Positions 1 through 64,000 of a stretch of DNA of 64,000 nt are shown here, piece by piece. The DNA comes from Cyanobium usitatum str. Tous (GTDB taxonomy: Bacteria > Cyanobacteriota > Cyanobacteriia > PCC-6307 > Cyanobiaceae), in NCBI RefSeq assembly GCF_003011885.1, contig NZ_PXXO01000001.1, positions 248,001-312,000 of the forward strand, written 5' to 3'. The notes under the pieces are model-generated. The model was not told the DNA's origin. It searched no databases and saw only the letters and a program-made list of their open reading frames with translations. The stretch's first letter is position 1. Every line of letters starts with the position of its first letter. The position numbers were made by a program, and so were the translations under genes.

Positions 1-305
1 AGGCCGTTGATAGATGTGTCGCGGAACAGCTCCTGGCCGCAGTCGATTTCCATCACGTAGAGATCGGCGAGGGGCCTGGGTTGCTCCTCGCTGACAGGTT
101 TTTGGAAGCGTGTCAGCACCGAAATATTGCCGCCGCGGCTGGTGCGCAGGCTGCCGCCGTCCCACCACTGGCGTCCCTCGCTGGTGCTGGCCACCTCATG
201 CCAGTCGACCGGGCCAGCTAGGGCCCTTCCAGGCGTGGCGGCCAGGATCCCCACGACCAGCAACATCAGCAGCAGGGAGTGGGCTGCCCGGCGCAGGCTG
301 CTCAT
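1..305 (-). CDS. secreted hypothetical protein, 3' end beyond window
   Basis: An open frame runs from an ATG at 305 to the window edge without a stop (about 101 codons). The first 30 or so residues form a signal peptide: Arg-Arg, a Leu/Val-rich core ([12 protein letters not shown]), then an AxA-type cleavage site (GRALAG). The mature part has several Trp and acidic residues and the run [18 protein letters not shown] do not recognise a named family; the layout resembles small periplasmic or lumenal cyanobacterial proteins. Its ATG overlaps the accD stop as ATGA, so the two are probably co-transcribed and translationally coupled. Confidence 0.6.
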
Positions 306-1177
306 GCCGCCACCGTTTCACGGCAGCCGTGCATGGTCAGCAGGCTGGCCAGGGTTGCCTTGAATTCAGTGCGATCCACGATCGCGTCAACGAAGCCGTG
401 GTCGCGCAGGTATTCGGCGGTTTGGAAGCCCTCGGGCAGCTTTTCGCGCAGGGTCTGCTCGATCACCCGGCGGCCGGCGAAGCCGATCAAGGCCTTGGGC
501 TCGGCCAGGATTAAGTCGCCCAACATGGCGAAGCTGGCAGTTACACCCCCTGTGGTGGGGTAGGTGAGCAGGGGTAGGTAAAGCAGCTCTGCCTGGCGGT
601 GCCGCTCCAGGGCGCCGGAGATCTTGGCCATCTGCATCAAGCTCAACATCCCCTCCTGCATGCGGGCACCACCGGAGGCGCAGACAATCAGCACCGGTAT
701 GCGCCGGGCGGTGGCGGTTTCGATCAGGCGGGTGAGCTTCTCGCCCACCACCGAACCCATCGAACCGCCCATGAAGCGGAAATCCATCACTCCAAGGGCC
801 AGGGGTAGGCCACTGGTGCGGCAGATACCGGTAACTACGGCATCGCGCAGGCCCGTGCTCTGCTGGCTGTCGCGGATGCGATCGGCGTAGCTACGCCGGT
901 CCTTGAAGGCGAGGGGGTCGGTGGGAGAGAGGCCGGTATCCATGGGCTCGAAGCTGCCCGGGTCGGCGATCAGGGCGATGCGCTCAGGGCTGTCGATGCG
1001 GTTGTGGTGGCCACATCCCTTGCAAACGCTGGCGTTAGCCACCAGGTCTTTGCGATACACCACCAAACTGCATTCCGGGCACTTGCTCCAGAGACCATCG
1101 CCCTCCTCCGGCTCCTGGGTGACCCGCACGGTTGGGGCATTTTTCTGGCGATCCGCAAACCAGTCGAACAGCGACAT
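302..1177 (-). CDS. accD: acetyl-CoA carboxylase carboxyltransferase subunit beta
   Basis: Beta subunit of the carboxyltransferase that moves the carboxyl group from biotin to acetyl-CoA, the first committed step of fatty acid synthesis in the cytosol. The 291 residues match the family length. An N-terminal four-cysteine zinc finger is visible (C33-x2-C36 and C52-x2-C55, within [10 protein letters not shown] and [10 protein letters not shown]). It is followed by the crotonase-like core with the oxyanion segments [11 protein letters not shown] and [11 protein letters not shown]. The subunit partners with AccA, which is not in this window. Confident assignment. Confidence 0.97.
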
Positions 1178-1214
1178 GCGGCACTTACCAACAGCTCAAC
1201 CTATTTAAGGCGCT

Positions 1215-2060
1215 TCACCACACCAGCCCCAGCACGGCCAGCCATAGGTCGTTGCCCAGTAGCCACACGGCGGCTCCTCCAGCTGCAAGGAAGGGGCCAA
1301 AGGGAAAGGGCTGGTGCTTGCCGAGCAGGCCGCTAAGCCGGCCGATGCTGCCCAGCACCGCCCCAGCAAACACCGCCAGGATCACGGTGATGCCAAGCCC
1401 GGTGAGACCAAGCCAAGCACCAAGCAGGGCAGCCAGTTTGGCGTCTCCCAGGCCGAGGGCTGGCCGGCCGATTGCCTTGTGGGCCAAGGCACTGACCGTT
1501 TCAAAGCCAACCAGGCCAACTCCAGCGGCCACCAGATGGTGAAACAGCAGCTCTCGGCCGATTTCGGCACCCTGCTGGAAGCCGATCACCGCGGTCACCG
1601 CCAGGCCTATTAACAGGCCAATTCGGCATAGAGGTTCGGGCAACCAGAGGCGATCTAGATCGATCAACACCAGCGGCAGCAGCCAGCTCAACAGCAGCCA
1701 GCCTGCGGCTACCAGCAGCCAGGGCTGGGGCTGGCTGCCCATGGCGCTCGGCTGGGCCAGCAGGGCCGCTACCCAGAGCCCGGCGCTAAGCAGCTCCACC
1801 AGGGGGTAGCGGCAGGAGATCGGAGCACCGCAGTGGCCACAGCGTCCCCGCAACAGCAACCAGCCCAGTAGGGGCACATTTTCAAACCAGCGCAGCCGGC
1901 TGCCGCAACGGTGGCAGTGGCTGGGTGGCAGCACGATCGATTCCTCCCGAGGCAGGCGCCAGGCCACCACATTGAGAAAGCTGCCTACGCAGGCCCCAAG
2001 TAGCGCCACCACAACTGGCACGGCTGGGGAGCTGGCAAGCAGCGGAGCAAGGGCGCTCAA
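1215..2060 (-). CDS. pilD: prepilin peptidase (PilD-like)
   Basis: Bifunctional inner-membrane aspartyl protease and N-methyltransferase that processes type IV pilins and pseudopilins. The N-terminal segment ACVGSFLNVVAWRLPRE is typical. It is followed by two CxxC pairs (CHRCG and CGHCG) that bind zinc, several membrane spans, and the two catalytic aspartates in LIDLDRLWLPEPL and GLGDAKLAALLG. The open frame extends to a GTG at 2141, but that would overlap the upstream gene by 74 bases. The TTG at 2060 has a GAGG six bases upstream and is preferred (281 residues). No pilin genes are adjacent. Confidence 0.88.
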   Translation of the reverse strand: MSALAPLLASSPAVPVVVALLGACVGSFLNVVAWRLPREESIVLPPSHCHRCGSRLRWFENVPLLGWLLLRGRCGHCGAPISCRYPLVELLSAGLWVAALLAQPSAMGSQPQPWLLVAAGWLLLSWLLPLVLIDLDRLWLPEPLCRIGLLIGLAVTAVIGFQQGAEIGRELLFHHLVAAGVGLVGFETVSALAHKAIGRPALGLGDAKLAALLGAWLGLTGLGITVILAVFAGAVLGSIGRLSGLLGKHQPFPFGPFLAAGGAAVWLLGNDLWLAVLGLVW

Positions 2061-2067
2061 TCGGACC

Positions 2068-2466
2068 TCAGGCGAGAGGGGGTGAGGACGGTTTGCGAGG
2101 TAGACGCAGCCTGGCTGCACCGCTCCGTGCCAGGCGGCCACGGATCAAATCAATGGGCACAAATTGCTCATCGGGCAGCAGCACCGGCTGGTCGAAAACA
2201 ATCCTGCCCTGCAATATTTGCTTGCCATGGAGAACCACGCCGGATGGTTCGTGGCCGGCGTGGCCGAGCTCCAAAGACTGAAACAAGATGCGGCGAGCTG
2301 CCTGAATCACCAGGCTGCTGTTGATCTGGTCGAGACGCAATGATTCTGCGGCCTTGGTTTTGGCAGCCCCCGGAATCAAAAACGACGGGGAAGGATTCTT
2401 CGTGGGTGTGGCGAAGGAGATCGGCCTCACCAAAACGAATGGCAACCCCAGAATAGGGGTTGCCAT
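2068..2466 (-). CDS. conserved hypothetical protein downstream of prk
   Basis: A 132-residue frame starts at an ATG five bases after the prk stop, so it is probably co-transcribed with prk. The centre (LRLDQINSSLVIQAARRILFQSLELGHAGHEPSGVVLHGKQ and onward, residues about 40-105) looks like a folded alpha/beta domain. The tail is basic and proline-rich. No signal peptide or membrane span is seen. I do not recognise the family. The longer frame starting further upstream is a readthrough of prk in another frame and is not used. Confidence 0.6.
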   Translation of the reverse strand: MATPILGLPFVLVRPISFATPTKNPSPSFLIPGAAKTKAAESLRLDQINSSLVIQAARRILFQSLELGHAGHEPSGVVLHGKQILQGRIVFDQPVLLPDEQFVPIDLIRGRLARSGAARLRLPRKPSSPPLA

Positions 2467-2471
2467 TGCAA

Positions 2472-3374
2472 TCAGGACAGCTTCTTCTTCTCTTCGATCA
2501 TGCGATGGATGATCGGTGTAAGGATCAGCTCCATGGCGAAGCCCATTTTGCCGCCATCTACCACGATCGAGGTGGGGCTCGACATGAACGAGTCGTGGAT
2601 CATGTCGAGTAGGTAGGCAAAGTCGATGCCCCACTTTTCGCGGGCACCCTTGCGGAAGTGGATGATCACGAAGGATTCATCCGGCGTGGGGATCTCCCGG
2701 ATCATGAAGGGGTTGGAGGTGTCCACCGTGGAAACCCGCTGGAAGTTGATATCGGTGAGGCTGAACTGGGGGCAGATGTGGTTGATGTAATCCGGCATGC
2801 GGCGCAGGATCGTGTCCACTGTCGCCTCGGCCGAATAGCCGCGCTCCTTGTTGTCACGAGCGATCTTCTGGATCCACTCCAGGTTCACGACCGGCACCAC
2901 GCCGACGAGTAGATCAGCTAAGCCGGCTACGTCGTAACCCTCGCCCTTGACGCCACCGTGCAGACCTTCGTAGAAGAGCAGGTCGGTGCCGTTGGGGATG
3001 GCTTCCCAGGGGGTGAACTGGCCGGGATCCAGGTTGGTGCCGAGACGGGCGTTGTGCTCGGCGGCTTCATCAAGGGAGTGAAGGTAGTAGCGCTTCTGGC
3101 CACTGCCGGTTTCGCCGTAGGTCTTGAACAGCTCCTCGAGCTTCTCAAACAGGTTTGCTTCGGGGCCGAAGTGGGAGAAGTTTTCACCATTGGCCAAGGC
3201 GGTGGCCATTGCTTCCTTCATCGGGCCACGCTCGTAGCGGTGGTAGCTGTCGCCCTCCACCACTGCAGGGGTGATTCCTTCGCGCTTAAAAATGTGCTCG
3301 AAGGCGCGCTTGACAGTGCTGGTGCCTGCGCCGGAGGAACCGGTGACAGAAACAACCGGGTGACGCTTCGACAT
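2472..3374 (-). CDS. prk: phosphoribulokinase, proteobacterial CbbP-type
   Basis: Phosphorylates ribulose 5-phosphate to ribulose 1,5-bisphosphate in the Calvin cycle. The P-loop is GSSGAGTSTV (residues 12-21), followed by VEGDSYHRYERG, LLFYEGLHGG, VNLEWIQKIARD and VDTSNPF. This pattern is that of the roughly 290-residue proteobacterial enzyme. It is not the plant/cyanobacterial enzyme with its GDSGCGKST loop. The N-terminal cysteine pair that makes the plant-type enzyme thioredoxin- and CP12-regulated is absent; the only cysteine seen is near residue 200. Family membership is clear. Whether it is the main or a second PRK in this genome cannot be judged here. Confidence 0.93.
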   Translation of the reverse strand: MSKRHPVVSVTGSSGAGTSTVKRAFEHIFKREGITPAVVEGDSYHRYERGPMKEAMATALANGENFSHFGPEANLFEKLEELFKTYGETGSGQKRYYLHSLDEAAEHNARLGTNLDPGQFTPWEAIPNGTDLLFYEGLHGGVKGEGYDVAGLADLLVGVVPVVNLEWIQKIARDNKERGYSAEATVDTILRRMPDYINHICPQFSLTDINFQRVSTVDTSNPFMIREIPTPDESFVIIHFRKGAREKWGIDFAYLLDMIHDSFMSSPTSIVVDGGKMGFAMELILTPIIHRMIEEKKKLS

Positions 3375-3422
3375 GCGCAGGAATCAACGAAACTGACCGA
3401 GAGTTTGGCAGGTCGCCGGCGC

Positions 3423-4505
3423 CTACCCCGCCAGGGCAGCTAGCAGCTGCTCTCCCATGGCGCGGCAGCCCAGCTGGGTGCAGCCCTCGCTCATCAGGTC
3501 GCCGGTGCGGTAGCCAGCGGCCAGCACCCGGTCGACGGCGGTTTCTAGGGCGGTGGCAGCGGCGTCTTGCTGCAGGCCGACCCGCAGCATCATGGCGGCG
3601 CTGAGCACCATTGCCATCGGGTTTGCCTTGTCCTGGCGGGCGATGTCGGGGGCGGAACCGTGGATCGGCTCAAACAGGCCAGGCCCGCTAGACCCCAGGG
3701 AGGCGGAGGGCAGCATGCCGATCGAGCCGCTCAACATGGCTGCTTCATCACTGAGGATGTCGCCGAAGAGGTTGCTGGTGAGCAGCACGTCGAATTGGCG
3801 GGGATTGCGCACCAGCTGCATGGCGGCGTTATCAACGTACATATGGCTGAGTTCCACCGCCGGGTAGTCGGCCGCCATGGCGGTGACCTGGTCGCGCCAG
3901 AGCTGGCTCACATCGAGCACGTTGGCCTTGTCCACGCTGCAAAGCCGGCCGCTCCTGGCCACGGCCAACTCGAACGCCACCTTGGCGATGCGGTCGATCT
4001 CGTCGTCGAAGTAGGCCATGGTGTTGAAGGCCCGCACCCGCCCCTCAGCCTCGACCCGTCCCTTGGGGGTGCCGAAATAGACGCCGCCGGTGAGCTCGCG
4101 CACCACCATCAGATCCACCCCTTCGATCACCTCGCGCTTGAGGGTGGAGGCATCGATCAGGGCCGGGATGATCTTCACCGGCCGCAGGTTGGCGAACAGG
4201 CCCAGCGCTGATCTCAGCCCCAGCAGGCCCGATTCAGGGCGCTGCTCCCGGGGCAGGCTGTCGTATTGGGGCGAGCCGATGGCGGCGAGCAGCACGGCAT
4301 CGGCGGTCTTGCAGGCCTCGAGGGTGCTGTTGGGCAGGGGTTCGCCGGTAGCGTCAATGGCAACGCCGCCCATGGGCTGTACGTCGTAGACGAGGCTGAA
4401 GCCATGGCTGCTGCTGACCGCATCCAGCAGCTGGCGGGCTACCGCCATGATTTCCGGGCCGATGCCGTCGCCGGGAAGCAGGGTGATCCGGTAGCTGGTC
4501 GTCAT
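3423..4505 (-). CDS. leuB: 3-isopropylmalate dehydrogenase
   Basis: Oxidises and decarboxylates 3-isopropylmalate in leucine biosynthesis, using NAD and a divalent metal. The 360 residues have the family hallmarks: LLPGDGIGPEI at the N-terminus, the Arg-rich substrate segment LGLFANLRPVK, ELTGGVYFG, the metal-binding NLFGDILSDEA and the nucleotide-binding EPIHGSAPDIA. It lies 48 bases upstream of prk and 26 bases downstream of lpxD on the same strand. Confidence 0.97.
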   Translation of the reverse strand: MTTSYRITLLPGDGIGPEIMAVARQLLDAVSSSHGFSLVYDVQPMGGVAIDATGEPLPNSTLEACKTADAVLLAAIGSPQYDSLPREQRPESGLLGLRSALGLFANLRPVKIIPALIDASTLKREVIEGVDLMVVRELTGGVYFGTPKGRVEAEGRVRAFNTMAYFDDEIDRIAKVAFELAVARSGRLCSVDKANVLDVSQLWRDQVTAMAADYPAVELSHMYVDNAAMQLVRNPRQFDVLLTSNLFGDILSDEAAMLSGSIGMLPSASLGSSGPGLFEPIHGSAPDIARQDKANPMAMVLSAAMMLRVGLQQDAAATALETAVDRVLAAGYRTGDLMSEGCTQLGCRAMGEQLLAALAG

Positions 4506-4531
4506 TGGGAGGTGGGGCGCCGCCGGCGAGG

Positions 4532-5584
4532 CTAGGGCTTGGCCTGCTTCTCCAGCTGCCGCAGGGCTTTAGCTAGCTCAGGCAGCTTGTTGAATATGGC
4601 CGAGCTGCGCAGCCAGAGGCGGTTGGAGATGGCCGGATAGCCGCTTACTACCTCGCCGGCGGCCACCTCGCCATGTACCCCGGATTTGGAGCTGGCGATG
4701 GCTCGGTCGCCCATCACCGCCTTGTTTGCCAGCCCCACCTGGCCCGCCAAAATCACGCCATTGCCGAGGCGGGCCCCGCCGGCGATGCCCACCTGGGCCG
4801 CCAGGGCGCAGCCCTTGCCGGTGCTGACGCCATGGCCGATATGCACCAGGTTGTCGATCTTGGTGCCGGCGCCGATGCGGGTCTCACCTACTGAGGGTCG
4901 GTCGATGGTGCTGCCGCAACCCACCTCAACCCCCTCCTCAAGAACTACCTGGCCGGTCTGGGGCATCTTGCGCCAGCCATTGGCGGTGGGTACGAAGCCA
5001 AAGCCCTCGCTGCCCACCACGGCATTGGAGTGCACGACGCAGCCCCGGCCCAGGCGGCTGCCGGGGTGCAGAACGGCACCGGCGTGCAGCTCGCAGTCGT
5101 CACCGATCTGCACGTCTTCGTAGAGCACCACCTGGGGGTGGAGTACGCAGCTGGCGCCGATCTGCACGTTGGCGCCGATCACGACCAGGGGGCCTAGGTG
5201 GGATCCCATGCCAACTACGGCGCTTGGATCGACCACTGCACTGGGGTGGATGCCAGCGGCGGGCTGGCGGCGGGGGTGGAGAGCAGCGAGGGCCTCGGCA
5301 AAAGCAAGGCGTGGATCAGCAAGGGCGATCCAGGCCAGGCCCCGCTCCAAGGCCAGCTGCTGCAGGGCTGCGGCCTCGTCGCCGCGGGCTGGCAGCAGGA
5401 TGGCTCCGGCGTTGCTGCCGGCCAGGGCAGCAGCTAGGGCGTTGCCTGGTTCCAGAAAAGTGAGCTGATCAGCCTGGGCCTGATCTAGGGCTGCCGCCCC
5501 GTGTAGCTCGGGGTCGTCAGCGAGATGCCGCAGGCTGGCATCCGTAACTTCGCTGAGCTGGCTGAGCAGTTCGCTGAAGCGCAT
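4532..5584 (-). CDS. lpxD: UDP-3-O-(acyl)glucosamine N-acyltransferase
   Basis: Third step of lipid A biosynthesis: adds the second acyl chain to UDP-3-O-acyl-glucosamine. It has an N-terminal uridine-binding domain (residues about 1-105), a left-handed beta-helix of hexapeptide repeats ([20 protein letters not shown] and onward, about 110-300) and a C-terminal helical tail. The catalytic His sits in [12 protein letters not shown]. The length of 350 is normal. Its presence shows an outer membrane with lipid A-like lipid. Confidence 0.95.
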
Positions 5585-5622
5585 GCCAGGGAAGAGAAGC
5601 GGGGCGAATCGTAGGTCCGGCC

Positions 5623-6711
5623 TTAACGGCCGGTGAGCACCAGCTGGTCGCGGTGCATCACCTCAACGCCGGAGCTGCCCATCAGCTCTCGCAGCTCCGT
5701 GCTGCTGAGGCTGGCCAGACCTCGGCCCAGTTCGCGCCCATCACTGGCCAGCAGGCGCACCGCCTCGCGGCGCTCGAAATCGCCAACCACCGCTTGCACT
5801 CCCACGGCCAGCAGGGAGGCTCCCTGCTGGGTTAGGGCCCTCTCGGCGCCGGCGTCTAGCTGGAGGCTGCCCTTGGGCAGGAGCGCGTGGGCCAGCCAGC
5901 CCTTGCGGTCGGGAAGGGGGGTGGGGCTGGGCTGGAACAGGGTGCCGACCCGCTCGCCGGCCAGTAGGGCATCGAGCACGGCGGGGTCACGGCCGTCAGC
6001 CAGGCGCACCCGGATGCCGCTGGAGGTGGCGATGCGGGCTGCCGTGAGTTTGGTGGTCATGCCGCCAGTGCCCCACTGACCTCCGCCGCTGGCCACCGAT
6101 TGCAGGCTGTCGAGCTCGGCCAGGCTGGCCACCTCCTCGATCGGCCGGGCCTCGGCGTCGCTGCGGGGGTCGCCTGAATAAAGACTGTCCACGTCGGTGA
6201 GCAGCACTAGCTCATCGGCGCCTATTGCCACTGCCACCAGGGCGGAGAGGGTGTCGTTGTCGCCGAAGCGCAGTTCGTCGGTGGCCAGGGTGTCGTTTTC
6301 GTTGACCACCGGCACCACTCCCCAGGTAAGCAGCTGCTCGAGGGTGCGGCAGGCGTTCTGGTAGCGGCGGCGGGAGGCCAGATCGCCGCGGGTCAGCAGC
6401 ACCTGGGCTACCGCCAGCCCACGCACGGCGAAAGCGTCTTGGTAGAGGGCCATCAGCCGGCCCTGCCCCACGGCGGCGGCGGCCTGGAGTGCCACCACTT
6501 CGCTGGGGCGCTGCCCCAGGCCAAGGGCTTCGCAGCCCAGACCCACGGCCCCACTGGTAACCAGGGCGATGGTCTCGCCCTGGCGCCGTTGGCGGCTGAG
6601 ACTGGCAGCCAGATCGGCGATCACCACTGCCGTGGGACGGCCGGCGCTGCCCCGTAGCAGGCTGGTGCCCACCTTGATCACTCGGCGCATGGAGTGGGAT
6701 GGGGTTGGCAT
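5623..6711 (-). CDS. proB: glutamate 5-kinase
   Basis: Phosphorylates glutamate to glutamyl 5-phosphate, the committed step of proline synthesis. The 362 residues hold an amino-acid kinase domain (VIKVGTSLL near the start, [30 protein letters not shown]) and a C-terminal PUA domain (about 270-355). Proline feedback normally acts on the kinase domain. The ATG overlaps the stop of the upstream HAD gene as TGATG, which implies coupled translation. Confidence 0.96.
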
Positions 6712-7220
6712 CAGCCCAGGCTGGTGCCAACCAAGTTGGCCAGGCGCAGCTCCAGTTTTTGGAGCCGATCCCGCTTGCAGGGGTGGCCTTGGGGATCGAT
6801 CGGTTTCACCAGCACGGTGAATAAGCCAAGCCGGTTGCCGGCGATTACGTCCGTAAACAGGCGGTCACCGATCAGGGCGACCTCCTGGTGGGGCAGGTTG
6901 AGCTCGGCCAGCACCCGACGCAGGGCGCTGCGGCGTGGTTTGCCGGCGGAAATTGTGTAGGGCAGGTCGAGCTGGGCCGCCACAGCTCCGATCCGCTGGC
7001 GGGAGGGGTTGTTGCTGAATAGGTGGATAGGCACCTGCTGCTGCGCCTGCTGCAGCCAGCGCAGGGCGCTGGCGGGCAGATCCGCCTGGCGGCGGGGCAG
7101 CAAGGTGCGATCGACATCGAGCACCAGGGCCCGGATCGGTTGGTCGAGCAGCTCCTGCAGGGGCAGCTCGGCCAGGGTGCACTCCCGCAGCCAATTAGGG
7201 CGCAGCAGCTGGCGCAGCAT
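6711..7220 (-). CDS. YqeG-family HAD IIIA-type phosphatase
   Basis: Small 169-residue HAD hydrolase. Motif I is VLDVDRTLLPR (Asp nucleophile and Asp acid/base), motif II is HLFSNNPS and motif III is ALIGDRLFTDVIAGNRLG. The substrate is not defined for this family; the plant relative is a plastid phosphatidylglycerophosphate phosphatase. That makes PGP a plausible but unproven substrate (pgsA lies at 27 kb). The gene overlaps both neighbours as TGATG. Confidence 0.88.
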   Translation of the reverse strand: MLRQLLRPNWLRECTLAELPLQELLDQPIRALVLDVDRTLLPRRQADLPASALRWLQQAQQQVPIHLFSNNPSRQRIGAVAAQLDLPYTISAGKPRRSALRRVLAELNLPHQEVALIGDRLFTDVIAGNRLGLFTVLVKPIDPQGHPCKRDRLQKLELRLANLVGTSLG

Positions 7221-7780
7221 CAGTCGTCGCCCTCGCGCTCTTCCAATTCAGCCTCGATTCGGGGCTGTACCCGCTCAAACTCCTCGCCTTCCACCAGCAA
7301 GGCGCCGTCGCCATTCATGCGGGCCACCACGAAGAAGGGATCTAGGGGGATGTACAACCCGTATTCCAGATCGTCTACGAGGAAGCTCACCAGCAACTCG
7401 TAGGTCTCGGAGTCGTCGTCAGCGTCTTCGTCGTCATCGAGCTCATCGGGTTCGGGCTCGTCCAGTTCGCCGCTGACGGTGAGGGTGACGGCAGAGCGCA
7501 CCAGGGTGAGGTCGTGCTCCTGCAGCACCACATCGGCAACCGACAGGATCGGCTCGGTGGCATCGATGGTGTCGATCAGTTCTGGGTCTTCGTCGCCGTC
7601 GAGGCGGAACAGGCAGACAGGGGTGTCGACCGGGGTGAGCAGCACGTAGTCGTGGCCATCGAGGGGAATCAGCTGCTCGAGGAAGCAGAGCAGCTGGCGG
7701 CCGCGGCTGTCGTGCACGAGCACGGTGGGCACATCGGCGGGGATCTCCGAGCTGGACTGGGAAGGGGGTTCGGAACTCAT
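7220..7780 (-). CDS. DUF3727/DUF1292-type acidic protein
   Basis: A 186-residue very acidic protein, with a run of Asp/Glu around residues 115-130 (PDELDDDEDADDDSETYELL). The layout matches the cyanobacterial and plastid DUF3727 family: an N-terminal DUF1292-like domain (DSRGRQLLCFLEQLIPLDGHDYVLLTPVD) and a second domain with FLVDDLEYGLYIPLDPFFVVAR. The ATG at 7780 begins the conserved part; the longer frame upstream of it overlaps ruvX and is rejected. Function unknown. It is coupled by TGATG to the downstream HAD phosphatase. Confidence 0.82.
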   Translation of the reverse strand: MSSEPPSQSSSEIPADVPTVLVHDSRGRQLLCFLEQLIPLDGHDYVLLTPVDTPVCLFRLDGDEDPELIDTIDATEPILSVADVVLQEHDLTLVRSAVTLTVSGELDEPEPDELDDDEDADDDSETYELLVSFLVDDLEYGLYIPLDPFFVVARMNGDGALLVEGEEFERVQPRIEAELEEREGDD

Positions 7781-7799
7781 GGGCTGGAATTGAATCTCT

Positions 7800-8291
7800 T
7801 CAGGATGCTGCAGCGTCGGCCGTCTGGCACCGTTCGATGGTCGCCGGGAGCACCGGATCGGGGCCGTCCTGCAGCCATTGTTCGAGCAGCAGGGCCGCGG
7901 CGGCGCTGTCGAGGGCACCGCTGCGGTCGCCGTGAAGCCCGTGGCGCTCGCCGGCGGCCCAAGTGCTGGCATGCTCATTTACCCAGGCCAGGGGTAGCTG
8001 CAGCCGGCGGGCCAGGCGCTCGCCGTAACGCTGGCAGTGCAGGGCCTGGGCGGTGAGCTGCCCAGCCGCATCTAGCGGCAGGCCCACCACCAGGGCCAGC
8101 ACCCGCCGCTGCTCCACCAGGGTGTTCAGATGCTCTAGGTCGCTGGCGAAGGAGCCCCGGGCCAGGGCCCGCAGGGGGGTAACGGTGAGGCCGAGGGGGT
8201 CACAGCCCGCCAGGCCGATGCGCCGTCGCCCAACGTCGAGGGCCAGCACTGAGCGGGGCTGCGGGGCGCCTCTTGATCGGGTCGCGCTCAC
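7800..8291 (-). CDS. ruvX: Holliday junction resolvase-like RuvX/YqgF
   Basis: RNase H-fold nuclease family linked to pre-16S rRNA processing and junction resolution. With the GTG at 8291 the product is 163 residues. It shows LALDVGRRRIGLAGCD (first catalytic Asp), VVGLPLDAAG, WVNEHASTWAA (Glu) and DSAAAALLLEQWL (last Asp). This start gives a GTGA overlap with the upstream gene; the longer frame reaching 8345 would only add a proline-rich read of that gene. Confidence 0.9.
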   Translation of the reverse strand: MSATRSRGAPQPRSVLALDVGRRRIGLAGCDPLGLTVTPLRALARGSFASDLEHLNTLVEQRRVLALVVGLPLDAAGQLTAQALHCQRYGERLARRLQLPLAWVNEHASTWAAGERHGLHGDRSGALDSAAAALLLEQWLQDGPDPVLPATIERCQTADAAAS

Positions 8292-9376
8292 AACGGCGGG
8301 GCCAGGGGGGTTGGGGTGGGCAGGGGTCGGCGGCGGGGTTGCCACTGCTCAAGTAGGGCATCGATTCGCTGGGCGGCCCGTGCCGGGGCCTGCAGCCCCT
8401 GACGCCGCCAGACGCTGCGCGCCATCAGCACCCGCTCGCCTTGCTCCTGAGCTCCCAGGTCAGCCAGCCAGCGCTGACGAGCTTCATCGCGCAGGTCACA
8501 GCGCAGCCAGAGGGGTTCGCCGGCGCCGAGGTCGGCTTGGGCCTGGTGCAGCAGCAATTCGGTGGCGGTGCCCACCAGGTGTTCCCAGCCGGGATGGACA
8601 CTCAGCTCCACATCGTGACCGCCGCCTGGGTGCTCGCCGATCCAGCGCACGGCTGCCACCGCCTGCTCCCGGCTGGGATCCACCAGCATCCAGCCACGGC
8701 CGTGGCTCTGGTCGAGCAGATCTTCGACGCGGCGATCGAGCAGCTGACGCAATTGGGCCGGGCAGGCGGCCTGCTCCAGGTGCCAAAGCAGGGTGGCGCT
8801 GCGGCGGTTGAGGGGTGTGAGCTGCAGCTCTGCCGGTGCGGGGCTGCTGGCCGAGATAGGGCTGCCGCCGGCAGGGGCGCCAGGCCAGCACCACAGCCGG
8901 TCGCTGCGCAAGGGCTGAAAGCCCTGCTCGCGCAGCATCGCCAGGCGGGTGTCATCGAGGGTTGAGGCCGCAGCAATCCAGCTGGCCGCTCCCCGGGCCC
9001 GCTGGATTGCTGCTCGCAGCAAGGTGCTGGCCAGTTCATGGCGGGCGGCGCTCGGGGCCAGGCGCAGGTGCTGCATCTGCCAGCAACTGCCACTGCGGTT
9101 GAGCCGGCGGCAGATGATCAGCCCGAGCGGCTTCTGGCCGCTGAGAGCCACCAGCACCTGGGGTGCGAGCGAGGGTCTAGCCAGAAGCGCCTGCATAAGC
9201 CGCTCGGGCAGGCCCAGCAGCACGGCCCGCTGAAGTACCGGTTGCAGGGGTAGAAAGGCGGGATCGGTGAGTAGGGGTAGGTGCCAGCCAGCCAGGGTTT
9301 CGAGCCGCCAGCTATCTGGCCCGGGAGGCTCGGGTGGTGCCGGAAGGGCAGAGGGCGGCTGCAGGATCCCGATCAT
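8288..9376 (-). CDS. GNAT-like acetyltransferase, unknown substrate
   Basis: A 362-residue protein with features of tandem GNAT folds. The first half has VLVALSGQKPLGLIICRR, a beta-strand-like QMQHLRLAPSAARHELASTLLRAAIQRA with the spacing of an acetyl-CoA loop, and LREQGFQPL. The second half has AVAAVRWIGEHPGGGHDVELSVHPGWEHLVGTATELLLHQA. Similar proteins occur next to ruvX in marine Synechococcus (from memory, not checked). No signal peptide is seen. The stop overlaps the ruvX start. Confidence 0.6.
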   Translation of the reverse strand: MIGILQPPSALPAPPEPPGPDSWRLETLAGWHLPLLTDPAFLPLQPVLQRAVLLGLPERLMQALLARPSLAPQVLVALSGQKPLGLIICRRLNRSGSCWQMQHLRLAPSAARHELASTLLRAAIQRARGAASWIAAASTLDDTRLAMLREQGFQPLRSDRLWCWPGAPAGGSPISASSPAPAELQLTPLNRRSATLLWHLEQAACPAQLRQLLDRRVEDLLDQSHGRGWMLVDPSREQAVAAVRWIGEHPGGGHDVELSVHPGWEHLVGTATELLLHQAQADLGAGEPLWLRCDLRDEARQRWLADLGAQEQGERVLMARSVWRRQGLQAPARAAQRIDALLEQWQPRRRPLPTPTPLAPPL

Positions 9377-9462
9377 GGGGGCGTAACCAGTCAGCCGGGT
9401 AGCCCAACTGTATCGGCGCCAGAGTTGGCTGCGGCTTGGCTGGGAGTTAGCTGTGCTGGGGG

Positions 9463-10659
9463 TCAGCTGGGACGCACCAGCACCAAGGGGGTGCGCTCGT
9501 TGGCATTACCAGCCGGGTTGGGACGCAGGGCCCGCTCCAGCAGGGCTTCATCGCAGCCGGGGCTGGAGGCCAGCACCTTGACCCTGCCCAGATCGTTGAC
9601 GTCTACCACCGCCACGGCCACGCCCAAGGAGCGGGCCATGGCGGCGCAGAAGGCGGCGGGCTGTAGGGGCCCGAGCACAATCGTTTGGTCGTAGGGGGGC
9701 GTGGTGCCGGTGATGTCGTCGATCAGGCGGGCCTGGTCGCCGGCAAGGCGATAAAACCAGCCCTTACTGCCCACCAGTTTCAGGGCCAGGCCAATCAGCC
9801 AGGCGCCCAGCACCTGGGCCGGACCGACCACATCGATCAAGGACTGCAGGCCGCAGGCGGTGGCCAGGGAGCTGGTGGGGTGGAACCCACGACAGAGCAG
9901 CCGGGCCAGGGCGCTGGGTTGAACGGTGGCCGGGTGGTGATAGCGACCCTGCATCACCGCCAGGGGGGTTTCGCCGATGGTGAGCACATCGCCGGGCTGG
10001 ATCAAATCGCCGGCGTAGCGGCGCAGCACAGCTTCTGGGTCGTCGAGCACGCCGAGCAGGTGGGTGCCAACTGGCAGCACGCGGCAGCGGTCGCCGTCGC
10101 GCCAGCGCGCCGATTGGGGCGCTATTGGCGTGGGTTGCTGCAGTGGCACCAGCACGCCATCGCGGCGATGGAGGCGGCCGAAGGGGCCGTAGTTGACCCA
10201 GAGAATTTCCAGCCAGAGGGTGTCGAGCAGCTGGTCTAGGGACTGGCCCGGGGCGCCGTTCAGGCTGATCTGGATGCGGGCGCTGGTGCTCTTGCGCCCT
10301 TTGACTATGTAGGCGGCCCAGTAGCCATCAGGGCGGGATTCCTCATCCGGATGTAGTGCCTCGATCCGACTCGACACCGTGACGCCTGCCAGGTCGCCCC
10401 GACCCAGCAAGGTGGGCCGCAGCTCGATCTCCGGCACCATCACCTCCATGCGCTGGTGGGGGTTGTGGATCGTCACCATGCCGGAGACGGTGAGGCCATC
10501 GCTGCCAGCTTCGACGCGGAAGTCTTCAGCGCGCAGCCGCAGTGGCGAGGCGGGGCGCAGGCGATGGCGAAGCTCCAGCACTACCAGGGTGAGGCCCAGC
10601 AGCAGGGCCAGCACCAGCAAGAGCTTGAGCAGAACCAGGGCGGCAAGCGAGGAGGCCAT
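9463..10659 (-). CDS. CofE-like (F420-0 gamma-glutamyl ligase-type) membrane protein
   Basis: A 398-residue protein with one N-terminal transmembrane helix (LAALVLLKLLLVLALLLGLTLVVL). A beta-rich domain follows (about 35-180). The C-terminal half resembles the CofE gamma-glutamyl ligase fold (GTHLLGVLDDPEAVLRRYAGDLIQPGDVLTIGE, then DVNDLGRVKVLASS). CofE adds glutamates to F420-0, but this form is membrane-anchored and its true reaction in cyanobacteria is uncertain. The ATG at 10659 is preferred over the TTG five codons upstream. cofH lies elsewhere in this window. Confidence 0.7.
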   Translation of the reverse strand: MASSLAALVLLKLLLVLALLLGLTLVVLELRHRLRPASPLRLRAEDFRVEAGSDGLTVSGMVTIHNPHQRMEVMVPEIELRPTLLGRGDLAGVTVSSRIEALHPDEESRPDGYWAAYIVKGRKSTSARIQISLNGAPGQSLDQLLDTLWLEILWVNYGPFGRLHRRDGVLVPLQQPTPIAPQSARWRDGDRCRVLPVGTHLLGVLDDPEAVLRRYAGDLIQPGDVLTIGETPLAVMQGRYHHPATVQPSALARLLCRGFHPTSSLATACGLQSLIDVVGPAQVLGAWLIGLALKLVGSKGWFYRLAGDQARLIDDITGTTPPYDQTIVLGPLQPAAFCAAMARSLGVAVAVVDVNDLGRVKVLASSPGCDEALLERALRPNPAGNANERTPLVLVRPS

Positions 10660-10753
10660 GGGCGAAGGCGCCAATTGCGACGAGGCACGAATCGACGGAG
10701 CGTAAATGGCCTAGTGGTCTTAATTTCGCGCCATCACGGAATTGGTGATCGGC

Positions 10754-12136
10754 ATGCGCAAGACCTTCGTGCTCGACACCAACGTGCTGCTGCACGATCC
10801 GGCAGCCCTGACCCGCTTTGAAGACAACAACATCCTGATCCCGATCGAGGTGGTCGAGGAGATCGACCGCTTCAAGCGGGACCCAGCTGAAAAGGGACGC
10901 AATGCCCGCCAGGTATCGCGGCTGCTCGACTCTCTGCGCGCCCATGGCAACTTGGCCGATGGGGTGCCCAATGGCGAACAGGGCGGCACGCTCAAGGTGG
11001 TGTTTTGCCGGGCCGAAACCCTCAGCCAGCTGCCGCCCGAGCTCAAGGGCGGCAGCGGCGACAACAACATCCTGGCGGTGGCCCTTGAGGAGCAGCGCCT
11101 GCAGGCGGTGCTGGGTAGCCAGCCGCCGGTGGTGCTCGTTACCAAGGACACCAACCTGCGCATCAAGGCTGATGCGGTGGGCTTGATCGCCCAGGACTAC
11201 ACCAGTGACCGCGTTGCAATCAGCGACCTATATCCCGGCTTCTGTGAGGTGTGGGTGGATGCTGAGCAGATGGATCGGGTCAAGCTGCCGCCAGGACTGG
11301 CGGTGGAGGGCCTGGTGCTGGAGGCGCCGCTGCAGGCCAATGAGGGCGTAACCCTGATCGATCGGGCCCAGCCGGCCCACACCCTGCTGGCTCGTTACAA
11401 CGGCGCCACCGCCAGCCTGCAGCCGCTGCAGCGGGCGCCCAAGGCCAAGCTCGGCCGTATCCAGCCCCGCAATCGGGAGCAGACATTTGCCCTTGATCTG
11501 CTGCTGGATCCCAGCATCCAGCTGATCACCCTGGTGGGCAAGGCCGGCACCGGTAAAACCCTGCTCGCCCTGGCCGCTGGGCTGCACCAGGTGGCCGATG
11601 AGCGGCTCTACGAGCGCCTGCTGGTGACCCGCCCGGTGATTTCCCTCGGCAAGGAGATCGGCTTTCTGCCAGGCGATCTGGACGAAAAAATGGGTCCCTG
11701 GATGCAACCGATCATCGACAACCTCGATTTTCTGCTCGGTGGCAGTGAGGAGGAGGGGCGTGGTGCTGCTCGCTCTGCTGGCAGTCACCGCGGGCCGCGC
11801 AGCAATTGGACCGACCTCAAGGGCATGGGCCTGCTCGAGGTAGAGGCGATCAGCTACATCCGCGGTCGTTCGATTCCGCGCCAATTCATGGTGGTGGACG
11901 AGGCCCAGAACCTCACCCCCCACGAGGTGAAGACGATCGTGACTCGGGTGGGCGAGGGCACCAAAATCGTGCTTACCGGGGATCCTTACCAGATCGACAA
12001 TCCCTATGTGGATGCTGAAAGCAACGGCCTCACTTGGCTGGTGGAGCGCTTCAAGGGCCAGCGGCTCGCCGGCCACGTGACCCTGCTGCGGGGTGAACGC
12101 AGTGAACTGGCCGAGCTGGCTGCAAATTTGCTATAG
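10754..12136 (+). CDS. PIN-PhoH ATPase (PhoH2 type)
   Basis: An N-terminal PIN nuclease-like domain (residues 1-150, with FVLDTNVLLHDP, VVEEIDRFKRD and LVTKDTNLRIKA) is fused to a PhoH ATPase. The ATPase has Walker [12 protein letters not shown] and Walker B FMVVDEAQNLT, plus TRPVISLGKEIGFLPGDL and VLTGDPYQID. PhoH2 proteins are RNA helicase/RNase-like enzymes. The ATG at 10754 starts the PIN strand exactly; the frame opens 12 bases earlier at a TTG. There is a divergent promoter region of about 95 bases with the CofE-like gene. Confidence 0.92.
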   Translation: MRKTFVLDTNVLLHDPAALTRFEDNNILIPIEVVEEIDRFKRDPAEKGRNARQVSRLLDSLRAHGNLADGVPNGEQGGTLKVVFCRAETLSQLPPELKGGSGDNNILAVALEEQRLQAVLGSQPPVVLVTKDTNLRIKADAVGLIAQDYTSDRVAISDLYPGFCEVWVDAEQMDRVKLPPGLAVEGLVLEAPLQANEGVTLIDRAQPAHTLLARYNGATASLQPLQRAPKAKLGRIQPRNREQTFALDLLLDPSIQLITLVGKAGTGKTLLALAAGLHQVADERLYERLLVTRPVISLGKEIGFLPGDLDEKMGPWMQPIIDNLDFLLGGSEEEGRGAARSAGSHRGPRSNWTDLKGMGLLEVEAISYIRGRSIPRQFMVVDEAQNLTPHEVKTIVTRVGEGTKIVLTGDPYQIDNPYVDAESNGLTWLVERFKGQRLAGHVTLLRGERSELAELAANLL

Positions 12137-12141
12137 CGCGG

Positions 12142-12158
12142 CCAGTTTCTTTTACTGG
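12142..12158. terminator. small inverted repeat between convergent genes
   Basis: CCAGT and ACTGG flank a T-rich loop between the ends of the convergent PhoH and HAD genes. The stem is only 5 bp and there is no long U tract beyond it, so this is at best a weak terminator. Confidence 0.25.
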
Positions 12159-13036
12159 GGCTGGAAGACGACGTTCCAATCCTGCTTCATATCCACAACT
12201 AGCCAGCCCTGCTCGGGAGCCGCTTTTAGGGCTTCTACAAGCTTGCCGGTGCTGTTCGTCTTGGCGTCGTAGGCATACTCGCGTTCAGCGTCGGTGTGAT
12301 GGACAATCAGCCCTAAACTAGGGCGAGGGTTGTTGATCGTGGTGTACTGCAACATGGCATGATCGCCATCGCTGTTGCCACAGCAAATCACAGGTCTGCG
12401 GCCGATAAACTGATGGATGCCAACTGGCTTGCCGGCCTTATCGTTTACAAACAAATAATCGAGGGTTTTGGTGATTACTGGTTTGCCGTCCCGCAGTTCG
12501 AATATGGCCCGCGATGTTGAGCCAACAACTTGTTCTAGTGGTATGCCGTAAACCTCTTCCACCCAGGCCCGCATAAAGTCGGCGCCGCCACCTGAAACAA
12601 TGAAGTTCTTAAAGCCGTTATCGCTTAGATAGCGAAGGAGCTCCTGCATGGGTTGATAGGTGAGCTCGCCATAGGCCTTGCCGTAGCGCGGGTGAAGGGC
12701 TGATGTAAACCATGCCTGCACGGCATCTCGAAATTCTTCTACCGTCATGCCTGCATGGGTGATCGCCAGGATCTGCATCAGGCCATCGAAATGTTTGCCT
12801 TCCAGAAGTTTTGCAAGATCGCCATCCAAGGCAGCTTGCACCATGGGGTTTGAAGTAAGGCTCGGCTCGGTGAGGATGCGCTGTCTCAGTTCGTCGATGG
12901 CAAAAGCTACCTGAAAAGGCAGCGGATTTTCTGGCCAGAGCGTGCCGTCGTTGTCATGCACCGCAATGCGTTCGGCTGGAATTAGGTATGCGGGTGAGTC
13001 TTTATTTGTGACTTTTTCGATGAATGCAACGATAGC
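12152..13036 (-). pseudogene. HAD hydrolase half of a gene split by an in-frame TAA
   Basis: The frame encodes a HAD phosphatase: PAERIAVHDNDGTLWPE (motif I, DxDGT), FIVSGGGADFMR (motif II) and ICCGNSDGDHAM (motif III/IV). Coding sense continues without a break upstream of the first possible start (GTG at 12961), through AIVAFIEKVTNKDSPAYLIPAERIAV. It is stopped only by the TAA at 13037-13039. In this HAD family the sequence normally runs from LPSWNDG-AKQAI straight into this segment, so the TAA looks like a mutated CAA or AAA codon. A GTG start would delete the first beta-strand. It could be silenced, or expressed by readthrough. GC is lower than its neighbours. Confidence 0.7.
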
Positions 13037-13708
13037 TTATTTGACCTGCCCTTCATTCCAAGAGGGCAGCGGATCTGCTTGGTGAGAGAGGTCGTATAGC
13101 TTTGTTTGGGCCACACCGAAATCACCTATCTGGTAAAGGCTCACGGAGGCTGATTGGAAGCCAAAGGCCTCAAATGGCTCTGCTATTAAAGCGTCTACAA
13201 AATCACTTGTGGCAATGCCTAAGGTTAGATGGGGCTGGTAGTCCGGGCCGGTCCGCCCATCGCTAAAGTTGGTCACGTAGTCAATAGTTGCCTGGCTGAT
13301 TGCATCGCCGTCAAGGCGAGGCGCAAAGGCATCACTTGTGCCATATTTCACAGCAAATGGTGCGGTGGCAGCGATAATTTTTTGCTGAAGTCGATGCTGC
13401 TCGGGAGTGGCCTCGATGTTGAATCCTACTAATTTTAGATTCTCGCTGGCTAATTCAAAGTAGCCAGTTGCTTTGCCCTCAATATTGATCGGCGGCTCAC
13501 TTCGCAGCAAGTTGGTCACGGCATCTGCTACTTGGCTCAGATCTACAGCTTTTATAAATAACTGGAGAATGGTGATGTGAGGGGCGTGGTTGGCATCTAG
13601 GGGGAAGCTGGCTGGGTAGTTTTCTCGCAGCCGCGCGTTTATCGCCTTTGCTTTCTCAACCGTGGCGGCATCTGGTTCCAACAGGACGTTGATAGCAATC
13701 AGGGGCAT
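13037..13708 (-). CDS. 2H phosphoesterase/2'-5' RNA ligase-like domain, 5' part of a split gene
   Basis: A 223-residue product from the ATG at 13708 (MPLIAINVLLEPDAATVEKA). The two histidine motifs of the 2H superfamily are present, HITIL (about residue 43) and HLTLG (about 160), so a cyclic phosphodiesterase or RNA-ligase-like activity is likely; the substrate is unknown. The last residues, DPLPSWNEGQVK, are the usual start of the HAD domain encoded just downstream in the same frame. The protein therefore ends in a severed linker. It lies 59 bases after the GlnT-like gene and has lower GC than it. Confidence 0.72.
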   Translation of the reverse strand: MPLIAINVLLEPDAATVEKAKAINARLRENYPASFPLDANHAPHITILQLFIKAVDLSQVADAVTNLLRSEPPINIEGKATGYFELASENLKLVGFNIEATPEQHRLQQKIIAATAPFAVKYGTSDAFAPRLDGDAISQATIDYVTNFSDGRTGPDYQPHLTLGIATSDFVDALIAEPFEAFGFQSASVSLYQIGDFGVAQTKLYDLSHQADPLPSWNEGQVK

Positions 13709-13767
13709 CGGCGCAGTGCTGCAAGTAGCAGGTAGTTTGAGCCTATTTCGCCGGCCGCTCGCCGGGC

Positions 13768-15084
13768 TCAACAATCCAGGCAAGCGCGGCGCTCAGTGTC
13801 GCTGATGTCGCCGCGTTCGCGCTGCCATTGGCGCCGGCGCAGCTTTTCGTAGGCCTGGCAAAACTCTTCGCCCAGGGCCTGGCGCAGGGCCGAGTCGGCC
13901 TTGAAGGCATCGAGGGCCTCGCCGAGGTTGACCGGCAGCCTGCCGCAGCTGCCGGGCTCCAGGGGCTTGGCGTAGTTGTCGTTGTCGCTGCGGGGGCCGG
14001 GATCGAGCTGGCGCTCAATGCCATCGAGTCCAGCCGCCAGGATTGCAGCCTGCAGCAGGTATGGATGGGCGGCACCATCGGGGAGGCGCAGCTCTAAGCG
14101 CTGGTCGTCGGGGATGCGCACCATGTGGGTGCGATTGTTACCGGTGTAGCTGATGCCGCCCGGACTCCAGGTAGCACCAGAGGTGGTGGGCGGGGCAGCG
14201 AGGCGCCGGTAGCTGTTCACCGTCGGGTTGCTCAGGCAGCTCAGGGCCGGCGCGTGGGCTAGCAGGCCAGCCAGGAAGTGGTAGGCAAGCGGCGATAGGC
14301 CGAGCTCGCCGACGGGATCGTGGAACAGGTTGCGGCCCGCTTGCGAGCTGCCCGCCGTGCCCCACAAGGAGAGGTGGGTGTGGCAGCCATTGCCGGTGAG
14401 GGCGGCGAATGGTTTGGGCATGAAGCTGGCCCGCAGCCCCTGCTGCTCCGCCAGGGATTTCACCATCACCTTGAAAAAGGCGTGGCGATCGGCGGTGGTG
14501 AGGGCGTTGGCATAGGTCCAGTTGACCTCAAATTGGCCGTTGGCATCCTCGTGATCGGCTTGATAGGGCCCCCAGTCCAGCTGCTCCATCGCCTCCAGCA
14601 GGGGGCCGATCAGGGGGTAGCGGCGCATTAAGGCCAGTTGGTCGTAGCAGGGCTTTTCCTGGCTGTCGGCGCTATCGCCGATCCGCTCGCCGCTGGGATC
14701 GAGCAGGAAAAACTCAGCTTCCACGCCGCTGCGCAGCTCCAGCCCCCGCTCAGCGGCCCGCTCCAGCTGGCGCCGCAGCAGGCGGCGGGGGCACTGCTCC
14801 ATCGGCTGGCCATTGAGCTGGAGCTCGGCCGCCACCCAGCCCACCCCCGGCTGCCATGGCAGGGGGGTGAGACTGGCCGCCGCCGGGATCGCCATCACGT
14901 CGCCATCGGCGGGGGAGAGATCCAGCCAGGCCGCAAAGCCGGCGAAGCCGGCCCCATCGCGGGCCATGCCCGCCACGGCCGAGGCCGGCACGAGCTTGGC
15001 CCGCTGGATGCCGAACAGGTCGGTGAAGGAGATCAGCAGGAACCGGAGCTGCAGCTCCTGCACCCGCTGGGCGAGATCAGACAT
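13768..15084 (-). CDS. type III glutamine synthetase-like ligase (GlnT/GmaS family)
   Basis: 438 residues of the glutamine synthetase fold. An N-terminal beta-grasp (FLLISFTDLFGIQRAKLVPA) is followed by SGVEAEFFLLDPSG (metal-binding Glu), GQFEVNWTYANAL, NGCHTHLSLWG (catalytic His) and RLELRLPDGAAHPYLLQAAILAAGLDGI. The short length and fold match GlnT/gamma-glutamylmethylamide synthetase-type enzymes. It is therefore probably an ATP-dependent ligase joining glutamate, or another acid, to an amine. The C-terminus is odd (ERRACLDC). It overlaps the hydrolase gene upstream by 8 bases, and so belongs to the same transcript as the desaturase. The exact substrate cannot be read from sequence. Confidence 0.85.
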   Translation of the reverse strand: MSDLAQRVQELQLRFLLISFTDLFGIQRAKLVPASAVAGMARDGAGFAGFAAWLDLSPADGDVMAIPAAASLTPLPWQPGVGWVAAELQLNGQPMEQCPRRLLRRQLERAAERGLELRSGVEAEFFLLDPSGERIGDSADSQEKPCYDQLALMRRYPLIGPLLEAMEQLDWGPYQADHEDANGQFEVNWTYANALTTADRHAFFKVMVKSLAEQQGLRASFMPKPFAALTGNGCHTHLSLWGTAGSSQAGRNLFHDPVGELGLSPLAYHFLAGLLAHAPALSCLSNPTVNSYRRLAAPPTTSGATWSPGGISYTGNNRTHMVRIPDDQRLELRLPDGAAHPYLLQAAILAAGLDGIERQLDPGPRSDNDNYAKPLEPGSCGRLPVNLGEALDAFKADSALRQALGEEFCQAYEKLRRRQWQRERGDISDTERRACLDC

Positions 15085-16078
15085 GGGACGGTTGCTGGAG
15101 AAGGGTGTCGACGATGTGGCGCAGGCTCTGTTGCTCGGCCCGGCTGCTGTGGGGGTTGCCCGCCCGGTGGCCGAGTTCCGAGCGGAGCACGTGAAGCTCC
15201 GCTCCCGGGATGGCGGCGCTGTCGGCGGCCAGGTCGTCGACTGGGAAGTAGAGGTCGTGGCTGCCGGCCACCACGGCGGTGCGGGCTTGGATGCGGCCGA
15301 GGCTGGCGGCCAGGTCGCCGCCGGAGGCCACGTCGTGGGCCAGCCAGGTGTCGAGCATGGCGATCAGGTCGCGCGGGTCGTGGCGTTGGTAGTGGGGCAG
15401 CCACTGCTGCTCCACGTGGTCTTCGACCGGTTCGGCGAGGCTGCGGAAGAAGGGCTGGCTGGCGGCCCAGCTGGAGTAGATGAGGGCGTAGGTGCGCAGC
15501 CCCTGCTCCGGCGGTGCGTTGAAGCCCCCACCGTTCCAGTGGCGATCGGCGGTGAGGGCCTGGCGCAGGCTGAGGCAGAACAGGCGGTTGTGGGGGGAGG
15601 TGCGGGCGGTGCCGCACACGCAGCAGATCCGCTCCACCGCCTCCGGGTGATCGACGGCCCACTGGTAGGCCTGCTGGGCCCCCATCGACCAGCCGTAGAT
15701 CAGGGGGAGCCGTTCGACACCGAACACCTCCGCCAGCAGTCGCCGTTGGGCGGCAACGTTGTCGCGGTGGCTCACCACCCAGCCCTGTTCGGCCAGGCCC
15801 ATGGCCCCGTGGCTGGGGCTGCTGGAGGCGCCGTTGCCGAACATGCCGGCGATGACGATGCACCACCGCTCCGGATCCAGCACCGGCCCCGCCAGCCAGG
15901 CCAGATCCTCGGGCCGGGCGCCATAGGAGGTGGGCACCAGGATCAGGTTGGAGCGCTGGGCGTTGAGCTCACCGATCGTGAGGTAGCTGAGCTGGGCCCC
16001 AGGCAGGGTGCGGCCGCAGGCCAGGGGAAGGTCGCCCAGGGCGTGCTGGGCGCGACGGGCGACAGCGGTGGCGCTCAT
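15077..16078 (-). CDS. alpha/beta hydrolase, MetX-like (homoserine acetyltransferase superfamily)
   Basis: 333 residues from the ATG at 16078. The fold and motifs are those of the homoserine O-acetyltransferase superfamily: LSYLTIGELNAQRSNLILVPTS, nucleophile elbow IYGWSMGAQQAYQWA, catalytic Asp in AGSHDLYFPVDD and catalytic His in SELGHRAGNP. True MetX acts in methionine synthesis. Here the context (desaturase and GlnT-like ligase) points to an acyl transfer or hydrolysis step in another pathway. The start overlaps the desaturase stop as ATGA. The longer frame upstream is a proline/arginine-rich shadow of the desaturase. Confidence 0.85.
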   Translation of the reverse strand: MSATAVARRAQHALGDLPLACGRTLPGAQLSYLTIGELNAQRSNLILVPTSYGARPEDLAWLAGPVLDPERWCIVIAGMFGNGASSSPSHGAMGLAEQGWVVSHRDNVAAQRRLLAEVFGVERLPLIYGWSMGAQQAYQWAVDHPEAVERICCVCGTARTSPHNRLFCLSLRQALTADRHWNGGGFNAPPEQGLRTYALIYSSWAASQPFFRSLAEPVEDHVEQQWLPHYQRHDPRDLIAMLDTWLAHDVASGGDLAASLGRIQARTAVVAGSHDLYFPVDDLAADSAAIPGAELHVLRSELGHRAGNPHSSRAEQQSLRHIVDTLLQQPSHV

Positions 16079-16992
16079 GCCGGCAGGCCCAGGGCCGGCA
16101 GGTTGCGCAGCAGGCGGCGGTGCACCGCCAGGTAGCCCCGATCGCAGTGGCGCAGGTGCGGGGCGATGGGGCCGTGGGCGGCGGGCAGGGCGTGGAAGGG
16201 CAGGGAGGGGTAGAGGTGGTGTTCGGCGTGGAACGGCATGTTCCACATCAGCCAGCGCACGGCCGGATGGGTGAGGGTGGTGCGGGTGTTGTCGGTGCCG
16301 TCGCTGCTGAAGCTGCAGCCCGTGTGTTCCGCCAGCAGCAGAACCCTCAGCGCGGGCTGACCGAGCGCCAGGGGCAGCAGCCAGAACCAGAACAGAAAGC
16401 CGGTGCCGCCCACCAGGGAGGCCAGGGCCAGGACGGCGTAAACGGCGAACTGCAGCCGCACGGAGCGCCGCACCTGGGGAATGGCCTCAGGGCTCAGGTA
16501 GCTCAGGCCGCTGAGGTCTCCCCAGAGCAGCCGCGTGTAGCCGCTCCACTTACCGGTCCACCAGTTCCAGCCGCTCACCTCGCGGAGATAGGCCCAGGGG
16601 TTGGTGGGAACGGGATCCTCCAGCTCGGGATCGAGGCCCGGTTGGTGGGTGTAGCGGTGGTGCCACTGGTGGTAGCGCCGGTAATAGGTGGAGTTGTAGA
16701 AGCTCAGTAGCCCGGCGATCCAGGCCACGCCGTCGTTGACGCGGCGGCTGCGGAAGGCCGTGCGATGGCAGCACTCGTGCAGGGGGGCGAAGCAGGTGGC
16801 CAGGCCAATGCCACACAGCAGCAGACCCGCCAGCCTGAGACCCAGGGGCCAGGGCGCCTGGCCCCACACCAGGCCGCCCGCCAAAGTCGTCAGCAGGTGG
16901 CTGGCCAGGCGCACGGCTGCGGGGCCATCACGCAGCTGGTTGAGGCTGGCCAGCGCATCGCGCTCCAGCAGGGGTGGGTTGGATTGGGCCAT
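16075..16992 (-). CDS. fatty acid desaturase-like membrane di-iron enzyme
   Basis: 305 residues with three intact histidine boxes: LHECCH (HxxxH, about residue 71), YHQWHH (HxxHH, about 107) and FHAEHH (HxxHH, about 254). Hydrophobic pairs lie at about 35-65, 85-100 and 185-215. This is the di-iron membrane oxidase superfamily, which includes acyl desaturases, CrtR-type hydroxylases and MocD. The protein is not a close match to the DesA/DesC patterns I know. The ATG follows the upstream GGDEF-EAL stop by 5 bases and has AGGG just ahead. It is co-transcribed with the hydrolase and ligase downstream. Confidence 0.85.
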   Translation of the reverse strand: MAQSNPPLLERDALASLNQLRDGPAAVRLASHLLTTLAGGLVWGQAPWPLGLRLAGLLLCGIGLATCFAPLHECCHRTAFRSRRVNDGVAWIAGLLSFYNSTYYRRYHQWHHRYTHQPGLDPELEDPVPTNPWAYLREVSGWNWWTGKWSGYTRLLWGDLSGLSYLSPEAIPQVRRSVRLQFAVYAVLALASLVGGTGFLFWFWLLPLALGQPALRVLLLAEHTGCSFSSDGTDNTRTTLTHPAVRWLMWNMPFHAEHHLYPSLPFHALPAAHGPIAPHLRHCDRGYLAVHRRLLRNLPALGLPA

Positions 16993-16997
16993 GGGCC

Positions 16998-18758
16998 CTA
17001 TCCCACCAGCCCGGGAGCCCCGGCTTCGGTAGGCGATGTGACCGTTTGAGTGTCTTGCAGGGCGCCCTGGGGTTGGAGACTTTCAATCTCCCCGACGTCC
17101 CGGGAGGGGCCGAGGAAGGCCCCCTGGCCCAGGCGCACCCCCATCGCCAGCAGTTCCTGACGGGTCTCTTGGTCGCCCACGAACTCAGCCACCACCATGG
17201 TCCCGAGTCCCTTGGCCAGCTTCACCACCGCCTCGATGATCAGGCGGTCGGCGGGGTCGTGTTCCATGCCCAGGCCGCGCACGTATTCCCCGGCGATTTT
17301 GAGCAGATCGACGGGCAGATGTTTGAGGTAGTAGAAGCTGCCGAAGGCGGCTCCGAAGTCGTCCAGCGCCAGCCGGCAGCCGAGTTTGGTGAGCACCCGG
17401 CCAAACTGGCGGGCCCGTTCGAGGTTGGCCATCGCCACCGATTCCGTGAGCTCAAAGATCAGCAGCTCGCGGGGGAAGCTGGTGCCTGCCAGGTGGGTTT
17501 CGAGGAACTGGGCGAAACGATCCCCCTGCAGGGACGCGCCACTGATGTTCACCCCCAGGGCGATGGGTTGGGCCTGGTTCATCTCCTCCAGCAAGGTGAT
17601 GGCCCGCCCGGTGACCCACTCATCGATGTCGATGGCCATGCCGAAGCGTTCGGCCGTGTAGAGGAACACCGCCGGGGGAATCAGGACGCCTCCGGGGGCC
17701 CGCAGCCGGATCACCAGCTCGTAGAAGGCCACCGCATTTGTTTGCAGATCGATCACCGGTTTGGCGTGCAGCACGAAGCCGTCGTGGTCGAGGGCTTCTC
17801 GGATGCGCTCCGACCACAGCAACCGGGCCGTCACCTTTTCGTGCAGGCCGCTGTCGGCGGCAAATACCTTGACGCAGCCTCGGCCCGATTCCTTGGCCTG
17901 GTACAGGGCCAGGTCGGCGTTTATCAACACGTCGTCGGCGCACTGGCCATCGTCGCTGTGGAAACCTGCCACCCCGCAGCTGGCGGCCACGGTGATGCCT
18001 TGGCCGACCCCCTCCACAACCACAGCACCTATGGCCTGGAGCAGCTTTTCGGAGTGGGTTTCGGCCTCGCTGAGGCTGGATTCCGGTAGCAGCACGGCGA
18101 ATTCATCGCCCCCCAGCCGGGCCACCAGATCGGTTTCGCGCGAGTTGCCGGTGAGTGCGGCGGACACCGCGATAATAAGGGCATCGCCGGCGGCGTGGCC
18201 GTACTCGTCGTTGACCTCCTTGAAGTTGTCAAGGTCGAGCATCAGCACAGCGCCGCCGCCGCCATGGCGGCGGCCGTAGGCGAGCTGGCGGTCGACGTCG
18301 ATGCGGAAGCGGCGCTGGTTGAATAGCGAGGTGAGCGGGTCGTGGTCGGCGAAGTATTCCAGCTGGCCGACGAAATGCTTGCGCTCGGATATGTCGTGCA
18401 CCTGCACCACCAAGGTCCCCTGGCGGCTGCCACCAGCGTCGTTGCCCTGGGCCACCGTTACTAGTCCCCAGGTGCGATGGCCATCGGCGTGTTCAAAGCG
18501 TTTCTCAAAGCTGCAGCTCTCTACCTGGCCACTGCTCAGTCTGGCGAGCTGGTCTTCCCCGAGGGCGACATCGTCGCGGTGCACAAGCTCTGCAAACGCC
18601 AGCCCCGTCAGCGCCTCCATCGAGCGGCCGGTAAAAAAGGCCATGGCCCCATTGGCTGACTGGATCAAGCCCAGACCACCCCGCTCATCGCTGGGAACAA
18701 CAAAGGCCATCGGGATGCCGGCATCAGCAAAGGCGCTGTCGTTCAAAAATAGGGTCAT
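16998..18758 (-). CDS. PAS-GGDEF-EAL cyclic di-GMP protein
   Basis: 586 residues without membrane spans. A PAS domain (about 10-130, with the PAC-like TWGLVTVAQ...VVQVHDISERKH) is followed by GGDEF (VARLGGDEFAVLL, about 219) and EAL (about 330-560). The GGDEF signature is intact. The EAL signature reads YELVIRL, that is ELV where EAL is usual. The other phosphodiesterase residues look present: Asn in LGVNISG, Glu in IFELTES, the DD pair in LALDDFG and Lys in VDLLKIAG. It may make or break c-di-GMP. Its stop is 5 bases from the desaturase start, so it may control or share the transcript of that operon. Confidence 0.9.
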   Translation of the reverse strand: MTLFLNDSAFADAGIPMAFVVPSDERGGLGLIQSANGAMAFFTGRSMEALTGLAFAELVHRDDVALGEDQLARLSSGQVESCSFEKRFEHADGHRTWGLVTVAQGNDAGGSRQGTLVVQVHDISERKHFVGQLEYFADHDPLTSLFNQRRFRIDVDRQLAYGRRHGGGGAVLMLDLDNFKEVNDEYGHAAGDALIIAVSAALTGNSRETDLVARLGGDEFAVLLPESSLSEAETHSEKLLQAIGAVVVEGVGQGITVAASCGVAGFHSDDGQCADDVLINADLALYQAKESGRGCVKVFAADSGLHEKVTARLLWSERIREALDHDGFVLHAKPVIDLQTNAVAFYELVIRLRAPGGVLIPPAVFLYTAERFGMAIDIDEWVTGRAITLLEEMNQAQPIALGVNISGASLQGDRFAQFLETHLAGTSFPRELLIFELTESVAMANLERARQFGRVLTKLGCRLALDDFGAAFGSFYYLKHLPVDLLKIAGEYVRGLGMEHDPADRLIIEAVVKLAKGLGTMVVAEFVGDQETRQELLAMGVRLGQGAFLGPSRDVGEIESLQPQGALQDTQTVTSPTEAGAPGLVG

Positions 18759-18829
18759 CGTCTTATCTCTCCGCTTGGCCCGTGAAGGTATGAACCCTCT
18801 TGCTTAATACTGGCCGGTTTTTCAGCCCC

Positions 18830-20203
18830 TCACACCATCTGCTCGGGCTGCACCCATCGATCGAACTCTTCAGCGCTGATCTCGCCGAGCACCAGGGCGG
18901 CCTCCTTGAGGCTGAGCTGGTGGTTGTGGGCGTGCTTGGCGATGGCGCAGGCCCGGTCGTAGCCGATGGCGGGGGTGAGGGCCGTAACGAGCATCAGGCT
19001 TTGATCCAGAAGGGTTTCGATGCGGCTTTCATTGGCCCTGAGCCCCTCGACGCAATGCTGGCGGAAGCTGGTGCAGCCGCCAGCGAGCAGCTCGATGCTT
19101 TCGAGCACGTTGTGGGCGATCACCGGCTTGAACACATTCAGCTCGAAGTTGCCCTGGCTGGCGGCCAGCTGCACCGCGGTGTTGTTTCCCATCACCTGCA
19201 CGGCCACCATGGTCAGGCTCTCGGCCTGGGTGGGATTCACCTTGCCGGGCATGATCGAGCTGCCCGGTTCGTTTTCCGGAATCACCAGCTCCCCCAGGCC
19301 GCAGCGTGGGCCACTGGCAAGCCAGCGGATGTCGTTGGCGATCTTCAGCAGCGAACCCGCCAGCACGGTGAGGGCCCCGTGGGCCGCGGCCAGGGGCTCG
19401 TGGCCGGCCAGGGCTTGAAACTTATTGGGCGCGCTGCTGAAGGGCAGACCGAGGCGCTCGGCCAGCCGCGCCGCCACCGCTTCGCCGAAGCCGCTGGGGG
19501 CATTCAGCCCGGTGCCCACCGCCGTGCCGCCGATGGCCAGCTGGCGCACCTGGGGCAGGCTGGCGCGGATGGTTTCCAGGGCTAGATCCAGTTGGGCTCC
19601 GTAGCCACTGAACTCCTGGCCCAGGCTCAGGGGCACCGCATCCTGCAGGTGGGTGCGGCCGATCTTGATGATCGCGGCAAAGGCCTCGGCCTTTACGGCC
19701 AGAGCGGCGCGCAGCGCCTCCACGGCGGGCAGCAGGGTGCGCTCCAGCTCAATCGCCACGGCCACATGCAGGGCCGCGGGGAAGGTGTCGTTGCTGGATT
19801 GGCTGAGGTTCACATGGTCGTTGGGGTGCACCGGGCTCTTGCTGCCCAGCACCCCACCGGCGGCTTCGATCGCCCGATTGGCGATCACCTCGTTGACGTT
19901 CATGTTGGTTTGGGTGCCGGAGCCCGTCTGCCACACCTTCAGTGGGAATTCAGCATCAAGCGTGCCGGAGGCCACCTCCTCGGCAGCCGCCACGATCAGG
20001 GTGGCCAGCTCCGGATTGAGCTTGCCCTTGGCCATATTCACCTCGGCGCAGGCTGCCTTGAGCGCTCCGAAGGCGTGCAGCACCGCCAGGGGCATGGCCT
20101 GGCCGAAGGGGAAATATTCGATTGAGCGCTGGGTCTGGGCGCCCCAGTAGTGCTGCTCGGGCACCTCGATGGCGCCCATGCTGTCGCTTTCAAGGCGGCC
20201 CAT
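18830..20203 (-). CDS. fumC: class II fumarate hydratase
   Basis: Converts fumarate and malate in the TCA cycle. The 457 residues show the class II signature [13 protein letters not shown] (about residue 315), the [10 protein letters not shown] and [13 protein letters not shown] substrate segments and [11 protein letters not shown]. Homotetrameric, cytosolic, no iron-sulfur cluster. Its ATG shares a base with the upstream stop (TGATG), so it is coupled to the thioredoxin-fold gene upstream. Confidence 0.97.
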
Positions 20204-20817
20204 CAGCGGCTTACCACCTCGGAATTGAGTTCGTTGAAGCTCTCGGTGGTGCTGGTGGTGCCCCCCTCGGGTAGGGGGATGCCGGTGGCGTGGCTGACGG
20301 CGGCATTAATGGCATCGACGCTCACGGCGCCCTGCTCATCGAAGACAACCTGCCCCTCGCTGTTGAACACCACCACCTGGGGGATCAGGCCCGACCAGTA
20401 GTGGGCAGGATCGCTGGGGCCGGTGTCGGCCCGGTTTTGGAGCGGATCAGTAACCAGCGGAATCAGTTCGATGTTGTTGAGCCACACCCGCTGCAGCTCC
20501 GAGACCACCGCCGAGAATTGCTTGCTGGCTGCGTCGTCGTCGAGGTAATAGACGACAACGGTGGTGCGGTGGTCTTCCAGGGCCTGGGCAAGGCTGCTGC
20601 GGGGCGGCACCAGGGAGCCGTTGCCGGCGTAGAGGGCGTAGATGTTGCCGTCGTAGCTGTTGCTTGTGAGCGAGGCCTGGGCGGGACGGCTACCGAGGCC
20701 CACCAGGCCCACAGCCAGCAGCAGCCCCAGGGCTGAACTGAGCAGGAGTCGCAGGATGGGCTGAAGGGTTGAGGCCCGTGCCCCGATCCCGTGTTGCCCG
20801 TTCTTATTTCGCCCCAT
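20203..20817 (-). CDS. thioredoxin-fold thylakoid/lumenal protein (PSI accumulation factor-like)
   Basis: 204 residues from the ATG at 20817. A basic N-terminus and hydrophobic core ([19 protein letters not shown]) ending in RPAQASL form a signal peptide or membrane anchor. The mature domain has the order of a thioredoxin fold ([17 protein letters not shown]... then [23 protein letters not shown]). It lacks a CxxC active site. It resembles the cyanobacterial family annotated as thylakoid photosystem I accumulation factor; that name is from memory and only moderately sure. Confidence 0.7.
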
Positions 20818-20857
20818 GCCAGCTTGCAAGCTCGTTTAAAGCCATTGTGGAGGGGCG

Positions 20858-22498
20858 TCAGCTGCGGCCCACGCCCTTGGCGATGCCCCGGCCCATGCCC
20901 TGGGCAATACCTCGGCCCACCAGGCCAATGGCCCGGCCCAGCACCCTGGTGAGTAGCACCACCACCAGATCGCCGAGGCCTCGCAGCAGGCCCTGCACTT
21001 GGGGCGCTAGGGCATCGCGGCTTTCCAGGGCCAGGGTCACCAGTTGCTGCAGCCAGCCCAGTTGGCGCAGTTCAGCGTCGCGGGGTTCGGTGAGCTCCTG
21101 GCAGCGGATGGCGCCATCGCGCAGGCAGTAGAGCCGGCGGCGGCTTTCGTAGAGGCTGATTGGCCGCTCCACCCAGCTGCTCCAACGCAGTTGGGCGTTG
21201 AGCTGGTTGCGCAGCCGCTCCAGGTTGCGGGTGGCGAGTAGCTCGGGCTGGAGCAGGTAGCGACGCAATTCGGGCCAGCTGGCGCAGCTGGCCAGCAGCT
21301 CGGCACTCACCAGTTCGGCGCTGCGCACCAGCCAGTTGCTCACTAGGAGTTCGAGGTAGAGCACGGCCCGCGGTTCGTCGGCGGCCAGCAGCTGGCCATC
21401 CACCAGCAGGGGCTGGGCCCGCACCAGGGAGGCCAGCATCGGCTGGGCCTCGGGCAGCTCCGGGTCGCGGCCCGTCAGATCGCTGCTGCGAAGCAGGCTG
21501 TCGGCCACCGGCAGCAGGCTGCCTTCGCAGGGCAGCTGCACGTAGGAATTCACCAGGCTGCGCATGGCCTGCTGGCGCAGCTCGGGCTGCCACTGCTCCC
21601 AGCGCTCCTGCAGCGGAGCGGGGTCGGCAAGTAGCCGCTGGCGCAGGCTGTCTACTTGGCATAGCAGGGCCAGCAGCAGGTCGCGCCGCCGCTCGGGGCT
21701 GAGGCCCTCCAAGGCCAGCAGCTGGCCGCTTTGGTTGCTGAGCTCGGCACCACTGCCGGCCTCGAGCCGCTGACGAATGGCGCGCCAGATGCCATCGGCA
21801 CTGCGCTGCTGCAGGGTGATCGCCAGCACGGGCTCCGGGCTGGGGAAGGGATCGGGCGCGCCCCAGGCCACACTCAGCGGCCCCCAAAGCAGCAGCAGCA
21901 GCTCGCGGGCTGCCGAGAGTTCGCGCAGGCGGCCCTGCAGCACCAGCAGCAGCACCAGGTTGGTGGGCGGCGGCGTCAGCAGGCGCTTGATGGCAGCGAG
22001 GTCTGCGTCGATCTGCTGCAGGCCGCTGATCAGCAGCCACTGGCCCAGTCCCAGGGCCGGGCTGGCTGCTGGGTGGGCTGCTGGGCGGGGGGAGGCGCTG
22101 CCTGCCGCTGCTGCCAGTACGCGCCCGCCTGTAAGCAGGGTGGCGAGGGCCGCCAGCAACTCCTGGGGTTCGGGCGACTCGAGGATTCCAGCCGCCGGCA
22201 GCTGCAGCAGGGCATCACCGCCCAGACCATGGGCCGGCGGCAGCAGCAGCAGCAGCGGGGCCGGCTGCCAGCGCTCCTGCAGGCGCAGCAGTTCTTCTGC
22301 CAGGCGCCCGCCCTGGAGGTCGCCGCTGCTGGCTTGCCAGATCACCAGTTGGGGCAGCCCTTGCAGTTGCTCTGGCCGCTCAGCGACGGTGTACAGCCCC
22401 GCCTGAGCCTTGAGCAGGCGGGTGAGGCCATCGCGCAGCAGCGGTTCGGCAAACAGCAGCAGCTGCGAACTCACGGGTTTGGGCAGGGCATGCGTCAA
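20858..22498 (-). CDS. DUF3685 protein with receiver-like N-terminus
   Basis: A 546-residue cyanobacterial protein. The first 120 residues read like a degenerate response-regulator receiver (LLLFAEPLLRDGLTRLL... PQLVIWQASSGD... LLLLLPPAHG). A long Leu/Arg/Gln-rich helical domain follows. The C-terminus is amphipathic (GLGDLVVVLLTRVLGRAIGLVGRGIAQGMGRG) with Gly-rich repeats. I assign DUF3685 from this organisation and from its position beside the Fur-family gene. The start codon is TTG at 22498 or possibly GTG at 22474. Role unknown. Confidence 0.72.
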   Translation of the reverse strand: MTHALPKPVSSQLLLFAEPLLRDGLTRLLKAQAGLYTVAERPEQLQGLPQLVIWQASSGDLQGGRLAEELLRLQERWQPAPLLLLLPPAHGLGGDALLQLPAAGILESPEPQELLAALATLLTGGRVLAAAAGSASPRPAAHPAASPALGLGQWLLISGLQQIDADLAAIKRLLTPPPTNLVLLLVLQGRLRELSAARELLLLLWGPLSVAWGAPDPFPSPEPVLAITLQQRSADGIWRAIRQRLEAGSGAELSNQSGQLLALEGLSPERRRDLLLALLCQVDSLRQRLLADPAPLQERWEQWQPELRQQAMRSLVNSYVQLPCEGSLLPVADSLLRSSDLTGRDPELPEAQPMLASLVRAQPLLVDGQLLAADEPRAVLYLELLVSNWLVRSAELVSAELLASCASWPELRRYLLQPELLATRNLERLRNQLNAQLRWSSWVERPISLYESRRRLYCLRDGAIRCQELTEPRDAELRQLGWLQQLVTLALESRDALAPQVQGLLRGLGDLVVVLLTRVLGRAIGLVGRGIAQGMGRGIAKGVGRS

Positions 22499-22547
22499 AG
22501 GTACCGATGCTGGAGCGGATTCTCCAGTCCTGGGTGGGCGCAGGGAT

Positions 22548-22988
22548 TCAGCTGCGGCGCCGGCCGGTGAGATTCAGGGTGTAGGTCTCGATGGCGAAGC
22601 CGGTACGGCGCTCGATTTGGTCGAGCAACTCGCGCGGTAGCTCGACGTCAAGGTCTTGGATGGCGCCTGATTGCGAGCAGGTGAGGTGGCTGTGGGGATC
22701 GCTGCGATAGCCGTAAAGCCGGCCACTGGCCCGGTCGAGGCATTCGATCACCCCAGCTGTCTGCAGGGCTTCGAGATTTTGATAAACAGACGTGTGCCCG
22801 ATATTGCGGCCCAGATTGTTGAGCTTTTCAAAAATGTCGCGGGCGCTGAGATGGCTTTTCTCAACCCAAAGCAAATCGAGCACCATGCGGCGCTGGCGGC
22901 TGAGCCTCATGCCCAGGTCGCGGCAACGCTGGTAGACGTCGTCTACGCAGGTTGATGGATTGATTGGGGGAAGGGCGCCGGCGTTCAC
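22548..22988 (-). CDS. Fur-family transcriptional regulator
   Basis: 146 residues with the winged helix of Fur-like repressors (MRLSRQRRMVLDLLWVEKSHLSARDIFEKLN, then GHTSVYQNLEALQTAGVIECL) and the metal/dimer region (YGYRSDPHSHLTCSQSGAIQDLD). The usual CxxC of the structural zinc site reads C-S-Q-S here, so the second cysteine is missing. Sensor identity (Fe, Zn or peroxide) cannot be set from sequence. A palindrome overlapping a TATAAC box lies 15-34 bases upstream of the ATG, which suggests autoregulation. Confidence 0.9.
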   Translation of the reverse strand: MNAGALPPINPSTCVDDVYQRCRDLGMRLSRQRRMVLDLLWVEKSHLSARDIFEKLNNLGRNIGHTSVYQNLEALQTAGVIECLDRASGRLYGYRSDPHSHLTCSQSGAIQDLDVELPRELLDQIERRTGFAIETYTLNLTGRRRS

Positions 22989-23002
22989 GCGACACGCCTC
23001 AA

Positions 23003-23022
23003 AACAGACTCAATCTGTTATA
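23003..23022 (-). promoter_or_regulatory. palindrome over probable -10 of the Fur-family gene
   Basis: AACAGA and TCTGTT are separated by 5 bases (23003-23008 and 23014-23019), a perfect inverted repeat. On the minus strand the same site reads TATAACAGATTGAGTCTGTT, so a TATAAC -10-like box overlaps one arm. It lies just upstream of the Fur-family ATG at 22988. The position is what an autoregulatory operator would have. Confidence 0.5.
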
Positions 23023-23069
23023 GGGCAGGTCGCAGCGATCCGCTTTTGCCATCGGGGCAGGCTGCCGGT

Positions 23070-23834
23070 TCAGGCCATCATCGAGGCACTGGAGGGATCC
23101 TGCAGGCGGCCCTCGCCGATGGCCTGCAGGGCTTCAGCTAGATCCACCCGTCCGTCGTAGAGGGCCCGGCCCACGATCACCCCCTCCACCCCTAGGGGCG
23201 CCAGGCTCAGCAGCGACAGCAGGTGCTCCAGGTTGCCGATGCCGCCGGAGGCGATCACCGGCACGGCGCTGGCTTCCGCCATGGCTCGCAGGGCTTCGAG
23301 GTTGGGGCCCGCCAGGGTGCCGTCTGTGGCGATGTCGGTGCTGATGATTGCGGCGATGCCGCTGGCGCAGAAGCGCTGGGCTAGGGCGGTGGCTTCGGTG
23401 CTGCTCTCTTCGATCCAGCCGCGGGTGGCCACCTTGCCGTTTTTGGCGTCAATGCCCACCACGATCCGGCCTGGATAGCGCGATGCCAGCTCATCGACTA
23501 ATTCGGGTTGCTCAAGAGCCACGGTGCCGAGGATGACCCGATCCAGTCCGAAGCTCAGCAGCTCCTCAGCCCGTTCGGCGCTGCGCACCCCACCCCCTAG
23601 CTGCACGGGGATGCTGAGGGCAGTGGTGATCGCCTTCACTGCCGCATCATTGACCGGTTGGCCGCTGCGGGCGCCGTCTAGATCCACCAGGTGCAGCCGC
23701 CTGGCTCCCTGCTGCTGCCAGCTGAGGGCCTGGGCCACTGGGTCGTCGGAGAAGCGCGTTACCTGGTCGTAGTCGCCCTGGTGCAGCCGCACGCAGTGGC
23801 CATCGAGCAGGTCGATGGCGGGAATTATCTGCAT
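23070..23834 (-). CDS. hisA: phosphoribosylformimino-AICAR phosphate isomerase HisA
   Basis: Fourth step of histidine biosynthesis, an Amadori isomerase with a TIM barrel. From the ATG at 23834 the product is 254 residues, the family norm. It begins MQIIPAIDLLDGHCVRLHQGDY, with the catalytic Asp in PAIDLL and the second Asp in IISTDIATDGTLAGPN. Phosphate-binding glycines lie in QLGGGVRS and VIASGGIGN. The frame stays open for 77 further codons upstream (see next entry), so the enzyme may be made as a longer fusion. Confidence 0.93.
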   Translation of the reverse strand: MQIIPAIDLLDGHCVRLHQGDYDQVTRFSDDPVAQALSWQQQGARRLHLVDLDGARSGQPVNDAAVKAITTALSIPVQLGGGVRSAERAEELLSFGLDRVILGTVALEQPELVDELASRYPGRIVVGIDAKNGKVATRGWIEESSTEATALAQRFCASGIAAIISTDIATDGTLAGPNLEALRAMAEASAVPVIASGGIGNLEHLLSLLSLAPLGVEGVIVGRALYDGRVDLAEALQAIGEGRLQDPSSASMMA

Positions 23835-24065
23835 GGCTGCTGGAGGCAATTGCTGCCAGCCAGGCTGCCAGAGCTGCCGGTTGCGCAGCTCACCAAGCGG
23901 CACCACCAACCGAAAGCCCCGCTCCAGCACCGCCTGGAGTTCCACAGCCCGTTCCGCGCCCTGGCCCCGCTCCCCCAGCAGGGAGAAGTGGCGATAGCCG
24001 CGGCTGCCGGCGGGCCACGACGTGATGGTGGTGGGCTGGGCGGTGTAGGCCTTGGCCAGACGCAT
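23835..24065 (-). other. coding-like 77-codon in-frame extension upstream of hisA
   Basis: From an ATG at 24065 the hisA frame reads MRLAKAYTAQPTTITSWPAG and onward, through VELQAVLERGFRLVVPLGELRNRQLWQPGWQQL, directly into the HisA methionine with no stop. Third codon positions are strongly G/C as in real genes, and the sequence looks like a small beta-rich domain. Either hisA is fused to a separate small gene, or the small gene ends only at the hisA stop. No clear Shine-Dalgarno precedes either ATG. Confidence 0.5.
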
Positions 24066-24148
24066 CACTGAAAGGGGCAAACCAGAACCAAAGTGTGGTT
24101 TACGGGGCCGTCTTGGCAGCCAAAATTAGAAACCCATTTGTGCTCCCT

Positions 24149-25108
24149 ATGGCCCGAGTTCGACAAGCCTCCTTTGCAGGCGGAATCGGCAGGAGTGCCG
24201 TCAGGGTTTTCGCCTGCTTAGGCGTTGCTGCAGGAGCGATGTTGATGCCCGTTAGGGCGGAACCGGCCAAAACGGCGCTGCGTTTTGTGCTGGTTCCGAA
24301 AGTCAGTCACCCCTGGTTTGAGGAGGTGCGACTGGGGGCCTTGGCTGCGGCCCGCATGATTACTAGCCAGACGGGACGGCCAGTGACCGTGGACTAGCAG
24401 CCCCCGGCCCAGGCCACGGTGGAGCAGCAACAAGCGATCCTCAGCCGGGCCATCAATTCCAAGGCTGATGGAATTTTCATCGATCTGCTGGACGCCAACC
24501 GCCTAACTCCCCTGCTTGTCCGCGCTCGGGCAGATGGGATCCAGCTGGCGATTTTCGATTCCGAAGCACCAGCCGGCTTGCCGATCACCAGCGTGGGCAA
24601 CGACTATTGCAAGCAGGCCCAGCTTGCCTCTGAGCGCCTGGTGAAGCTGCTGGCAGGTCGTGGTGAGGTGGCAATCATGCAGGGCGTTCCCACGGCGCCA
24701 AATCATGCGATTCGATTTCGCTGCCATCAGGAGGTATTCCGCCGCTTTCCCGGCATCCAGGTCGTTGCCACCCCCAGCGATCAGGACTCCATCGCCACCG
24801 CCGAGCAGCAGGCTCTTGCCACGATGAAGGCCCATCCGGCGCTGCGGGGCTGGGTTGCCAGCGACGCCAGCGGGCCGATCGGCATCGGACGCGCAATCGC
24901 CAGCCTGGGGGCCCAGGGTCGTGTGCAGGCGGTCGGCATTGATGATCTGCCCGAGCTGGTGGGCCAAATACGCAGCGGCGTGGTGAACTCCAGCGTGGCG
25001 ACTAAGCCGAGGGCCCAGGGCTACTGGTCGATCTTGTCCCTCTGGCAGCAGACGCTGGCGGCGCCACCGATCGAGCGGATCGACACGGGGATCACGGTGG
25101 TGGAGTAA
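24149..25108 (+). pseudogene. sugar-type periplasmic binding protein broken by an in-frame TAG
   Basis: An ATG at 24149 opens a signal peptide (RVFACLGVAAGAMLMPVRAEP) and the first strand of a ribose/galactose-type binding protein (LRFVLVPKVSHPWFEEVRLGALAAAR). A TAG at 24395-24397 then interrupts the frame. The same frame continues for 237 codons with an intact remainder: QQQAILSRAINSKADGIFIDLLD, VGNDYCKQAQLASERL, IMQGVPTAPNHAIRF, LRGWVASDASGPIGIGRAIAS and VQAVGIDDLPELV. The codon was probably TAC/TAT (Tyr). No permease or ATPase of this type is adjacent. Downstream re-initiation would lack the export signal. Confidence 0.85.
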
Positions 25109-25168
25109 CAGCCTCTGCTGGCCGGGGGTTTGAATGGCGCCCAGTTTCGCGGCCCCGGTGGCAGCAGC

Positions 25169-26086
25169 ATGAACATCCTGGTGATGGGCGGCACCCGCTT
25201 CGTGGGCAAACCGCTGGTGGAGCGGCTGCAGGATGCAGGCCATGCCCTCACCTTGTTTACCCGAGGCAACAAGCCTGCGCCGGCCGGGGTGGAGCACCTG
25301 ATCGGCGACCGCAGCACTGCTGGGGGGCTGGAGCCGCTGGTGGGTCGCAGTTTTGATGTGATCGTCGATAGCTCGGGCCGCAGCCTTGAGGATTCCCGCG
25401 CTGTGATAGAGCGCACCGGGCCTCCGGCCCATCGCTTTGTGTATGTGAGCTCGGCCGGCGTCTATGCCGACAGCGAGCTTTGGCCCCTCGATGAAAACAG
25501 CCCCGTTGATCCCGCCAGCCGCCACGCTGGCAAGGCCGAAACCGAAGCCTGGCTGCGCAGCGAGGGCATCGCTTTCACCAGCTTCCGGCCCACCTACATC
25601 GTGGGGCCGGGCAACTACAACCCTGTGGAGAGCTGGTTTTTTGATCGCATCGTGCACGGCCGGCCCGTGCCCCTGCCCGGCGATGGCAGCACGATCACCC
25701 AGCTGGGCCATGTGGCAGACCTAGCCGCCGCCATGGCTCGCTGCATCGAGGTGGATGCCGCCGCCAACCGCATCTACAACTGCACCGGCAGCCAGGGCGT
25801 CACCTTCCGCGGCTTGGTGCAGGCAGCTGCCCGGGCGGCCGGCAAGGAGCTCGCTTCTGTGGAAATCCGCAGCTTCGATCCCGCTGCTCTCGATAAAAAA
25901 GCCCGCAAGGCATTCCCGCTGCGCCTGGCCCACTTCCTCACCGACACCACCCGGGTGCGGCGCGAACTGGCCTGGGAGCCGGCCTTTGACCTCGAGGCCA
26001 CCATCGCCGACAGCTACATCAAAGACTACGCCCTGCGGACTCCCACCAGCCCCGATTTCTCCGCAGACGAGGCCTTGATCGGCTGA
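25169..26086 (+). CDS. NAD-dependent epimerase/dehydratase, CSP41-like
   Basis: 305 residues from the ATG at 25169, which begins the Rossmann strand (MNILVMGGTRFVGKPLVERL). Further landmarks are FTRGNKPAPAGVEHLIGDRS, FVYVSSAGVYADSELWPLDE and SFRPTYIVGPGNY. The TGxxGxxG-type loop is GGTRFVG. The normal catalytic YxxxK is not obvious (AGVYADSE), as in the plastid CSP41 group of atypical SDRs that bind RNA. A role in RNA or ribosome maintenance is inferred from that similarity. Confidence 0.8.
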   Translation: MNILVMGGTRFVGKPLVERLQDAGHALTLFTRGNKPAPAGVEHLIGDRSTAGGLEPLVGRSFDVIVDSSGRSLEDSRAVIERTGPPAHRFVYVSSAGVYADSELWPLDENSPVDPASRHAGKAETEAWLRSEGIAFTSFRPTYIVGPGNYNPVESWFFDRIVHGRPVPLPGDGSTITQLGHVADLAAAMARCIEVDAAANRIYNCTGSQGVTFRGLVQAAARAAGKELASVEIRSFDPAALDKKARKAFPLRLAHFLTDTTRVRRELAWEPAFDLEATIADSYIKDYALRTPTSPDFSADEALIG

Positions 26087-26104
26087 GCACCCCTGCCGCA
26101 GGTT

Positions 26105-26128
26105 AGGGGCCTATTTCCATAGGCTCCT
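26105..26128 (+). repeat. 10-bp stem-loop just upstream of the SDR start
   Basis: AGGGGCCTAT and ATAGGCTCCT pair over all 10 positions (one G-T pair) around a TTCC loop. The hairpin ends 3 bases before the ATG of the next gene. No U tract follows, so it could be a weak terminator of the epimerase gene or a structure hiding the SDR ribosome site. Confidence 0.45.
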
Positions 26129-26131
26129 GCC

Positions 26132-27055
26132 ATGAACTGGACTACCGACTCCATTCCCGATCAGGCCGGCCGCTTGGCCCTGATCACCGGCGCCAACAGC
26201 GGCCTGGGCCTGGAAACGGCTCGGGCGCTACTGGCCAAGGGCGCCACCGTGGTGCTCGGCTGCCGCAGCCTGCCCAGGGCAGAGCTGGCCAAGGATGAAT
26301 TACAGGCAGCGGCCGCTAGCGGGGGTGGTGCCGTTGAGCTGCTGGAGCTTGATCTGGCCAGCTTGGCTTGCGTGCGTCGTGCCGCTGCGGAATTTGCCGA
26401 TCGCTACGGCCGGTTGGATCTGCTGATCAACAACGCCGGCCTGATGGCCCTGCCGCGGCAGCTCACCCCCGACGGCTTCGAGATGCAGCTGGGTGTGAAC
26501 CACCTGGGCCATTTCGCCCTCACCCTGGCCCTGCTGCCGCTGCTATCAGACCGCCCGAATGCACGGGTGGTGAGCGTGACCTCAGGGGCCCAGTATTTCG
26601 GCCGGATTGCTTTCGACGATCTGCAGGGCGAGCGTCGCTACGACCGCTGGGCTGCCTACGGCCAGAGCAAGCTCGCCAATGTGATGTTTGCCCTAGAGCT
26701 GCAGCAGCGGCTGCGCGATCAGGGACAGGCCGTGTTGTCGCTGGCGGCCCATCCGGGCTTTGCCCGCACCAACCTTCAGCTGGCCTCGGTGGCTGCCAAC
26801 GGTTCGTGGTTTGAACCCCTGGCCTACCGGCTGATGGGCCCGCTGTTGCAGAGCGCGGCCATGGGAGCGCTGCCCCAGTTGTTTGCCGCCACCGCACCTG
26901 AAGCCACCCCAGGCGGCCACTACGGACCAAATCAGTTTGGTGGCATGCGGGGCTGGCCCACCGAGGTGCGCATTGCCCCCGCGGCCCTCGATGCCGATCA
27001 GCGCCAGCGGCTCTGGCAACGCAGCGAGGAGCTCACCGCTTTAGGGCTTGCGTAG
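26132..27055 (+). CDS. SDR-family NAD(P)-dependent oxidoreductase
   Basis: 307 residues of the classical short-chain dehydrogenase fold. TGANSGLGLETARALL is the cofactor loop. LLINNAGLMA, VSVTSGAQYFGRI (catalytic Ser) and YGQSKLANVMF (YxxxK) follow. GLGLE and the Arg after it (GCRS) suggest NADP. The order resembles retinol-dehydrogenase/protochlorophyllide-reductase-like SDRs, but the substrate is unknown. It converges on pgsA with a 15-base overlap. Confidence 0.9.
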   Translation: MNWTTDSIPDQAGRLALITGANSGLGLETARALLAKGATVVLGCRSLPRAELAKDELQAAAASGGGAVELLELDLASLACVRRAAAEFADRYGRLDLLINNAGLMALPRQLTPDGFEMQLGVNHLGHFALTLALLPLLSDRPNARVVSVTSGAQYFGRIAFDDLQGERRYDRWAAYGQSKLANVMFALELQQRLRDQGQAVLSLAAHPGFARTNLQLASVAANGSWFEPLAYRLMGPLLQSAAMGALPQLFAATAPEATPGGHYGPNQFGGMRGWPTEVRIAPAALDADQRQRLWQRSEELTALGLA

Positions 27056-27568
27056 GTAGCCCCAGGCCGAGCTCAGCGCCAGCAGCAACGACGGCCAGAA
27101 CAGCCAGAAGCCAGCGGTCTGGAATGCTGCCGCCAGTCCGAAACCCCAGCCGTTGGGCCAGAGCAGCAGCAGCAGGCTGGCGAATTGCAGGATCGTTTTG
27201 AGCTTGCCGCTCCAGGAGGCCGGGCCGCCGCTGGCTTCAGCGGCGCGCCAGCCAGAAATAAGTAGTTCCCGGGCCAGCAGCAGCCAGATCGCCCACAGGG
27301 GCAGGATCCCCTCCGCTCCAAGCCACAGCAGCGGCGCGCTGATCAGGATTTTGTCGGTGAGGGGATCGAGGCGGGCTCCCCACACCGAGCCGCCGCCGGC
27401 CCGGCGTGCCAGGGCGCCATCGGCCCAGTCGCTCAAGCCGCCCAGTAGCAGCAGCCACCAGGCCAGGACTGGTTGGCCCCCCGCCAGAGCAACGATCAGC
27501 GGTAGTCCCAGCACGGCCCGGGCCACGGTGAGGCCGTCGGCCAGTTGGCGTATCCGTTGCGTCGCCAT
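27041..27568 (-). CDS. pgsA: CDP-diacylglycerol-glycerol-3-phosphate 3-phosphatidyltransferase
   Basis: Makes phosphatidylglycerolphosphate, the precursor of phosphatidylglycerol, which photosystems need. 175 residues from the ATG at 27568. It has several membrane spans and the CDP-alcohol phosphotransferase motif DWADGALARRAGGGSVWGARLDPLTD (pattern DxxDGxxAR-x8-GxxxDxxxD, about residues 45-70). The longer frame upstream is antisense to the CBS gene and is rejected. Confidence 0.93.
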   Translation of the reverse strand: MATQRIRQLADGLTVARAVLGLPLIVALAGGQPVLAWWLLLLGGLSDWADGALARRAGGGSVWGARLDPLTDKILISAPLLWLGAEGILPLWAIWLLLARELLISGWRAAEASGGPASWSGKLKTILQFASLLLLLWPNGWGFGLAAAFQTAGFWLFWPSLLLALSSAWGYLRKP

Positions 27569-27619
27569 CGTGTCTGCCGTGCTCGGCCCCAGAATGGCTC
27601 CAGTCGTCTTGTTTGGCCC

Positions 27620-28084
27620 GTGGTGCAACAGCTGGTTTCCGCCGTGATGTCTGCACCGGTGTTGAGTGTCACAGCGGACAGCCCCCTGCAGGATGCTGTG
27701 AAGCTGATGAGCGAGCACCACATCAGCGGTTTGCCGGTGGTGGATGGCAGTGGCGCCCTGGTGGGCGAGCTCAGCGAGCAAGACCTGATGGTGCGCGAAA
27801 GCGGCTTCCAGCCCGGCCCCTACGTGATGCTGCTCGATGCGGTGATTTACCTGCGCAACCCGCTCAACTGGGACAAGGAGGTGCACCAGGTGCTCGGCAG
27901 CACCGTGGGCGAGGTAATGGGCCAACACCCCCACAGCTGCAGCGCCGAGCTGCCCTTGCCGGCGGCGGCTGGCCTGCTGCATGAGCGCAGCACCCAACGC
28001 CTGTTTGTGCTGGATGGCGAGCGTCACCCGGTGGGTGTGCTCACCCGCGGGGATGTGGTGCGGGCCCTGGCGGCTGCGGGCTGA
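27620..28084 (+). CDS. tandem CBS-domain protein
   Basis: About 154 residues with two CBS motifs: VMSAPVLSVTADSPLQDAVKLMSEHHISGLPVVD (about 10-45) and VGEVMGQHPHSCSAELPLPAAAGLLHERSTQRLFVLD (about 95-130). A linker between them carries VMLLDAVIYLRN. Stand-alone CBS pairs bind adenylates and regulate partners. The start is a GTG at 27620 or 27623 (an ATG also lies at 27647), 51 bases from the divergent pgsA start. Confidence 0.85.
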   Translation: MVQQLVSAVMSAPVLSVTADSPLQDAVKLMSEHHISGLPVVDGSGALVGELSEQDLMVRESGFQPGPYVMLLDAVIYLRNPLNWDKEVHQVLGSTVGEVMGQHPHSCSAELPLPAAAGLLHERSTQRLFVLDGERHPVGVLTRGDVVRALAAAG

Positions 28085-28107
28085 AGCGAAGCAGGGGTAT
28101 CAGCCGA

Positions 28108-29580
28108 TCAGGGCTGTGGCAGGCCCGGTGGGGGCGGCGCTCCCGGCAGGGGAGCCCCTGTGGTGATCTGGCCCGTGGGGCCGACCGCCGAATCCACCGG
28201 TGCTTCTGCCGGTTCGGCACCCTCCAGTTCGGCGGCCCCTGGTGCCCCTGGATCCGCTGGTGAGGCGTACCCGTCCGCGGCCGCGGCTTCCTGCTCAGGC
28301 AGTTCTGCGCCTTCTGGCAGTACCAGGGGCTGGGAGAGGTCGGATGGCAGGCCGAGGGTCTCGAACTCCACCCCGGTGATCGCCGGGGTGTCGGCGGCTT
28401 GCTCTTGGCGCTGGCGCAGGGCCAGGGGGTCCGCGCTGATCGGCGGCTCCCGCAGGGGGGCCTTGGCGTTGGCCCGCAGGGGATCCCGGGGGCCACGAGG
28501 GGCCCAGATCAGCTGGGCGATGGGTTCCACCCCCTGCTCCATCAGCCGGTTGAAGCCGGCCAGGGCCCGGTCCACCAGTTGCCCGCCGAGGGTTTGGCCG
28601 CACTGGAAGGGATTGCCGCAGCCCTCCGCCGCCGTTCGCCCCGCCAGGCTGGCCAGCAGCGACCCCTGCAGGGGGGTGCTGCGTCGGCTCAGCCGCAGCA
28701 GGTAGGGCACGTGTACAAAGCTGGTGGCGCCACCGCTGATCCAGTTGGCGTCAGCCGCGCTGAAGCCCTTTTTGCCTGGGATGATGAAACGGCTCTTGGA
28801 GGCGTGGTCGGGCAGGTAGGCGGCCCGCAGCCCGCGCTGCCGCGCCAGGGAGCGGGTCTGCTCGAGGGTGAGGCCATCGCGGCTCATCAGCACCTCCAGC
28901 CGGCCGTCGGGGCGCAGGCCGATCACCATGCGGATCCTGGGTAGGAAATAGCGGATCTGCTGGCCCATCGAAATGCTGTAGGCACCGCGATAGCTGGCCG
29001 GCGGCCGCTCCAGGTCGTTGTAGACGCTGTGAAGCCCGCCGATGAAGCTGTCGTAGCGCTGGGCGCGATCGGCCGTCAGCTCGCCGAAGCCGAAGTCGAC
29101 GCCCCCATCGCGGTGGATGCCCACAAAGGCCCGCTGGCGGGCAGCGGTGCGGTTGCGGCCGCGCCAGATGCGATCGCCCAGCTTGAGATCGCCCAGCGGC
29201 ACTGTGATTTCCCGCCCGCCCGCATCGACGTGGCGCTCGTACATCGGCCCCGAAAAGAAGGCCAGGGACTGGCTGTCGGCGTAGGCCTCCTGTTCCCGAT
29301 CCCAGCCCTCCAGCAGGTCGATCTGCACGGCCCGGGGATCGAAGTCGAGGGCATAGGTGCTGTCGTCCGGCTGGTAGCGGAACGGTTGGTCGTCGGCGCG
29401 GGTGAGTAGGGGTGCTCCGGCCCGGGGGCCGGACCCGGGCAGCGGTGGGGCAATGGCCACCAAAAAGGTGAGAAAGCCTGCTGGCAGAGCCACCGTGAGC
29501 ATCCGCTTGTATCGCCACAACGGGCGGCGGGGCCTGGGGCTCAGGCGGCCCGATTGCTGCTGGGTGGTGCTTGCTTTCAA
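28108..29580 (-). CDS. large membrane-anchored or secreted hypothetical protein
   Basis: 490 residues. A basic, Arg-rich N-terminus and one hydrophobic segment (MLTVALPAGFLTFLVAIAPPL, about 27-47) suggest a signal anchor. The middle (about 70-330) looks globular (ALDFDPRAVQIDLLEGWDREQEAYADSQ, GGVDFGFGELTADRAQRYDSFIGGLHSVYNDL, SGGATSFVHVPYLLRL). The last 100 residues are Pro/Ala/Glu-rich and probably disordered. I do not recognise the family. The start is TTG at 29580, overlapping the pdeM stop as TTGA, or ATG at 29502, which would lose the basic segment. Confidence 0.7.
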   Translation of the reverse strand: MKASTTQQQSGRLSPRPRRPLWRYKRMLTVALPAGFLTFLVAIAPPLPGSGPRAGAPLLTRADDQPFRYQPDDSTYALDFDPRAVQIDLLEGWDREQEAYADSQSLAFFSGPMYERHVDAGGREITVPLGDLKLGDRIWRGRNRTAARQRAFVGIHRDGGVDFGFGELTADRAQRYDSFIGGLHSVYNDLERPPASYRGAYSISMGQQIRYFLPRIRMVIGLRPDGRLEVLMSRDGLTLEQTRSLARQRGLRAAYLPDHASKSRFIIPGKKGFSAADANWISGGATSFVHVPYLLRLSRRSTPLQGSLLASLAGRTAAEGCGNPFQCGQTLGGQLVDRALAGFNRLMEQGVEPIAQLIWAPRGPRDPLRANAKAPLREPPISADPLALRQRQEQAADTPAITGVEFETLGLPSDLSQPLVLPEGAELPEQEAAAADGYASPADPGAPGAAELEGAEPAEAPVDSAVGPTGQITTGAPLPGAPPPPGLPQP

Positions 29581-30227
29581 TCCACGACGGCGCCGTCGGC
29601 CACCAACCAGATCCGATCACGTTGGGAGCAGGGATGGCCTCCCGTCAAGCGCCCGAAGGCTGGCATGGCTAAGCGCTCACTGGCTTCGCAATAGCTGAAG
29701 CAGGGCAGCCGCAGCCGATCGGCACCCCGGCCCACCACTGCCACTGGATGCAGGTGGCCGCAGAGGTTGAGCATGCCCGTCCGGGGTTCTGGAATGTGGC
29801 TCAGCCACCAGGGGCCCAGGGCTTGGGAAGGCTCCTGCGGCAGCCCCTCGATCCAGCTGCCCTGCTCATGGTTGCCGCCGATCAGGCGCAGCGGGCAGCC
29901 GAGCAGCTCCGGTAGGGCAGCCAGCTTGGCGCGGAGTTCGCCGGTGAGCCCCAGGCGGCTGTGGATCAGGTCTCCCAGCACCACCACCCGCTGGGGCTCC
30001 AGCTGATGGGCCAACTCCAGGAGCCCATTGAGGGTGGCGCCATCGCCATCACTGGGCAGGGGAATGCCATGGGCCTGGAAGGTTTCCGCCTTGCCCAGAT
30101 GCAAATCGGCCACTAATAAGGTTCGGCGCTGGGGATCCCACGCCGCCTTGGCTCCAAGCAGCTGCAGCTGCTGGCCTTGCCAGTCAAAGCTGACGCTTGC
30201 GGCAGCAGCGCCTTGTGCCGAGTTCAA
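29577..30227 (-). CDS. pdeM: ligase-associated DNA damage response endonuclease PdeM
   Basis: 216-residue calcineurin-like phosphoesterase. Metal motifs are LLVADLHLGKAE (DxH), VVLGDLIHSR (GDxxH), RLIGGNHEQG (GNHE) and LNLCGHLHPVAVV (GHxH). It belongs to the four-protein repair set with an Lhr-type helicase, an ATP-dependent ligase and an MBL exonuclease; the other three lie at 32.3-37.5 kb. The start is TTG at 30227, overlapping the GST stop as TTGA; no better in-frame start exists. Confidence 0.88.
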   Translation of the reverse strand: MNSAQGAAAASVSFDWQGQQLQLLGAKAAWDPQRRTLLVADLHLGKAETFQAHGIPLPSDGDGATLNGLLELAHQLEPQRVVVLGDLIHSRLGLTGELRAKLAALPELLGCPLRLIGGNHEQGSWIEGLPQEPSQALGPWWLSHIPEPRTGMLNLCGHLHPVAVVGRGADRLRLPCFSYCEASERLAMPAFGRLTGGHPCSQRDRIWLVADGAVVD

Positions 30228-30838
30228 GCCCTGCCCATGCCGTGTTGGTAGGCCGGCCGGGCCTGGGTGGCGGCAATCGTGGCCTGCACGTTGGGGTAGG
30301 GAGTGAGGTCGATCTGGGGGAAGAAGATTGGCAGATAGGCCAGGTAGGCATTTACGGCGCAGTCGGCAACGCTCCAGGCTGGATCGCCCCAGGGCCCTGC
30401 CAGCAGGGGCCGGCCGCCTGCCAGCAGCCCATCGAGCACCCCCATCAGCTGCGGGAATTCCCGCTCCCGGTTGGCAGGCACAAACAGCGCCACGGCCAGG
30501 GTGGCATTGGCAAACAGGATCCACTGGTTTGCCAGGGCCCGCTGGGCTGCCATTTCAGCCGCCGTGCCAGTGAATTCGTTGGCGTGGTGATCGGCCAGGT
30601 GCAGCAGGATTGCGCCGCTTTCAAACAGCTGCAGCGGTTTGCCGCCAGGCGCGCGCAGGGTTTCATCCACCAGCGCTGGCACCTTGGCGAAGGGGTTGAT
30701 GGCACAAAAGTTGTCTCCCTTGTGCTCGCCTGCCTCCATGTCGAGTTGAATCCAGTCGTAGGCAATCCCCTTCTCCTCCAGATACCAGCGGGGCATGGAG
30801 GCGCGGCTGCGGGCGCCGCCATAGAGCTTCAGGGTCAT
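30224..30838 (-). CDS. glutathione S-transferase family protein
   Basis: 204 residues. N-terminal thioredoxin-like half: LYGGARSRASMPRWYLEEKGI, the cis-Pro segment AKVPALVDE and the glutathione-binding LFESGAILLHLADH. A helical C-terminal half follows (WSVADCAVNAYLAYLPIFF). Ser rather than Cys sits in the active-site loop. The substrate is unknown. Four-base overlap with pdeM downstream. Confidence 0.92.
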   Translation of the reverse strand: MTLKLYGGARSRASMPRWYLEEKGIAYDWIQLDMEAGEHKGDNFCAINPFAKVPALVDETLRAPGGKPLQLFESGAILLHLADHHANEFTGTAAEMAAQRALANQWILFANATLAVALFVPANREREFPQLMGVLDGLLAGGRPLLAGPWGDPAWSVADCAVNAYLAYLPIFFPQIDLTPYPNVQATIAATQARPAYQHGMGRA

Positions 30839-30856
30839 GGATTGGTGCTGAGTTGC

Positions 30857-31072
30857 TTAGGAGTTGCGGCAGAGCCGTTGGATGTCGGGGATGCGATAAA
30901 GGCTGTTGATGTCGCTGGGCTGAGCCTCGGCCAGCTTTGTGTTCTTGGTGAGACCGTTGCTTGCCCCAAGCCTGTTGGCGAGGCTGGCCTTTTCTGCACC
31001 TCGGGCTGAGCGCCATTGGGCGCAGAGCTCCAGGTTGCCAGGTGCCGATGGAGCAACCAGCAAAAATGACAT
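30857..31072 (-). CDS. small protein upstream of GST, unknown function
   Basis: 71 residues from an ATG at 31072, ending 18 bases before the GST start. The N-terminus is hydrophobic (MSFLLVAPSAPG) but short for a signal peptide. The rest is SNGLTKNTKLAEAQPSDINSLYRIPDIQRLC. Codon bias is ordinary and the product looks like a small alpha-helical protein. No family recognised; it may be the 3' part of a longer secreted protein. Confidence 0.42.
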   Translation of the reverse strand: MSFLLVAPSAPGNLELCAQWRSARGAEKASLANRLGASNGLTKNTKLAEAQPSDINSLYRIPDIQRLCRNS

Positions 31073-31135
31073 CAGAAGGTGGATGGCTTTGACCCATCAG
31101 CGGCGATAATTGTTGCAGTAGTAGACGCTTCAGCC

Positions 31136-31216
31136 ATGACCATCGCCTTGTTGATTGCCCTTGCCGGTTCCTTGGCCCTGATGGCTCTGATCGTCAAGCG
31201 TTTGGAGCAGGCCTGA
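31136..31216 (+). CDS. 26-residue single-span membrane peptide
   Basis: ATG at 31136 to TGA at 31214 encodes MTIALLIALAGSLALMALIV followed by KRLEQA. This is one transmembrane helix with a short basic/acidic tail, the design of small photosystem, cytochrome b6f or NDH-1 subunits. A GATAAT box lies about 26 bases upstream. I could not match it to PetL, PetM, PetN, PsaM, PsbX or Psb30. It sits between a minus-strand gene and the decaying GGDEF gene. Confidence 0.42.
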   Translation: MTIALLIALAGSLALMALIVKRLEQA

Positions 31217-31781
31217 GCCAGCGGGTGCCTGAAGGGAGGCACGACTCAGCTGCACAGGATTGCTCTTGGCCTGCATCCGGCACGAGCACCACGAATTCAT
31301 CGCCGCCCTGACGGCAGAGCAGGTCGCCCTCGCGGATCACATTCCGAAACCGATCCGCCACGATCTGCAGCACTTGGTCGACCACGTTGTGGCCGAACTG
31401 GTCGTTTACAGACTTGAAGCCGTCGAGATCGAGCTAGAGCAGCGCGACGCCGCGGCCATGGCGCTTGGCTAGGACGAGATTGCGCTCCAGCTGCTCCATC
31501 AGCATCGAGCGGTTTGCCAACCCGGTGAGGCTGTCGTGCTGGGCCATGAAGTGCACGGCCTGCAGCATGCCTACGTAGTACTGGGGCTCGAGGCTCTCGT
31601 CGCGCACCGTGGAGATGTTGAGGTGATGGCTTCTGATCTCACCGCTGAGTACCAGGTTCCAGATGTCGCCCTCCCAGAAGCCCTTGTGGAGCACCTCATC
31701 CCACATCCGCTTGTAAAAGGCGTTGTTGGCCATCAGGATCCGGGGATCTACCCTCACGGCGGTATTCCTGACAACAATCAA
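31194..31781 (-). pseudogene. degraded PAS-GGDEF gene
   Basis: The N-terminal part is a shortened PAS segment (NNAFYKRMWDEVLHKGFWEGDIWN, LNISTVRDESLEPQYYVGM). It leads into the GGDEF start HDSLTGLANRSMLMEQLERNLVLAKRHGRGVALL. A TAG at 31434-31436 then interrupts the frame exactly where the strand continues as LDLDGFKSVNDQFGHNVVDQVLQIVADRF... GGDEFVVLVPDAG. After GGDEF the sequence turns into an unrelated tail and stops. The PAS domain is also cut at its start. At least three lesions, so non-functional. Confidence 0.85.
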
Positions 31782-31877
31782 CGCTAGCCATGGCGCCTTC
31801 GGCTCGCTCGGCTGCCGTAGGAGGAACTTAATTAGAAAAGCCTGCCGCTAAGATTGGATTGACAAATCTTTTAGTCC

Positions 31878-32244
31878 ATGATGACCCAAGATAAGCCCGG
31901 GTTTCATGTTTGGCATGTCTGGTGTGATCATCAAGGGGTGAGTCATCAAAAGAAGGAGTGGTTGGATGATTTTAAGCTGATCACATTTATCCAGGGAATA
32001 GCAAGTGTTTGGCAGTCTGGCCCCCGCGATGATGCAACCGGTGTTGTGTTTTTATCTCTGGTGCCTGGTCAAGAGTATGAATGGCGTGCGGGTAGAGATG
32101 GGGCCTGGCGAGATATCGTTTGGCGCTGATCAGAATTGCCGACTTGTTGAAGGTCGTAGAGGTCATCTTTCTGGTGCTGTGGGCTCGGAACCTGCGGTGA
32201 TCATGTTGATCCAGGTGGCCTCGAATCCGTTCGGAGTTGTTTGA
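31878..32244 (+). pseudogene. cupin-domain protein with internal deletion and frameshift
   Basis: The first frame from an ATG at 31878 reads GFHVWHVWCDHQGVSHQKKEW and onward to ATGVVFLSLVPGQEYEW, the N-terminal half of a small cupin. The C-terminal half continues in the next frame (NGVRVEMGPGEISFGADQN, RRGHLSGAVGSEPAVIMLIQ). The junction lies near 32065-32085. About 25 residues of the central beta-barrel that should lie between the halves are missing. A TTGACA box is present at 31858. Local GC is lower than in flanking genes. Confidence 0.8.
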
Positions 32245-32324
32245 GAGTGGATGATCAAGATCGATAGCACCTTGGTACGTTCTGGAATGCCCAGTTCGCC
32301 CTCGGTGCTGGGATCTTTGATGTA

Positions 32325-34808
32325 TCAACTCCCCTCCGCTGCCCCTGCGTCTTTGATCAACCGCTGAAGCCTGTCCAGCAGCGACTCATTACTCATGCGG
32401 TTGTTTAGGCGCTCCGCCAGTAAGGGGAAGGCCAGCGGGCCGGGCCGGGCGGTGCGCTCCAGCTGCAACCTGCATCGCTGCAGCCGCTGCAAGGCCAGGG
32501 TGATCCTGGGCAGATCCAGCTGGTCGGTGAGCACTTCCGATCTGGCCTGGGCCAGGAGGCGGTTGGCAGGTTCGTGGCGGCTGAATACATCAAAAAGCAG
32601 GGCGGCACTGATCTGCAGTTGACCGCCGGATTTGGACTGGCCGGGGTAGCCGTTCAGCACCAAGCCGCTGATCTGGGCAATGGCGCGGAAACGCCTCCGG
32701 CAAAGCTCTGAGAGGTTGATTGCCTGCTCCAGATCGACCTTGAGATCGCTGTCATCGAGCAGTTCTTCGGCGTGTATCTCAAATAACTCTTCAAATGGAT
32801 AGTTTTTTGGCGCTAGCAGTTCAAAGCCGTAGTCGTTTACCGACACCGTGATCGTGCTGGGCTGGTGGCGGGCCAGGCGCCAGGCCCAAAGAAAACCCAG
32901 GCCCTCGTGTACAAAGCGCCCTTCAAATGGATAGGCATAGAGGTGGCTGCCCTCACGGCTGTTACACACCTCCACCAGTAGTTCGTGTTGCCTTGGCAGC
33001 CTGGAGAGCTGCACCTGGCGCTGCAGCAGGGGCTCCAGGGCCATAAGTTCGGGGCTATCGAGCTTGGCTTCCCCAGCCAGGGCGCGGGCGCAACGATCCA
33101 CTTCGGCGCGCAGGTGCTGGCTGAGCAGGTCGGAAAGGGCCATCTGGCCGCCAGACCAGGCGGGCACGGTGCTGCTCTTTTTGGAGCTGGCTTTCACATG
33201 GGCCGTCATCTCCCGCAGCCGCACGAATTCCAGTTGACGGCCGGCAAAGAAGAACACATCGCCGGCCTTGAGCCGGCCGATGAAGGTCTCTTCCACATGG
33301 CCGAGCACGGCGCCGCGCACAAAGCGCACGGTCACGGCGCGATCGGCGGTGATGGTGCCGATGTGCAGGCGATGCATTCGGGCGATCGCCTTTTCCTTCA
33401 CCAGATAGAGATCGCCATCGCGCTCGAGCTTGCGGTAGCGCGGATAGGCACCAAGGCAGTCGCCGCCGTGCTCGAGGAAGCGCAGGCACCACTGCCAGTC
33501 GCTATCGCTGAGCTGCCGGTAGCTCCAGGCGCTGCGGACCGTTGCCAGTGCCTGGGCCGGTTCAAATCCCGGGCCGCAGGCCAGGCTGGTGAGGTGCTGG
33601 AGCAGCACGTCGATCGGTGCCGTCGGTGGTCGGCGCGCCTCCACCAGCCCCTCGCTCAGGCCCCGCCGCAGGGCGCTCAGCTCCAGCAGCTCTAAGGCAT
33701 GGGTAGGCATGAACAGCACCTGGGAGGTGCCGCCGGGGAGGTGGGCGCTGCGGCCAGCCCGCTGCAGCAGCCGGGCCACATTTTTGGCAGAGCCGATCTG
33801 CACCACACGCTCCACCGGCTGGAAATCCACGCCCAGATCGAGGGAGCTGGTGCACACAACCCAGCGCAGGGCTCCTGCTTTCACCCCGGCTTCGATCGCT
33901 TCGCGCTCGGCCCGGTCGATGGCGCTGTGGTGGAGCGCTAACGCGTGCTCCATTTCCGGGCAGGCGTAGCGGAGGCACTGGTGCCAGCGCTCGGCCTGGT
34001 TGCGGGTGTTGGTGAACAGCAGGGTGGAGACGCCGGGCTCCAGGGCCGCCACCAGATCTTCATAGCGGCGCAGGCCGAGGTGGCCTGCCCAGGGAAAGCC
34101 GTCGATCGTCTCGGGCAGCAGGCTACGGATCTCCGTTGCCCGGGCAATCGGTGCGGTGATCAGGTGGGGTTCGCTTCCGGCACCCAGGGCGCTGCGGGCG
34201 GCCTCATCGAGATTGCCGATCGTGGCGCTGATCGCCCAGGTGCGCAGGCCCGGCTGCTGGCTGCGCAGCCAGCTCAGGCAGAGCTCGGTTTGGCTGCCGC
34301 GTTTGCTGCCCATCAACTCGTGCCACTCATCCAGAACCACCGCCTGAAGGCCAGCAAATAGGGCAGGGGCCTTGGGATTGGCCAGCAGCAAGCTGAGCGA
34401 CTCCGGCGTGGTGATCAGGATTTCGGGCGGGCTGCGCAGTTGCTTGCCGCGCTCGTAGCTGGAGGTGTCGCCATTGCGGATGCCCACCCGCAGCGGCCAG
34501 CCCATCGCCTCGATTGGCTGCTGGATCGCCAGGGCCAGATCCCGGCTCAGGGCGCGCAGGGGCGTGAGATAGAGCAGGCGTAGGCCGGGGCTGGGCTCGG
34601 CCAGCAGCTCCGCGATCGGACCCATTACGGCGGCATAGGTTTTGCCCGAGCCGGTGGGCACCTGGATCAGGCCGCTCTCGCCGGCCAGATAGGCCTGCCA
34701 GCACTGGCGCTGAAAGGGCAGGGGCGTCCAGCCCTGAAGCTCAAACCAGGCTTCGATCGGGGCCAGGAGTGCGCAGGACTTTGGTTGGCCAGGGGGCTTC
34801 CGGCTCAT
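32325..34808 (-). CDS. ligase-associated DNA damage response DEXH-box helicase (Lhr type)
   Basis: 827 residues from the ATG at 34808. SF2 helicase motifs: PLPFQRQCWQ (Q motif), IQVPTGSGKTYA (Walker A), LDEWHELMGSKRG (DExH), SATIGNLDEA (SAT), LLFTNTRNQAE and RLLQRAGRSAHLPG (motif VI). An Lhr-type winged-helix and C-terminal domain follows (FFFAGRQLEFVRL... YPFEELFEIHAEELL). It works with the ligase and exonuclease encoded just upstream. Its ATG overlaps the ligase stop as ATGA. The longer open frame upstream is an Arg-rich shadow of the ligase gene. Confidence 0.95.
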   Translation of the reverse strand: MSRKPPGQPKSCALLAPIEAWFELQGWTPLPFQRQCWQAYLAGESGLIQVPTGSGKTYAAVMGPIAELLAEPSPGLRLLYLTPLRALSRDLALAIQQPIEAMGWPLRVGIRNGDTSSYERGKQLRSPPEILITTPESLSLLLANPKAPALFAGLQAVVLDEWHELMGSKRGSQTELCLSWLRSQQPGLRTWAISATIGNLDEAARSALGAGSEPHLITAPIARATEIRSLLPETIDGFPWAGHLGLRRYEDLVAALEPGVSTLLFTNTRNQAERWHQCLRYACPEMEHALALHHSAIDRAEREAIEAGVKAGALRWVVCTSSLDLGVDFQPVERVVQIGSAKNVARLLQRAGRSAHLPGGTSQVLFMPTHALELLELSALRRGLSEGLVEARRPPTAPIDVLLQHLTSLACGPGFEPAQALATVRSAWSYRQLSDSDWQWCLRFLEHGGDCLGAYPRYRKLERDGDLYLVKEKAIARMHRLHIGTITADRAVTVRFVRGAVLGHVEETFIGRLKAGDVFFFAGRQLEFVRLREMTAHVKASSKKSSTVPAWSGGQMALSDLLSQHLRAEVDRCARALAGEAKLDSPELMALEPLLQRQVQLSRLPRQHELLVEVCNSREGSHLYAYPFEGRFVHEGLGFLWAWRLARHQPSTITVSVNDYGFELLAPKNYPFEELFEIHAEELLDDSDLKVDLEQAINLSELCRRRFRAIAQISGLVLNGYPGQSKSGGQLQISAALLFDVFSRHEPANRLLAQARSEVLTDQLDLPRITLALQRLQRCRLQLERTARPGPLAFPLLAERLNNRMSNESLLDRLQRLIKDAGAAEGS

Positions 34809-36436
34809 GGCTGGGTTGCCAGCAGGGCCAGGGCGCTGGCCAGGCTGTCGGCTTCTGCGGCTGGTTTGTCTTGGCGCCAGCGGGCGATGCGGGGGAAGCG
34901 CACGGCGATACCGCTCTTGTGGCGGCTGGAGCGCTGCAGCCCCTCGAAGGCCAGCTCGAACACCTGCAGCGGCTGCACCGCTCGCACTGGCCCGAAGCGC
35001 TCGCTGGTGTGGCTGCGGATCCAACGGTCGAGCGCGGTGATCTCGGCGTCGTCGAGGCCGGAGTAGGCCTTGGCGAAGCTCACCAGTTGCCCTTCGCCAT
35101 CCCACAGCCCGAAGGTGTAGTCGGTGAACAGGTTGGCGCGGCGACCGCTTCCGGCCTGGGCATACAGCAGCACCGCATCGAGGGTGTAGGGATCGCGCTT
35201 GTGCTTCCACCAGTGGCCCCGCTTGCGGCCGGCCAGGTAGGGCGATGCGAGGCCCTTGAGCATCAGGCCTTCGGCGGCAGCGCTGGCGGCCTGCTGGCGC
35301 AGCGGCTCCAGCTGCTCCCAGGCCGTGAGGGGTAGGAGGGGGGATAGGCGCAGGAGCCCGGCTGCCGGGGTGGGTGTCGTTTCAGACAGTTCTTGGAGCA
35401 GCTCCTCCAGGGCAGCACGGCGCTGGCTCAGGGGTGCCTGGCGCAGGTCGTCGCCCCCCAGCTCCAGCAGGTCGTAGGCCACGAAGGCCGCCGGACACTC
35501 GGCCAGCAGCTTGCGCCCTGGCGCCTTGCGGCCCAGGCGGCGCTGCAGCTGGGCGAAGGGGGCGGGCTGGTCGGAGCCGGGGGGCCACACCAGGATCTCG
35601 CCATCGAGCACGCTGCCGTTGGCCAGGCACCCTGCCGCTGCGAGCAATTCGGGGAAGGCGGCACCGATTAATTCTTCGCCGCGGCTCCATAAAAAAACCT
35701 CGTTGGCGCGGCGGATCAGCTGGCCACGGATGCCGTCGAACTTCCACTCCGCTTGCCAGTCGCTGGCGGGGCCGGCCGGCTGCTGCTCCAAGGGCGATGC
35801 CAGGTAGAAGGGGTAGGGGTGGCTGGGCACCGCTTCGGCTCCATTGGCTGGGGCCAGCAGGGCGGTGAGGGCGGCAGCACCGGGCTTGAAGCCGCCCATC
35901 AGCCGGTGCTGCAGCTGCGCTTCCTCCAGCCCGCTGAGGCGTGCCAGGGCGCGCACCACCAGCCCCTGGGCCACGCCCACCCGCAGGCCACCGGTGAGCA
36001 ACTTGTTGGCTACCAGCAGTTCGGATCTGCTGAGGCCCCGCCAAAGCTGCCGCACCGCTTCTGCCTGCTCGCTGCCCTCTAAGGCGGCGGCGGCCGGCAG
36101 CAGCTGCTCCATCCAGTGCTGCAGGGAGTGCTGCAGGGGTTGGCTCGCCCCAGCTCCCACCTGGGCCCAGAGCAGGGTGATCGTTTCGGCCGAATCACCA
36201 ACGTGGGCGTAGCAGTCGTCGAATAACCACTCCGGCAGGGGGGATTCCTCCAGGCAGATCTGGCGCAGCCGCCGTCCGGTGATCAGGCGCTTGCCCTGCT
36301 TGCCCAGCAGCACGTGCAGGGCCCAGGCGCCATCGGCGGCATCAACACCACTGAAGTAGGCGACGAGGGCATCCACCCGGGCCTGGGTGCCGCTGCTGGC
36401 ATCAAGGGCGCTGTAGAGATCGGCGAAGCGACGCAT
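34805..36436 (-). CDS. ATP-dependent DNA ligase (damage-response type)
   Basis: 543 residues. An N-terminal helical domain (1-200) is followed by the nucleotidyltransferase core with the AMP-accepting lysine in AEWKFDGIRGQLI (motif I), FLWSRGEELIGAAFPEL, LDGEILVW (motif III), FVAYDLLELGGDDLR, EGLMLKGLASPY and HWWKHKRD (motif V). A C-terminal OB domain ends GIAVRFPRIARWR. NAD-dependent LigA does replication; this enzyme is tied to the repair helicase and exonuclease. Operon order: exonuclease, ligase, helicase. Confidence 0.95.
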   Translation of the reverse strand: MRRFADLYSALDASSGTQARVDALVAYFSGVDAADGAWALHVLLGKQGKRLITGRRLRQICLEESPLPEWLFDDCYAHVGDSAETITLLWAQVGAGASQPLQHSLQHWMEQLLPAAAALEGSEQAEAVRQLWRGLSRSELLVANKLLTGGLRVGVAQGLVVRALARLSGLEEAQLQHRLMGGFKPGAAALTALLAPANGAEAVPSHPYPFYLASPLEQQPAGPASDWQAEWKFDGIRGQLIRRANEVFLWSRGEELIGAAFPELLAAAGCLANGSVLDGEILVWPPGSDQPAPFAQLQRRLGRKAPGRKLLAECPAAFVAYDLLELGGDDLRQAPLSQRRAALEELLQELSETTPTPAAGLLRLSPLLPLTAWEQLEPLRQQAASAAAEGLMLKGLASPYLAGRKRGHWWKHKRDPYTLDAVLLYAQAGSGRRANLFTDYTFGLWDGEGQLVSFAKAYSGLDDAEITALDRWIRSHTSERFGPVRAVQPLQVFELAFEGLQRSSRHKSGIAVRFPRIARWRQDKPAAEADSLASALALLATQP

Positions 36437-36443
36437 GCCGGTC

Positions 36444-37457
36444 TCAGCCCGCCAGCGGTTCGGCGCTGATCCCTTCCACCTCGCTCAGGTAGCGGGCCAG
36501 GCCGTCGCTGTTGCCGTGGGTCACGTACACCTGCCGGGCGCAGCTCTGCTGCACGCTCTGGATCAGGCCGGGCCAGTCGGCGTGGTCGCTCATCACGAAG
36601 CCCCGCTCATACCCCCGGCGGCGGCGGGCGCCACGCACCGCCATCCAGCCGCTCACGAAGGCCGCTTGCGGCAGCTTGAATCGCTTCATCCACACCGAGC
36701 GGTGGGCTGAGGGCGGCGCAATCACAAGCCGGCCCGCCAGGGATTCCCCTTTAGCGATTGCGCTCACCGGCAGGGTGGGCGGCAGCCGCACCCCCGCCTC
36801 CCGGTAGGCCGGCATCAGGGCCTCCACGGCGCCGTGCAGCAGGATCTCGTTGCCTTCCGCGCCGGGCTGCCCTGGCTCCCCCACCCCAATGGCGGCTAGC
36901 TCCGCCAGCAGCCGCTGGGCCTTGCCGAAGGCATAGGCAAACAGGATCGACGGCCGCTCCGGTGCTCCCTGCCACCAGCTCAGGATCTCGCCGGCCACCT
37001 CGGCGCCGCTCTGCCAGCGATAGATCGGCAGGCCGAAGGTGGCCTCAGTAATAAATACGTCTGCCTGCACCGGCTCAAACGGGGAGCAGCTGGGGTCGGC
37101 GCAGCGCTTGTAGTCGCCGCTCACCAGCCAGCTCTCACCGCCCGCCTCCAGTCGGATCTGGGCGCTGCCCAGCACATGCCCGGCGCTGTGAAACGACACC
37201 CGGGCCTCCCCAATGCGATGGGCGGCGCCGTAGTCGACCGGGATCAGGTTGATCGTGGCCCCCAGGCGTTGCCGCAGGATCGCTTCGCTGGCGCCCACCG
37301 CCCAATATTCGCCGCAGCCGGGCCGGGCGTGGTCGGCGTGGGCGTGGGTGATCAGGGCCCGGGGCACCGGCCCCACGGGGTCTATCCAGGCCGCCGCCGC
37401 CCGGCAGTAGAGCCCCTGGGGGGTGTGCTCCAGCAGGCTGCCGGTGGGGAGGGGCAT
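36444..37457 (-). CDS. ligase-associated DNA damage response exonuclease (MBL fold)
   Basis: 337 residues from the ATG at 37457. The metallo-beta-lactamase signature ALITHAHADHARPG, SFHSAGHVLGSAQIRLE (second metal His) and WLVSGDYKRCADPSC are followed by a beta-CASP-like part. This ends MSDHADWPGLIQSVQQ and VYVTHGNSDGLARYL. SNM1/CPSF73-like nuclease of the repair set. It lies 7 bases upstream of the ligase. Confidence 0.93.
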   Translation of the reverse strand: MPLPTGSLLEHTPQGLYCRAAAAWIDPVGPVPRALITHAHADHARPGCGEYWAVGASEAILRQRLGATINLIPVDYGAAHRIGEARVSFHSAGHVLGSAQIRLEAGGESWLVSGDYKRCADPSCSPFEPVQADVFITEATFGLPIYRWQSGAEVAGEILSWWQGAPERPSILFAYAFGKAQRLLAELAAIGVGEPGQPGAEGNEILLHGAVEALMPAYREAGVRLPPTLPVSAIAKGESLAGRLVIAPPSAHRSVWMKRFKLPQAAFVSGWMAVRGARRRRGYERGFVMSDHADWPGLIQSVQQSCARQVYVTHGNSDGLARYLSEVEGISAEPLAG

Positions 37458-37470
37458 GGCTAGGAGGTGC

Positions 37471-38427
37471 TCAGGTTTCGTCCCAAAGGGTCTGCAGCGA
37501 CCAGGGGCCCCCCTCCAGCAGCCAGAACGATCCATCCACCAGGCGGCGCTGCTGATCCAGCGCGGCGATCCGCTCGAGATCGGCCGGTGTGAGTGTGATC
37601 TCAGCTGCCGCCAGGTTTTCCAGCAGCCGGGCCGGACGCACCGATTTGGGAATGGTGGAGATGCCGCTCTGCAGCTGCCAGGCGATCAGCACCTGGGCGG
37701 GGCTGCAGCCATGCTCCGCGGCGATCGCGCCGATCAATGGGTTTTCCAGCAGAACCGGTTCATCGGCGCCCTTGAGGGCGGCGGGCCGGTCCTGGGAGCC
37801 GAGCGGCGAGTAGGCGGTGAGGTGCACGCCCTCGGCTGCGCAGTCGGCCACCAGGCCCGGCTGTTGCAGCAGGGGGTGCCGTTCCACCTGATTCACCTCC
37901 GGCCGGATCCGGCAGTGGGCCAGGAGGTCGTGCAGCTTGCGGCTGGAGAAATTGCTCACGCCGATGTGGCGCGTGAGGCCCGCCTCCATGGCCGCTTCCA
38001 TCCCCTCCCAGGTGGATTCGAGCGGCACCTGCGCCGGTGGCAGCAGGTCAGAGCCGCTGGTGGGAAAGGCCACGCCCGGCTTGATCGGCACCGGCCAGTG
38101 GATCAGGTAGAGATCAAGCCACGCCAGGCCCAGATCGGAGAGGGTGCGGCGCAGCGCCGCTGCGACGTTTTCGCGTCCATGGGCATTGCACCAGAGCTTG
38201 GAGGTGATCCACAGCTCCTCCCGCTTCACCTCGCCGGCTTCGATGGCGCCGCGGAGAGCCTCGCCCACCTCTGGCTCGTTGCCGTAAACGCTGGCACAGT
38301 CGATGTGGCGGTAGCCCAGCCGAATGGCCTCCCGCACCGCGGCCCCCACTTCCCCCGGAGCCGATTTCCAGGTGCCAAGCCCAAGCAGGGGCATGGAGTC
38401 GCCATTGGCGAAGGTGGCAGTGCGCAT
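37471..38427 (-). CDS. aldo/keto reductase
   Basis: 318 residues, TIM-barrel NADPH oxidoreductase. The catalytic tetrad is visible: Asp and Tyr in RHIDCASVYGNE, Lys in LWITSKLWCN and His in LYLIHWPVP. The cofactor site is ISTIPKSVRPARLLENL. The substrate is not deducible. It precedes the exonuclease by 13 bases and may share its transcript. Confidence 0.93.
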   Translation of the reverse strand: MRTATFANGDSMPLLGLGTWKSAPGEVGAAVREAIRLGYRHIDCASVYGNEPEVGEALRGAIEAGEVKREELWITSKLWCNAHGRENVAAALRRTLSDLGLAWLDLYLIHWPVPIKPGVAFPTSGSDLLPPAQVPLESTWEGMEAAMEAGLTRHIGVSNFSSRKLHDLLAHCRIRPEVNQVERHPLLQQPGLVADCAAEGVHLTAYSPLGSQDRPAALKGADEPVLLENPLIGAIAAEHGCSPAQVLIAWQLQSGISTIPKSVRPARLLENLAAAEITLTPADLERIAALDQQRRLVDGSFWLLEGGPWSLQTLWDET

Positions 38428-38492
38428 GGGGGCACTTTAGGGAGCCTTGCCTAAGGCGAACTCTCTGTTTAGGCATCTGCCCTGGCGGCGGC

Positions 38493-39446
38493 TCAGCGGC
38501 TCATGGCCAACATCTTTTCGATCGGTGCCAGGGCCCTTAGCCGCAGCGCCTCATCCATCACGATTTCTGGTTCCATTCGATCGAGGCACTGCCACACCTT
38601 TTCCAGGGTGTTTAGCCGCATGTAGGGGCAGGCGTTGCAGCTGCAGCCGTCGGCGCCGGGCACCTCGAAAAAGGTCTTTTGGGGCAGTTTCAGCCGCATC
38701 TGGTGCAAGATCCCCGGCTCGGTGAGCACGATGAAGGTGGTGGCGGGGCTCTGCTCTGCTTGACGCAAAAGGGCGCTGGTGGAGCCGATGAAGTCGGCCA
38801 GGTCCAGCAGGTGTTGCTGGCACTCGGGATGGGCCAGCACCTCAGCCGCTGGGTGCTCGAGCTTCAGCTGCAGCAGGGCTTGTTCGCTGAAGGTCTCATG
38901 CACGATGCAGCTGCCTGGCCAGAGGGTGAGCTGGCGGCCGCTCTGGCGCTGTACCCAGCGGCCCAGGTTTTGGTCGGGGGCAAACAGGATCGGCCGGTCG
39001 GCTGGCAGCTGCTTCACCAGATCCACCGCGTTACTGCTGGTGCAGATCAGGTCGCTAAGGGCTTTGACTGCCGCCGAGCAGTTGATGTAGCTCACGGCGA
39101 TGTGGTCTGGATGCTCGGCGCGGAAGGCGGCAAACTCATCGGCCGGGCAGGCATCGGCCAACGAGCAACCGGCCTCCAGATCTGGCAGCAGCACGGTTTT
39201 GTCCGGGCTGAGGATCTTGGCGGTCTCAGCCATGAAGTGAACGCCGCAGAAAACAATCACCTCGGCGTCGGTGGCGGCGGCCTTGCGCGAGAGCTCCAGC
39301 GAGTCGCCGATGAAGTCGGCGATGTCCTGAACGGCTTCGTCTTGGTAGTAGTGCGCCAGGATCACAGCCTTGCGCACCTGCTTCAGGGCGCTGATAGCGG
39401 CGGGCAGATCTTGCGGTGCGTGGTTCTTGGTGGCGGTGAAAACCAA
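38493..39446 (-). CDS. nadA: quinolinate synthase A
   Basis: Condenses iminoaspartate with dihydroxyacetone phosphate to quinolinate for NAD synthesis, using a 4Fe-4S cluster. Cluster cysteines appear in [17 protein letters not shown], the central [11 protein letters not shown] region and [18 protein letters not shown]. Other landmarks are [14 protein letters not shown] and [12 protein letters not shown]. Length is 317. The start is TTG at 39446 with GAGG about 8 bases upstream. Confidence 0.95.
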
Positions 39447-39493
39447 CCGGGGGCCTCAGCTGATGCAGGATGGCATGAGCCTAGGCAGCAGTG

Positions 39494-40396
39494 ATGGCGG
39501 TATCCGGCGGGGGGAAAAGGCTCCGCATTGCCATCGCCGGAGATCTGCATGGTGAATGGGACCACAGCGACCATGCGCTACTGGACTGCCTAGCCCCCGA
39601 TGCCCTGCTCGTGGTGGGCGACCTAAGCGATGGTCAGCAGCGGATTCCGTCCCTGCTGCGCCAATTGCCCATGCCTGTGGCCTGCATCCTTGGCAACCAC
39701 GACACCGGCAAGGACGCTTCTGGGCGCACGCTGCAGCACCAGATCAACCTGCTGGGAGAGGTTCACTGCGGCTGGAAATTGCGAGCCCTGAGCCCGCCGG
39801 ATCTGGCGGTGGTGGGGGGGCGGCCGGCCACCGCCGGCGGTGGCTTCAGGCTTTCTCGGGCGGCGCTAGCTGCCTTCGGCCCGGTGAGCTTGCAGGAGTC
39901 GGCCGATCGGATCACGGCCGCCGCCGCCACCGCACCCCCCGACTGGCCCCTGGTGTTGCTGAGCCATAGCGGACCCTCCGGACTCGGCAGCGATGCCACC
40001 TCCCCCTGCGGCCGCGACTGGAAGCCACCCGCCTGCGACTGGGGTGATCTCGACCTAGCCCTGGCCATCCGCCAGATCCGCCTCAATCGCCCGGTGCCCC
40101 TGGTGGTGTTTGGGCATATGCACCACGCCCTCAGGCGCGGCCAGGGGGATCGCCAAAGCTTCTGCCGCGATCGGGCCGGCACCTCCTACCTCAACACCGC
40201 CTGCGTTCCCCGCCACGGCACCGATGGCGCCGGCCAGGCCCTGCGGCACTTCAGCTGGGTGGAGCTGGTGGGCCAGGAGGTCGTGAGTGCCAGCCATCGC
40301 TGGTTTGGCCTGGGTGGTGAGCTGCTCTACGAAGAGCGCCTCTGGACTGCCCCCAACCCAGCCCCTAACCCAGCTCCCGAACTGGCGCCGTGCTGA
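39494..40396 (+). CDS. TIGR04168-type metallophosphoesterase
   Basis: 300 residues of the calcineurin-like phosphoesterase superfamily. RIAIAGDLHGEWDHSD (DxH), LLVVGDLSDGQ (GD), CILGNHDTGKD (GNHD), LVLLSHSGPSGLG and VVFGHMHHALRRG (GHxH) are all intact. The family is cyanobacterial and plastid and its substrate is unknown. A GTG one codon upstream (39491) is an alternative start. The end overlaps the next gene by 7 bases. Confidence 0.88.
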   Translation: MAVSGGGKRLRIAIAGDLHGEWDHSDHALLDCLAPDALLVVGDLSDGQQRIPSLLRQLPMPVACILGNHDTGKDASGRTLQHQINLLGEVHCGWKLRALSPPDLAVVGGRPATAGGGFRLSRAALAAFGPVSLQESADRITAAAATAPPDWPLVLLSHSGPSGLGSDATSPCGRDWKPPACDWGDLDLALAIRQIRLNRPVPLVVFGHMHHALRRGQGDRQSFCRDRAGTSYLNTACVPRHGTDGAGQALRHFSWVELVGQEVVSASHRWFGLGGELLYEERLWTAPNPAPNPAPELAPC

Positions 40397-41481
40397 TTTA
40401 TGCCTGCGTCAGTGCCCATGGTTTTGGCCATGGCTCCCGCACCGCTTCCGTTTTAACCGCCCTGCATGGGCTGCGGCCCCACTGGCGCTTGGTGTTGTCC
40501 ACGGCCCTACCTGAGGCCTTTCTGCGCTCCGCCCTGGGGCCCGTGCCCTTTGAACATCGCCCCTGTCGTTGGGACGTGGGCGTGGTGCAGGCCGATGCCC
40601 TAGGGGCAGACGCTGGGGCAACCCTGGCCGCCCTATCGGCCCTGGAAGCTGAGCTGCCCGCCCAGCTGGCGGCTGAGCAGGCCTGGCTGGCCGCCCAAGC
40701 GATGCCGCTGCTTGTGCTTGCAGACGTGCCCCCAGCGGCGGCGGCCTTGGCTCGAGGCCTCGGGGCGCCTCTGATCTGGCTGGCCAGCTTTGGCTGGGAG
40801 GCCATCTACGGGGCGATGGGTGCCGCTTTCAGCCCCTGGGCCGACCGTTGCCTGGCTGCCTACCGCCAGGGCGACCTGTTACTGCGCTGTCCCCTGGCGA
40901 TGCCGATCGACTGGGGAATTCCCGAGCTGTCGATTGGGCTCACCGCCGGTAGCCCCCGGCTTGAGCCGGGCAGCCTGGCCCGCCAGCTGCAGTTGCCGGA
41001 CGAGCGTGAGCGCTGTGTGCTGGTGAGTTTTGGGGGGCTGGGCTACGACCTGGATCCGGAGTTGCTGCAGCTCTGGCCCGATCGCGTGTTTGTTAGTCCC
41101 GATCCCCGTTTGGCCCAAGCTGCCAACTGCCGCCTGCTGCCTGCCGGGGTGCGGCCGCTGGAGGTATTAGGGCACTGCGCCCGCCTGATCACCAAGCCCG
41201 GATACAGCTCCTTTTGCGAGGCCTTGAGCGCCGGAGTGGGGGTGCATTTGGTGCATCGTGAAGGTTTTGCCGAAGCGCCAGTGCTGGAGGCGGCTTTGGT
41301 GCGCCACGGCTGGCACCGGCTGCTCAGCCAGGAGCAGGCCCGCCAGGGGGATTGGCAGCTCGACCAGCCTTTGCAGCCCCCCACTGGTGAGCCATTGGCT
41401 GGCCAGGGTGCTCTGCAGGCGGCCGAGGCGCTTGCAGCTTTTGAAGCGGGCTGTTTGTTTTATTCAAAAATTCAGGCGTAA
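40390..41481 (+). CDS. GT-B-fold glycosyltransferase-like protein
   Basis: 363 residues from a GTG at 40390. The N-terminal half YACVSAHGFGHGSRTASVLTAL has the Gly/His-rich loop of GT-B enzymes of the MGDG synthase and L-arabinokinase N-terminal type. The C-terminal half has VLVSFGGLGYDLDPEL, a nucleotide-sugar-type site LGHCARLITKPGYSSFCEALSAG and a base-contacting VHLVHREGFAEAP. No kinase domain is present. The donor and acceptor are unknown. Coupled to the phosphoesterase upstream. Confidence 0.8.
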   Translation: MLIYACVSAHGFGHGSRTASVLTALHGLRPHWRLVLSTALPEAFLRSALGPVPFEHRPCRWDVGVVQADALGADAGATLAALSALEAELPAQLAAEQAWLAAQAMPLLVLADVPPAAAALARGLGAPLIWLASFGWEAIYGAMGAAFSPWADRCLAAYRQGDLLLRCPLAMPIDWGIPELSIGLTAGSPRLEPGSLARQLQLPDERERCVLVSFGGLGYDLDPELLQLWPDRVFVSPDPRLAQAANCRLLPAGVRPLEVLGHCARLITKPGYSSFCEALSAGVGVHLVHREGFAEAPVLEAALVRHGWHRLLSQEQARQGDWQLDQPLQPPTGEPLAGQGALQAAEALAAFEAGCLFYSKIQA

Positions 41482-41666
41482 TTTACCTGGCTCACAGTGA
41501 TCTGAACTGTTCGCTGTAGTTGTTGACACTGGTGGACACCTGTGCGATTGGCACTAACTCCATCGTGTCTGGGCCGATTGATAGGCAAATTGGCTCGAAC
41601 AAATCTTTTCTACGCATTTCCAGATTTGGCCGCCTGCAGGCGGTCTGCCGTTTGATCCGCTCCGGT

Positions 41667-42416
41667 ATGACCTTGCCCAGCAACTGTTTTAGATCCGCCC
41701 TCGCCTTGGCTGTAGGACTGGGAGCCCTTTCCCTGACGGCTCCGGTAGCCCAAGCTTTTGAGGCCTCTCAGCCCAGCTTCCCAACGGCTATGGCCCTGCC
41801 CCTGCCCCCACCGCCGGTGCGGATCTTCGCGATCACCGCTGAGCGCCGCGCCCTGCTCAACACCATTCGCTACGCCGAAGGCACCTGGGCCGATGGCGAC
41901 GACATCGGCTACCGGATCATGTTTGGTGGCGGCCTGATGCCCTCCCTGGAGCGCCATCCCGACCGGGTGGTTCGCACTGCCCGCTATGCCAGTGCCGCGG
42001 CGGGTGCTTACCAGTTCATGCCCTTCACCTGGACCATGGTTTCGCGCTCCTTGGGAATCGCGGCCTTTGGCCCCCAGGTCCAAGACCAGGGTGCCATTTA
42101 CCTAATCCAGCGTCGTGGTGCCCTGGCCCTAGCTGATCAAGGCGTGTTCTCGCCGCTGCTGGCGGCCAAATTGGCCCCCGAGTGGGCCAGCTTCCCCACC
42201 CTCGCCGGCCGCAGCTTCTACGGCCAGCCGGTGAAGCGCTTCCACGATCTCAAGCGCTTCTACGACGACAACCTCAGCCGTCTGCGCGATCAGCAGCCCC
42301 AGTCCTTAGCCAGGGATGAAATCAAGCCCGCCTGTGCGCCTGCGGGCTCCTTGCGCTGTCAGCTCGAGGGGCTTGAAAAGCTGGGACCGCGCAGCCGCAG
42401 CCAAAACCCCGGCTGA
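41667..42416 (+). CDS. secreted lambda-endolysin-like lysozyme (GH104/GH24 type)
   Basis: 249 residues from the ATG at 41667. Signal peptide SALALAVGLGALSLTAPVAQA. The domain follows the order of phage lambda endolysin: LLNTIRYAEGTWADGDD (catalytic Glu in YAEGT), GYRIMFGGGLMPSLERHPDRVV, SAAAGAYQFMPFTW and AIYLIQRRGALALADQGVFSPLLAAKLAPEWASFP. Expected to cut peptidoglycan in the periplasm as a lytic transglycosylase. The 185 bases upstream hold a TTGACA at 41524-41529 and a perfect 14-base palindrome CCGCCTGCAGGCGG at 41630-41643. Confidence 0.88.
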   Translation: MTLPSNCFRSALALAVGLGALSLTAPVAQAFEASQPSFPTAMALPLPPPPVRIFAITAERRALLNTIRYAEGTWADGDDIGYRIMFGGGLMPSLERHPDRVVRTARYASAAAGAYQFMPFTWTMVSRSLGIAAFGPQVQDQGAIYLIQRRGALALADQGVFSPLLAAKLAPEWASFPTLAGRSFYGQPVKRFHDLKRFYDDNLSRLRDQQPQSLARDEIKPACAPAGSLRCQLEGLEKLGPRSRSQNPG

Positions 42417-42421
42417 AAGTT

Positions 42422-43243
42422 CTAACCCTGATCGGCATCCTTGAGCCTGGCCTTACCCACGGTGGCTCCGGCGATTAGGTAAGCGCCAAGAGCTGCGCCG
42501 AGGAAGGCCAGGGTGTTGCGGGCAACCGGCAGCAGGTCGTTGGTGCGGGTCAGGATCGGGCCCAGGCCTAGGGCGCCAAACAGGATCAGCCACAAAGGGG
42601 AGAGCAGCAGCACCCAGGCCCACTCCACCTTGCGACCCTCTTTGCGCGGATAGGAAGCGAAGCCCGCCACCAGGCCTCCGAGCATGGAAGTGGAGAGGGT
42701 GAGCAGCCACTGCTCGCGTGGCAGGCCTGGCACCACCTGGCAACCACCCCGCTCCAAACAAATTTCCACAGCTGCCAGGGCATCGACAATGGCGGCGTCC
42801 TGGCCGTTGTCGCGCACGTAGTACTGGTTGCCGAAGCGGGTCTGCAGCTCCACCCAGTAGGTGCGGGGCATCAGGGCAAACAGGGCATCACCCACGTTGA
42901 AGTTGAGCAGGTTGCCGCCGCGCTCATCGGCCACCAGCAGCAGGCTGCGTTCGTCGAGGTTCCAGAAGTCCTTCACCGCCTGGCCTGGGGTGCGGTCGTA
43001 TTGGGTGAGCACCCGCAGTTTCCAGCCGGTATCGGCCTCGAAGCGAGTGAGATTTTCTTCCAGGCTGATGCGCTGACCATCGGTGAGGGCCTTGGCCAGG
43101 TCGATCACCGGGGTGGGATGGTCGGGTAGGAGGTCGGGGTTGTCGTAGGCCTGGGCCGGCGCGATGCCCACACCCAGCCAGCAGGCCAACACCAGCAACA
43201 GCGACACCAGCGCAGGCAGCACGGCGTTCCAAGCGCGACCCAT
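42422..43243 (-). CDS. psb32: TPM-domain photosystem II repair protein Psb32
   Basis: 273 residues. Signal peptide LVLACWLGVGIAPAQAYDN. The TPM domain (about 40-180) carries VIDLAKALTDGQRISLEENLTRFEADTGWKLRVLTQYDRTPG and LLLVADERGGNLLNFNVGDALF. Two or three C-terminal membrane spans follow (WVLLLSPLWLILFGALGLG, LAFLGAALGAYLIAG). Matches Psb32/TLP18.3, which protects and repairs photosystem II. It converges with the endolysin gene, 5 bases apart. Confidence 0.85.
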   Translation of the reverse strand: MGRAWNAVLPALVSLLLVLACWLGVGIAPAQAYDNPDLLPDHPTPVIDLAKALTDGQRISLEENLTRFEADTGWKLRVLTQYDRTPGQAVKDFWNLDERSLLLVADERGGNLLNFNVGDALFALMPRTYWVELQTRFGNQYYVRDNGQDAAIVDALAAVEICLERGGCQVVPGLPREQWLLTLSTSMLGGLVAGFASYPRKEGRKVEWAWVLLLSPLWLILFGALGLGPILTRTNDLLPVARNTLAFLGAALGAYLIAGATVGKARLKDADQG

Positions 43244-43290
43244 ACACCAGCCTCAGCGAAGATGCATTCTCCCTGAGCAGACGTCTGAGC

Positions 43291-44469
43291 GTGAGCTTGC
43301 CCCCCTGGCTGCTGCAGCGCTTCGAGGCCGTCGGCGCAGCGGTCCCTTTCCGCACCTACATGGAATGGGTGTTGCACGATCCGTTGCACGGCGCCTATGG
43401 GGCTGGCCGGCTGCGCATCGGCCCGGCGGGGGATTTCGCCACCGCCCCCTCCCTGGGGCCGGATTTCGCCGCCCTGCTGGCACCCCAGCTGGCCGAGTGG
43501 CTCACTGCCCTGGCGGCCGGTCCCGGGCCCCTGGCTCTGGTTGAGGCAGGGCCAGGGGAGGGCAGCTTGGCCCTGCAATTGGCCGAGGCCCTGGTGGCTG
43601 GTTGGCCCCAGCTGGCCCAGCGCCTGGAGCTGGTGCTGGTGGAGCCCAACGGGGGCATGGCGGCACGTCAGCGAGCCCTGCTGCAGGACTGCCCCCTGCC
43701 CTGTCGCTGGGCCAGCTTCGCGGAGCTGGCGGCATCACCGCTGCGTGGTGTGGTGCTCGCCCATGAGGTGCTCGATGCCCTGGCGGTGGAGCGGATCGAG
43801 TGGGACGGGGCGCTCTGGCGCCAGCAAGTGGTGGCGCTGCATGAGGGCCCTGGGGCGGAGCTCTCGTTGCGGCTGGAGCCCGGCGAGCCCCTGGAGCCGG
43901 CAGCGGCCGCCCAACTCGAGCCCCTCGCACTCCTGCCCCCATCGCCCCAGCGCTCTTCCGGTTGGTGCAGCGAGTTGCACCCGGGCCTGGCCCCCTGGCT
44001 TGGCGAGTGCGCCGCGGCCGTGGCCGCGGGCCAGCTGCTGGTGATCGACTACGCCTTAGAGGCCTGGCGCTACTACGCCCCCCAGCGCTCTGGCGGCACC
44101 TTGATGGCTTATCGGGGCCAGCAGGCCAGCGGCGATCCGCTGCTGGAGCCAGGCGCCTGGGATCTCACCGCCCACCTTTGTATTGAGAGCGTCGATGCCG
44201 CCGCCGCCGCCAGCGGCTGGCTGCCCCTGGGCCAGTGCCGCCAGGGCCAGGCCCTGCTCGCCCTGGGCTTGGCCGAGCGACTGCATGGGCTGCAGCAGGA
44301 GGCCCCGGCTGAGCTGGCCACAGTGCTGGCTAGGCGCGAGGCCCTGCTGCGGCTGGTGGACCCCGTGGCTCTGGGAGATTTCCGCTGGCTGGCCTACGGC
44401 CGGGGTGTGGCCCCAGAGCTGCCCCGCTTCAGCCGGGAGCCGGGATCGCTGCCTCCAGCCACTGGTTGA
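43291..44469 (+). CDS. MidA/NDUFAF7-type SAM-dependent methyltransferase
   Basis: 392 residues. Class I methyltransferase of the Methyltransf_28 group: PLHGAYGAGRLRIGPAGDFATAPSLGPDFAALLAPQLAEW is the conserved N-terminal segment. LVEAGPGEGSLALQLAEAL is the SAM site, and VVLAHEVLDALAVERIEW follows. The mitochondrial relative methylates a complex I subunit, so NDH-1 assembly is a possible role by analogy. The GTG start at 43291 is the only one fitting the conserved N-terminus. The 3' end overlaps the convergent SDR gene by 41 bases. Confidence 0.88.
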   Translation: MSLPPWLLQRFEAVGAAVPFRTYMEWVLHDPLHGAYGAGRLRIGPAGDFATAPSLGPDFAALLAPQLAEWLTALAAGPGPLALVEAGPGEGSLALQLAEALVAGWPQLAQRLELVLVEPNGGMAARQRALLQDCPLPCRWASFAELAASPLRGVVLAHEVLDALAVERIEWDGALWRQQVVALHEGPGAELSLRLEPGEPLEPAAAAQLEPLALLPPSPQRSSGWCSELHPGLAPWLGECAAAVAAGQLLVIDYALEAWRYYAPQRSGGTLMAYRGQQASGDPLLEPGAWDLTAHLCIESVDAAAAASGWLPLGQCRQGQALLALGLAERLHGLQQEAPAELATVLARREALLRLVDPVALGDFRWLAYGRGVAPELPRFSREPGSLPPATG

Positions 44470-45127
44470 GGGCTTGGGGCTCCTGGGTGGGACTACTGGT
44501 GATTTCGATGATTCGCCCGCTGGCGGCCGGGGTTTCCAGGGCCTCTAGGCACACCCGGGCCACCAGGCGGCGGGGCAGGCTGCTGCTCTCCTGCTGGTTG
44601 GGGCCGGAATAAACCACCCCCTCCCTTTCGCTGCGGCTGTCGTCCTCGCTGAGGCCGCCGGGGCGCACCACGGTCCAGTCGAGTCCGCTTTCTTCAAGCC
44701 AGCGCTCGCCTAGGCGTTTCGACACCAGGATCAAGCCAAATAGGTTTAGGGGGTGCTGCCAGCGACCGGCGCAGAGCGAACTCACCAGCACAACCCGCTT
44801 CAGGCCCACCGCCTGGCAGGCGCGGATCTGGTCGCGCACCCCGAAGGCATCCACCTTGAGGGGGCCGGCCAGATCCACTGATGGCCGGGCGCCAGTGGCG
44901 ATCACCAGGGAGTCACAGCCGCTCAAGGCGGCATGCAAGGCCTCGGTGGCACTGAGATCCAGACGCCGCACATCGAGCCGCCCTTGCTGCTCTGCTTCAG
45001 CCAGGGCCGCTGGCAGCACCGAGCCGGGTCGCACAAGCGCCCGCACCGCCAGGCCGCGCTTCAAGGCTTCATCCACCACCCGCCAGCCGGTTTTGCCGGA
45101 TGCTCCCGTCACTGCCACCAGGCTCAT
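44429..45127 (-). CDS. atypical SDR, NAD(P)H-binding protein
   Basis: 232 residues. VAVTGASGKTGWRVVDEALKRG is the dinucleotide loop, followed by VRALVRPGS, DSLVIATGARP, VLVSSLCAG and WTVVRPGGLSED. No YxxxK is seen, as in the atypical SDR group of plastid and cyanobacterial NAD(P)H-binding proteins. The substrate is unknown. Coupled by ATGA to the small DUF4079-like gene upstream. Confidence 0.85.
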   Translation of the reverse strand: MSLVAVTGASGKTGWRVVDEALKRGLAVRALVRPGSVLPAALAEAEQQGRLDVRRLDLSATEALHAALSGCDSLVIATGARPSVDLAGPLKVDAFGVRDQIRACQAVGLKRVVLVSSLCAGRWQHPLNLFGLILVSKRLGERWLEESGLDWTVVRPGGLSEDDSRSEREGVVYSGPNQQESSSLPRRLVARVCLEALETPAASGRIIEITSSPTQEPQALNQWLEAAIPAPG

Positions 45128-45309
45128 CGCTGCATCTCCGCCACCACAGCTCCATGTTGCTCGCTGCCGGAGCTTGCCGGCGCCTTGCCTGGGTTAAGGC
45201 GGCGCCGGCGGGTCTGGATGGCCAGCTGCAGGACAGCGCCCAGCAGGGGAAAAACCAGGGCTACCGCAAGGGCGGGGTGTAGGAGCCAGAGCCAGTCGAC
45301 GCTGGTCAT
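45124..45309 (-). CDS. short DUF4079-like membrane protein, possibly truncated
   Basis: 61 residues: MTSVDWLWLLHPALAVALVF and onward give a single membrane span, followed by QTRRRRLNPGKAPASSG and a short tail. The start matches the beginning of the DUF4079 membrane family as I recall it, whose members are much longer with several spans. It is therefore probably a truncated copy or a distinct short paralogue. The stop overlaps the SDR start as ATGA. Confidence 0.6.
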   Translation of the reverse strand: MTSVDWLWLLHPALAVALVFPLLGAVLQLAIQTRRRRLNPGKAPASSGSEQHGAVVAEMQR

Positions 45310-45392
45310 TGCCCCAGGGGCTGAAGGGATGCGATTCCTAAACCCTAAACAGCCCAGCTGGCTGCCTACGGTGCGCTGGACTGCAAAACGTT

Positions 45393-46397
45393 GTGGCAGG
45401 GCCAATCATTCGCGCTAGTGGGTTGAGCAAGACCTACCGAATCAGCGAGAAGCAGCCTGGCCTGGCCGGCACAATTCAGCATCTGCTGCGGCGGCGCCAT
45501 CGCGATGTGCTGGCGGTGGATGGAATCAGCTTCACGATCGAGCCGGGGGAGATCGTTGGCTTCCTGGGCCCCAACGGCGCCGGTAAGACCACCACCTTGA
45601 AGATGCTCACCGGTCTGATCCACCCCAGCGGCGGCGAGCTGGAGGTGGCAGGTCACCAGCCCTTTCGGCGTCAGGCCCGCTTCTTGCGCCAGATCACCCT
45701 GGTGATGGGCAACCGCCAGCAGCTGATCTGGGACCTGCCCGCCCTCGATTCGCTGAGGGTTAATGCCGCGGTCTACGGCATTGCGGAGGCGGAGGCCCAG
45801 CGGCGCATAGGCCAACTCGCCGAGATGCTGGAGCTGGGCCAGGAGCTGCGGCGACCGATGCGCAAGCTTTCCCTCGGCCAGCGGATGAAGGCCGAACTGC
45901 TGGCGGCCCTTCTGCACGAGCCGGCGGTGTTGTTTCTCGATGAGCCCACCCTGGGTCTGGATGTGAATGCCCAGGCGCGGGTGCGGGATTTCCTCGCCGA
46001 TTACAACCGCCGCACCGGCGCCACCGTGCTGCTCACCAGCCATTACATGGGCGACATCACCGCCCTCTGCCCGCGGGTGCTGCTGATCCACCAGGGCCAG
46101 CTCTTCCACGATGGCTCCCTGGCCGATCTCACCCAGCGGTTGGCCCCCTGCCGCCAGGTGCGGCTGGAGCTTGCCGACCTCCACCCACCGGAGGCCTTTG
46201 CCGGGTTCGGCCAGCTCGAAGCCCATCAGGGCCACCTGGTGCGGCTGCTGGTGCCGCGGGCCCAGCTCGCCCAGCAGGTGGCGGCGCTGCTGGAGCGCTT
46301 TGCGGTGGTGGATCTTGAGGTGAGTGATCCGCCGGTGGAGGAGCTGATCGGCGGTTTGTTCCGCCAGCGCGATTCAAACTCCGAGGCCTCCCAGTGA
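45393..46397 (+). CDS. ABC-2 type exporter ATP-binding protein
   Basis: 334 residues. Walker A GFLGPNGAGKTTTLKML, signature RKLSLGQRMKAELLAALLHEP, Walker B AVLFLDEPTLGLD and switch His in VLLTSHYMGD. The C-terminal region (about 240-325) is the regulatory domain found in exporters of this class. It drives the two permeases encoded next, forming a three-gene operon with GTGA overlaps. The N-terminal insert KTYRISEKQPGLAGTIQHLLRRRHRD is usual in this subfamily. The GTG at 45393 is the start. Confidence 0.93.
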   Translation: MAGPIIRASGLSKTYRISEKQPGLAGTIQHLLRRRHRDVLAVDGISFTIEPGEIVGFLGPNGAGKTTTLKMLTGLIHPSGGELEVAGHQPFRRQARFLRQITLVMGNRQQLIWDLPALDSLRVNAAVYGIAEAEAQRRIGQLAEMLELGQELRRPMRKLSLGQRMKAELLAALLHEPAVLFLDEPTLGLDVNAQARVRDFLADYNRRTGATVLLTSHYMGDITALCPRVLLIHQGQLFHDGSLADLTQRLAPCRQVRLELADLHPPEAFAGFGQLEAHQGHLVRLLVPRAQLAQQVAALLERFAVVDLEVSDPPVEELIGGLFRQRDSNSEASQ

Positions 46398-47182
46398 GCT
46401 GGGCCTGGCGGGTGGCGCGGGCGCTGCTGGGCAGTCAGTACGCGCTGATGCTCGAATACCGGGCCGAAATCGCCCTCTGGGCCCTATCTGGGGTATTGCC
46501 CTTGATCATGCTCGGCGTTTGGAGCGGCTCGGGCGCGGCGGCGGCGGCTGGCCTCTCACCCCAGCAGCTCAGCCAGTACTTCCTGGCTGCCTTTGTGGTG
46601 CGCCAGTTCACGGTGGTTTGGCTGATTCAGGTATTCGAAGACGACGCCCTGCAGGGCCGCCTGTCGCCCTTCCTGCTGCAGCCGCTTTCGCCGCTCTGGC
46701 GATATCTGGCGGCCCATTTCAGTGAACAGGCGTCGCGAATCCCGTTTGTGGCCGTGATGCTGCTGGTGGTGGGGCTGGCGGCGCCCGGCTTGCTGTGGCT
46801 GCCGTCAGCGGGGGCTTTGCTGCTGGGAATCCTGGCGATTGTGGCGGCCTTTCTGCTGCGCTTTCTGCTGCAGGTGCTCGTTACCACCCTCTGTTTTTGG
46901 AGTGAGCGGGCAGCGGCCCTCGACCGGCTGTTGATGATTCCCTATCTGTTTTTATCGGGCATAGTTGCGCCCCTGGAGACCTTTCCTCCAGCGGTGCGGC
47001 GGCTGGCCCTGGCCACGCCCTTCCCCTGGATGGTCGACTTCCCCGCCCGGCTGCTGGCCGGCGAACCGGTGAATGTGGCGTTGGGTTTTGGGGCGATCGC
47101 CGCTTGGTGCCTGCTGCTGCTGCCGATCGGCCACTGGCTGTGGCGGGCGGGCCTGCGCCGCTACTCGGCGATGGGCGCGTGA
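46394..47182 (+). CDS. ABC-2 family permease, first subunit
   Basis: 262 residues with about six membrane spans (ALWALSGVLPLIMLGVW, FLAAFVVRQFTVVWLIQ, IPFVAVMLLVVGLAAPG, ILAIVAAFLLRFLLQVLVTT, LLMIPYLFLSGIVAPLE, CLLLLPIGHWLW). The N-terminal YRAEIALW and the LSGIVAPLETFPPAVRRLALATPFPWMV motif are typical of ABC-2 permeases paired with the ATPase upstream. The cargo is unknown. Starts at GTG with a GTGA overlap. Confidence 0.88.
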   Translation: MSWAWRVARALLGSQYALMLEYRAEIALWALSGVLPLIMLGVWSGSGAAAAAGLSPQQLSQYFLAAFVVRQFTVVWLIQVFEDDALQGRLSPFLLQPLSPLWRYLAAHFSEQASRIPFVAVMLLVVGLAAPGLLWLPSAGALLLGILAIVAAFLLRFLLQVLVTTLCFWSERAAALDRLLMIPYLFLSGIVAPLETFPPAVRRLALATPFPWMVDFPARLLAGEPVNVALGFGAIAAWCLLLLPIGHWLWRAGLRRYSAMGA

Positions 47183-47991
47183 GGGAGTTTGCGCGCTACT
47201 GGCGCAGCCTGCGCTGCTTCTGGGGCACCTCCCTCGCTGCCGAACTCGAATACCCGCTCAATGCCTGGATCGAGCTGCTGTCGGTGCTGGGCAACCTGGC
47301 CGGCAGCGTCTTTGTGCTGCAGCTGCTGTTTGGTGGTGGGCCCCAGCTGGGGGGCTGGAGCTGGAGTGGCGCTCTGGTGGTGCTGGGCCTCTACACCGTG
47401 CTGGATGGTTTCACCACCTGCGTGCTGCAGCCCAACCTCAGCCGCATCGTCAACCACGTGCAGACCGGCACCCTCGACTACGTGCTGCTCAAGCCGATTG
47501 ATAGCCAGTTTTGGCTGTCGGCCCGCACCGTGTCGCCCTGGGGGTTGCCAGGAATATTTGCTGGGCTTGGCTTGATCGCCTGGGCCCTGCTGAACAGGGG
47601 TACTGGGGCTCCATCCAGCCTGCCGGCGGCTGGGCCCGTGCTGCTCTCGCTGGCACTGCTGGTTGCAGCCCTGGTGATTCTCTACAGCCTCTGGTTTGTG
47701 TTGGCGGCCCTCAGCATCTGGTTTGTGAAGGTGTGGAATGCCACCGAGGTGTTGCGCTACACCCTGGTGGCGGGCCGCTACCCGGTGAGTGCCTATCCAC
47801 CGGCGCTGCGGCTGCTGTTCACCTTTGTGCTGCCGGTGGCCTTCCTCACCACCGTGCCCGCCGAGGCCCTGCTGGGGCGGGGTTCGGCCATCTGGGCTAG
47901 CGGCTCTTTGCTGGCCGCCGGGCTTTGCCTGGCTGGCAGTCGCCTGCTGTGGCGCTACGCCCAGCGCTTCTACACCTCTGCTTCTAGTTGA
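47179..47991 (+). CDS. ABC-2 family permease, second subunit
   Basis: 270 residues from a GTG at 47179 that overlaps the previous stop as GTGA. About six membrane spans (LLSVLGNLAGSVFVLQLLFG, PGIFAGLGLIAWALLN, LALLVAALVILYSLWFVLAA, RLLFTFVLPVAFLTTVPAEALLG). FTTCVLQPNLSRIVNHVQTGTLDYVLLKPIDSQF is the cytosolic coupling segment. It forms a heterodimer with the preceding subunit. The frame opens earlier at 47104, but that part only reads through its neighbour. Confidence 0.88.
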   Translation: MREFARYWRSLRCFWGTSLAAELEYPLNAWIELLSVLGNLAGSVFVLQLLFGGGPQLGGWSWSGALVVLGLYTVLDGFTTCVLQPNLSRIVNHVQTGTLDYVLLKPIDSQFWLSARTVSPWGLPGIFAGLGLIAWALLNRGTGAPSSLPAAGPVLLSLALLVAALVILYSLWFVLAALSIWFVKVWNATEVLRYTLVAGRYPVSAYPPALRLLFTFVLPVAFLTTVPAEALLGRGSAIWASGSLLAAGLCLAGSRLLWRYAQRFYTSASS

Positions 47992-48055
47992 GCGGAGCTG
48001 CGGGTCAGCGCGCCATCATCGATCCACCGGCTCTCCCTAGTTGCTGCCGCACCCC

Positions 48056-49369
48056 ATGGTGATCCCCGCTCCTGCTATCGATTCCGCCGCCAGCATCAGG
48101 CAGGAGCACTGGTTGCAGCGCTGGTATCCGGTGGCCTATCTCCAGGATCTCGACCCTCGTCGCCCCACGGCCTTCACCCTGCTGGAGATGGATCTGGTGC
48201 TGTGGTGGGACGCTGCAGGCCAGCAGTGGTGCGCCTTTGCCGACGTCTGCCCCCACCGGCTCGTGCCCTTGAGCGAAGGCCGCCTCAACGAAAGTGGTGA
48301 GCTGGAGTGCCCTTATCACGGTTGGAGTTTCAACGCCCAGGGCAGCTGCACCGCCATCCCCCAGGCCGAAGCCGCAATCGGCGCCAACCCCCGCAGCTCC
48401 TGCCGCCGCTACGCCACAGCCAGCGCCCAGGGGCTGCTGTTTGTGTTTGCCGGCGACCCGGCCGCGGCTGCGGCGGTGCCCCTGCCGCTGGTGCCCGTGC
48501 TCGAGGAACCCGGCTGGCTGGTGCAGGACACCTTCCGCGACCTGCCGATGGATGCCCTCACCCTGCTGGAGAACGTGCTCGATGTGAGCCATGTGCCCTT
48601 CACCCACCACCGCACGGTGGGTAAGCGCCAGAACGCGGCTCCGGTGGTGGCCGAGCTCACAAGCTTCGGGCCGGAGGGGTTCACCGCCACTTGGCCCGAG
48701 GGCCCGCGCCGGGGGCGCCTGGGCAGCCAGTTCACCACCTTTCAGGCGCCGGGCCTGATGTGGCACGACCTCACGGCGAAGGGATTTGCCCGCTTCCTCA
48801 CGGTTGTGTATGCCACGCCGATCCGGGCTGGGGAATGCCGCTTGTTTGCCCGTTTCCCATTTCAGTTCCGCTCGCTGTTGCCCAGGCTGCTGCTGCGGGC
48901 TCGGCCGGTGTGGTTGCAGCACATCGGTAACCACACGGTGCTCGAAGACGACCAGGTGTTTCTGCACTGGCAGGAACGGGTTCAAAGCCAGGCGAGCTTC
49001 CTGCCCACCAGCGCCGACATCTACGTGCGGGCGTTGCACAGATGGGTCAAAGATATTGCTGGCCAGCCATGCCCAGGCTCCGCCCTGCCGCCCCGGCTGG
49101 GTCGGGTAGCCCTGATGGATCGCTACGACAGCCACACCCGCCACTGCCGTGCCTGCTCCGGTGCCCTGCGGCAGATACGCCGCTGGCGGCCGCTAGTGCT
49201 GGTGGCCCTGGGGGTGGAGCTGCTGCTGGCGGCCTGGCTGCCCGGGCTGCCGGCGCGGTTGACCCTGCTGGTGCTGCTTGGCGGCAGCGCCCTGCTACTG
49301 CGGCAGCTAAATCGCTGGGACCGCCAGCTATTGCGCGGCGATGGCCACCCACCCCGCAACGCCCTCTAG
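48056..49369 (+). CDS. Rieske oxygenase of the pheophorbide a oxygenase family
   Basis: 437 residues from the ATG at 48056. Rieske cluster: [15 protein letters not shown] and ECPYHGWSF (CxH and CxxH). Catalytic iron ligands lie in [20 protein letters not shown]-terminal [12 protein letters not shown] gives the CxxC typical of PaO/TIC55-like plastid proteins. Two membrane spans follow ([33 protein letters not shown]). Membrane-bound oxygenase, with chlorophyll-type or related substrates inferred from the family. It follows the ABC exporter on the same strand. Confidence 0.92.
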
Positions 49370-50469
49370 GCGCAGCTGGCGAGGGCGCTGCGGATGGTTG
49401 CTTCGCTGACGTCGCTGCGGATCTCAACCCTGCCGATCCCGGTTGGCAGCACGAAGCGCACCTGACCCTCCCGCACCTTCTTGTCGCCCTGCAGGCAGGC
49501 CAGCACGGCGTCGGGATTGAGGGCTGGCCAGGCCAGCGGCAGACCTGCGGCGGCGATCACGGTTCGCTGGCGGGCCTGGTCGCTAGCGCTCCACAGGCCC
49601 ATGGCCAGGGAGATTTCGCCAGCCGCCAGCATGCCCAAGCCAACGGCTTCGCCATGGAGGTAGGTGCCATAGCCGCAGAGGGTCTCCACCACGTGGCCCA
49701 GGGTGTGGCCGTAGTTGAGGATCGCCCGCAGGCCCCCTTCGTGTTCGTCGGCGGCCACCACCTTCGCCTTGGCGGCGGCGGAGCGCACCAGAATTCGCTG
49801 CAGCAGCTCGGCTGACAATGTGTTCAAGCTGGCCAGCTGGGGGCCGCTCGCCTCTAGCTCGGCCAGCAGCTCGGGGTCGCCGATCACGCCGTATTTGATC
49901 ACCTCGGCCATGCCAGCGCGAAATTCGCGCTCCGGCAGGGTGGCAAGGCTGCTGGGGTCGATCAGCACCAGGCGCGGCTGGTGAAAAGCGCCGATCAGGT
50001 TTTTGCCGCCGGGGTGATTGACGCCGGTCTTGCCGCCGATCGCCGCATCCACCATGGCCAGCAGGGTGGTGGGCACCTGAACCACGGCAATGCCTCGCAG
50101 CCAGGTGGCTGCCGCAAATCCCGCCATGTCGCCCACCACGCCACCGCCAAGGGCAACGATCAGCGAGCCCCGCTCCAGCCGGCGGGCAAAGGCTGCGTCA
50201 TGGATCAGGCCCACGGTGGCTGGGGTTTTCTGATCTTCTCCCGCCTCGATCACCAGGGTGCTGGCATCGAGACAAGCCTCGCTGAGGCTCTGCAGGGCAG
50301 AGGCGCCGTAGTGGGCTTCCACCACGGCGTTGGTCACCAGCAGCACCTTGGTGCCTGCTTTAAAGCCCAGACCCCGAATCTGGTCGCCCAGGCTCAGCAA
50401 GGCTGCCGAGCCGATGATCACCGGGTAGGGGGAAGCCTGCAGCTCCACCCTGATCGTTTGCAGATCCAT
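49366..50469 (-). CDS. aroB: 3-dehydroquinate synthase
   Basis: Second step of the shikimate pathway: cyclises DAHP using NAD and zinc or cobalt. 367 residues from the ATG at 50469. [20 protein letters not shown] and [28 protein letters not shown] are the hallmark, then [16 protein letters not shown] (Glu ligand), [13 protein letters not shown] (His ligand) and HGEAVGLGM (His). The frame extends upstream to 50877, but that part is antisense to the permease gene and is rejected. Confidence 0.96.
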
Positions 50470-50506
50470 AGGGCGATCATCCTCCAGCCCAGGTACTTTG
50501 CCCTGT

Positions 50507-51397
50507 ATGAGCGAGGCCAATCTCCGCAAGCGCACCGCCACGGCCTGGGGCTTTTTGACGCCTGCCCTGGTGCTGATCGGGCTGTCGGTGCTGATTCCGG
50601 CAGCGATGGCCTTGGTGATGAGCTTCAGCCAGGCCGGCCTCGATGTCAGCGAGCCCCTGCGCTTCGTTGGCCTGGCCAATATCCGGCGCCTGCTGGCCGA
50701 CCCGATGTTTTTCCGGGTCACAGGCACCACCTTTTTGTATCTGCTGGGAGTGGTGCCCCCGATCGTGGTCGGAGCCCTGGCCCTGGCCGTGCTGGTCAAC
50801 CGCCAGTTGCCTGGGATCCACTGGTTTCGCGGTGCTCTGTACACCCCGGTGCTGGTGTCGATCGTGGTGGCGGCCATTGCCTTTCGCTGGATCTATGCCG
50901 AAAACGGCCTGATTAACGGCTGGCTCACCGCCCTGTTGGGCAGCAGCTTCGATCCCATCGGTTTCCTCACCTCGCCGCTGCTGGCCCTGCCTTCGGTGAT
51001 GCTCGTGACCCTCTGGAAGGGCCTCGGCTACTACATGGTGATCTTTCTGGCCGGGCTCCAGGGCATCTCCCCCGATCTCTACGAGGCGGCGGCCCTCGAT
51101 GGCAGTGAGGGCTTGCGCAAGCACCTAGACATCACCCTGCCGCTGCTGCGGCCCTACATCACCCTGGTGGCGGTTATCTCTGCAATTGCGGCCACCAAGG
51201 TGTTCGAAGAGGTGTATTTAATGACTCAAGGTGGCCCTGCCGATTCCACCCGCACCCTCGTTTACTACGTCTACGACCAGGCTTTTGCCGAGCTGGAGAT
51301 CAGCTACGCCTGCACGATTGGTTTGGCATTGTTTTTGATCGTGTTGATGCTGAGTTTGGTGCGCTATCTCTTCGCCGGTGATCGCGGCCTCACTTGA
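50507..51397 (+). CDS. MalF/UgpA-type sugar ABC permease, orphan
   Basis: 296 residues from the ATG at 50507 with six membrane spans, beginning [27 protein letters not shown]. The EAA loop is [25 protein letters not shown], and [27 protein letters not shown] is typical of the first permease of sugar or polyol importers. No partner permease, ATPase or binding protein is next to it. The broken binding protein at 24 kb is of another (ribose-like) class. The ATG is 37 bases from the divergent aroB start. Confidence 0.9.
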
Positions 51398-51451
51398 AGA
51401 GCCTTTTACTAGACCAGTCCAGGAAGCCTGCCTAGGGTTCATTCGCCTGAA

Positions 51452-52780
51452 ATGAAGGCAATGGCTTCCTCCGGTGGCAAACCCCGCTCCAGCCTCAGCG
51501 AGCGCCAGATGGTGGGCCTGTTCAGCCTTGGGCTGGGCGTGGTGCTGTTTCTACTGATCCTGATGCGGGGCCAGCAGGCCGCCCGCGAGGGAAACCAGGA
51601 GATCAGCAACGACACCTACTGGGTGCTGGTTTCGCCACTGGTGTTTTCCGCTTTTGGCGTGGTGTTGTTGCGCTCCCCTAAGGCTCGGGTTGGCGCCCGG
51701 GGACGGGCGCTGGAGCAGTCGCAGCGCACCACCCAGTCGGCCCAGGCCGCCCTAGCCAGGGTTGACGACGGAGCTACCCAGCAGCTGGCCCAGGCTCGCG
51801 CCGAGGCGGCGGCGGCACTGGCAGCGTTGGAGTCGCTCCAGGGCGAACAGGACCGAACCGCAGCCCAGGCGGGCGCAAAAATTAGGGCTTTGCAGGCTGA
51901 GCTCTCCGCAGCCCAGCAGGCTCGTGTTCAGTTAGAGGCCAACCTGCGCCGTGATCTGGTTACCCAAACAGCCGACACCAGCGGTGCTTTGGCGGCCGTC
52001 CAGTTGGTGGAGGGTCAGCTGGATGCTTTCGCCGGTGGCTTCAATGATCAACTGGCAGCGGCTCGCCGTCAGCTCGATGGGTTGATTGCCAGTCAGGAGC
52101 AGCAGCTGGCCGGGCTACGCAGCGAGGCAAGCCAGGCCCAGGCGGCCCTAGATCGACTTCGCGGCGACCAGGAGGCCCAGCTGGCCCGATTGCGCAGCGA
52201 AGCTTCACGGGCGATCAGCTCAGCGCAGGCTGCCCAGGCCGATACCCAGGCGGTCGCTGCAGATGTGTCCGCTCAGATGGCAACGATGGATCAGCAGATT
52301 CAGCAGGCCCAGCAGAGCTGCAGCCGGGCCACGGCCAGCCTCGATGCCGCTGTGGTCAGCACTGGGCAGGGGCAGGCCGAGGCCCTGGCCACTGCCCAGC
52401 AAGCCCAACGCCAGGTGGAGAAGCTGGCCAGCACCCTGGCGGCTCAGATGGATACGGCCCGCCAGCAGCTGGCGGCGGCGGTTCAGGCCAGCAAGCAGGC
52501 CCAGGAAGTGGTGGACCGTTTGGAGCAGGGCGCCCCAGCTTTTGTGGCTGCCGCCCCAACAGCCGCTACAGGTTCCGATGCCTTCCTGAGTTGCTACCGA
52601 GAGGCTTGCGAAGAGCTGGGAGTGCTACCAGGCAGTGGCTGGCAGGAGGTGCGCGCTACCTGGCGCCGTAAAGTGATGGATTGGCATCCAGATCAGGGTG
52701 GTGACTCCAGGCTTTGGGTCCGCCGCAATGCTGCCTATCAGCTGCTTGTGGCCTGGTACGAGTTCAACGGGGCGTCCTGA
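51452..52780 (+). CDS. membrane-anchored coiled-coil protein with C-terminal J domain
   Basis: 442 residues in three parts. Two membrane spans lie near the N-terminus (MVGLFSLGLGVVLFLLILM about 20-38, and YWVLVSPLVFSAFGVVLL about 56-73). A long Ala/Gln-rich coiled coil follows (about 85-370), with repeated LRSEASQAQAALDRL-type heptads. The C-terminal domain (about 378-440) reads CYREACEELGVLPGSGWQEV, then WHPDQGGDSRLWVRRNAAYQLL. The HPD and the flanking helices are those of DnaJ J domains, so it should recruit and activate an Hsp70 at the membrane. I know no named family with this layout. Confidence 0.8.
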   Translation: MKAMASSGGKPRSSLSERQMVGLFSLGLGVVLFLLILMRGQQAAREGNQEISNDTYWVLVSPLVFSAFGVVLLRSPKARVGARGRALEQSQRTTQSAQAALARVDDGATQQLAQARAEAAAALAALESLQGEQDRTAAQAGAKIRALQAELSAAQQARVQLEANLRRDLVTQTADTSGALAAVQLVEGQLDAFAGGFNDQLAAARRQLDGLIASQEQQLAGLRSEASQAQAALDRLRGDQEAQLARLRSEASRAISSAQAAQADTQAVAADVSAQMATMDQQIQQAQQSCSRATASLDAAVVSTGQGQAEALATAQQAQRQVEKLASTLAAQMDTARQQLAAAVQASKQAQEVVDRLEQGAPAFVAAAPTAATGSDAFLSCYREACEELGVLPGSGWQEVRATWRRKVMDWHPDQGGDSRLWVRRNAAYQLLVAWYEFNGAS

Positions 52781-52813
52781 TTCATACGCTGCACGCTGCG
52801 AGTTCCAAGATCC

Positions 52814-54004
52814 GTGGCTGGTGCCAATCCTGTGACTGAGCCAGTTGCTAGCGCTGCAGTTGCTATCGGTGTAGTTGGTGGCGGCCAATTGGCCTTGATG
52901 CTTGCCGCCGCTGCCCGCAAGCTCAATGTGCCCCTGCATGTTTTGACACCAGGGGCTCAGGATCCCGCCACTGCCCTTGCCAGCAGTGTGGTGCTGGCTG
53001 AACTCGACGATGTGGCGGCCACCCGGGAGCTGGCGCGCCGCAGTGGCGCTATCACCTTTGAAAACGAATGGGTAGACCTGCCGGCCCTGGCGCCGCTCAG
53101 TTTTGACGGAGTCGTCTTTCTGCCAAGCCTGGAGGCCCTCGCTCCCCTAGTCAGTAAGCGGGGCCAGCGGCAGATGCTGCAGGATCAGGGGCTGCCTTGC
53201 CCGCGCTGGTGCGATCTGCCCACCAGTGGCCTGTTGCCTGAAGGCTTCAACTACCCATTGATGGCCAAGGCCTCCACCGGCGGCTACGACGGCAAGGGGA
53301 CAGCCGTGTTGCGCAGCCCTGAAGATCTCACGGCCCTGCTGGCAAGGGTGCCCCAAGGGGACTGGATTCTTGAGGAGTTTGTCAATTTTGAGCAGGAGCT
53401 CTCCCAGCTCGCCTGCCGCGACCGGGCTGGCAACGTGCGCTGTTATCCCTTGGTGCAGACCCACCAGCACCAGCAGGTATGCGACTGGGTGCTGGCGCCG
53501 GCCTCAGTGCCCCATGCGGTACAGGCCTATGCCCGCAATATCGCCGCTTCCCTGCTCACGGCAATCAATTACGTGGGCGTGATCTCCATTGAGCTTTTTT
53601 ATGGGCCGAGCGGTTTGCAGGTTAATGAAATCGCCCCCCGCACCCACAATTCCGGCCATTTCACGATCGAGGCAGCCCATACCAGCCAGTTCGAGCAGCA
53701 GGTGAGGATCGTGGCTGGCCTGCCGATGGGGTCTGTCGAGTTCCAGGTGCCGGGGGCACTGATGGTGAATTTGTTGGGCTTTGAAAGTTCGGAAGCCGAC
53801 TACCAGGCTCAGCGGGATGATCTGGCAGCCATACCGGAGGCCACGGTGCACTGGTACGGCAAGGAGGGCTCCAGTCCAGGACGCAAGCTTGGTCATGTCA
53901 CCCTGCTGCTGCACGGGGTCACAGCTGGGGAACGGGCTGGCCAGGCGGAGCAGCTTTTAGAGCGGGTCAGATCCATCTGGCCCCTGCCCCCGCAAAACCC
54001 GTAA
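52814..54004 (+). CDS. purK: 5-(carboxyamino)imidazole ribonucleotide synthase
   Basis: ATP-dependent carboxylation of AIR in purine synthesis. 396 residues with ATP-grasp motifs: IGVVGGGQLALMLAAAARKL, MAKASTGGYDGKGTAVL, WILEEFVNFEQELSQLACRD, NYVGVISIELFYGPSGLQVNEIAPRTHNSGHFT and MVNLLGFE. The start is a GTG at 52814. It is followed directly by the candidate 6S RNA, the arrangement known for Synechococcus. Confidence 0.95.
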   Translation: MAGANPVTEPVASAAVAIGVVGGGQLALMLAAAARKLNVPLHVLTPGAQDPATALASSVVLAELDDVAATRELARRSGAITFENEWVDLPALAPLSFDGVVFLPSLEALAPLVSKRGQRQMLQDQGLPCPRWCDLPTSGLLPEGFNYPLMAKASTGGYDGKGTAVLRSPEDLTALLARVPQGDWILEEFVNFEQELSQLACRDRAGNVRCYPLVQTHQHQQVCDWVLAPASVPHAVQAYARNIAASLLTAINYVGVISIELFYGPSGLQVNEIAPRTHNSGHFTIEAAHTSQFEQQVRIVAGLPMGSVEFQVPGALMVNLLGFESSEADYQAQRDDLAAIPEATVHWYGKEGSSPGRKLGHVTLLLHGVTAGERAGQAEQLLERVRSIWPLPPQNP

Positions 54005-54020
54005 TCGGCCTACACTTCCA

Positions 54021-54199
54021 TAGGACTGTCTTGTTGGTGAATGCCTTTTACAGTTTTCTGATCTGACTCCCTTTTCGACATGGGGGTCTGCAGCGGAAGC
54101 AACGTAAACCGGCCTCGTAGCCGGAAACGGCGCCCCGTCCTTGACCCTCTTCTGGTTCCACCAGGTCGAACACTGGGGCAAAACGGCACGGCGGTCCAC
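54021..54199 (+). ncRNA. ssaA: candidate 6S RNA
   Basis: The roughly 200 bases between purK and the convergent nitroreductase hold no gene. They could fold as a long rod: GGACTG at 54023-54028 pairs with CGGTCC at 54192-54197, and an apical hairpin CTGGT-tcc-ACCAG closes the middle. Size (about 180) and position downstream of purK match the 6S RNA gene described in Synechococcus, where it can be co-transcribed with purK. 6S RNA binds RNA polymerase and modulates promoter use in stationary phase. The exact ends are estimates. Confidence 0.6.
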
Positions 54200-54209
54200 C
54201 CCTTTCAAA

Positions 54210-54857
54210 TCAACGCCTCTCGATGAGTTCGGCGGGGGCGTAGCGAACCTTCGCCAGTGAGGCGTATTTATCGCTGCTGTCGCGATAGCCAGCCGCACAC
54301 ACCACACAGCTGCGGTAGGGCGAGTCTGCCAAGTTGAGAATGCGGTCGTAAGCAAGGGGATCGAAGCCTTCGATGGCACAGGTGTCCACTTCGAGCAGGG
54401 CTGCAGCTGTCATGAAGGTGCCCAGGGCGATGTACACCTGGTTGCTGGCCCAGCGGTCGATCTGCTGGCTGCGAGGCCCATTGATCAGGTCGACATCGAT
54501 CATCTGGCGGTAGGTGGCCAGGGCGGTTGAATCGAGGCCGCGAACGGCTGCCATCGTTTCGATTAGGCGATCGGCTTCGGCGGCGCCGATCTGGCGTTGC
54601 ACCAGGAACACCACCAGGTGGGAGCAGTCGGTGATCTGGCTCTGGTTCCACGACTCGGGGCGCAGCTGCTGGCGCAGGGCGGGGTCGTTTATCTCCAGAA
54701 ATTTCCAGGGCTGCAGGCCATAGCTCGATGGGCTCTGCACGAGGGCGTCCTCCAGGGCGGCCCAGGTGGTGTCGTCAATGCGGCGACTGGGGTCAAATAC
54801 CTTGGTGGCGTAGCGCCAGGCCATGGCCCCATTGAGCTGCTGGGGTGAGATCGGCAT
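54210..54857 (-). CDS. nitroreductase-family NAD(P)H-dependent oxidoreductase
   Basis: 215 residues from the ATG at 54857. FMN-binding segments: AMAWRYATKVFDPSRRI (N-terminal Arg/Lys contacts), QSPSSYGLQPWKFLEI, ASNQVYIALGTFMTAAALLEVDTCAIEGFD and VCAAGYRDSSDKYASLAKVR. Resembles NfsB/YdgI-type enzymes. The long upstream extension of the frame is a shadow of the plus-strand gene at 54939. Confidence 0.92.
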   Translation of the reverse strand: MPISPQQLNGAMAWRYATKVFDPSRRIDDTTWAALEDALVQSPSSYGLQPWKFLEINDPALRQQLRPESWNQSQITDCSHLVVFLVQRQIGAAEADRLIETMAAVRGLDSTALATYRQMIDVDLINGPRSQQIDRWASNQVYIALGTFMTAAALLEVDTCAIEGFDPLAYDRILNLADSPYRSCVVCAAGYRDSSDKYASLAKVRYAPAELIERR

Positions 54858-54938
54858 GGTGGGGTGGCGACAACGGTGGGGATAAGGGGCCATTCTGGAC
54901 CTTGTTACTGCCGTGGTCGGGTTCGGCCGCCAGCCTCG

Positions 54939-55337
54939 ATGGAGTCCTTTCAGCAGGCCTTTGAAGCCCTTCTGGCCCTCGCCCCTGGCCCGGTTTTTCC
55001 TCGCGCTCGGGAGCTCTATTTGCGCAAATACTGCCTCGAGGGACGCGACGCCCAGGATCGCTTCCGCACCTTCCTGTTTGAAGAGGAGATTCAGGAATCT
55101 GAAGGGGGCACCGTGCGGGTAAGCGCCCTGAGCTTTGCGGTGGTGCATTGGCAGGCAGCCCAGAGCACCCCTCAGGAATATGCCGCCTACCTTCAGCAGC
55201 GCTGGCAGCTGCAGCCCGAAGGGCTCAGCCTTGAGCGTGAGCCCTGGTTTCGGGAGGGGGGCGCCTTTGCCCGGTTTCAGGCAACGGCCTCCTACGAGCG
55301 TTCCCCTTCCGGTGAGTTGCTGTTGGGTGGTGTCTGA
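54939..55337 (+). CDS. conserved hypothetical cyanobacterial protein
   Basis: 132 residues, soluble. FQQAFEALLALAPGPVFPRARELYLRKYCLEGRDAQDRFRTFLFEEEIQ is a helical start. SALSFAVVHWQAAQSTPQEYAAYLQQRWQLQPEGLSLEREPW follows. No catalytic motif is recognised. It is divergent from the nitroreductase and its end overlaps the DUF2103 gene by 46 bases. Confidence 0.65.
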   Translation: MESFQQAFEALLALAPGPVFPRARELYLRKYCLEGRDAQDRFRTFLFEEEIQESEGGTVRVSALSFAVVHWQAAQSTPQEYAAYLQQRWQLQPEGLSLEREPWFREGGAFARFQATASYERSPSGELLLGGV

Positions 55338-55609
55338 CCCAGCAAGCGATCTAGGCACTGCTGCAGTTGCTCGCGGCTCCAGCCGGTGACTACAAACACC
55401 TCCTGCACGCTGCTGCCGCGTCGGGCGACCAGCTTGTGCCCACCGGTGATGGGCGCTGAAACCCGCAGCCGCATCTGGCTGCTGCGGCCACGCACGCGGC
55501 TGATAACCGCCGGGGTGACGGTGTCGATGCCAGGGCAGAGCGCAAGTTGCTTGAGCAGCGGAATCAGCCCCTCCACGTAGGTGCTGTGGGTGATGACCAC
55601 CCGGCCCAT
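55292..55609 (-). CDS. DUF2103 protein, ClpS neighbour
   Basis: 105 residues from the ATG at 55609. MGRVVITHSTYVEGLIPLLKQLALCPGIDTVTPAVISRVRG and RLRVSAPITGGHKLVARRGSSVQEVFVVTG are the features of the small predicted metal-binding DUF2103 family. Its ATG shares a base with the clpS stop (TGATG), so the two are co-translated. A link with ClpS-dependent proteolysis is suggested only by that context. Confidence 0.8.
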   Translation of the reverse strand: MGRVVITHSTYVEGLIPLLKQLALCPGIDTVTPAVISRVRGRSSQMRLRVSAPITGGHKLVARRGSSVQEVFVVTGWSREQLQQCLDRLLGQTPPNSNSPEGERS

Positions 55610-55914
55610 CAGGCCCGCTCCAAAGGAGCCATGGTCAGGCCGGCTGCTCCCAGCTGCTGGTGGTAGAGCTCCGCCTGTTCCTGGGGGCCGCACCACACCA
55701 CCGCCGAACCCTCCCCGTCTATGCGGTGGGCCAGATCCCAGGCCTTATCAGCGAGCATGCCCGGGATGATGCGCACCAGTGATTCCACCACGTGCTGAAA
55801 GGTGTTGAAGTCGTCGTCAAGCACCACCACCTTGAAATCGGGGTATGGCTGGCGCAGGCGCAGTCGCTCCTGAACGGGGCTGGCGGAGGAAAGGACCACA
55901 ACCACGGACTGCAA
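55609..55914 (-). CDS. clpS: ATP-dependent Clp protease adaptor ClpS
   Basis: 101 residues. Core motifs are YPDFKVVVLDDDFNTFQHVVESLVRIIPGM (the DDxxT substrate-binding segment is DDDFNTF) and AHRIDGEGSAVVWCGPQEQAELYHQQL. It delivers N-degron substrates to the ClpAP/ClpCP protease; clpP lies 4 kb away on the other strand. Confidence 0.93.
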   Translation of the reverse strand: MQSVVVVLSSASPVQERLRLRQPYPDFKVVVLDDDFNTFQHVVESLVRIIPGMLADKAWDLAHRIDGEGSAVVWCGPQEQAELYHQQLGAAGLTMAPLERA

Positions 55915-55975
55915 CGACGAACACCTTTAGGGCTCCAGCCTAGGTAAAGTGCCTTCAACGACTGCAAGCTGCACC

Positions 55976-56077
55976 ATGTTGATCTCTGCGGGTTGGGCCT
56001 CCTTGGCTGCTCTTTTCAGCTTTTCCATCGCCATGGTGGTCTGGGGTCGTCACGGCGACAACAGCATCAAGTTCTGA
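55976..56077 (+). CDS. petN: cytochrome b6-f complex subunit PetN
   Basis: 33 residues: [20 protein letters not shown] then [13 protein letters not shown]. Single membrane span with the SxGWA...FSxxMVVWGR pattern of PetN (subunit VIII) of marine-type Synechococcus, needed for assembly of the b6-f complex in the thylakoid. Divergent from clpS and followed 20 bases later by the next small gene. Confidence 0.85.
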
Positions 56078-56097
56078 CCTGGCTTTGACGATCCTCT

Positions 56098-56250
56098 GTG
56101 CCTGAGCTGAACCTCTCCGCCTCCCAGGTGCTTTCCGCAATCGCGGTGTTGCTGCTGGTGTTTGTCAGCGGAGGCGTGATCTATCTCTCCATCATCGAGT
56201 GGAGCGATCGTCGCCGTCGCAACGCCCTTCAAACCAAGCGCCGCAAGTGA
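56098..56250 (+). CDS. 50-residue single-span membrane protein between petN and cofH
   Basis: GTG at 56098 to TGA at 56248. Residues 12-32 are hydrophobic (LSAIAVLLLVFVSGGVIYLS) and the C-terminus is very basic (EWSDRRRRNALQTKRRK). The inner face probably holds the basic tail. It overlaps the cofH start as GTGA. A small thylakoid or plasma-membrane protein; no family recognised. Confidence 0.65.
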   Translation: MPELNLSASQVLSAIAVLLLVFVSGGVIYLSIIEWSDRRRRNALQTKRRK

Positions 56251-57584
56251 GCCCAGCCGGCTCTTCGCCACCATCCCCCACTCCCTCTGGGTTAGCGGAT
56301 TGGGCCTGGCAGAGCGCCGCAGAGCTGCTGGTGCCACCCCCAGCTGGGCCATCTAGCCCTTCGGCAGCCCCCGACCTAGAGGCACTTGACCTAGAGCCCC
56401 TCGACCTAGATGACCTTGTTGCGGCCATTGACTCGGCCCAGCCGAGGCTGCCTCTCAGTGTTGATAGCGGTAAGCACGACCCGGGCAGCTGGGATCCGGC
56501 CTTGCTTGCCTCCCTCGGTCTGATCCTGCTCAGCCGCCCCGCTGACGCCGAGCAGGATGAATTGCTGCGCCGCGCTGCAGACGGCTTGCGTCAGCAACTA
56601 GCTGGCAACATCGTCACCTACGTGGTGAACCGCAACCTCAACGTTTCAAACCACTGCATCAAGCACTGCAGCTTCTGCGCCTTCCGCCGCGATGCTGGCG
56701 AGCCCGGCGCCTACTGGCTTAGCGAAGCCGACCTGCAGCAAAAAGCCGCCGAGGCGCTTGAGGCTGGAGCCACTGAGCTCTGCATCCAGGGCGGACTCAA
56801 CCCAGCCGCCACGGTGGCAGGCAGTCAGCTGGCCTATGCCGAACGGTTGCTTGGTCTGTTGCAGCAGGCAGCACCGGGGTTGCACCTTCATGCCTTTTCG
56901 CCCCAGGAGCTGCTTTATTTCGCCCAGCACGACGGGCTTCCGCTTGATCAGGTGCTGGATCGGCTGCAGGCGGCGGGGTTGGGATCGGTGCCGGGTACGG
57001 CGGCAGAGGTGCTCAGTGAGCCGGTGCGGCAGGTGCTCTGCCCGGAGAAACTCACGGCCAGGGAGTGGGTGGCGGTGATGCTTCAGGTGCACCAGCACGG
57101 CTTGCCTGCCACCAGCACCCTTATGGCAGGCCACATCGAGTCCCCGGCAGACGTGGTGGCTCACCTGCTCACCCTGGTGGCGGTGCAGCGCTACGCCTGG
57201 CAGCATCAGCGCCAGGGTTTCACTGAGTTTGTGCTGCTGCCTTTTGTGGGCGCCTCGGCGCCAGCTGCCCTGCGCTCCCGTGTGCAACGGGACCAGCCCG
57301 ACCCTGCAGCGATGTTGCGGCTCACGGCCCAGGCCCGGCTGTTACTGGGGCCCTGGTTTCGCTTCCACCAGCCCAGCTGGGTGAAGCTCACCCTCCCAGG
57401 GGCCACCGAGGCCCTGCGCTGGGGCTGCAATGACCTGGGCGGCACCTTGATGGAGGAACACATCACCACGATGGCCGGTGCCAGCGGCGGCACCCGCCAG
57501 TCCCCCCAGGCGCTTGAGGCGGCTGCCCAGCGGCTTGGCCGTCCGGTGCGGCGCCGCACCACCCTCTACGGAGCTGTGGCGTGA
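56247..57584 (+). CDS. cofH: FO synthase subunit CofH (radical SAM)
   Basis: 445 residues from a GTG overlapping the previous stop. Radical-SAM cysteines lie in HCIKHCSFCAFRRD (CxxxCxxC). LCIQGGLNP, LHAFSPQELLYFA and ATSTLMAGHIESPADVVAHL follow. CofH transfers the tyrosine-derived hydroxybenzyl group to the flavin precursor to make F0, the antenna of deazaflavin photolyases in cyanobacteria. Residues 1-90 are an extra Pro/Asp-rich N-terminus. cofG is not in the window. Confidence 0.9.
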   Translation: MSPAGSSPPSPTPSGLADWAWQSAAELLVPPPAGPSSPSAAPDLEALDLEPLDLDDLVAAIDSAQPRLPLSVDSGKHDPGSWDPALLASLGLILLSRPADAEQDELLRRAADGLRQQLAGNIVTYVVNRNLNVSNHCIKHCSFCAFRRDAGEPGAYWLSEADLQQKAAEALEAGATELCIQGGLNPAATVAGSQLAYAERLLGLLQQAAPGLHLHAFSPQELLYFAQHDGLPLDQVLDRLQAAGLGSVPGTAAEVLSEPVRQVLCPEKLTAREWVAVMLQVHQHGLPATSTLMAGHIESPADVVAHLLTLVAVQRYAWQHQRQGFTEFVLLPFVGASAPAALRSRVQRDQPDPAAMLRLTAQARLLLGPWFRFHQPSWVKLTLPGATEALRWGCNDLGGTLMEEHITTMAGASGGTRQSPQALEAAAQRLGRPVRRRTTLYGAVA

Positions 57585-58876
57585 CCCGCTTGCGCTGGAC
57601 CCTCACCCTGACTTTTCTGCTGCTGCTGCTTCCCGCTGGCTTGCTGCTGCGATCTCCCCGGCCCCGGGCCGAGGGCCTGGAGCGGTTGATTGGCCAGGCT
57701 GCCCTGCTGCAGAGCTTTCCCGCCGCCCCGGAGCGACCGGTGCCAGCCCTGTGGAGCCAGCGCCTCGGCGCTGCTCAGGCGCGTCGAGTTTGGCGTCAGC
57801 AGCGCCGCTTCTGGTGGCAGTTCTGGGGGCGCGATGGCGATGGTGGCGCCTATTTGGCCTATCAGTTCCAAGCAGGAAGCCCCCTGCCTTCCCATGGAAT
57901 TCGGGTTGATGACCTCGTGGTCGTGGCAGCCGATCCCCTTGCCAAGCGGCTACTGCAAGACCAGCTCAAGTTGGCCCAACGTCAGCGCCGCGGTCTGGAG
58001 CAGCGCTGTCTGCAGCGGTTGCAGCAGGAGCAAGCGGTTTTCTGGGCCCCCCTTGGCCTCGGCGTGATGGCGGGCCCTGCAGCCCCTTTGCTGCAACGCT
58101 TCCAGGAGGGATGTTTGAGTCTCGAGCTCGAGGGGGCCAATCTGGGGCTCGCTGGAGAAGCAGCTGCCGCCAGCGGCCTGTTGGCCGCCCCAGGTCGTGC
58201 GGCAACACCCGTCGTTCCTCCCCCCCTGCCTTCAGGGTTGCTGCTGGAGTGGCGCGGTCCTGGCCTTGAGGGCTTATTGCAGGGGCTGTTGAGCCGCCAG
58301 CTGATCCGGGAACCCCTGTCGGCTCGCTACGGCATCGGTGATGCCCAAATAACCATGCTGCGTCGTGTGCCCTTTGTCTTGCGACTGCGCCCGCTGGCCC
58401 AGGGGCCTTTCCAGACGGGTCTGGAGCTGCAGTTGGTGGTCTCAGGGGATCGGCGTCCCTGGAACCAGATGCTCGCTGGGCTGGTTGAACCGCTGGAGAC
58501 CCAGGGACTCGAGGCGACGCAATCTGGCTCCAAGGCCTTAGCCGCGACGCTCTGGCGCCAGCAGGATGGGCGAGTCGTGGGAGGTTGGCGCTGGGTGCTG
58601 GCTGGTTCAGGCAGCACCCACTTGCTGCTGTTCCTTGGACCCGAACCACCTGCCGCTACTCCTGCAGCAGCCACGCCTGTGCTGAGCCAGCCCGGCCTTG
58701 GCGCTTCTATGCAGCTGCGGCTGCGGCCTGCAGCGCTTGCAGAGCGGGGCTTGCTGCCGCCCGAATTGCCCAAGCCCGTCCAACTGGCTAGCCAGCTCAG
58801 CCTGACGGCAGTGCCAGCTGCTCCTGGCTCAGCCCTCAGCCAGCTGACTGGGCGGCTTCAGCTGCAATCTCGGTAG
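57581..58876 (+). CDS. membrane-anchored hypothetical protein
   Basis: 431 residues from a GTG overlapping cofH (GTGA). N-terminal hydrophobic segment (LTLTFLLLLLPAGLLLRS) as an uncleaved anchor or signal. The rest is Leu/Arg/Gln-rich, with RAEGLERLIGQAALLQSFPAAPERPVPALWSQRLG and a beta-rich C-terminal half. I recognise no family. The transcript order petN, small membrane protein, cofH and this gene is tight. Its end overlaps thf1 convergently by 41 bases. Confidence 0.7.
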   Translation: MTRLRWTLTLTFLLLLLPAGLLLRSPRPRAEGLERLIGQAALLQSFPAAPERPVPALWSQRLGAAQARRVWRQQRRFWWQFWGRDGDGGAYLAYQFQAGSPLPSHGIRVDDLVVVAADPLAKRLLQDQLKLAQRQRRGLEQRCLQRLQQEQAVFWAPLGLGVMAGPAAPLLQRFQEGCLSLELEGANLGLAGEAAAASGLLAAPGRAATPVVPPPLPSGLLLEWRGPGLEGLLQGLLSRQLIREPLSARYGIGDAQITMLRRVPFVLRLRPLAQGPFQTGLELQLVVSGDRRPWNQMLAGLVEPLETQGLEATQSGSKALAATLWRQQDGRVVGGWRWVLAGSGSTHLLLFLGPEPPAATPAAATPVLSQPGLGASMQLRLRPAALAERGLLPPELPKPVQLASQLSLTAVPAAPGSALSQLTGRLQLQSR

Positions 58877-59552
58877 GTGCCTCTGTGGCTTCCTGTTGCT
58901 GCCGTTCCCGTTTACGGCGTTCAGCAGCAACGGTTTCCGCCATTAGCTCAACGGCCTGGGCCATTTTCTCGAGGTTGGTGGCGTAGAGACTCAGGTCCTT
59001 GTCGAGTCGCTCGCGCAGCAAGCCCATGGCGCCGCCCAGCTCGTGGGCATAGCTGCGCAGGGCGGAGGCATCCAAGGCGTCTGCGCCCTGCGCCTGCTCC
59101 AACAAGCTCAGCAGGCCTACGGCCATCAACCGTGAATAGTGGAAATCGGGGCGGCGGATGTCAGCAAGAGCTGCCGCAAGGGGTTCGGGTGCGCCCGAAC
59201 CCTCCTGTTCGATCCATTGCTTCACCTGCTCGACGCTGTGGCTGCCCATGGCTGCCATGGCGCTGTCACGCTGCTGGCGCAACTGGTTGGCATCGAAACC
59301 GGAAGCGGAACAAAGGGCCTGGAGCAGGGGGAGGCGCTGGGCGTCAGGGCGATAGCCCCGGGCAAAACTGTCGAACACCTGAATCAGGCCGCAGGCAAAC
59401 AGGGCATCACTGCGAAAGCCGGTTTGACGGCTGAGCAGGTGCAGCTCCACAAGCAGCTCATCCACCATGCGGCGATAGAGCGGCGCGATCACGTAAGGGA
59501 AGGCGCGATGAAACTCCCGCTTGCTGTCGGCAACGGTGAGGGCTGCACTCAC
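58836..59552 (-). CDS. thf1: thylakoid formation protein Thf1 (Psb29)
   Basis: 238 residues from a GTG at 59552. TVADSKREFHRAFPYVIAPLYRRMVDELLVELHLLSRQTGF is the conserved start. DALFACGLIQVFDSFARGYRPDAQRLPLLQALCSASGFD and YSRLMAVGLLSLLEQAQG follow, with a coiled-coil C-terminus. Thf1 interacts with FtsH proteases and supports photosystem II repair; ftsH lies 2 kb away. Confidence 0.93.
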   Translation of the reverse strand: MSAALTVADSKREFHRAFPYVIAPLYRRMVDELLVELHLLSRQTGFRSDALFACGLIQVFDSFARGYRPDAQRLPLLQALCSASGFDANQLRQQRDSAMAAMGSHSVEQVKQWIEQEGSGAPEPLAAALADIRRPDFHYSRLMAVGLLSLLEQAQGADALDASALRSYAHELGGAMGLLRERLDKDLSLYATNLEKMAQAVELMAETVAAERRKRERQQQEATEAPTEIAAEAAQSAG

Positions 59553-59628
59553 GCTGGATTAGGCCAAGGTTGGTCGACCCTAGCCGCCCGGGCTCAGTAG
59601 GATCGGGACCACTCGCAAATGCAGCTCC

Positions 59629-60219
59629 ATGATCCCGATCGTTATTGAAGAGTCGGGCCGGGGTGAGCGCGCATTTGACATCTATTCCCGGCTACTGCGG
59701 GAGCGCATCATCTTCTTGGGTGAACCGGTCACTGCTGAGTCGGCCAACCGGGTTGTGGCCCAGTTGCTTTTCCTAGAGGCAGAAGATCCCGAGAAGGATA
59801 TTTTCATGTACATCAATTCTCCGGGTGGATCGGTATACGACGGTCTGGGAATTTTTGACACCATGCAGCACATCAAGCCAGATGTGCAAACCGTCTGCGT
59901 GGGTCTGGCCGCTTCGATGGGTGCCTTTCTGCTTTGTGCTGGCACCAAGGGCAAGCGCAGCAGCCTCACCCACTCGCGGATCATGATCCACCAGCCCCTG
60001 GGCGGCGCCCGCGGCCAGGCCAGCGACATCCGCATTCAGGCAAACGAAATCCTCTACTTGAAGCAGAAGCTCAACCAGGAGCTCAGCGATCGCACGGGCC
60101 AAGCCCTGCCCCGCATCGAGGAAGACACCGACCGCGACTTTTTCATGTCACCCGCGGAGGCTGTTGAGTACGGCTTAATTGACAAGGTGATCGAAAAGCG
60201 ACCAGTGCGTCCCGTTTGA
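59629..60219 (+). CDS. clpP: ATP-dependent Clp protease proteolytic subunit
   Basis: 196 residues. Serine protease triad: Ser in [16 protein letters not shown], His in [14 protein letters not shown] and Asp in the [20 protein letters not shown] region. IYINSPGG-type segment [20 protein letters not shown]. Forms the tetradecameric chamber with ClpC/ClpX. One of several clpP paralogues expected in cyanobacteria. Confidence 0.96.
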
Positions 60220-60242
60220 GGGACTAATTTACAAGGGCACGA

Positions 60243-60409
60243 TTAAAACGAGTAGCGCAAACTCAGCTGCACCCCATGGGCTTGCAGGTCCGCCTTGGTT
60301 CCTCCGATAGGGATTGTGGTGCCTTTGGCCAATCGCTGCCTGCCCCCAGCCGCACATAGGGGCCGGGAGCCAGCGCTGGGTTGGCGAGATTTACGTCAAT
60401 ATCAGGCAT
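60243..60409 (-). pseudogene. 3' remnant of an outer-membrane beta-barrel gene
   Basis: The minus strand ends KGTTIPIGGTKADLQAHGVQ, then LSLRYSF and TAA. This is a typical outer-membrane C-terminal strand with terminal Phe. Upstream the matching sense lies in another frame (NPALAPGPYVRLGAGSDWPK). The frames meet near 60326, where one base appears lost. Nothing further upstream belongs to it, since the phosphotransferase gene occupies that DNA. A truncated, frameshifted leftover. Confidence 0.55.
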
Positions 60410-61484
60410 TCCAGGCACTCGGATCGGGCAGAGCTAGAGCTTGCCAGGCGTCAATTTCCAAGGCGTAGGCCGCATGACGCTGGATCGAGTCATCCATGAA
60501 CAGGGCTGCCCGGATCGGAATGTCTGGGCCCGTGAAGGAATGCATGGCTATGCCGGCAGTGATGGTCCGTAGAGCTGCTAATTGCAGGTCGTACCTGGCC
60601 TCTTCAAGCGAGTAATCACAAACTCCAAGCTTGAGTAGTTCCTGGTGCCAAGCCAGTAGCAGGTCTTCATGACGTCCAAGCCGCTGAGCCTGGGGCGTGC
60701 TGCCGCCAATCAAAAAGGCGATATCAATAGCGGCTGAACTACGGCTGGCCCAGGACCAATCAATTATCACTGACTCTGGATCTTCTACAGTATTGCCGAA
60801 TAGCAGATTGTCGGCGCGCAGATCACCATGGACGAGGGTCCATGGCCTGTCATTGAGAGCCTGATCAATATCTGCACTTTGCTCGAGTACGGCTCGATAT
60901 AACCTGCAAACATCCGTGCCGAAGCGCACGCCATAGGTGGCAAAGAAATCATCAACGATTTCGGCTTTGGGGTCTGCAAACCAGAAGCCATGGTTTGGCA
61001 ACCAGCTGTGCTGGTTCAAGGAAGGATCTAGCCAGAATTCGGCGTGGATAGCGGCCATGCGTTGAATCGTGGCCAACGTTTCCTGGTAGCTCAGTCCGAT
61101 TACTTGATCACCAGAACGTAGGTGGGTCAGATCCTCGATCAGCAACCAATAGGGCTCAGAGGAATTGGTTGCAAAGACTGAGGGTTTGTGATTTTCTAAT
61201 CTTGGCGTGCAGTGAGTGTAAACACCCACCTCACGACCAAAGGCATTATTCAGCCGGCTGAACTCATTGAAGTCCTTATTGGAGGTTTCACTTTTGAGAA
61301 TTACGCTTGCTGGCCCTTCTTCAGGTGGATCACAGCTCAGCTCCAGGCGCCAAGTGGTCGATTGAAACCCCCGGCCCTCCCCGAGCAGCTTCGCTTCCAG
61401 GCTTTTGACATTTGAGGAGTCGAATCGCGTGGCGGCGGGCTGGGTGGCTCGCTGGCTAGCGGAGCACCCACAGAGTGCACCCAC
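60402..61484 (-). CDS. aminoglycoside phosphotransferase/CHK kinase-like protein
   Basis: About 360 residues with a protein-kinase-like small-molecule kinase fold. AKLLGEGRGFQSTTWRLEL (nucleotide loop), ASVILKSE (Lys), YWLLIEDLTHLRSGDQ (hinge), WTLVHGDLRADNLLFG (Brenner-type HGDxxxxN) and SVIIDWSWASRSSAAIDIAFLI (metal Asp). Substrates in this family range from aminoglycosides to choline and sterols; none can be named. The start is uncertain: GTG at 61484 is proposed. GC is visibly lower than that of its neighbours, suggesting transfer. Confidence 0.8.
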   Translation of the reverse strand: MGALCGCSASQRATQPAATRFDSSNVKSLEAKLLGEGRGFQSTTWRLELSCDPPEEGPASVILKSETSNKDFNEFSRLNNAFGREVGVYTHCTPRLENHKPSVFATNSSEPYWLLIEDLTHLRSGDQVIGLSYQETLATIQRMAAIHAEFWLDPSLNQHSWLPNHGFWFADPKAEIVDDFFATYGVRFGTDVCRLYRAVLEQSADIDQALNDRPWTLVHGDLRADNLLFGNTVEDPESVIIDWSWASRSSAAIDIAFLIGGSTPQAQRLGRHEDLLLAWHQELLKLGVCDYSLEEARYDLQLAALRTITAGIAMHSFTGPDIPIRAALFMDDSIQRHAAYALEIDAWQALALPDPSAWNA

Positions 61485-61533
61485 GACGAGTCGCGTGGAT
61501 GCCGGTCCTGTGATGGCTAGTGCTACTGCTTGA

Positions 61534-63450
61534 TCAGCCGGCCAGCAGGGGCGAGAAGCGCTCCTTCTCTGGAATTGCCGTGAATTCGGCCACGATGGCG
61601 CGGAATTCTTCGCCATCGAGGCTTTCTTTCTCGATCAGTAGCTCCACTACCCGATCCATGCAGGCGCGGTGTTCTGCCACCAACTTGACCGTGTCTGCGT
61701 AGCAGCTGTGCACCATCTGGCGCACGGCATCATCGATCTTGCTGGCAAGGCGATCGGAGCCATCGCTGCGGGTCATTAGGTCGCGGCCCAGGAAAACCTC
61801 CTGGTTGCCTGCTTCAAAGGAGACCTGGCCAAGATCGCTCATGCCAAACCGGGTGACCATTTGGCGGGCAATCGAGGCGACCTGCTGGATGTCACCACCT
61901 GCACCAGTTGTGACCTCTGCGTGGCCGAAGACCACATCCTCGGCAGCCCGGCCGCCGAGGGCACCCATGATGCGAGCTCGGAGCTGGGCCCGGCTCACCA
62001 ACATCTGCTCCTCGTCGGGGGAGAACCAGGTAAGTCCCTGGGCCTGCCCCCGTGGGATCAGGGTGACCTTCTGAACGGGGTCATGGGCCTGCACCAGGGT
62101 GCCCACCAGGGCATGGCCAACCTCGTGATATGCGATCAGGCGCTTGCTGCGCCCATCGGTGAGGGGCTTGCCCTCCATGCCGGCAATGATCCGATCGACG
62201 GCATCATCAATTTCGGCAAGTGAAGTGGCCTCCTTGCGGCGCCGGGCCGTGAGGATTGCCGCTTCATTAAGCAGGTTGGCGAGATCGGCGCCGGAGAAGC
62301 CCGGGGTACGGCGAGCAATCACTTCGAGGCTCACATCGTCGGCCAGTTTCTTATCGCGGCTGTGCACCTTGAGCACAGACAGCCTTCCTTTGATATCTGG
62401 CACATCAACTTGAACCTGGCGATCGAAACGACCTGGGCGCAGCAGGGCTGAATCGAGCACATCGGCTCGGTTTGTTGCGGCAATGATGATGATACCGCTA
62501 TTGCCTTCAAAGCCGTCCATCTCGGTGAGCAGCTGGTTGAGGGTTTGCTCCCTCTCGTCGTTACCGCCGCCGACACCAGCACCACGCTGGCGTCCCACCG
62601 CATCGATTTCGTCGATAAAGATCAAACAAGGGCTATTTTCTTTAGCCCGCTTGAACAGGTCGCGCACCCGGCTGGCGCCCACGCCAACAAACATTTCAAC
62701 GAATTCAGATCCTGAAAGCGAAAAGAAGGGAACTCCGGCTTCGCCAGCAATTGCCTTGGCTAGCAGGGTTTTACCGGTACCTGGAGGTCCTACCAGCAGC
62801 ACACCCTTGGGGATCTTGGCGCCAACTGAAGTGAAGCGCTCGGGGGTTTTTAGGAAGGTGACAACCTCCTGGAGGTCCTGCTTGGCCTCTTCAACACCAG
62901 CCACGTCGTCAAATTTGACGCCAGTTTCAGCCTCCATGGCGAAGCGGGCTTTGGTTTTGCCGAATTGCATCGCCTGACCGGGGCCCCCGGGCATGCCGCT
63001 GCCGCGGCGTGAAAGGAAGATCAGCGAGCCGATCAGCAGCAATGGGAAGAGCAGATTGCCGAGCAATCCAAGAGCTGGTGGAGCGGTTTTGGGTGGATGG
63101 ATATCGAAGCTGATGCCCTGCTCTTTGAGCTTGTTGACGAGCTCTGGAGCAACACCGGGCAGGTCTACGCGCAGACGCTGTACCCGATTGTCGAGGTCAG
63201 GATCCACAGCCTCGATAACTGCACTGCGACCGCCGTCGAAAATATCAACCGCCGTTACCCGGCCCGCATCGACGTAATCGAGGAAGCGGCCGTAGCTCAT
63301 GCGGGCTACTGCCGCATTGCGCGGAGCAACCGTGGAGCCTTCAGGTTTGAAACGGGCCGTGCCGCCGTTACCAAGCAGCTGCCAGCCGAGGAATGCGACC
63401 ACTGCCAGGGGCAGCAGCCAGAGGGCAATCAGACGCCAGCGCTGGTTCAT
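61534..63450 (-). CDS. ftsH: ATP-dependent zinc metalloprotease FtsH
   Basis: 638 residues from the ATG at 63450. Two membrane spans ([20 protein letters not shown] and [21 protein letters not shown]) flank a lumenal or periplasmic domain. AAA core: [20 protein letters not shown] (Walker A), [15 protein letters not shown] (Walker B), [12 protein letters not shown] (Arg finger). Protease motif [11 protein letters not shown] (HExxH) and the third zinc ligand region [20 protein letters not shown]. Degrades damaged membrane proteins such as D1. An inverted repeat lies just upstream of the ATG. Confidence 0.97.
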
Positions 63451-63457
63451 AGCTGAG

Positions 63458-63476
63458 ACACTTTGTTGACAAGTGT
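63458..63476 (-). promoter_or_regulatory. inverted repeat in the ftsH leader
   Basis: ACACTT and AAGTGT are perfect arms separated by 7 bases, ending 8 bases before the ftsH ATG. The position fits either a repressor operator or an mRNA hairpin close to the ribosome-binding region. It does not match the CIRCE element. Confidence 0.4.
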
Positions 63477-63508
63477 AACGGCGCCAGGCCCCCTCCCCGA
63501 GCCCAGCT

Positions 63509-63823
63509 TCAGCTAGCCGTTGCCCAGGGCAGCTCGCCATCCAGCAGACCGGTGAGATAGCCGCGGGAACCGGGCAGCGCTTCGAATTGGGCCGCTTGAG
63601 CTGGTAGGGACGGTGGATCGTTGATCAGATCGCAGGAGTTAACGGTCTCCACCAATTCGGGCCCACCTAGGCCGTGGGTCCAGATCTTCACCACGCTGCT
63701 TGGTGGGCACTGGAAGCTGAGCAGCTCGAAGGGAAACACCACTCGTTCGAGGAAGAACTGCTCGGGACCGATGCAGCGCAGTATCACCATCCGATCGCTG
63801 GTATTGCGATAACTGCAAGCCAT
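63509..63823 (-). CDS. DUF1830 protein
   Basis: 104 residues from the ATG at 63823 (a GTG three codons earlier is also possible). [40 protein letters not shown] matches the cyanobacterial DUF1830 family (short, with Cys-Tyr near the start and an ERVVFP segment). The family role is unknown. It lies 58 bases upstream of ftsH on the same strand. Confidence 0.82.
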
Positions 63824-63962
63824 TTGAGCCACGACTGAATCCCGATTTCTCCACCCATAAAGCCACTGGCTTGAGTGCGGGTTTAGTGACGGACGCCACT
63901 GTTTTCGGTTTTTAATGGTTTTTTCTGGTTTCGCCCCACCGCTGCCGGCTGATCAGACCGGT

Positions 63963-64000
63963 TCAAAGGCTGCGCAAGGCAACGATTGGGTCGAGGCGCG
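63963..64000 (-). CDS. C-terminal end of a MacB/FtsX-type ABC permease, cut by window edge
   Basis: The last readable codons on the minus strand give RLDPIVALRSL and TGA. The R-x-DP-x-x-ALR ending is characteristic of MacB/DevC/LolE-type permeases. Only 11 residues are available, so the assignment rests on this tail alone. The 130 bases between it and the DUF1830 start hold no gene. Confidence 0.5.
   Translation of the reverse strand, partial: RLDPIVALRSL

Follow-up and report, generated by a model that had tools for sequence, protein, structure and literature searches.

A desaturase-like protein, a hydrolase and a GmaS-type ligase encoded together in many cyanobacteria: probably an undescribed way of recovering small-amine nitrogen

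The N-methylglutamate pathway of methylotrophs is encoded by mgsABC-gmaS-mgdABCD, and GmaS (gamma-glutamylmethylamide synthetase) is accompanied there by N-methylglutamate synthase and dehydrogenase. In the isopropylamine (Ipu) and aniline pathways the amine is glutamylated first, and 1-naphthylamine degradation reportedly follows the same scheme. The acetyl esterase MekB belongs to the methyl ethyl ketone pathway, and MocD/MocE/MocF is a rhizopine O-demethylase. The Guanidine-I riboswitch operon gdmH-hypAB-ABC corresponds to sll1077-1082 of Synechocystis (PMC8390497), and the guanidine cluster of picocyanobacteria includes a Rieske gene (PMC10119275).

Three genes, DES, HYD and GS (Table 1), were analysed in a 64 kb stretch of the Cyanobium usitatum str. 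Tous genome (the window). GS shares ten checked residues and a clade with the GmaS of Pseudomonadota, whereas the trio has no mgs or mgd genes and has a putative membrane oxygenase and a hydrolase. At E ≤ 1e-40 the MgsC profile matched neither the window's genome nor 230 others of the 251 family genomes; the remaining 20 had matches of at most 242 bits. The trio resembles glutamylation-first degradation in its ligase and oxygenase logic, and the Ipu pathway has a hydrolase too, but the trio's enzymes are of the membrane di-iron oxygenase, GmaS and MekB types. DES falls in the superfamily of MocD, and its cyanobacterial class is labelled mocD (PMC2593844), whereas no MocE- or MocF-type genes were seen beside DES in the trio loci. 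The guanidine-riboswitch operon adjoins the trio in many Cyanobiaceae; the trio is, however, unnamed in the operon passages of PMC8390497 and PMC10119275 (in the main text of the latter, guanidine and nitrilase clusters are present, and desaturase, glnT, glutamyl and methylamine are absent), and the trio of the window stands without the operon. No published description of the trio was found in the literature on cyanobacterial gmaS, methylamine use, guanidine operons and the ligase and desaturase of Synechococcus elongatus. The trio is probably an undescribed way of recovering small-amine nitrogen in many cyanobacteria.

Table 1. Positions of the trio, its overlaps and the adjoining upstream gene in the window
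Feature	Position	Strand	Details
DES, putative membrane di-iron oxygenase ('mocD'-type class)	16075..16992	minus	305 aa; PF00487 131.5 bits
HYD, putative alpha/beta hydrolase, MekB-esterase-like (PRK07581/NF005757)	15077..16078	minus	333 aa from ATG at 16078-16076
GS, putative GmaS-type ligase (TIGR03105)	13768..15084	minus	438 aa
DES-HYD stop/start overlap, ATGA	16075..16078	minus	sequence
HYD-GS overlap, 8 bases	15077..15084	minus	sequence
PAS-GGDEF-EAL gene	16998-18758	same as trio	ends 5 bases upstream of DES

The earlier note had described three intact genes joined on one strand by these two overlaps, and the sequence bears this out, with complete catalytic sets. According to the gene caller used, the 4-base DES-HYD overlap recurs in 35 of the 60 other trio loci. 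As the PAS-GGDEF-EAL gene ends so close to DES, the trio transcript may begin further up in strain Tous. The GC content is 0.699 in the trio, 0.654 in the whole window and 0.523 in the downstream 2H/HAD stretch; thus the GC contrast drawn in the earlier note is real, but the outlier is the 2H/HAD pair and not the trio. Judged from GC, a foreign origin of the trio was rejected, the GC3 of its genes being 0.85-0.91 against 0.81 and 0.86 in the neighbours.

GS scores 303 bits under PF00120 (cut-off 24) and 592.4 bits under TIGR03105 (cut-off 469.6), although the latter model alone cannot tell GmaS from a second ligase, GS2, which passes it too. Under the GlnA model TIGR00653, GS reaches 264 bits against a cut-off of 429. 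It matches RhGmaS (7cql) with an E-value of 3e-169. GS has all ten residues of a GmaS signature taken from PMC7948447, among them an Ala where the ammonia-binding Asp would be and a Trp at the position of the flap Glu; Ala48 and Trp306 stand in place of the Asp50-type and Glu304-type ammonia residues of GlnA. The catalytic Arg312, Asp177 and Glu186 of RhGmaS correspond to Arg318, Asp177 and Glu186 of GS, and the pocket residues Tyr147, Gln175, Glu179, Asn188 and Lys30 are the same with the same numbers. A ligase tree, proposed in the earlier note, places GS outside ordinary glutamine synthetases, in a 34-row clade (support 100/99) with GmaS of Methylocella and other Pseudomonadota that lie beside mgsABC. 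Two ligases of Actinobacteria whose neighbours are mgs genes, L075 and L084, deviate from the signature at residue 175; in the tree L075 has a long branch and is not part of the GmaS clade, and L084 was too short to be included. GS therefore belongs to the glutamine-synthetase superfamily without being an ordinary member, as had been claimed, and the label GlnT-like gives way, by residues and tree, to a GmaS-type ligase with putative methylamine ligation.

HYD scores 344.2 bits under NF005757 (cut-off 332) and 34 bits under PF00561 (cut-off 25.8). Its best fold match (Z 44.6 over 323 residues) is 5efz, the MekB acetyl esterase, which shares the triad, although the identity is 37% and the oxygenase partner in the trio is of another type. 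Ser131, Asp275 and His304 are shared by the window's HYD and each of the 75 aligned relatives, except for a gap at Ser131 in one incomplete reading. The MetX models give only 105.7 bits (cut-off 331) and 103.6 bits (cut-off 500). The homoserine acetyltransferase reading and the MetX-like label were thus rejected, and HYD is a MekB-esterase-like protein, a putative esterase-type serine hydrolase. Its family, PRK07581, is still named 'hypothetical protein'.

DES is a member of the fatty-acid-desaturase superfamily (PF00487 score in Table 1, cut-off 29.7), and its nine histidines (three boxes and AEH) are identical in the window and all 79 aligned relatives. DES, whose His set is complete, is a membrane di-iron protein and a putative oxygenase. 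Named NCBIfam models score far below their cut-offs (DesA 34/500, DesB 19/500, CrtR 28.5/475 and GntB 45.6/380 bits). Among named models the arginine hydroxylase GntB scores highest, though far below cut-off, for the DES proteins of L122, L123, L126 and the window. No match to PDB sequences was found by phmmer up to E 1. The predicted model (pLDDT 84.8) is closest to chloroplast motor-complex chains (8xks_K and 8xqw_M, Z 17), followed by AlkB (Z 9.9) and SCD1 (Z under 8), and these fold matches of a predicted structure tell little about the substrate. Cyanobacterial members of the class, tied to our DES relatives by gene length and strain, were labelled 'mocD' in 2008 (PMC2593844), which suggests an oxidative demethylase relative. 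DES is 30.6% identical to a rhizobial relative linked to MocE, its likeness to MocD being otherwise by class label.

Of 251 family genomes, 82 have DES and HYD, always both, and 79 of these have GS too. The three others (G047, G107 and G074) have no trio-type ligase match; HYD starts at most 82 bases from a contig end in G107 and G074 and is partial in G047. HYD is in two pieces in G106, and DES is a fragment in G232. Among 292 phylum genomes, all three genes occur in 13, DES alone in 9 of the 22 with DES, and a more distant ligase alone in 2; every one of the 13 with HYD also holds DES and a ligase above the TIGR03105 cut-off. Of 80 named loci, 60 were taken as intact trios (including L005 despite its broken HYD), 16 are non-cyanobacterial by label, and 4 were set aside (L009, L013 and L030, cut at contig ends, and L072, a ligase fragment alone); the gene caller is rough on high-GC loci. 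The order is DES-HYD-GS in all 61 named loci holding the three genes, the window copy left out. In distant cyanobacteria with HYD, DES and HYD are adjacent in 9 of 9, but GS adjoins them in only 5, one of which (G304) has it beside DES on the opposite strand; in the other 4 it lies elsewhere in the genome. The trio is intact on a Leptolyngbya plasmid. As the three genes are conserved together across genomes, the trio is a real unit, the co-occurrence expected by the earlier note was found, and chance adjacency was rejected.

In the DNA searched around the 60 trio loci, the neighbours are parts of the guanidine-riboswitch operon in 25, Nit1C genes for cyanide-type nitrogen in 7 and neither in 28; the window likewise has none of the nitrogen neighbours sought. 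GS2 occurs in 49 of the 251 family genomes, always with DES, and 16 of 16 chosen GS2 regions carry the Guanidine-I riboswitch with gdmH, hypA and hypB. On 4 of 6 non-cyanobacterial plasmids examined for HYD, its relatives lie in pyrimidine, urea/amide or guanidino clusters. The canonical NtcA site GTA-N8-TAC was absent from the 400 bases before DES at every one of the 60 loci; among 678 other genes taken as control, 9 had it. NtcA control through this site was rejected. Where DES closely follows another gene, the promoter could sit beyond the 400 bases searched.

In our leading reading, held tentatively, the three genes serve to scavenge nitrogen from a small primary amine, methylamine being the likeliest, in the order ligate, oxidise, hydrolyse. 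The amine might come from alkylguanidines or other methylated amines that release methylamine. GS would use ATP to couple the amine to glutamate and so form a gamma-glutamyl amide, as its family, residues and tree position suggest. DES may then oxidise the N-alkyl carbon to an N-hydroxyalkyl or N-acyl amide, and HYD may cleave the oxidised amide, so that the amine nitrogen would enter the glutamine/glutamate pool and the carbon would be released as an aldehyde or an acid. In this scheme DES and HYD would stand in for N-methylglutamate synthase and dehydrogenase. We infer both the substrate and the reaction order. The conservation of the unit, the GmaS signature and clade, the missing MgsC, the nitrogen neighbours and the 'mocD' label argue for this reading. 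Against it count the 28 loci and the window without nitrogen neighbours, the lack of an NtcA site, DES alone in 9 of 22 genomes, GS detached in 4 of 9 distant cyanobacteria and on the opposite strand in a fifth (G304), the DES-HYD pairs without a ligase on two of the non-cyanobacterial plasmids, and the deviating L075 and L084. The two lone phylum ligases (G255 and G310) count against it too; they pass TIGR03105 and are 48-50% identical to GS, and around them no trio, guanidine or Nit1C query match was found save another ligase in G255. It would also be unusual for a membrane di-iron enzyme to act on a polar amide of the cytosol, although MocD is a reported precedent. A wider proposal, which we regard as possible but doubtful, is an aerobic cyanobacterial small-amine route in which GmaS-type tagging and oxidative N-dealkylation by DES and HYD replace the N-methylglutamate pathway, joined in many Cyanobiaceae to a guanidine-riboswitch operon with GS2 and Rieske as a second ligase-oxygenase pair, so that a single island would serve both guanidine and alkyl amines or alkylguanidines.

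The order oxidise, acyl-transfer or hydrolyse, then form an amide, given in the earlier note, is not established, and the order beginning with ligation is at least as plausible; that the trio is one unit holds. A related reversal seems unlikely, in which DES and HYD would act first on a larger nitrogen compound, such as an ester, an N-alkyl amide or a methylated amine, and GS would trap the small amine set free as a gamma-glutamyl amide. This order agrees with the invariant gene order and with the tighter DES-HYD pair in distant cyanobacteria, but gene order tells little about reaction order. Two proteobacterial plasmids of the six non-cyanobacterial ones carry DES-HYD with a 4-hydroxybutyrate-type iron alcohol dehydrogenase and no ligase; thus the pair can act on something besides a glutamyl amide. 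A Nostoc plasmid, on the other hand, has HYD-GS without DES alongside, and no further gamma-glutamyl-amide enzyme is common to the trio loci, so that an unlinked amidase would be needed. It is likewise improbable that the substrate is an alkylguanidine or arginine derivative and the trio the distal part of the guanidine-riboswitch regulon. The 25 loci beside guanidine-island parts, the riboswitch in every chosen GS2 region, the constant company of GS2 and DES, and GntB as top model, though far below cut-off, speak for it, as does a Rhodobacteraceae plasmid with homologues of the gene set (Rieske only 28% identical) and a 5-guanidino-2-oxopentanoate decarboxylase. These counts are, however, inflated by shared ancestry, the methylamine pocket of GS is unchanged, and 33 of the 82 trio genomes have no GS2 match at E ≤ 1e-70. 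Moreover, no guanidine riboswitch was found in the window, where 6S RNA was the sole family to reach the gathering score, nor in L098, L100, L106, L107, L109, the Leptolyngbya and Rhodobacteraceae plasmids or the lone-ligase stretches (L095-L097 and L105 lay outside the RNA search).

Synthesis of a modified gamma-glutamyl amide, which the earlier note proposed and which could serve as an osmolyte, storage or signalling compound, has little probability. A compact operon of three enzymes would suit it, and the GmaS of Methylovorus mays expressed in Synechocystis yields theanine; yet Synechocystis, including the control strain, consumes theanine (PMC12588301). No tailoring or export gene is common to all loci, and the neighbours that recur serve nitrogen catabolism; because 32 of 60 loci adjoin guanidine-island or Nit1C-type genes, the catabolic reading is the likelier. 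An ordinary glutamine synthetase beside unrelated genes is hardly credible. The family name 'type III glutamate--ammonia ligase' favours it, but it was rejected by the missing ammonia-site residues and the separate clade, and the finding of all three genes together in 79 of 251 genomes also stands against it.

Phototrophs are thought to take up mainly ammonium, nitrate, urea and cyanate, and Synechococcus elongatus is a genetic model. This species has a TIGR03105 ligase above the cut-off and Synpcc7942_1713, listed as mocD (PMC2593844, the only literature match for Synpcc7942_1712-1714), so the question is directly testable there. As a validated marker, gmaS is used to detect methylamine users (PMC7948447); if the leading reading is true, surveys with this marker could misread the trio's route. 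Functions would also be gained for the 'mocD' desaturase class, named by similarity only in 2008 (PMC2593844), and for the PRK07581 hydrolase family, and these phototrophs would use methylamine-type nitrogen as well.

The trio consists of DES, a membrane di-iron oxygenase of the fatty-acid-desaturase superfamily, HYD, an alpha/beta hydrolase, and GS, a ligase of the gamma-glutamylmethylamide synthetase (GmaS) type. The earlier note described three overlapping genes in one transcript, with intact catalytic motifs and a very high GC content, unlike the downstream 2H/HAD genes. The overlapping genes and the contrast in GC are borne out, and the GC content is 0.699 for the trio versus 0.523 for the low-GC 2H/HAD pair. 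The pair is also present in the relative L005, whose ligase is 99% identical, but is absent from the relatives L006-L010, where PhoH directly follows GS. This suggests that the pair is an insertion. A relative of the PAS-GGDEF-EAL gene precedes DES also in L005, L006 and L008.

Features of the window around the trio, and the 6S RNA
Feature	Coordinates	Strand	Remark
DES	16992-16075	minus	ATGA 4-base overlap with HYD
HYD	16078-15077	minus	8-base overlap with GS
GS	15084-13768	minus	last gene of the trio
PAS-GGDEF-EAL gene	16998-18758	same as DES	ends 5 bases upstream of DES
2H-phosphoesterase/HAD pair	12152-13735		downstream of the trio, between GS and PhoH
6S RNA	54020-54201		73 bits

Among the best 80 of 89 named loci encoding a ligase relative, DES, HYD and GS are adjacent on one strand in 60, and the order DES-HYD-GS is kept in all 61 loci with all three genes, in several different contexts. 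Of 251 family genomes, 82 have DES, and precisely these 82 have HYD (lists compared side by side). A trio-type ligase is found in 80, of which 79 belong to these 82 and one (G044) lies outside. In the phylum sample of 292 genomes, DES is found in 22, HYD in 13, and TIGR03105 matches over the cut-off in 15. All 13 HYD genomes also have DES and the ligase; two genomes (G255 and G310) have a ligase 48-50% identical without DES and HYD, and nine have DES alone. DES adjoins HYD in all nine HYD genomes outside the family (in G450, DES is in two pieces), and GS adjoins them in five of the nine, though in G304 it is encoded on the opposite strand; in the remaining four it lies at another site. A Leptolyngbya plasmid carries the intact trio. 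Of two Nostoc plasmids, one has HYD-GS with no adjoining DES, and the other has DES alone in the stretch shown. As the sampled genomes are related, the counts are not independent events, and the changing gene contexts are better evidence than the counts. The trio, which the earlier note proposed as a unit, is real and conserved. Ligase fragments without DES and HYD in L072 and G044 are possibly decayed trios. A contig labelled as a Bifidobacterium breve MAG (L040) bears a cyanobacterial trio, and is a mislabelled or contaminated bin.

GS exceeds the TIGR03105 cut-off (592 bits versus 469.6), and its nearest solved structure is RhGmaS (7cql, E 3e-169). According to excerpts of PMC7948447, the catalytic residues of RhGmaS are Arg312, Asp177 and Glu186, and the methylamine pocket comprises Tyr147, Gln175, Asp177, Glu179, Glu186, Asn188 and the neighbour's Lys30. 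GmaS differs from glutamine synthetase by two losses, with Ala48 for the ammonia-binding Asp and Trp300 for the flap Glu (PMC7948447). The window GS has all ten signature residues (Lys30, Ala48, Tyr147, Gln175, Asp177, Glu179, Glu186, Asn188, Trp306 and Arg318). The signature is found at filled columns in 60 other trio ligases, with Leu at 306 in one locus as the sole exception, and in 5/5 distant cyanobacterial ligases. The identical string is shared by seven Pseudomonadota ligases, of which four stand next to mgsABC genes as called; in an eighth (L076), the first part is missing. At position 175, two actinobacterial ligases beside mgs genes (L075 and L084) carry Ala. Four of five rows in the ordinary-type group, which includes Nocardia, show VDFFHEEDER, and in the fifth the last residue is Ser. 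A maximum-likelihood tree of 54 rows, for which the tool gives a long-branch warning, unites the trio ligases with those of the distant cyanobacteria and the seven Pseudomonadota GmaS in a single clade (34 rows, 100/99). Located outside are the Nocardia group, L075 on a long branch, and GS2, a different GmaS/GlnT-like ligase of a guanidine-riboswitch island, whose pocket has Ser175 and Asp188 in 17 of 19 rows, the remainder being gaps. Judged by signature and clade, the ligase stands apart from ordinary glutamine synthetases, in agreement with the earlier note. A row labelled GlnA (L106) has nine of ten signature residues, but its identity is only about 30% and its branch very long, and it is uninformative. 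A GmaS in cyanobacteria is not in itself a new finding, because the Fig. 10 legend of PMC7948447 includes Cyanophyceae in the GmaS rows.

The MetX-like assignment of HYD did not hold. The MetX models give 106 of 331 and 104 of 500 bits, under their cut-offs, and HYD exceeds the NF005757/PRK07581 cut-off (344 bits versus 332). The fold nearest to the predicted model (pLDDT 90.5) is MekB acetyl esterase (Z 44.6, 1.9 Å, 323 residues, 37% identity), followed by a Corynebacterium acetylester hydrolase (43.6); MetX structures reach Z 39.1 or less. The catalytic Ser131, Asp275 and His304 are conserved. In strains near the window's (G106, C4:6044-7014; L005), HYD is split or shortened, by assembly error or as a fresh pseudogene.

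DES matches PF00487 (131.5 bits) and is under the cut-off of every named NCBIfam model. Nine His are identical in the window DES and 79 relatives, and His291 is not conserved. In excerpts of PMC2593844, eight proteins of 37 cyanobacterial genomes are classed as mocD, named after the oxygenase turning 3-O-methyl-scyllo-inosamine into scyllo-inosamine, and the list includes Synpcc7942_1713, tlr1254 and WH5701_02369. WH 5701 (L037) carries the trio, and its DES, read from an ATG, equals the 972 bases listed for WH5701_02369. Lengths match between L101 (306 aa) and tlr1254 (921 bases), and between the 300-aa reading of L096 and Synpcc7942_1713 (903 bases), and may tie these two loci to the listed organisms. 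If L101 is Thermosynechococcus, this organism has DES without HYD or GmaS. DES is in two overlapping frames in G450 (C56:471-1363), and contains three TAG in the DES-only genome G409 (C3:2914373-2915272).

Parts of the guanidine island are present in the stretch examined in 25 of the 60 trio loci, the nitrilase of the Nit1C cluster in seven further loci, and neither in 28, some on short contigs. All four trio loci with gdmH in the stretch (L011, L014, L015 and L051) have the riboswitch. The island was followed upstream in 16 selected GS2 regions (L135-L150; 15 of 49 family GS2, and G411), some coinciding with trio loci. In 16/16, a Guanidine-I riboswitch over the Rfam gathering score is followed by gdmH, hypA, hypB and GS2 (GS2 before hypB in G411). 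In nine longer family stretches, SsuA-type ABC genes follow in all nine and the Rieske oxygenase gene in six. GS2 is part of this riboswitch operon, and occurs in 49 of 251 family genomes, all with DES. For marine picocyanobacteria, both a Rieske-containing guanidine cluster and the Nit1C cluster are already on record (excerpts of PMC10119275), and sll1080-1082 are given together with the guanidinase gene (excerpts of PMC8390497). A term search of the main texts of PMC12186494, PMC8390497, PMC11410670 and PMC10119275 gave neither 'glutamine synthetase' nor 'glutamyl'.

HYD relatives were inspected on six selected, not random, non-cyanobacterial plasmids, and lie among nitrogen genes on four: Deinococcus D7000 (dihydropyrimidinase, carbamoylase), Roseibium (cytosine permease, urtBCDE, amidase), Paraburkholderia (amidase, cytosine permease) and Rhodobacteraceae M382 (L124, CP081100.1; ligase, agmatinase). 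The 22-kb L124 stretch encodes relatives of most parts of the cyanobacterial island, namely of Rieske (28%), DES (28%), ABC, HYD (39%), GS2 (40%) and agmatinase, together with 5-guanidino-2-oxopentanoate decarboxylase and an Xaa-Pro peptidase family protein; no guanidine riboswitch was found in it. On the other two plasmids (Paroceanicella, L122; Cupriavidus pRK1-2, L123), HYD-DES without a ligase adjoin an iron alcohol dehydrogenase. Against the 500-bit cut-off of the 4-hydroxybutyrate dehydrogenase model, the Cupriavidus enzyme is over (523) and the Paroceanicella enzyme just under (479). The Cupriavidus stretch also contains rubredoxin and a rubredoxin-reductase-like gene.

Methylocella-type loci show the order mgsA-mgsB-mgsC-gmaS-mgdA-B-C, and excerpts of PMC11446756 give the order for another strain. 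The excerpts also offer a chemical precedent, a metformin degrader in which dmm and gmaS are combined with hypAB and a hydrolase of the agmatinase family. With the MgsC profile, the genome of the window yielded no match at E<=1e-40. Distant MgsC-like matches (155-242 bits), which are glutamate-synthase-domain matches, occur in 20 of 251 family genomes, all of them trio genomes.

The arrangement of the genes, their complete catalytic sets, their co-occurrence, the signature of GmaS and the genomic context are established. Beyond these, we propose that the amine substrate would be small, probably methylamine, that DES would act on the glutamyl amide, and that HYD would cleave the oxidised product. 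This mechanism is weakened because DES-HYD occurs without the ligase beside a 4-hydroxybutyrate-type dehydrogenase, because no NtcA-type site was found within 400 bases upstream of DES in any of the 60 trio loci, and because 28 of these have no nitrogen neighbour. No description of the trio was found in the literature searched; the families are known, and the combination appears to be new. The Paroceanicella and Cupriavidus genes perhaps serve cyclic ether or lactone breakdown. The ligase-free pairs beside the dehydrogenase, with rubredoxin and the reductase-like gene in Cupriavidus, suggest that DES-HYD is a general oxygenase-plus-esterase pair, coupled to the ligase in cyanobacteria.
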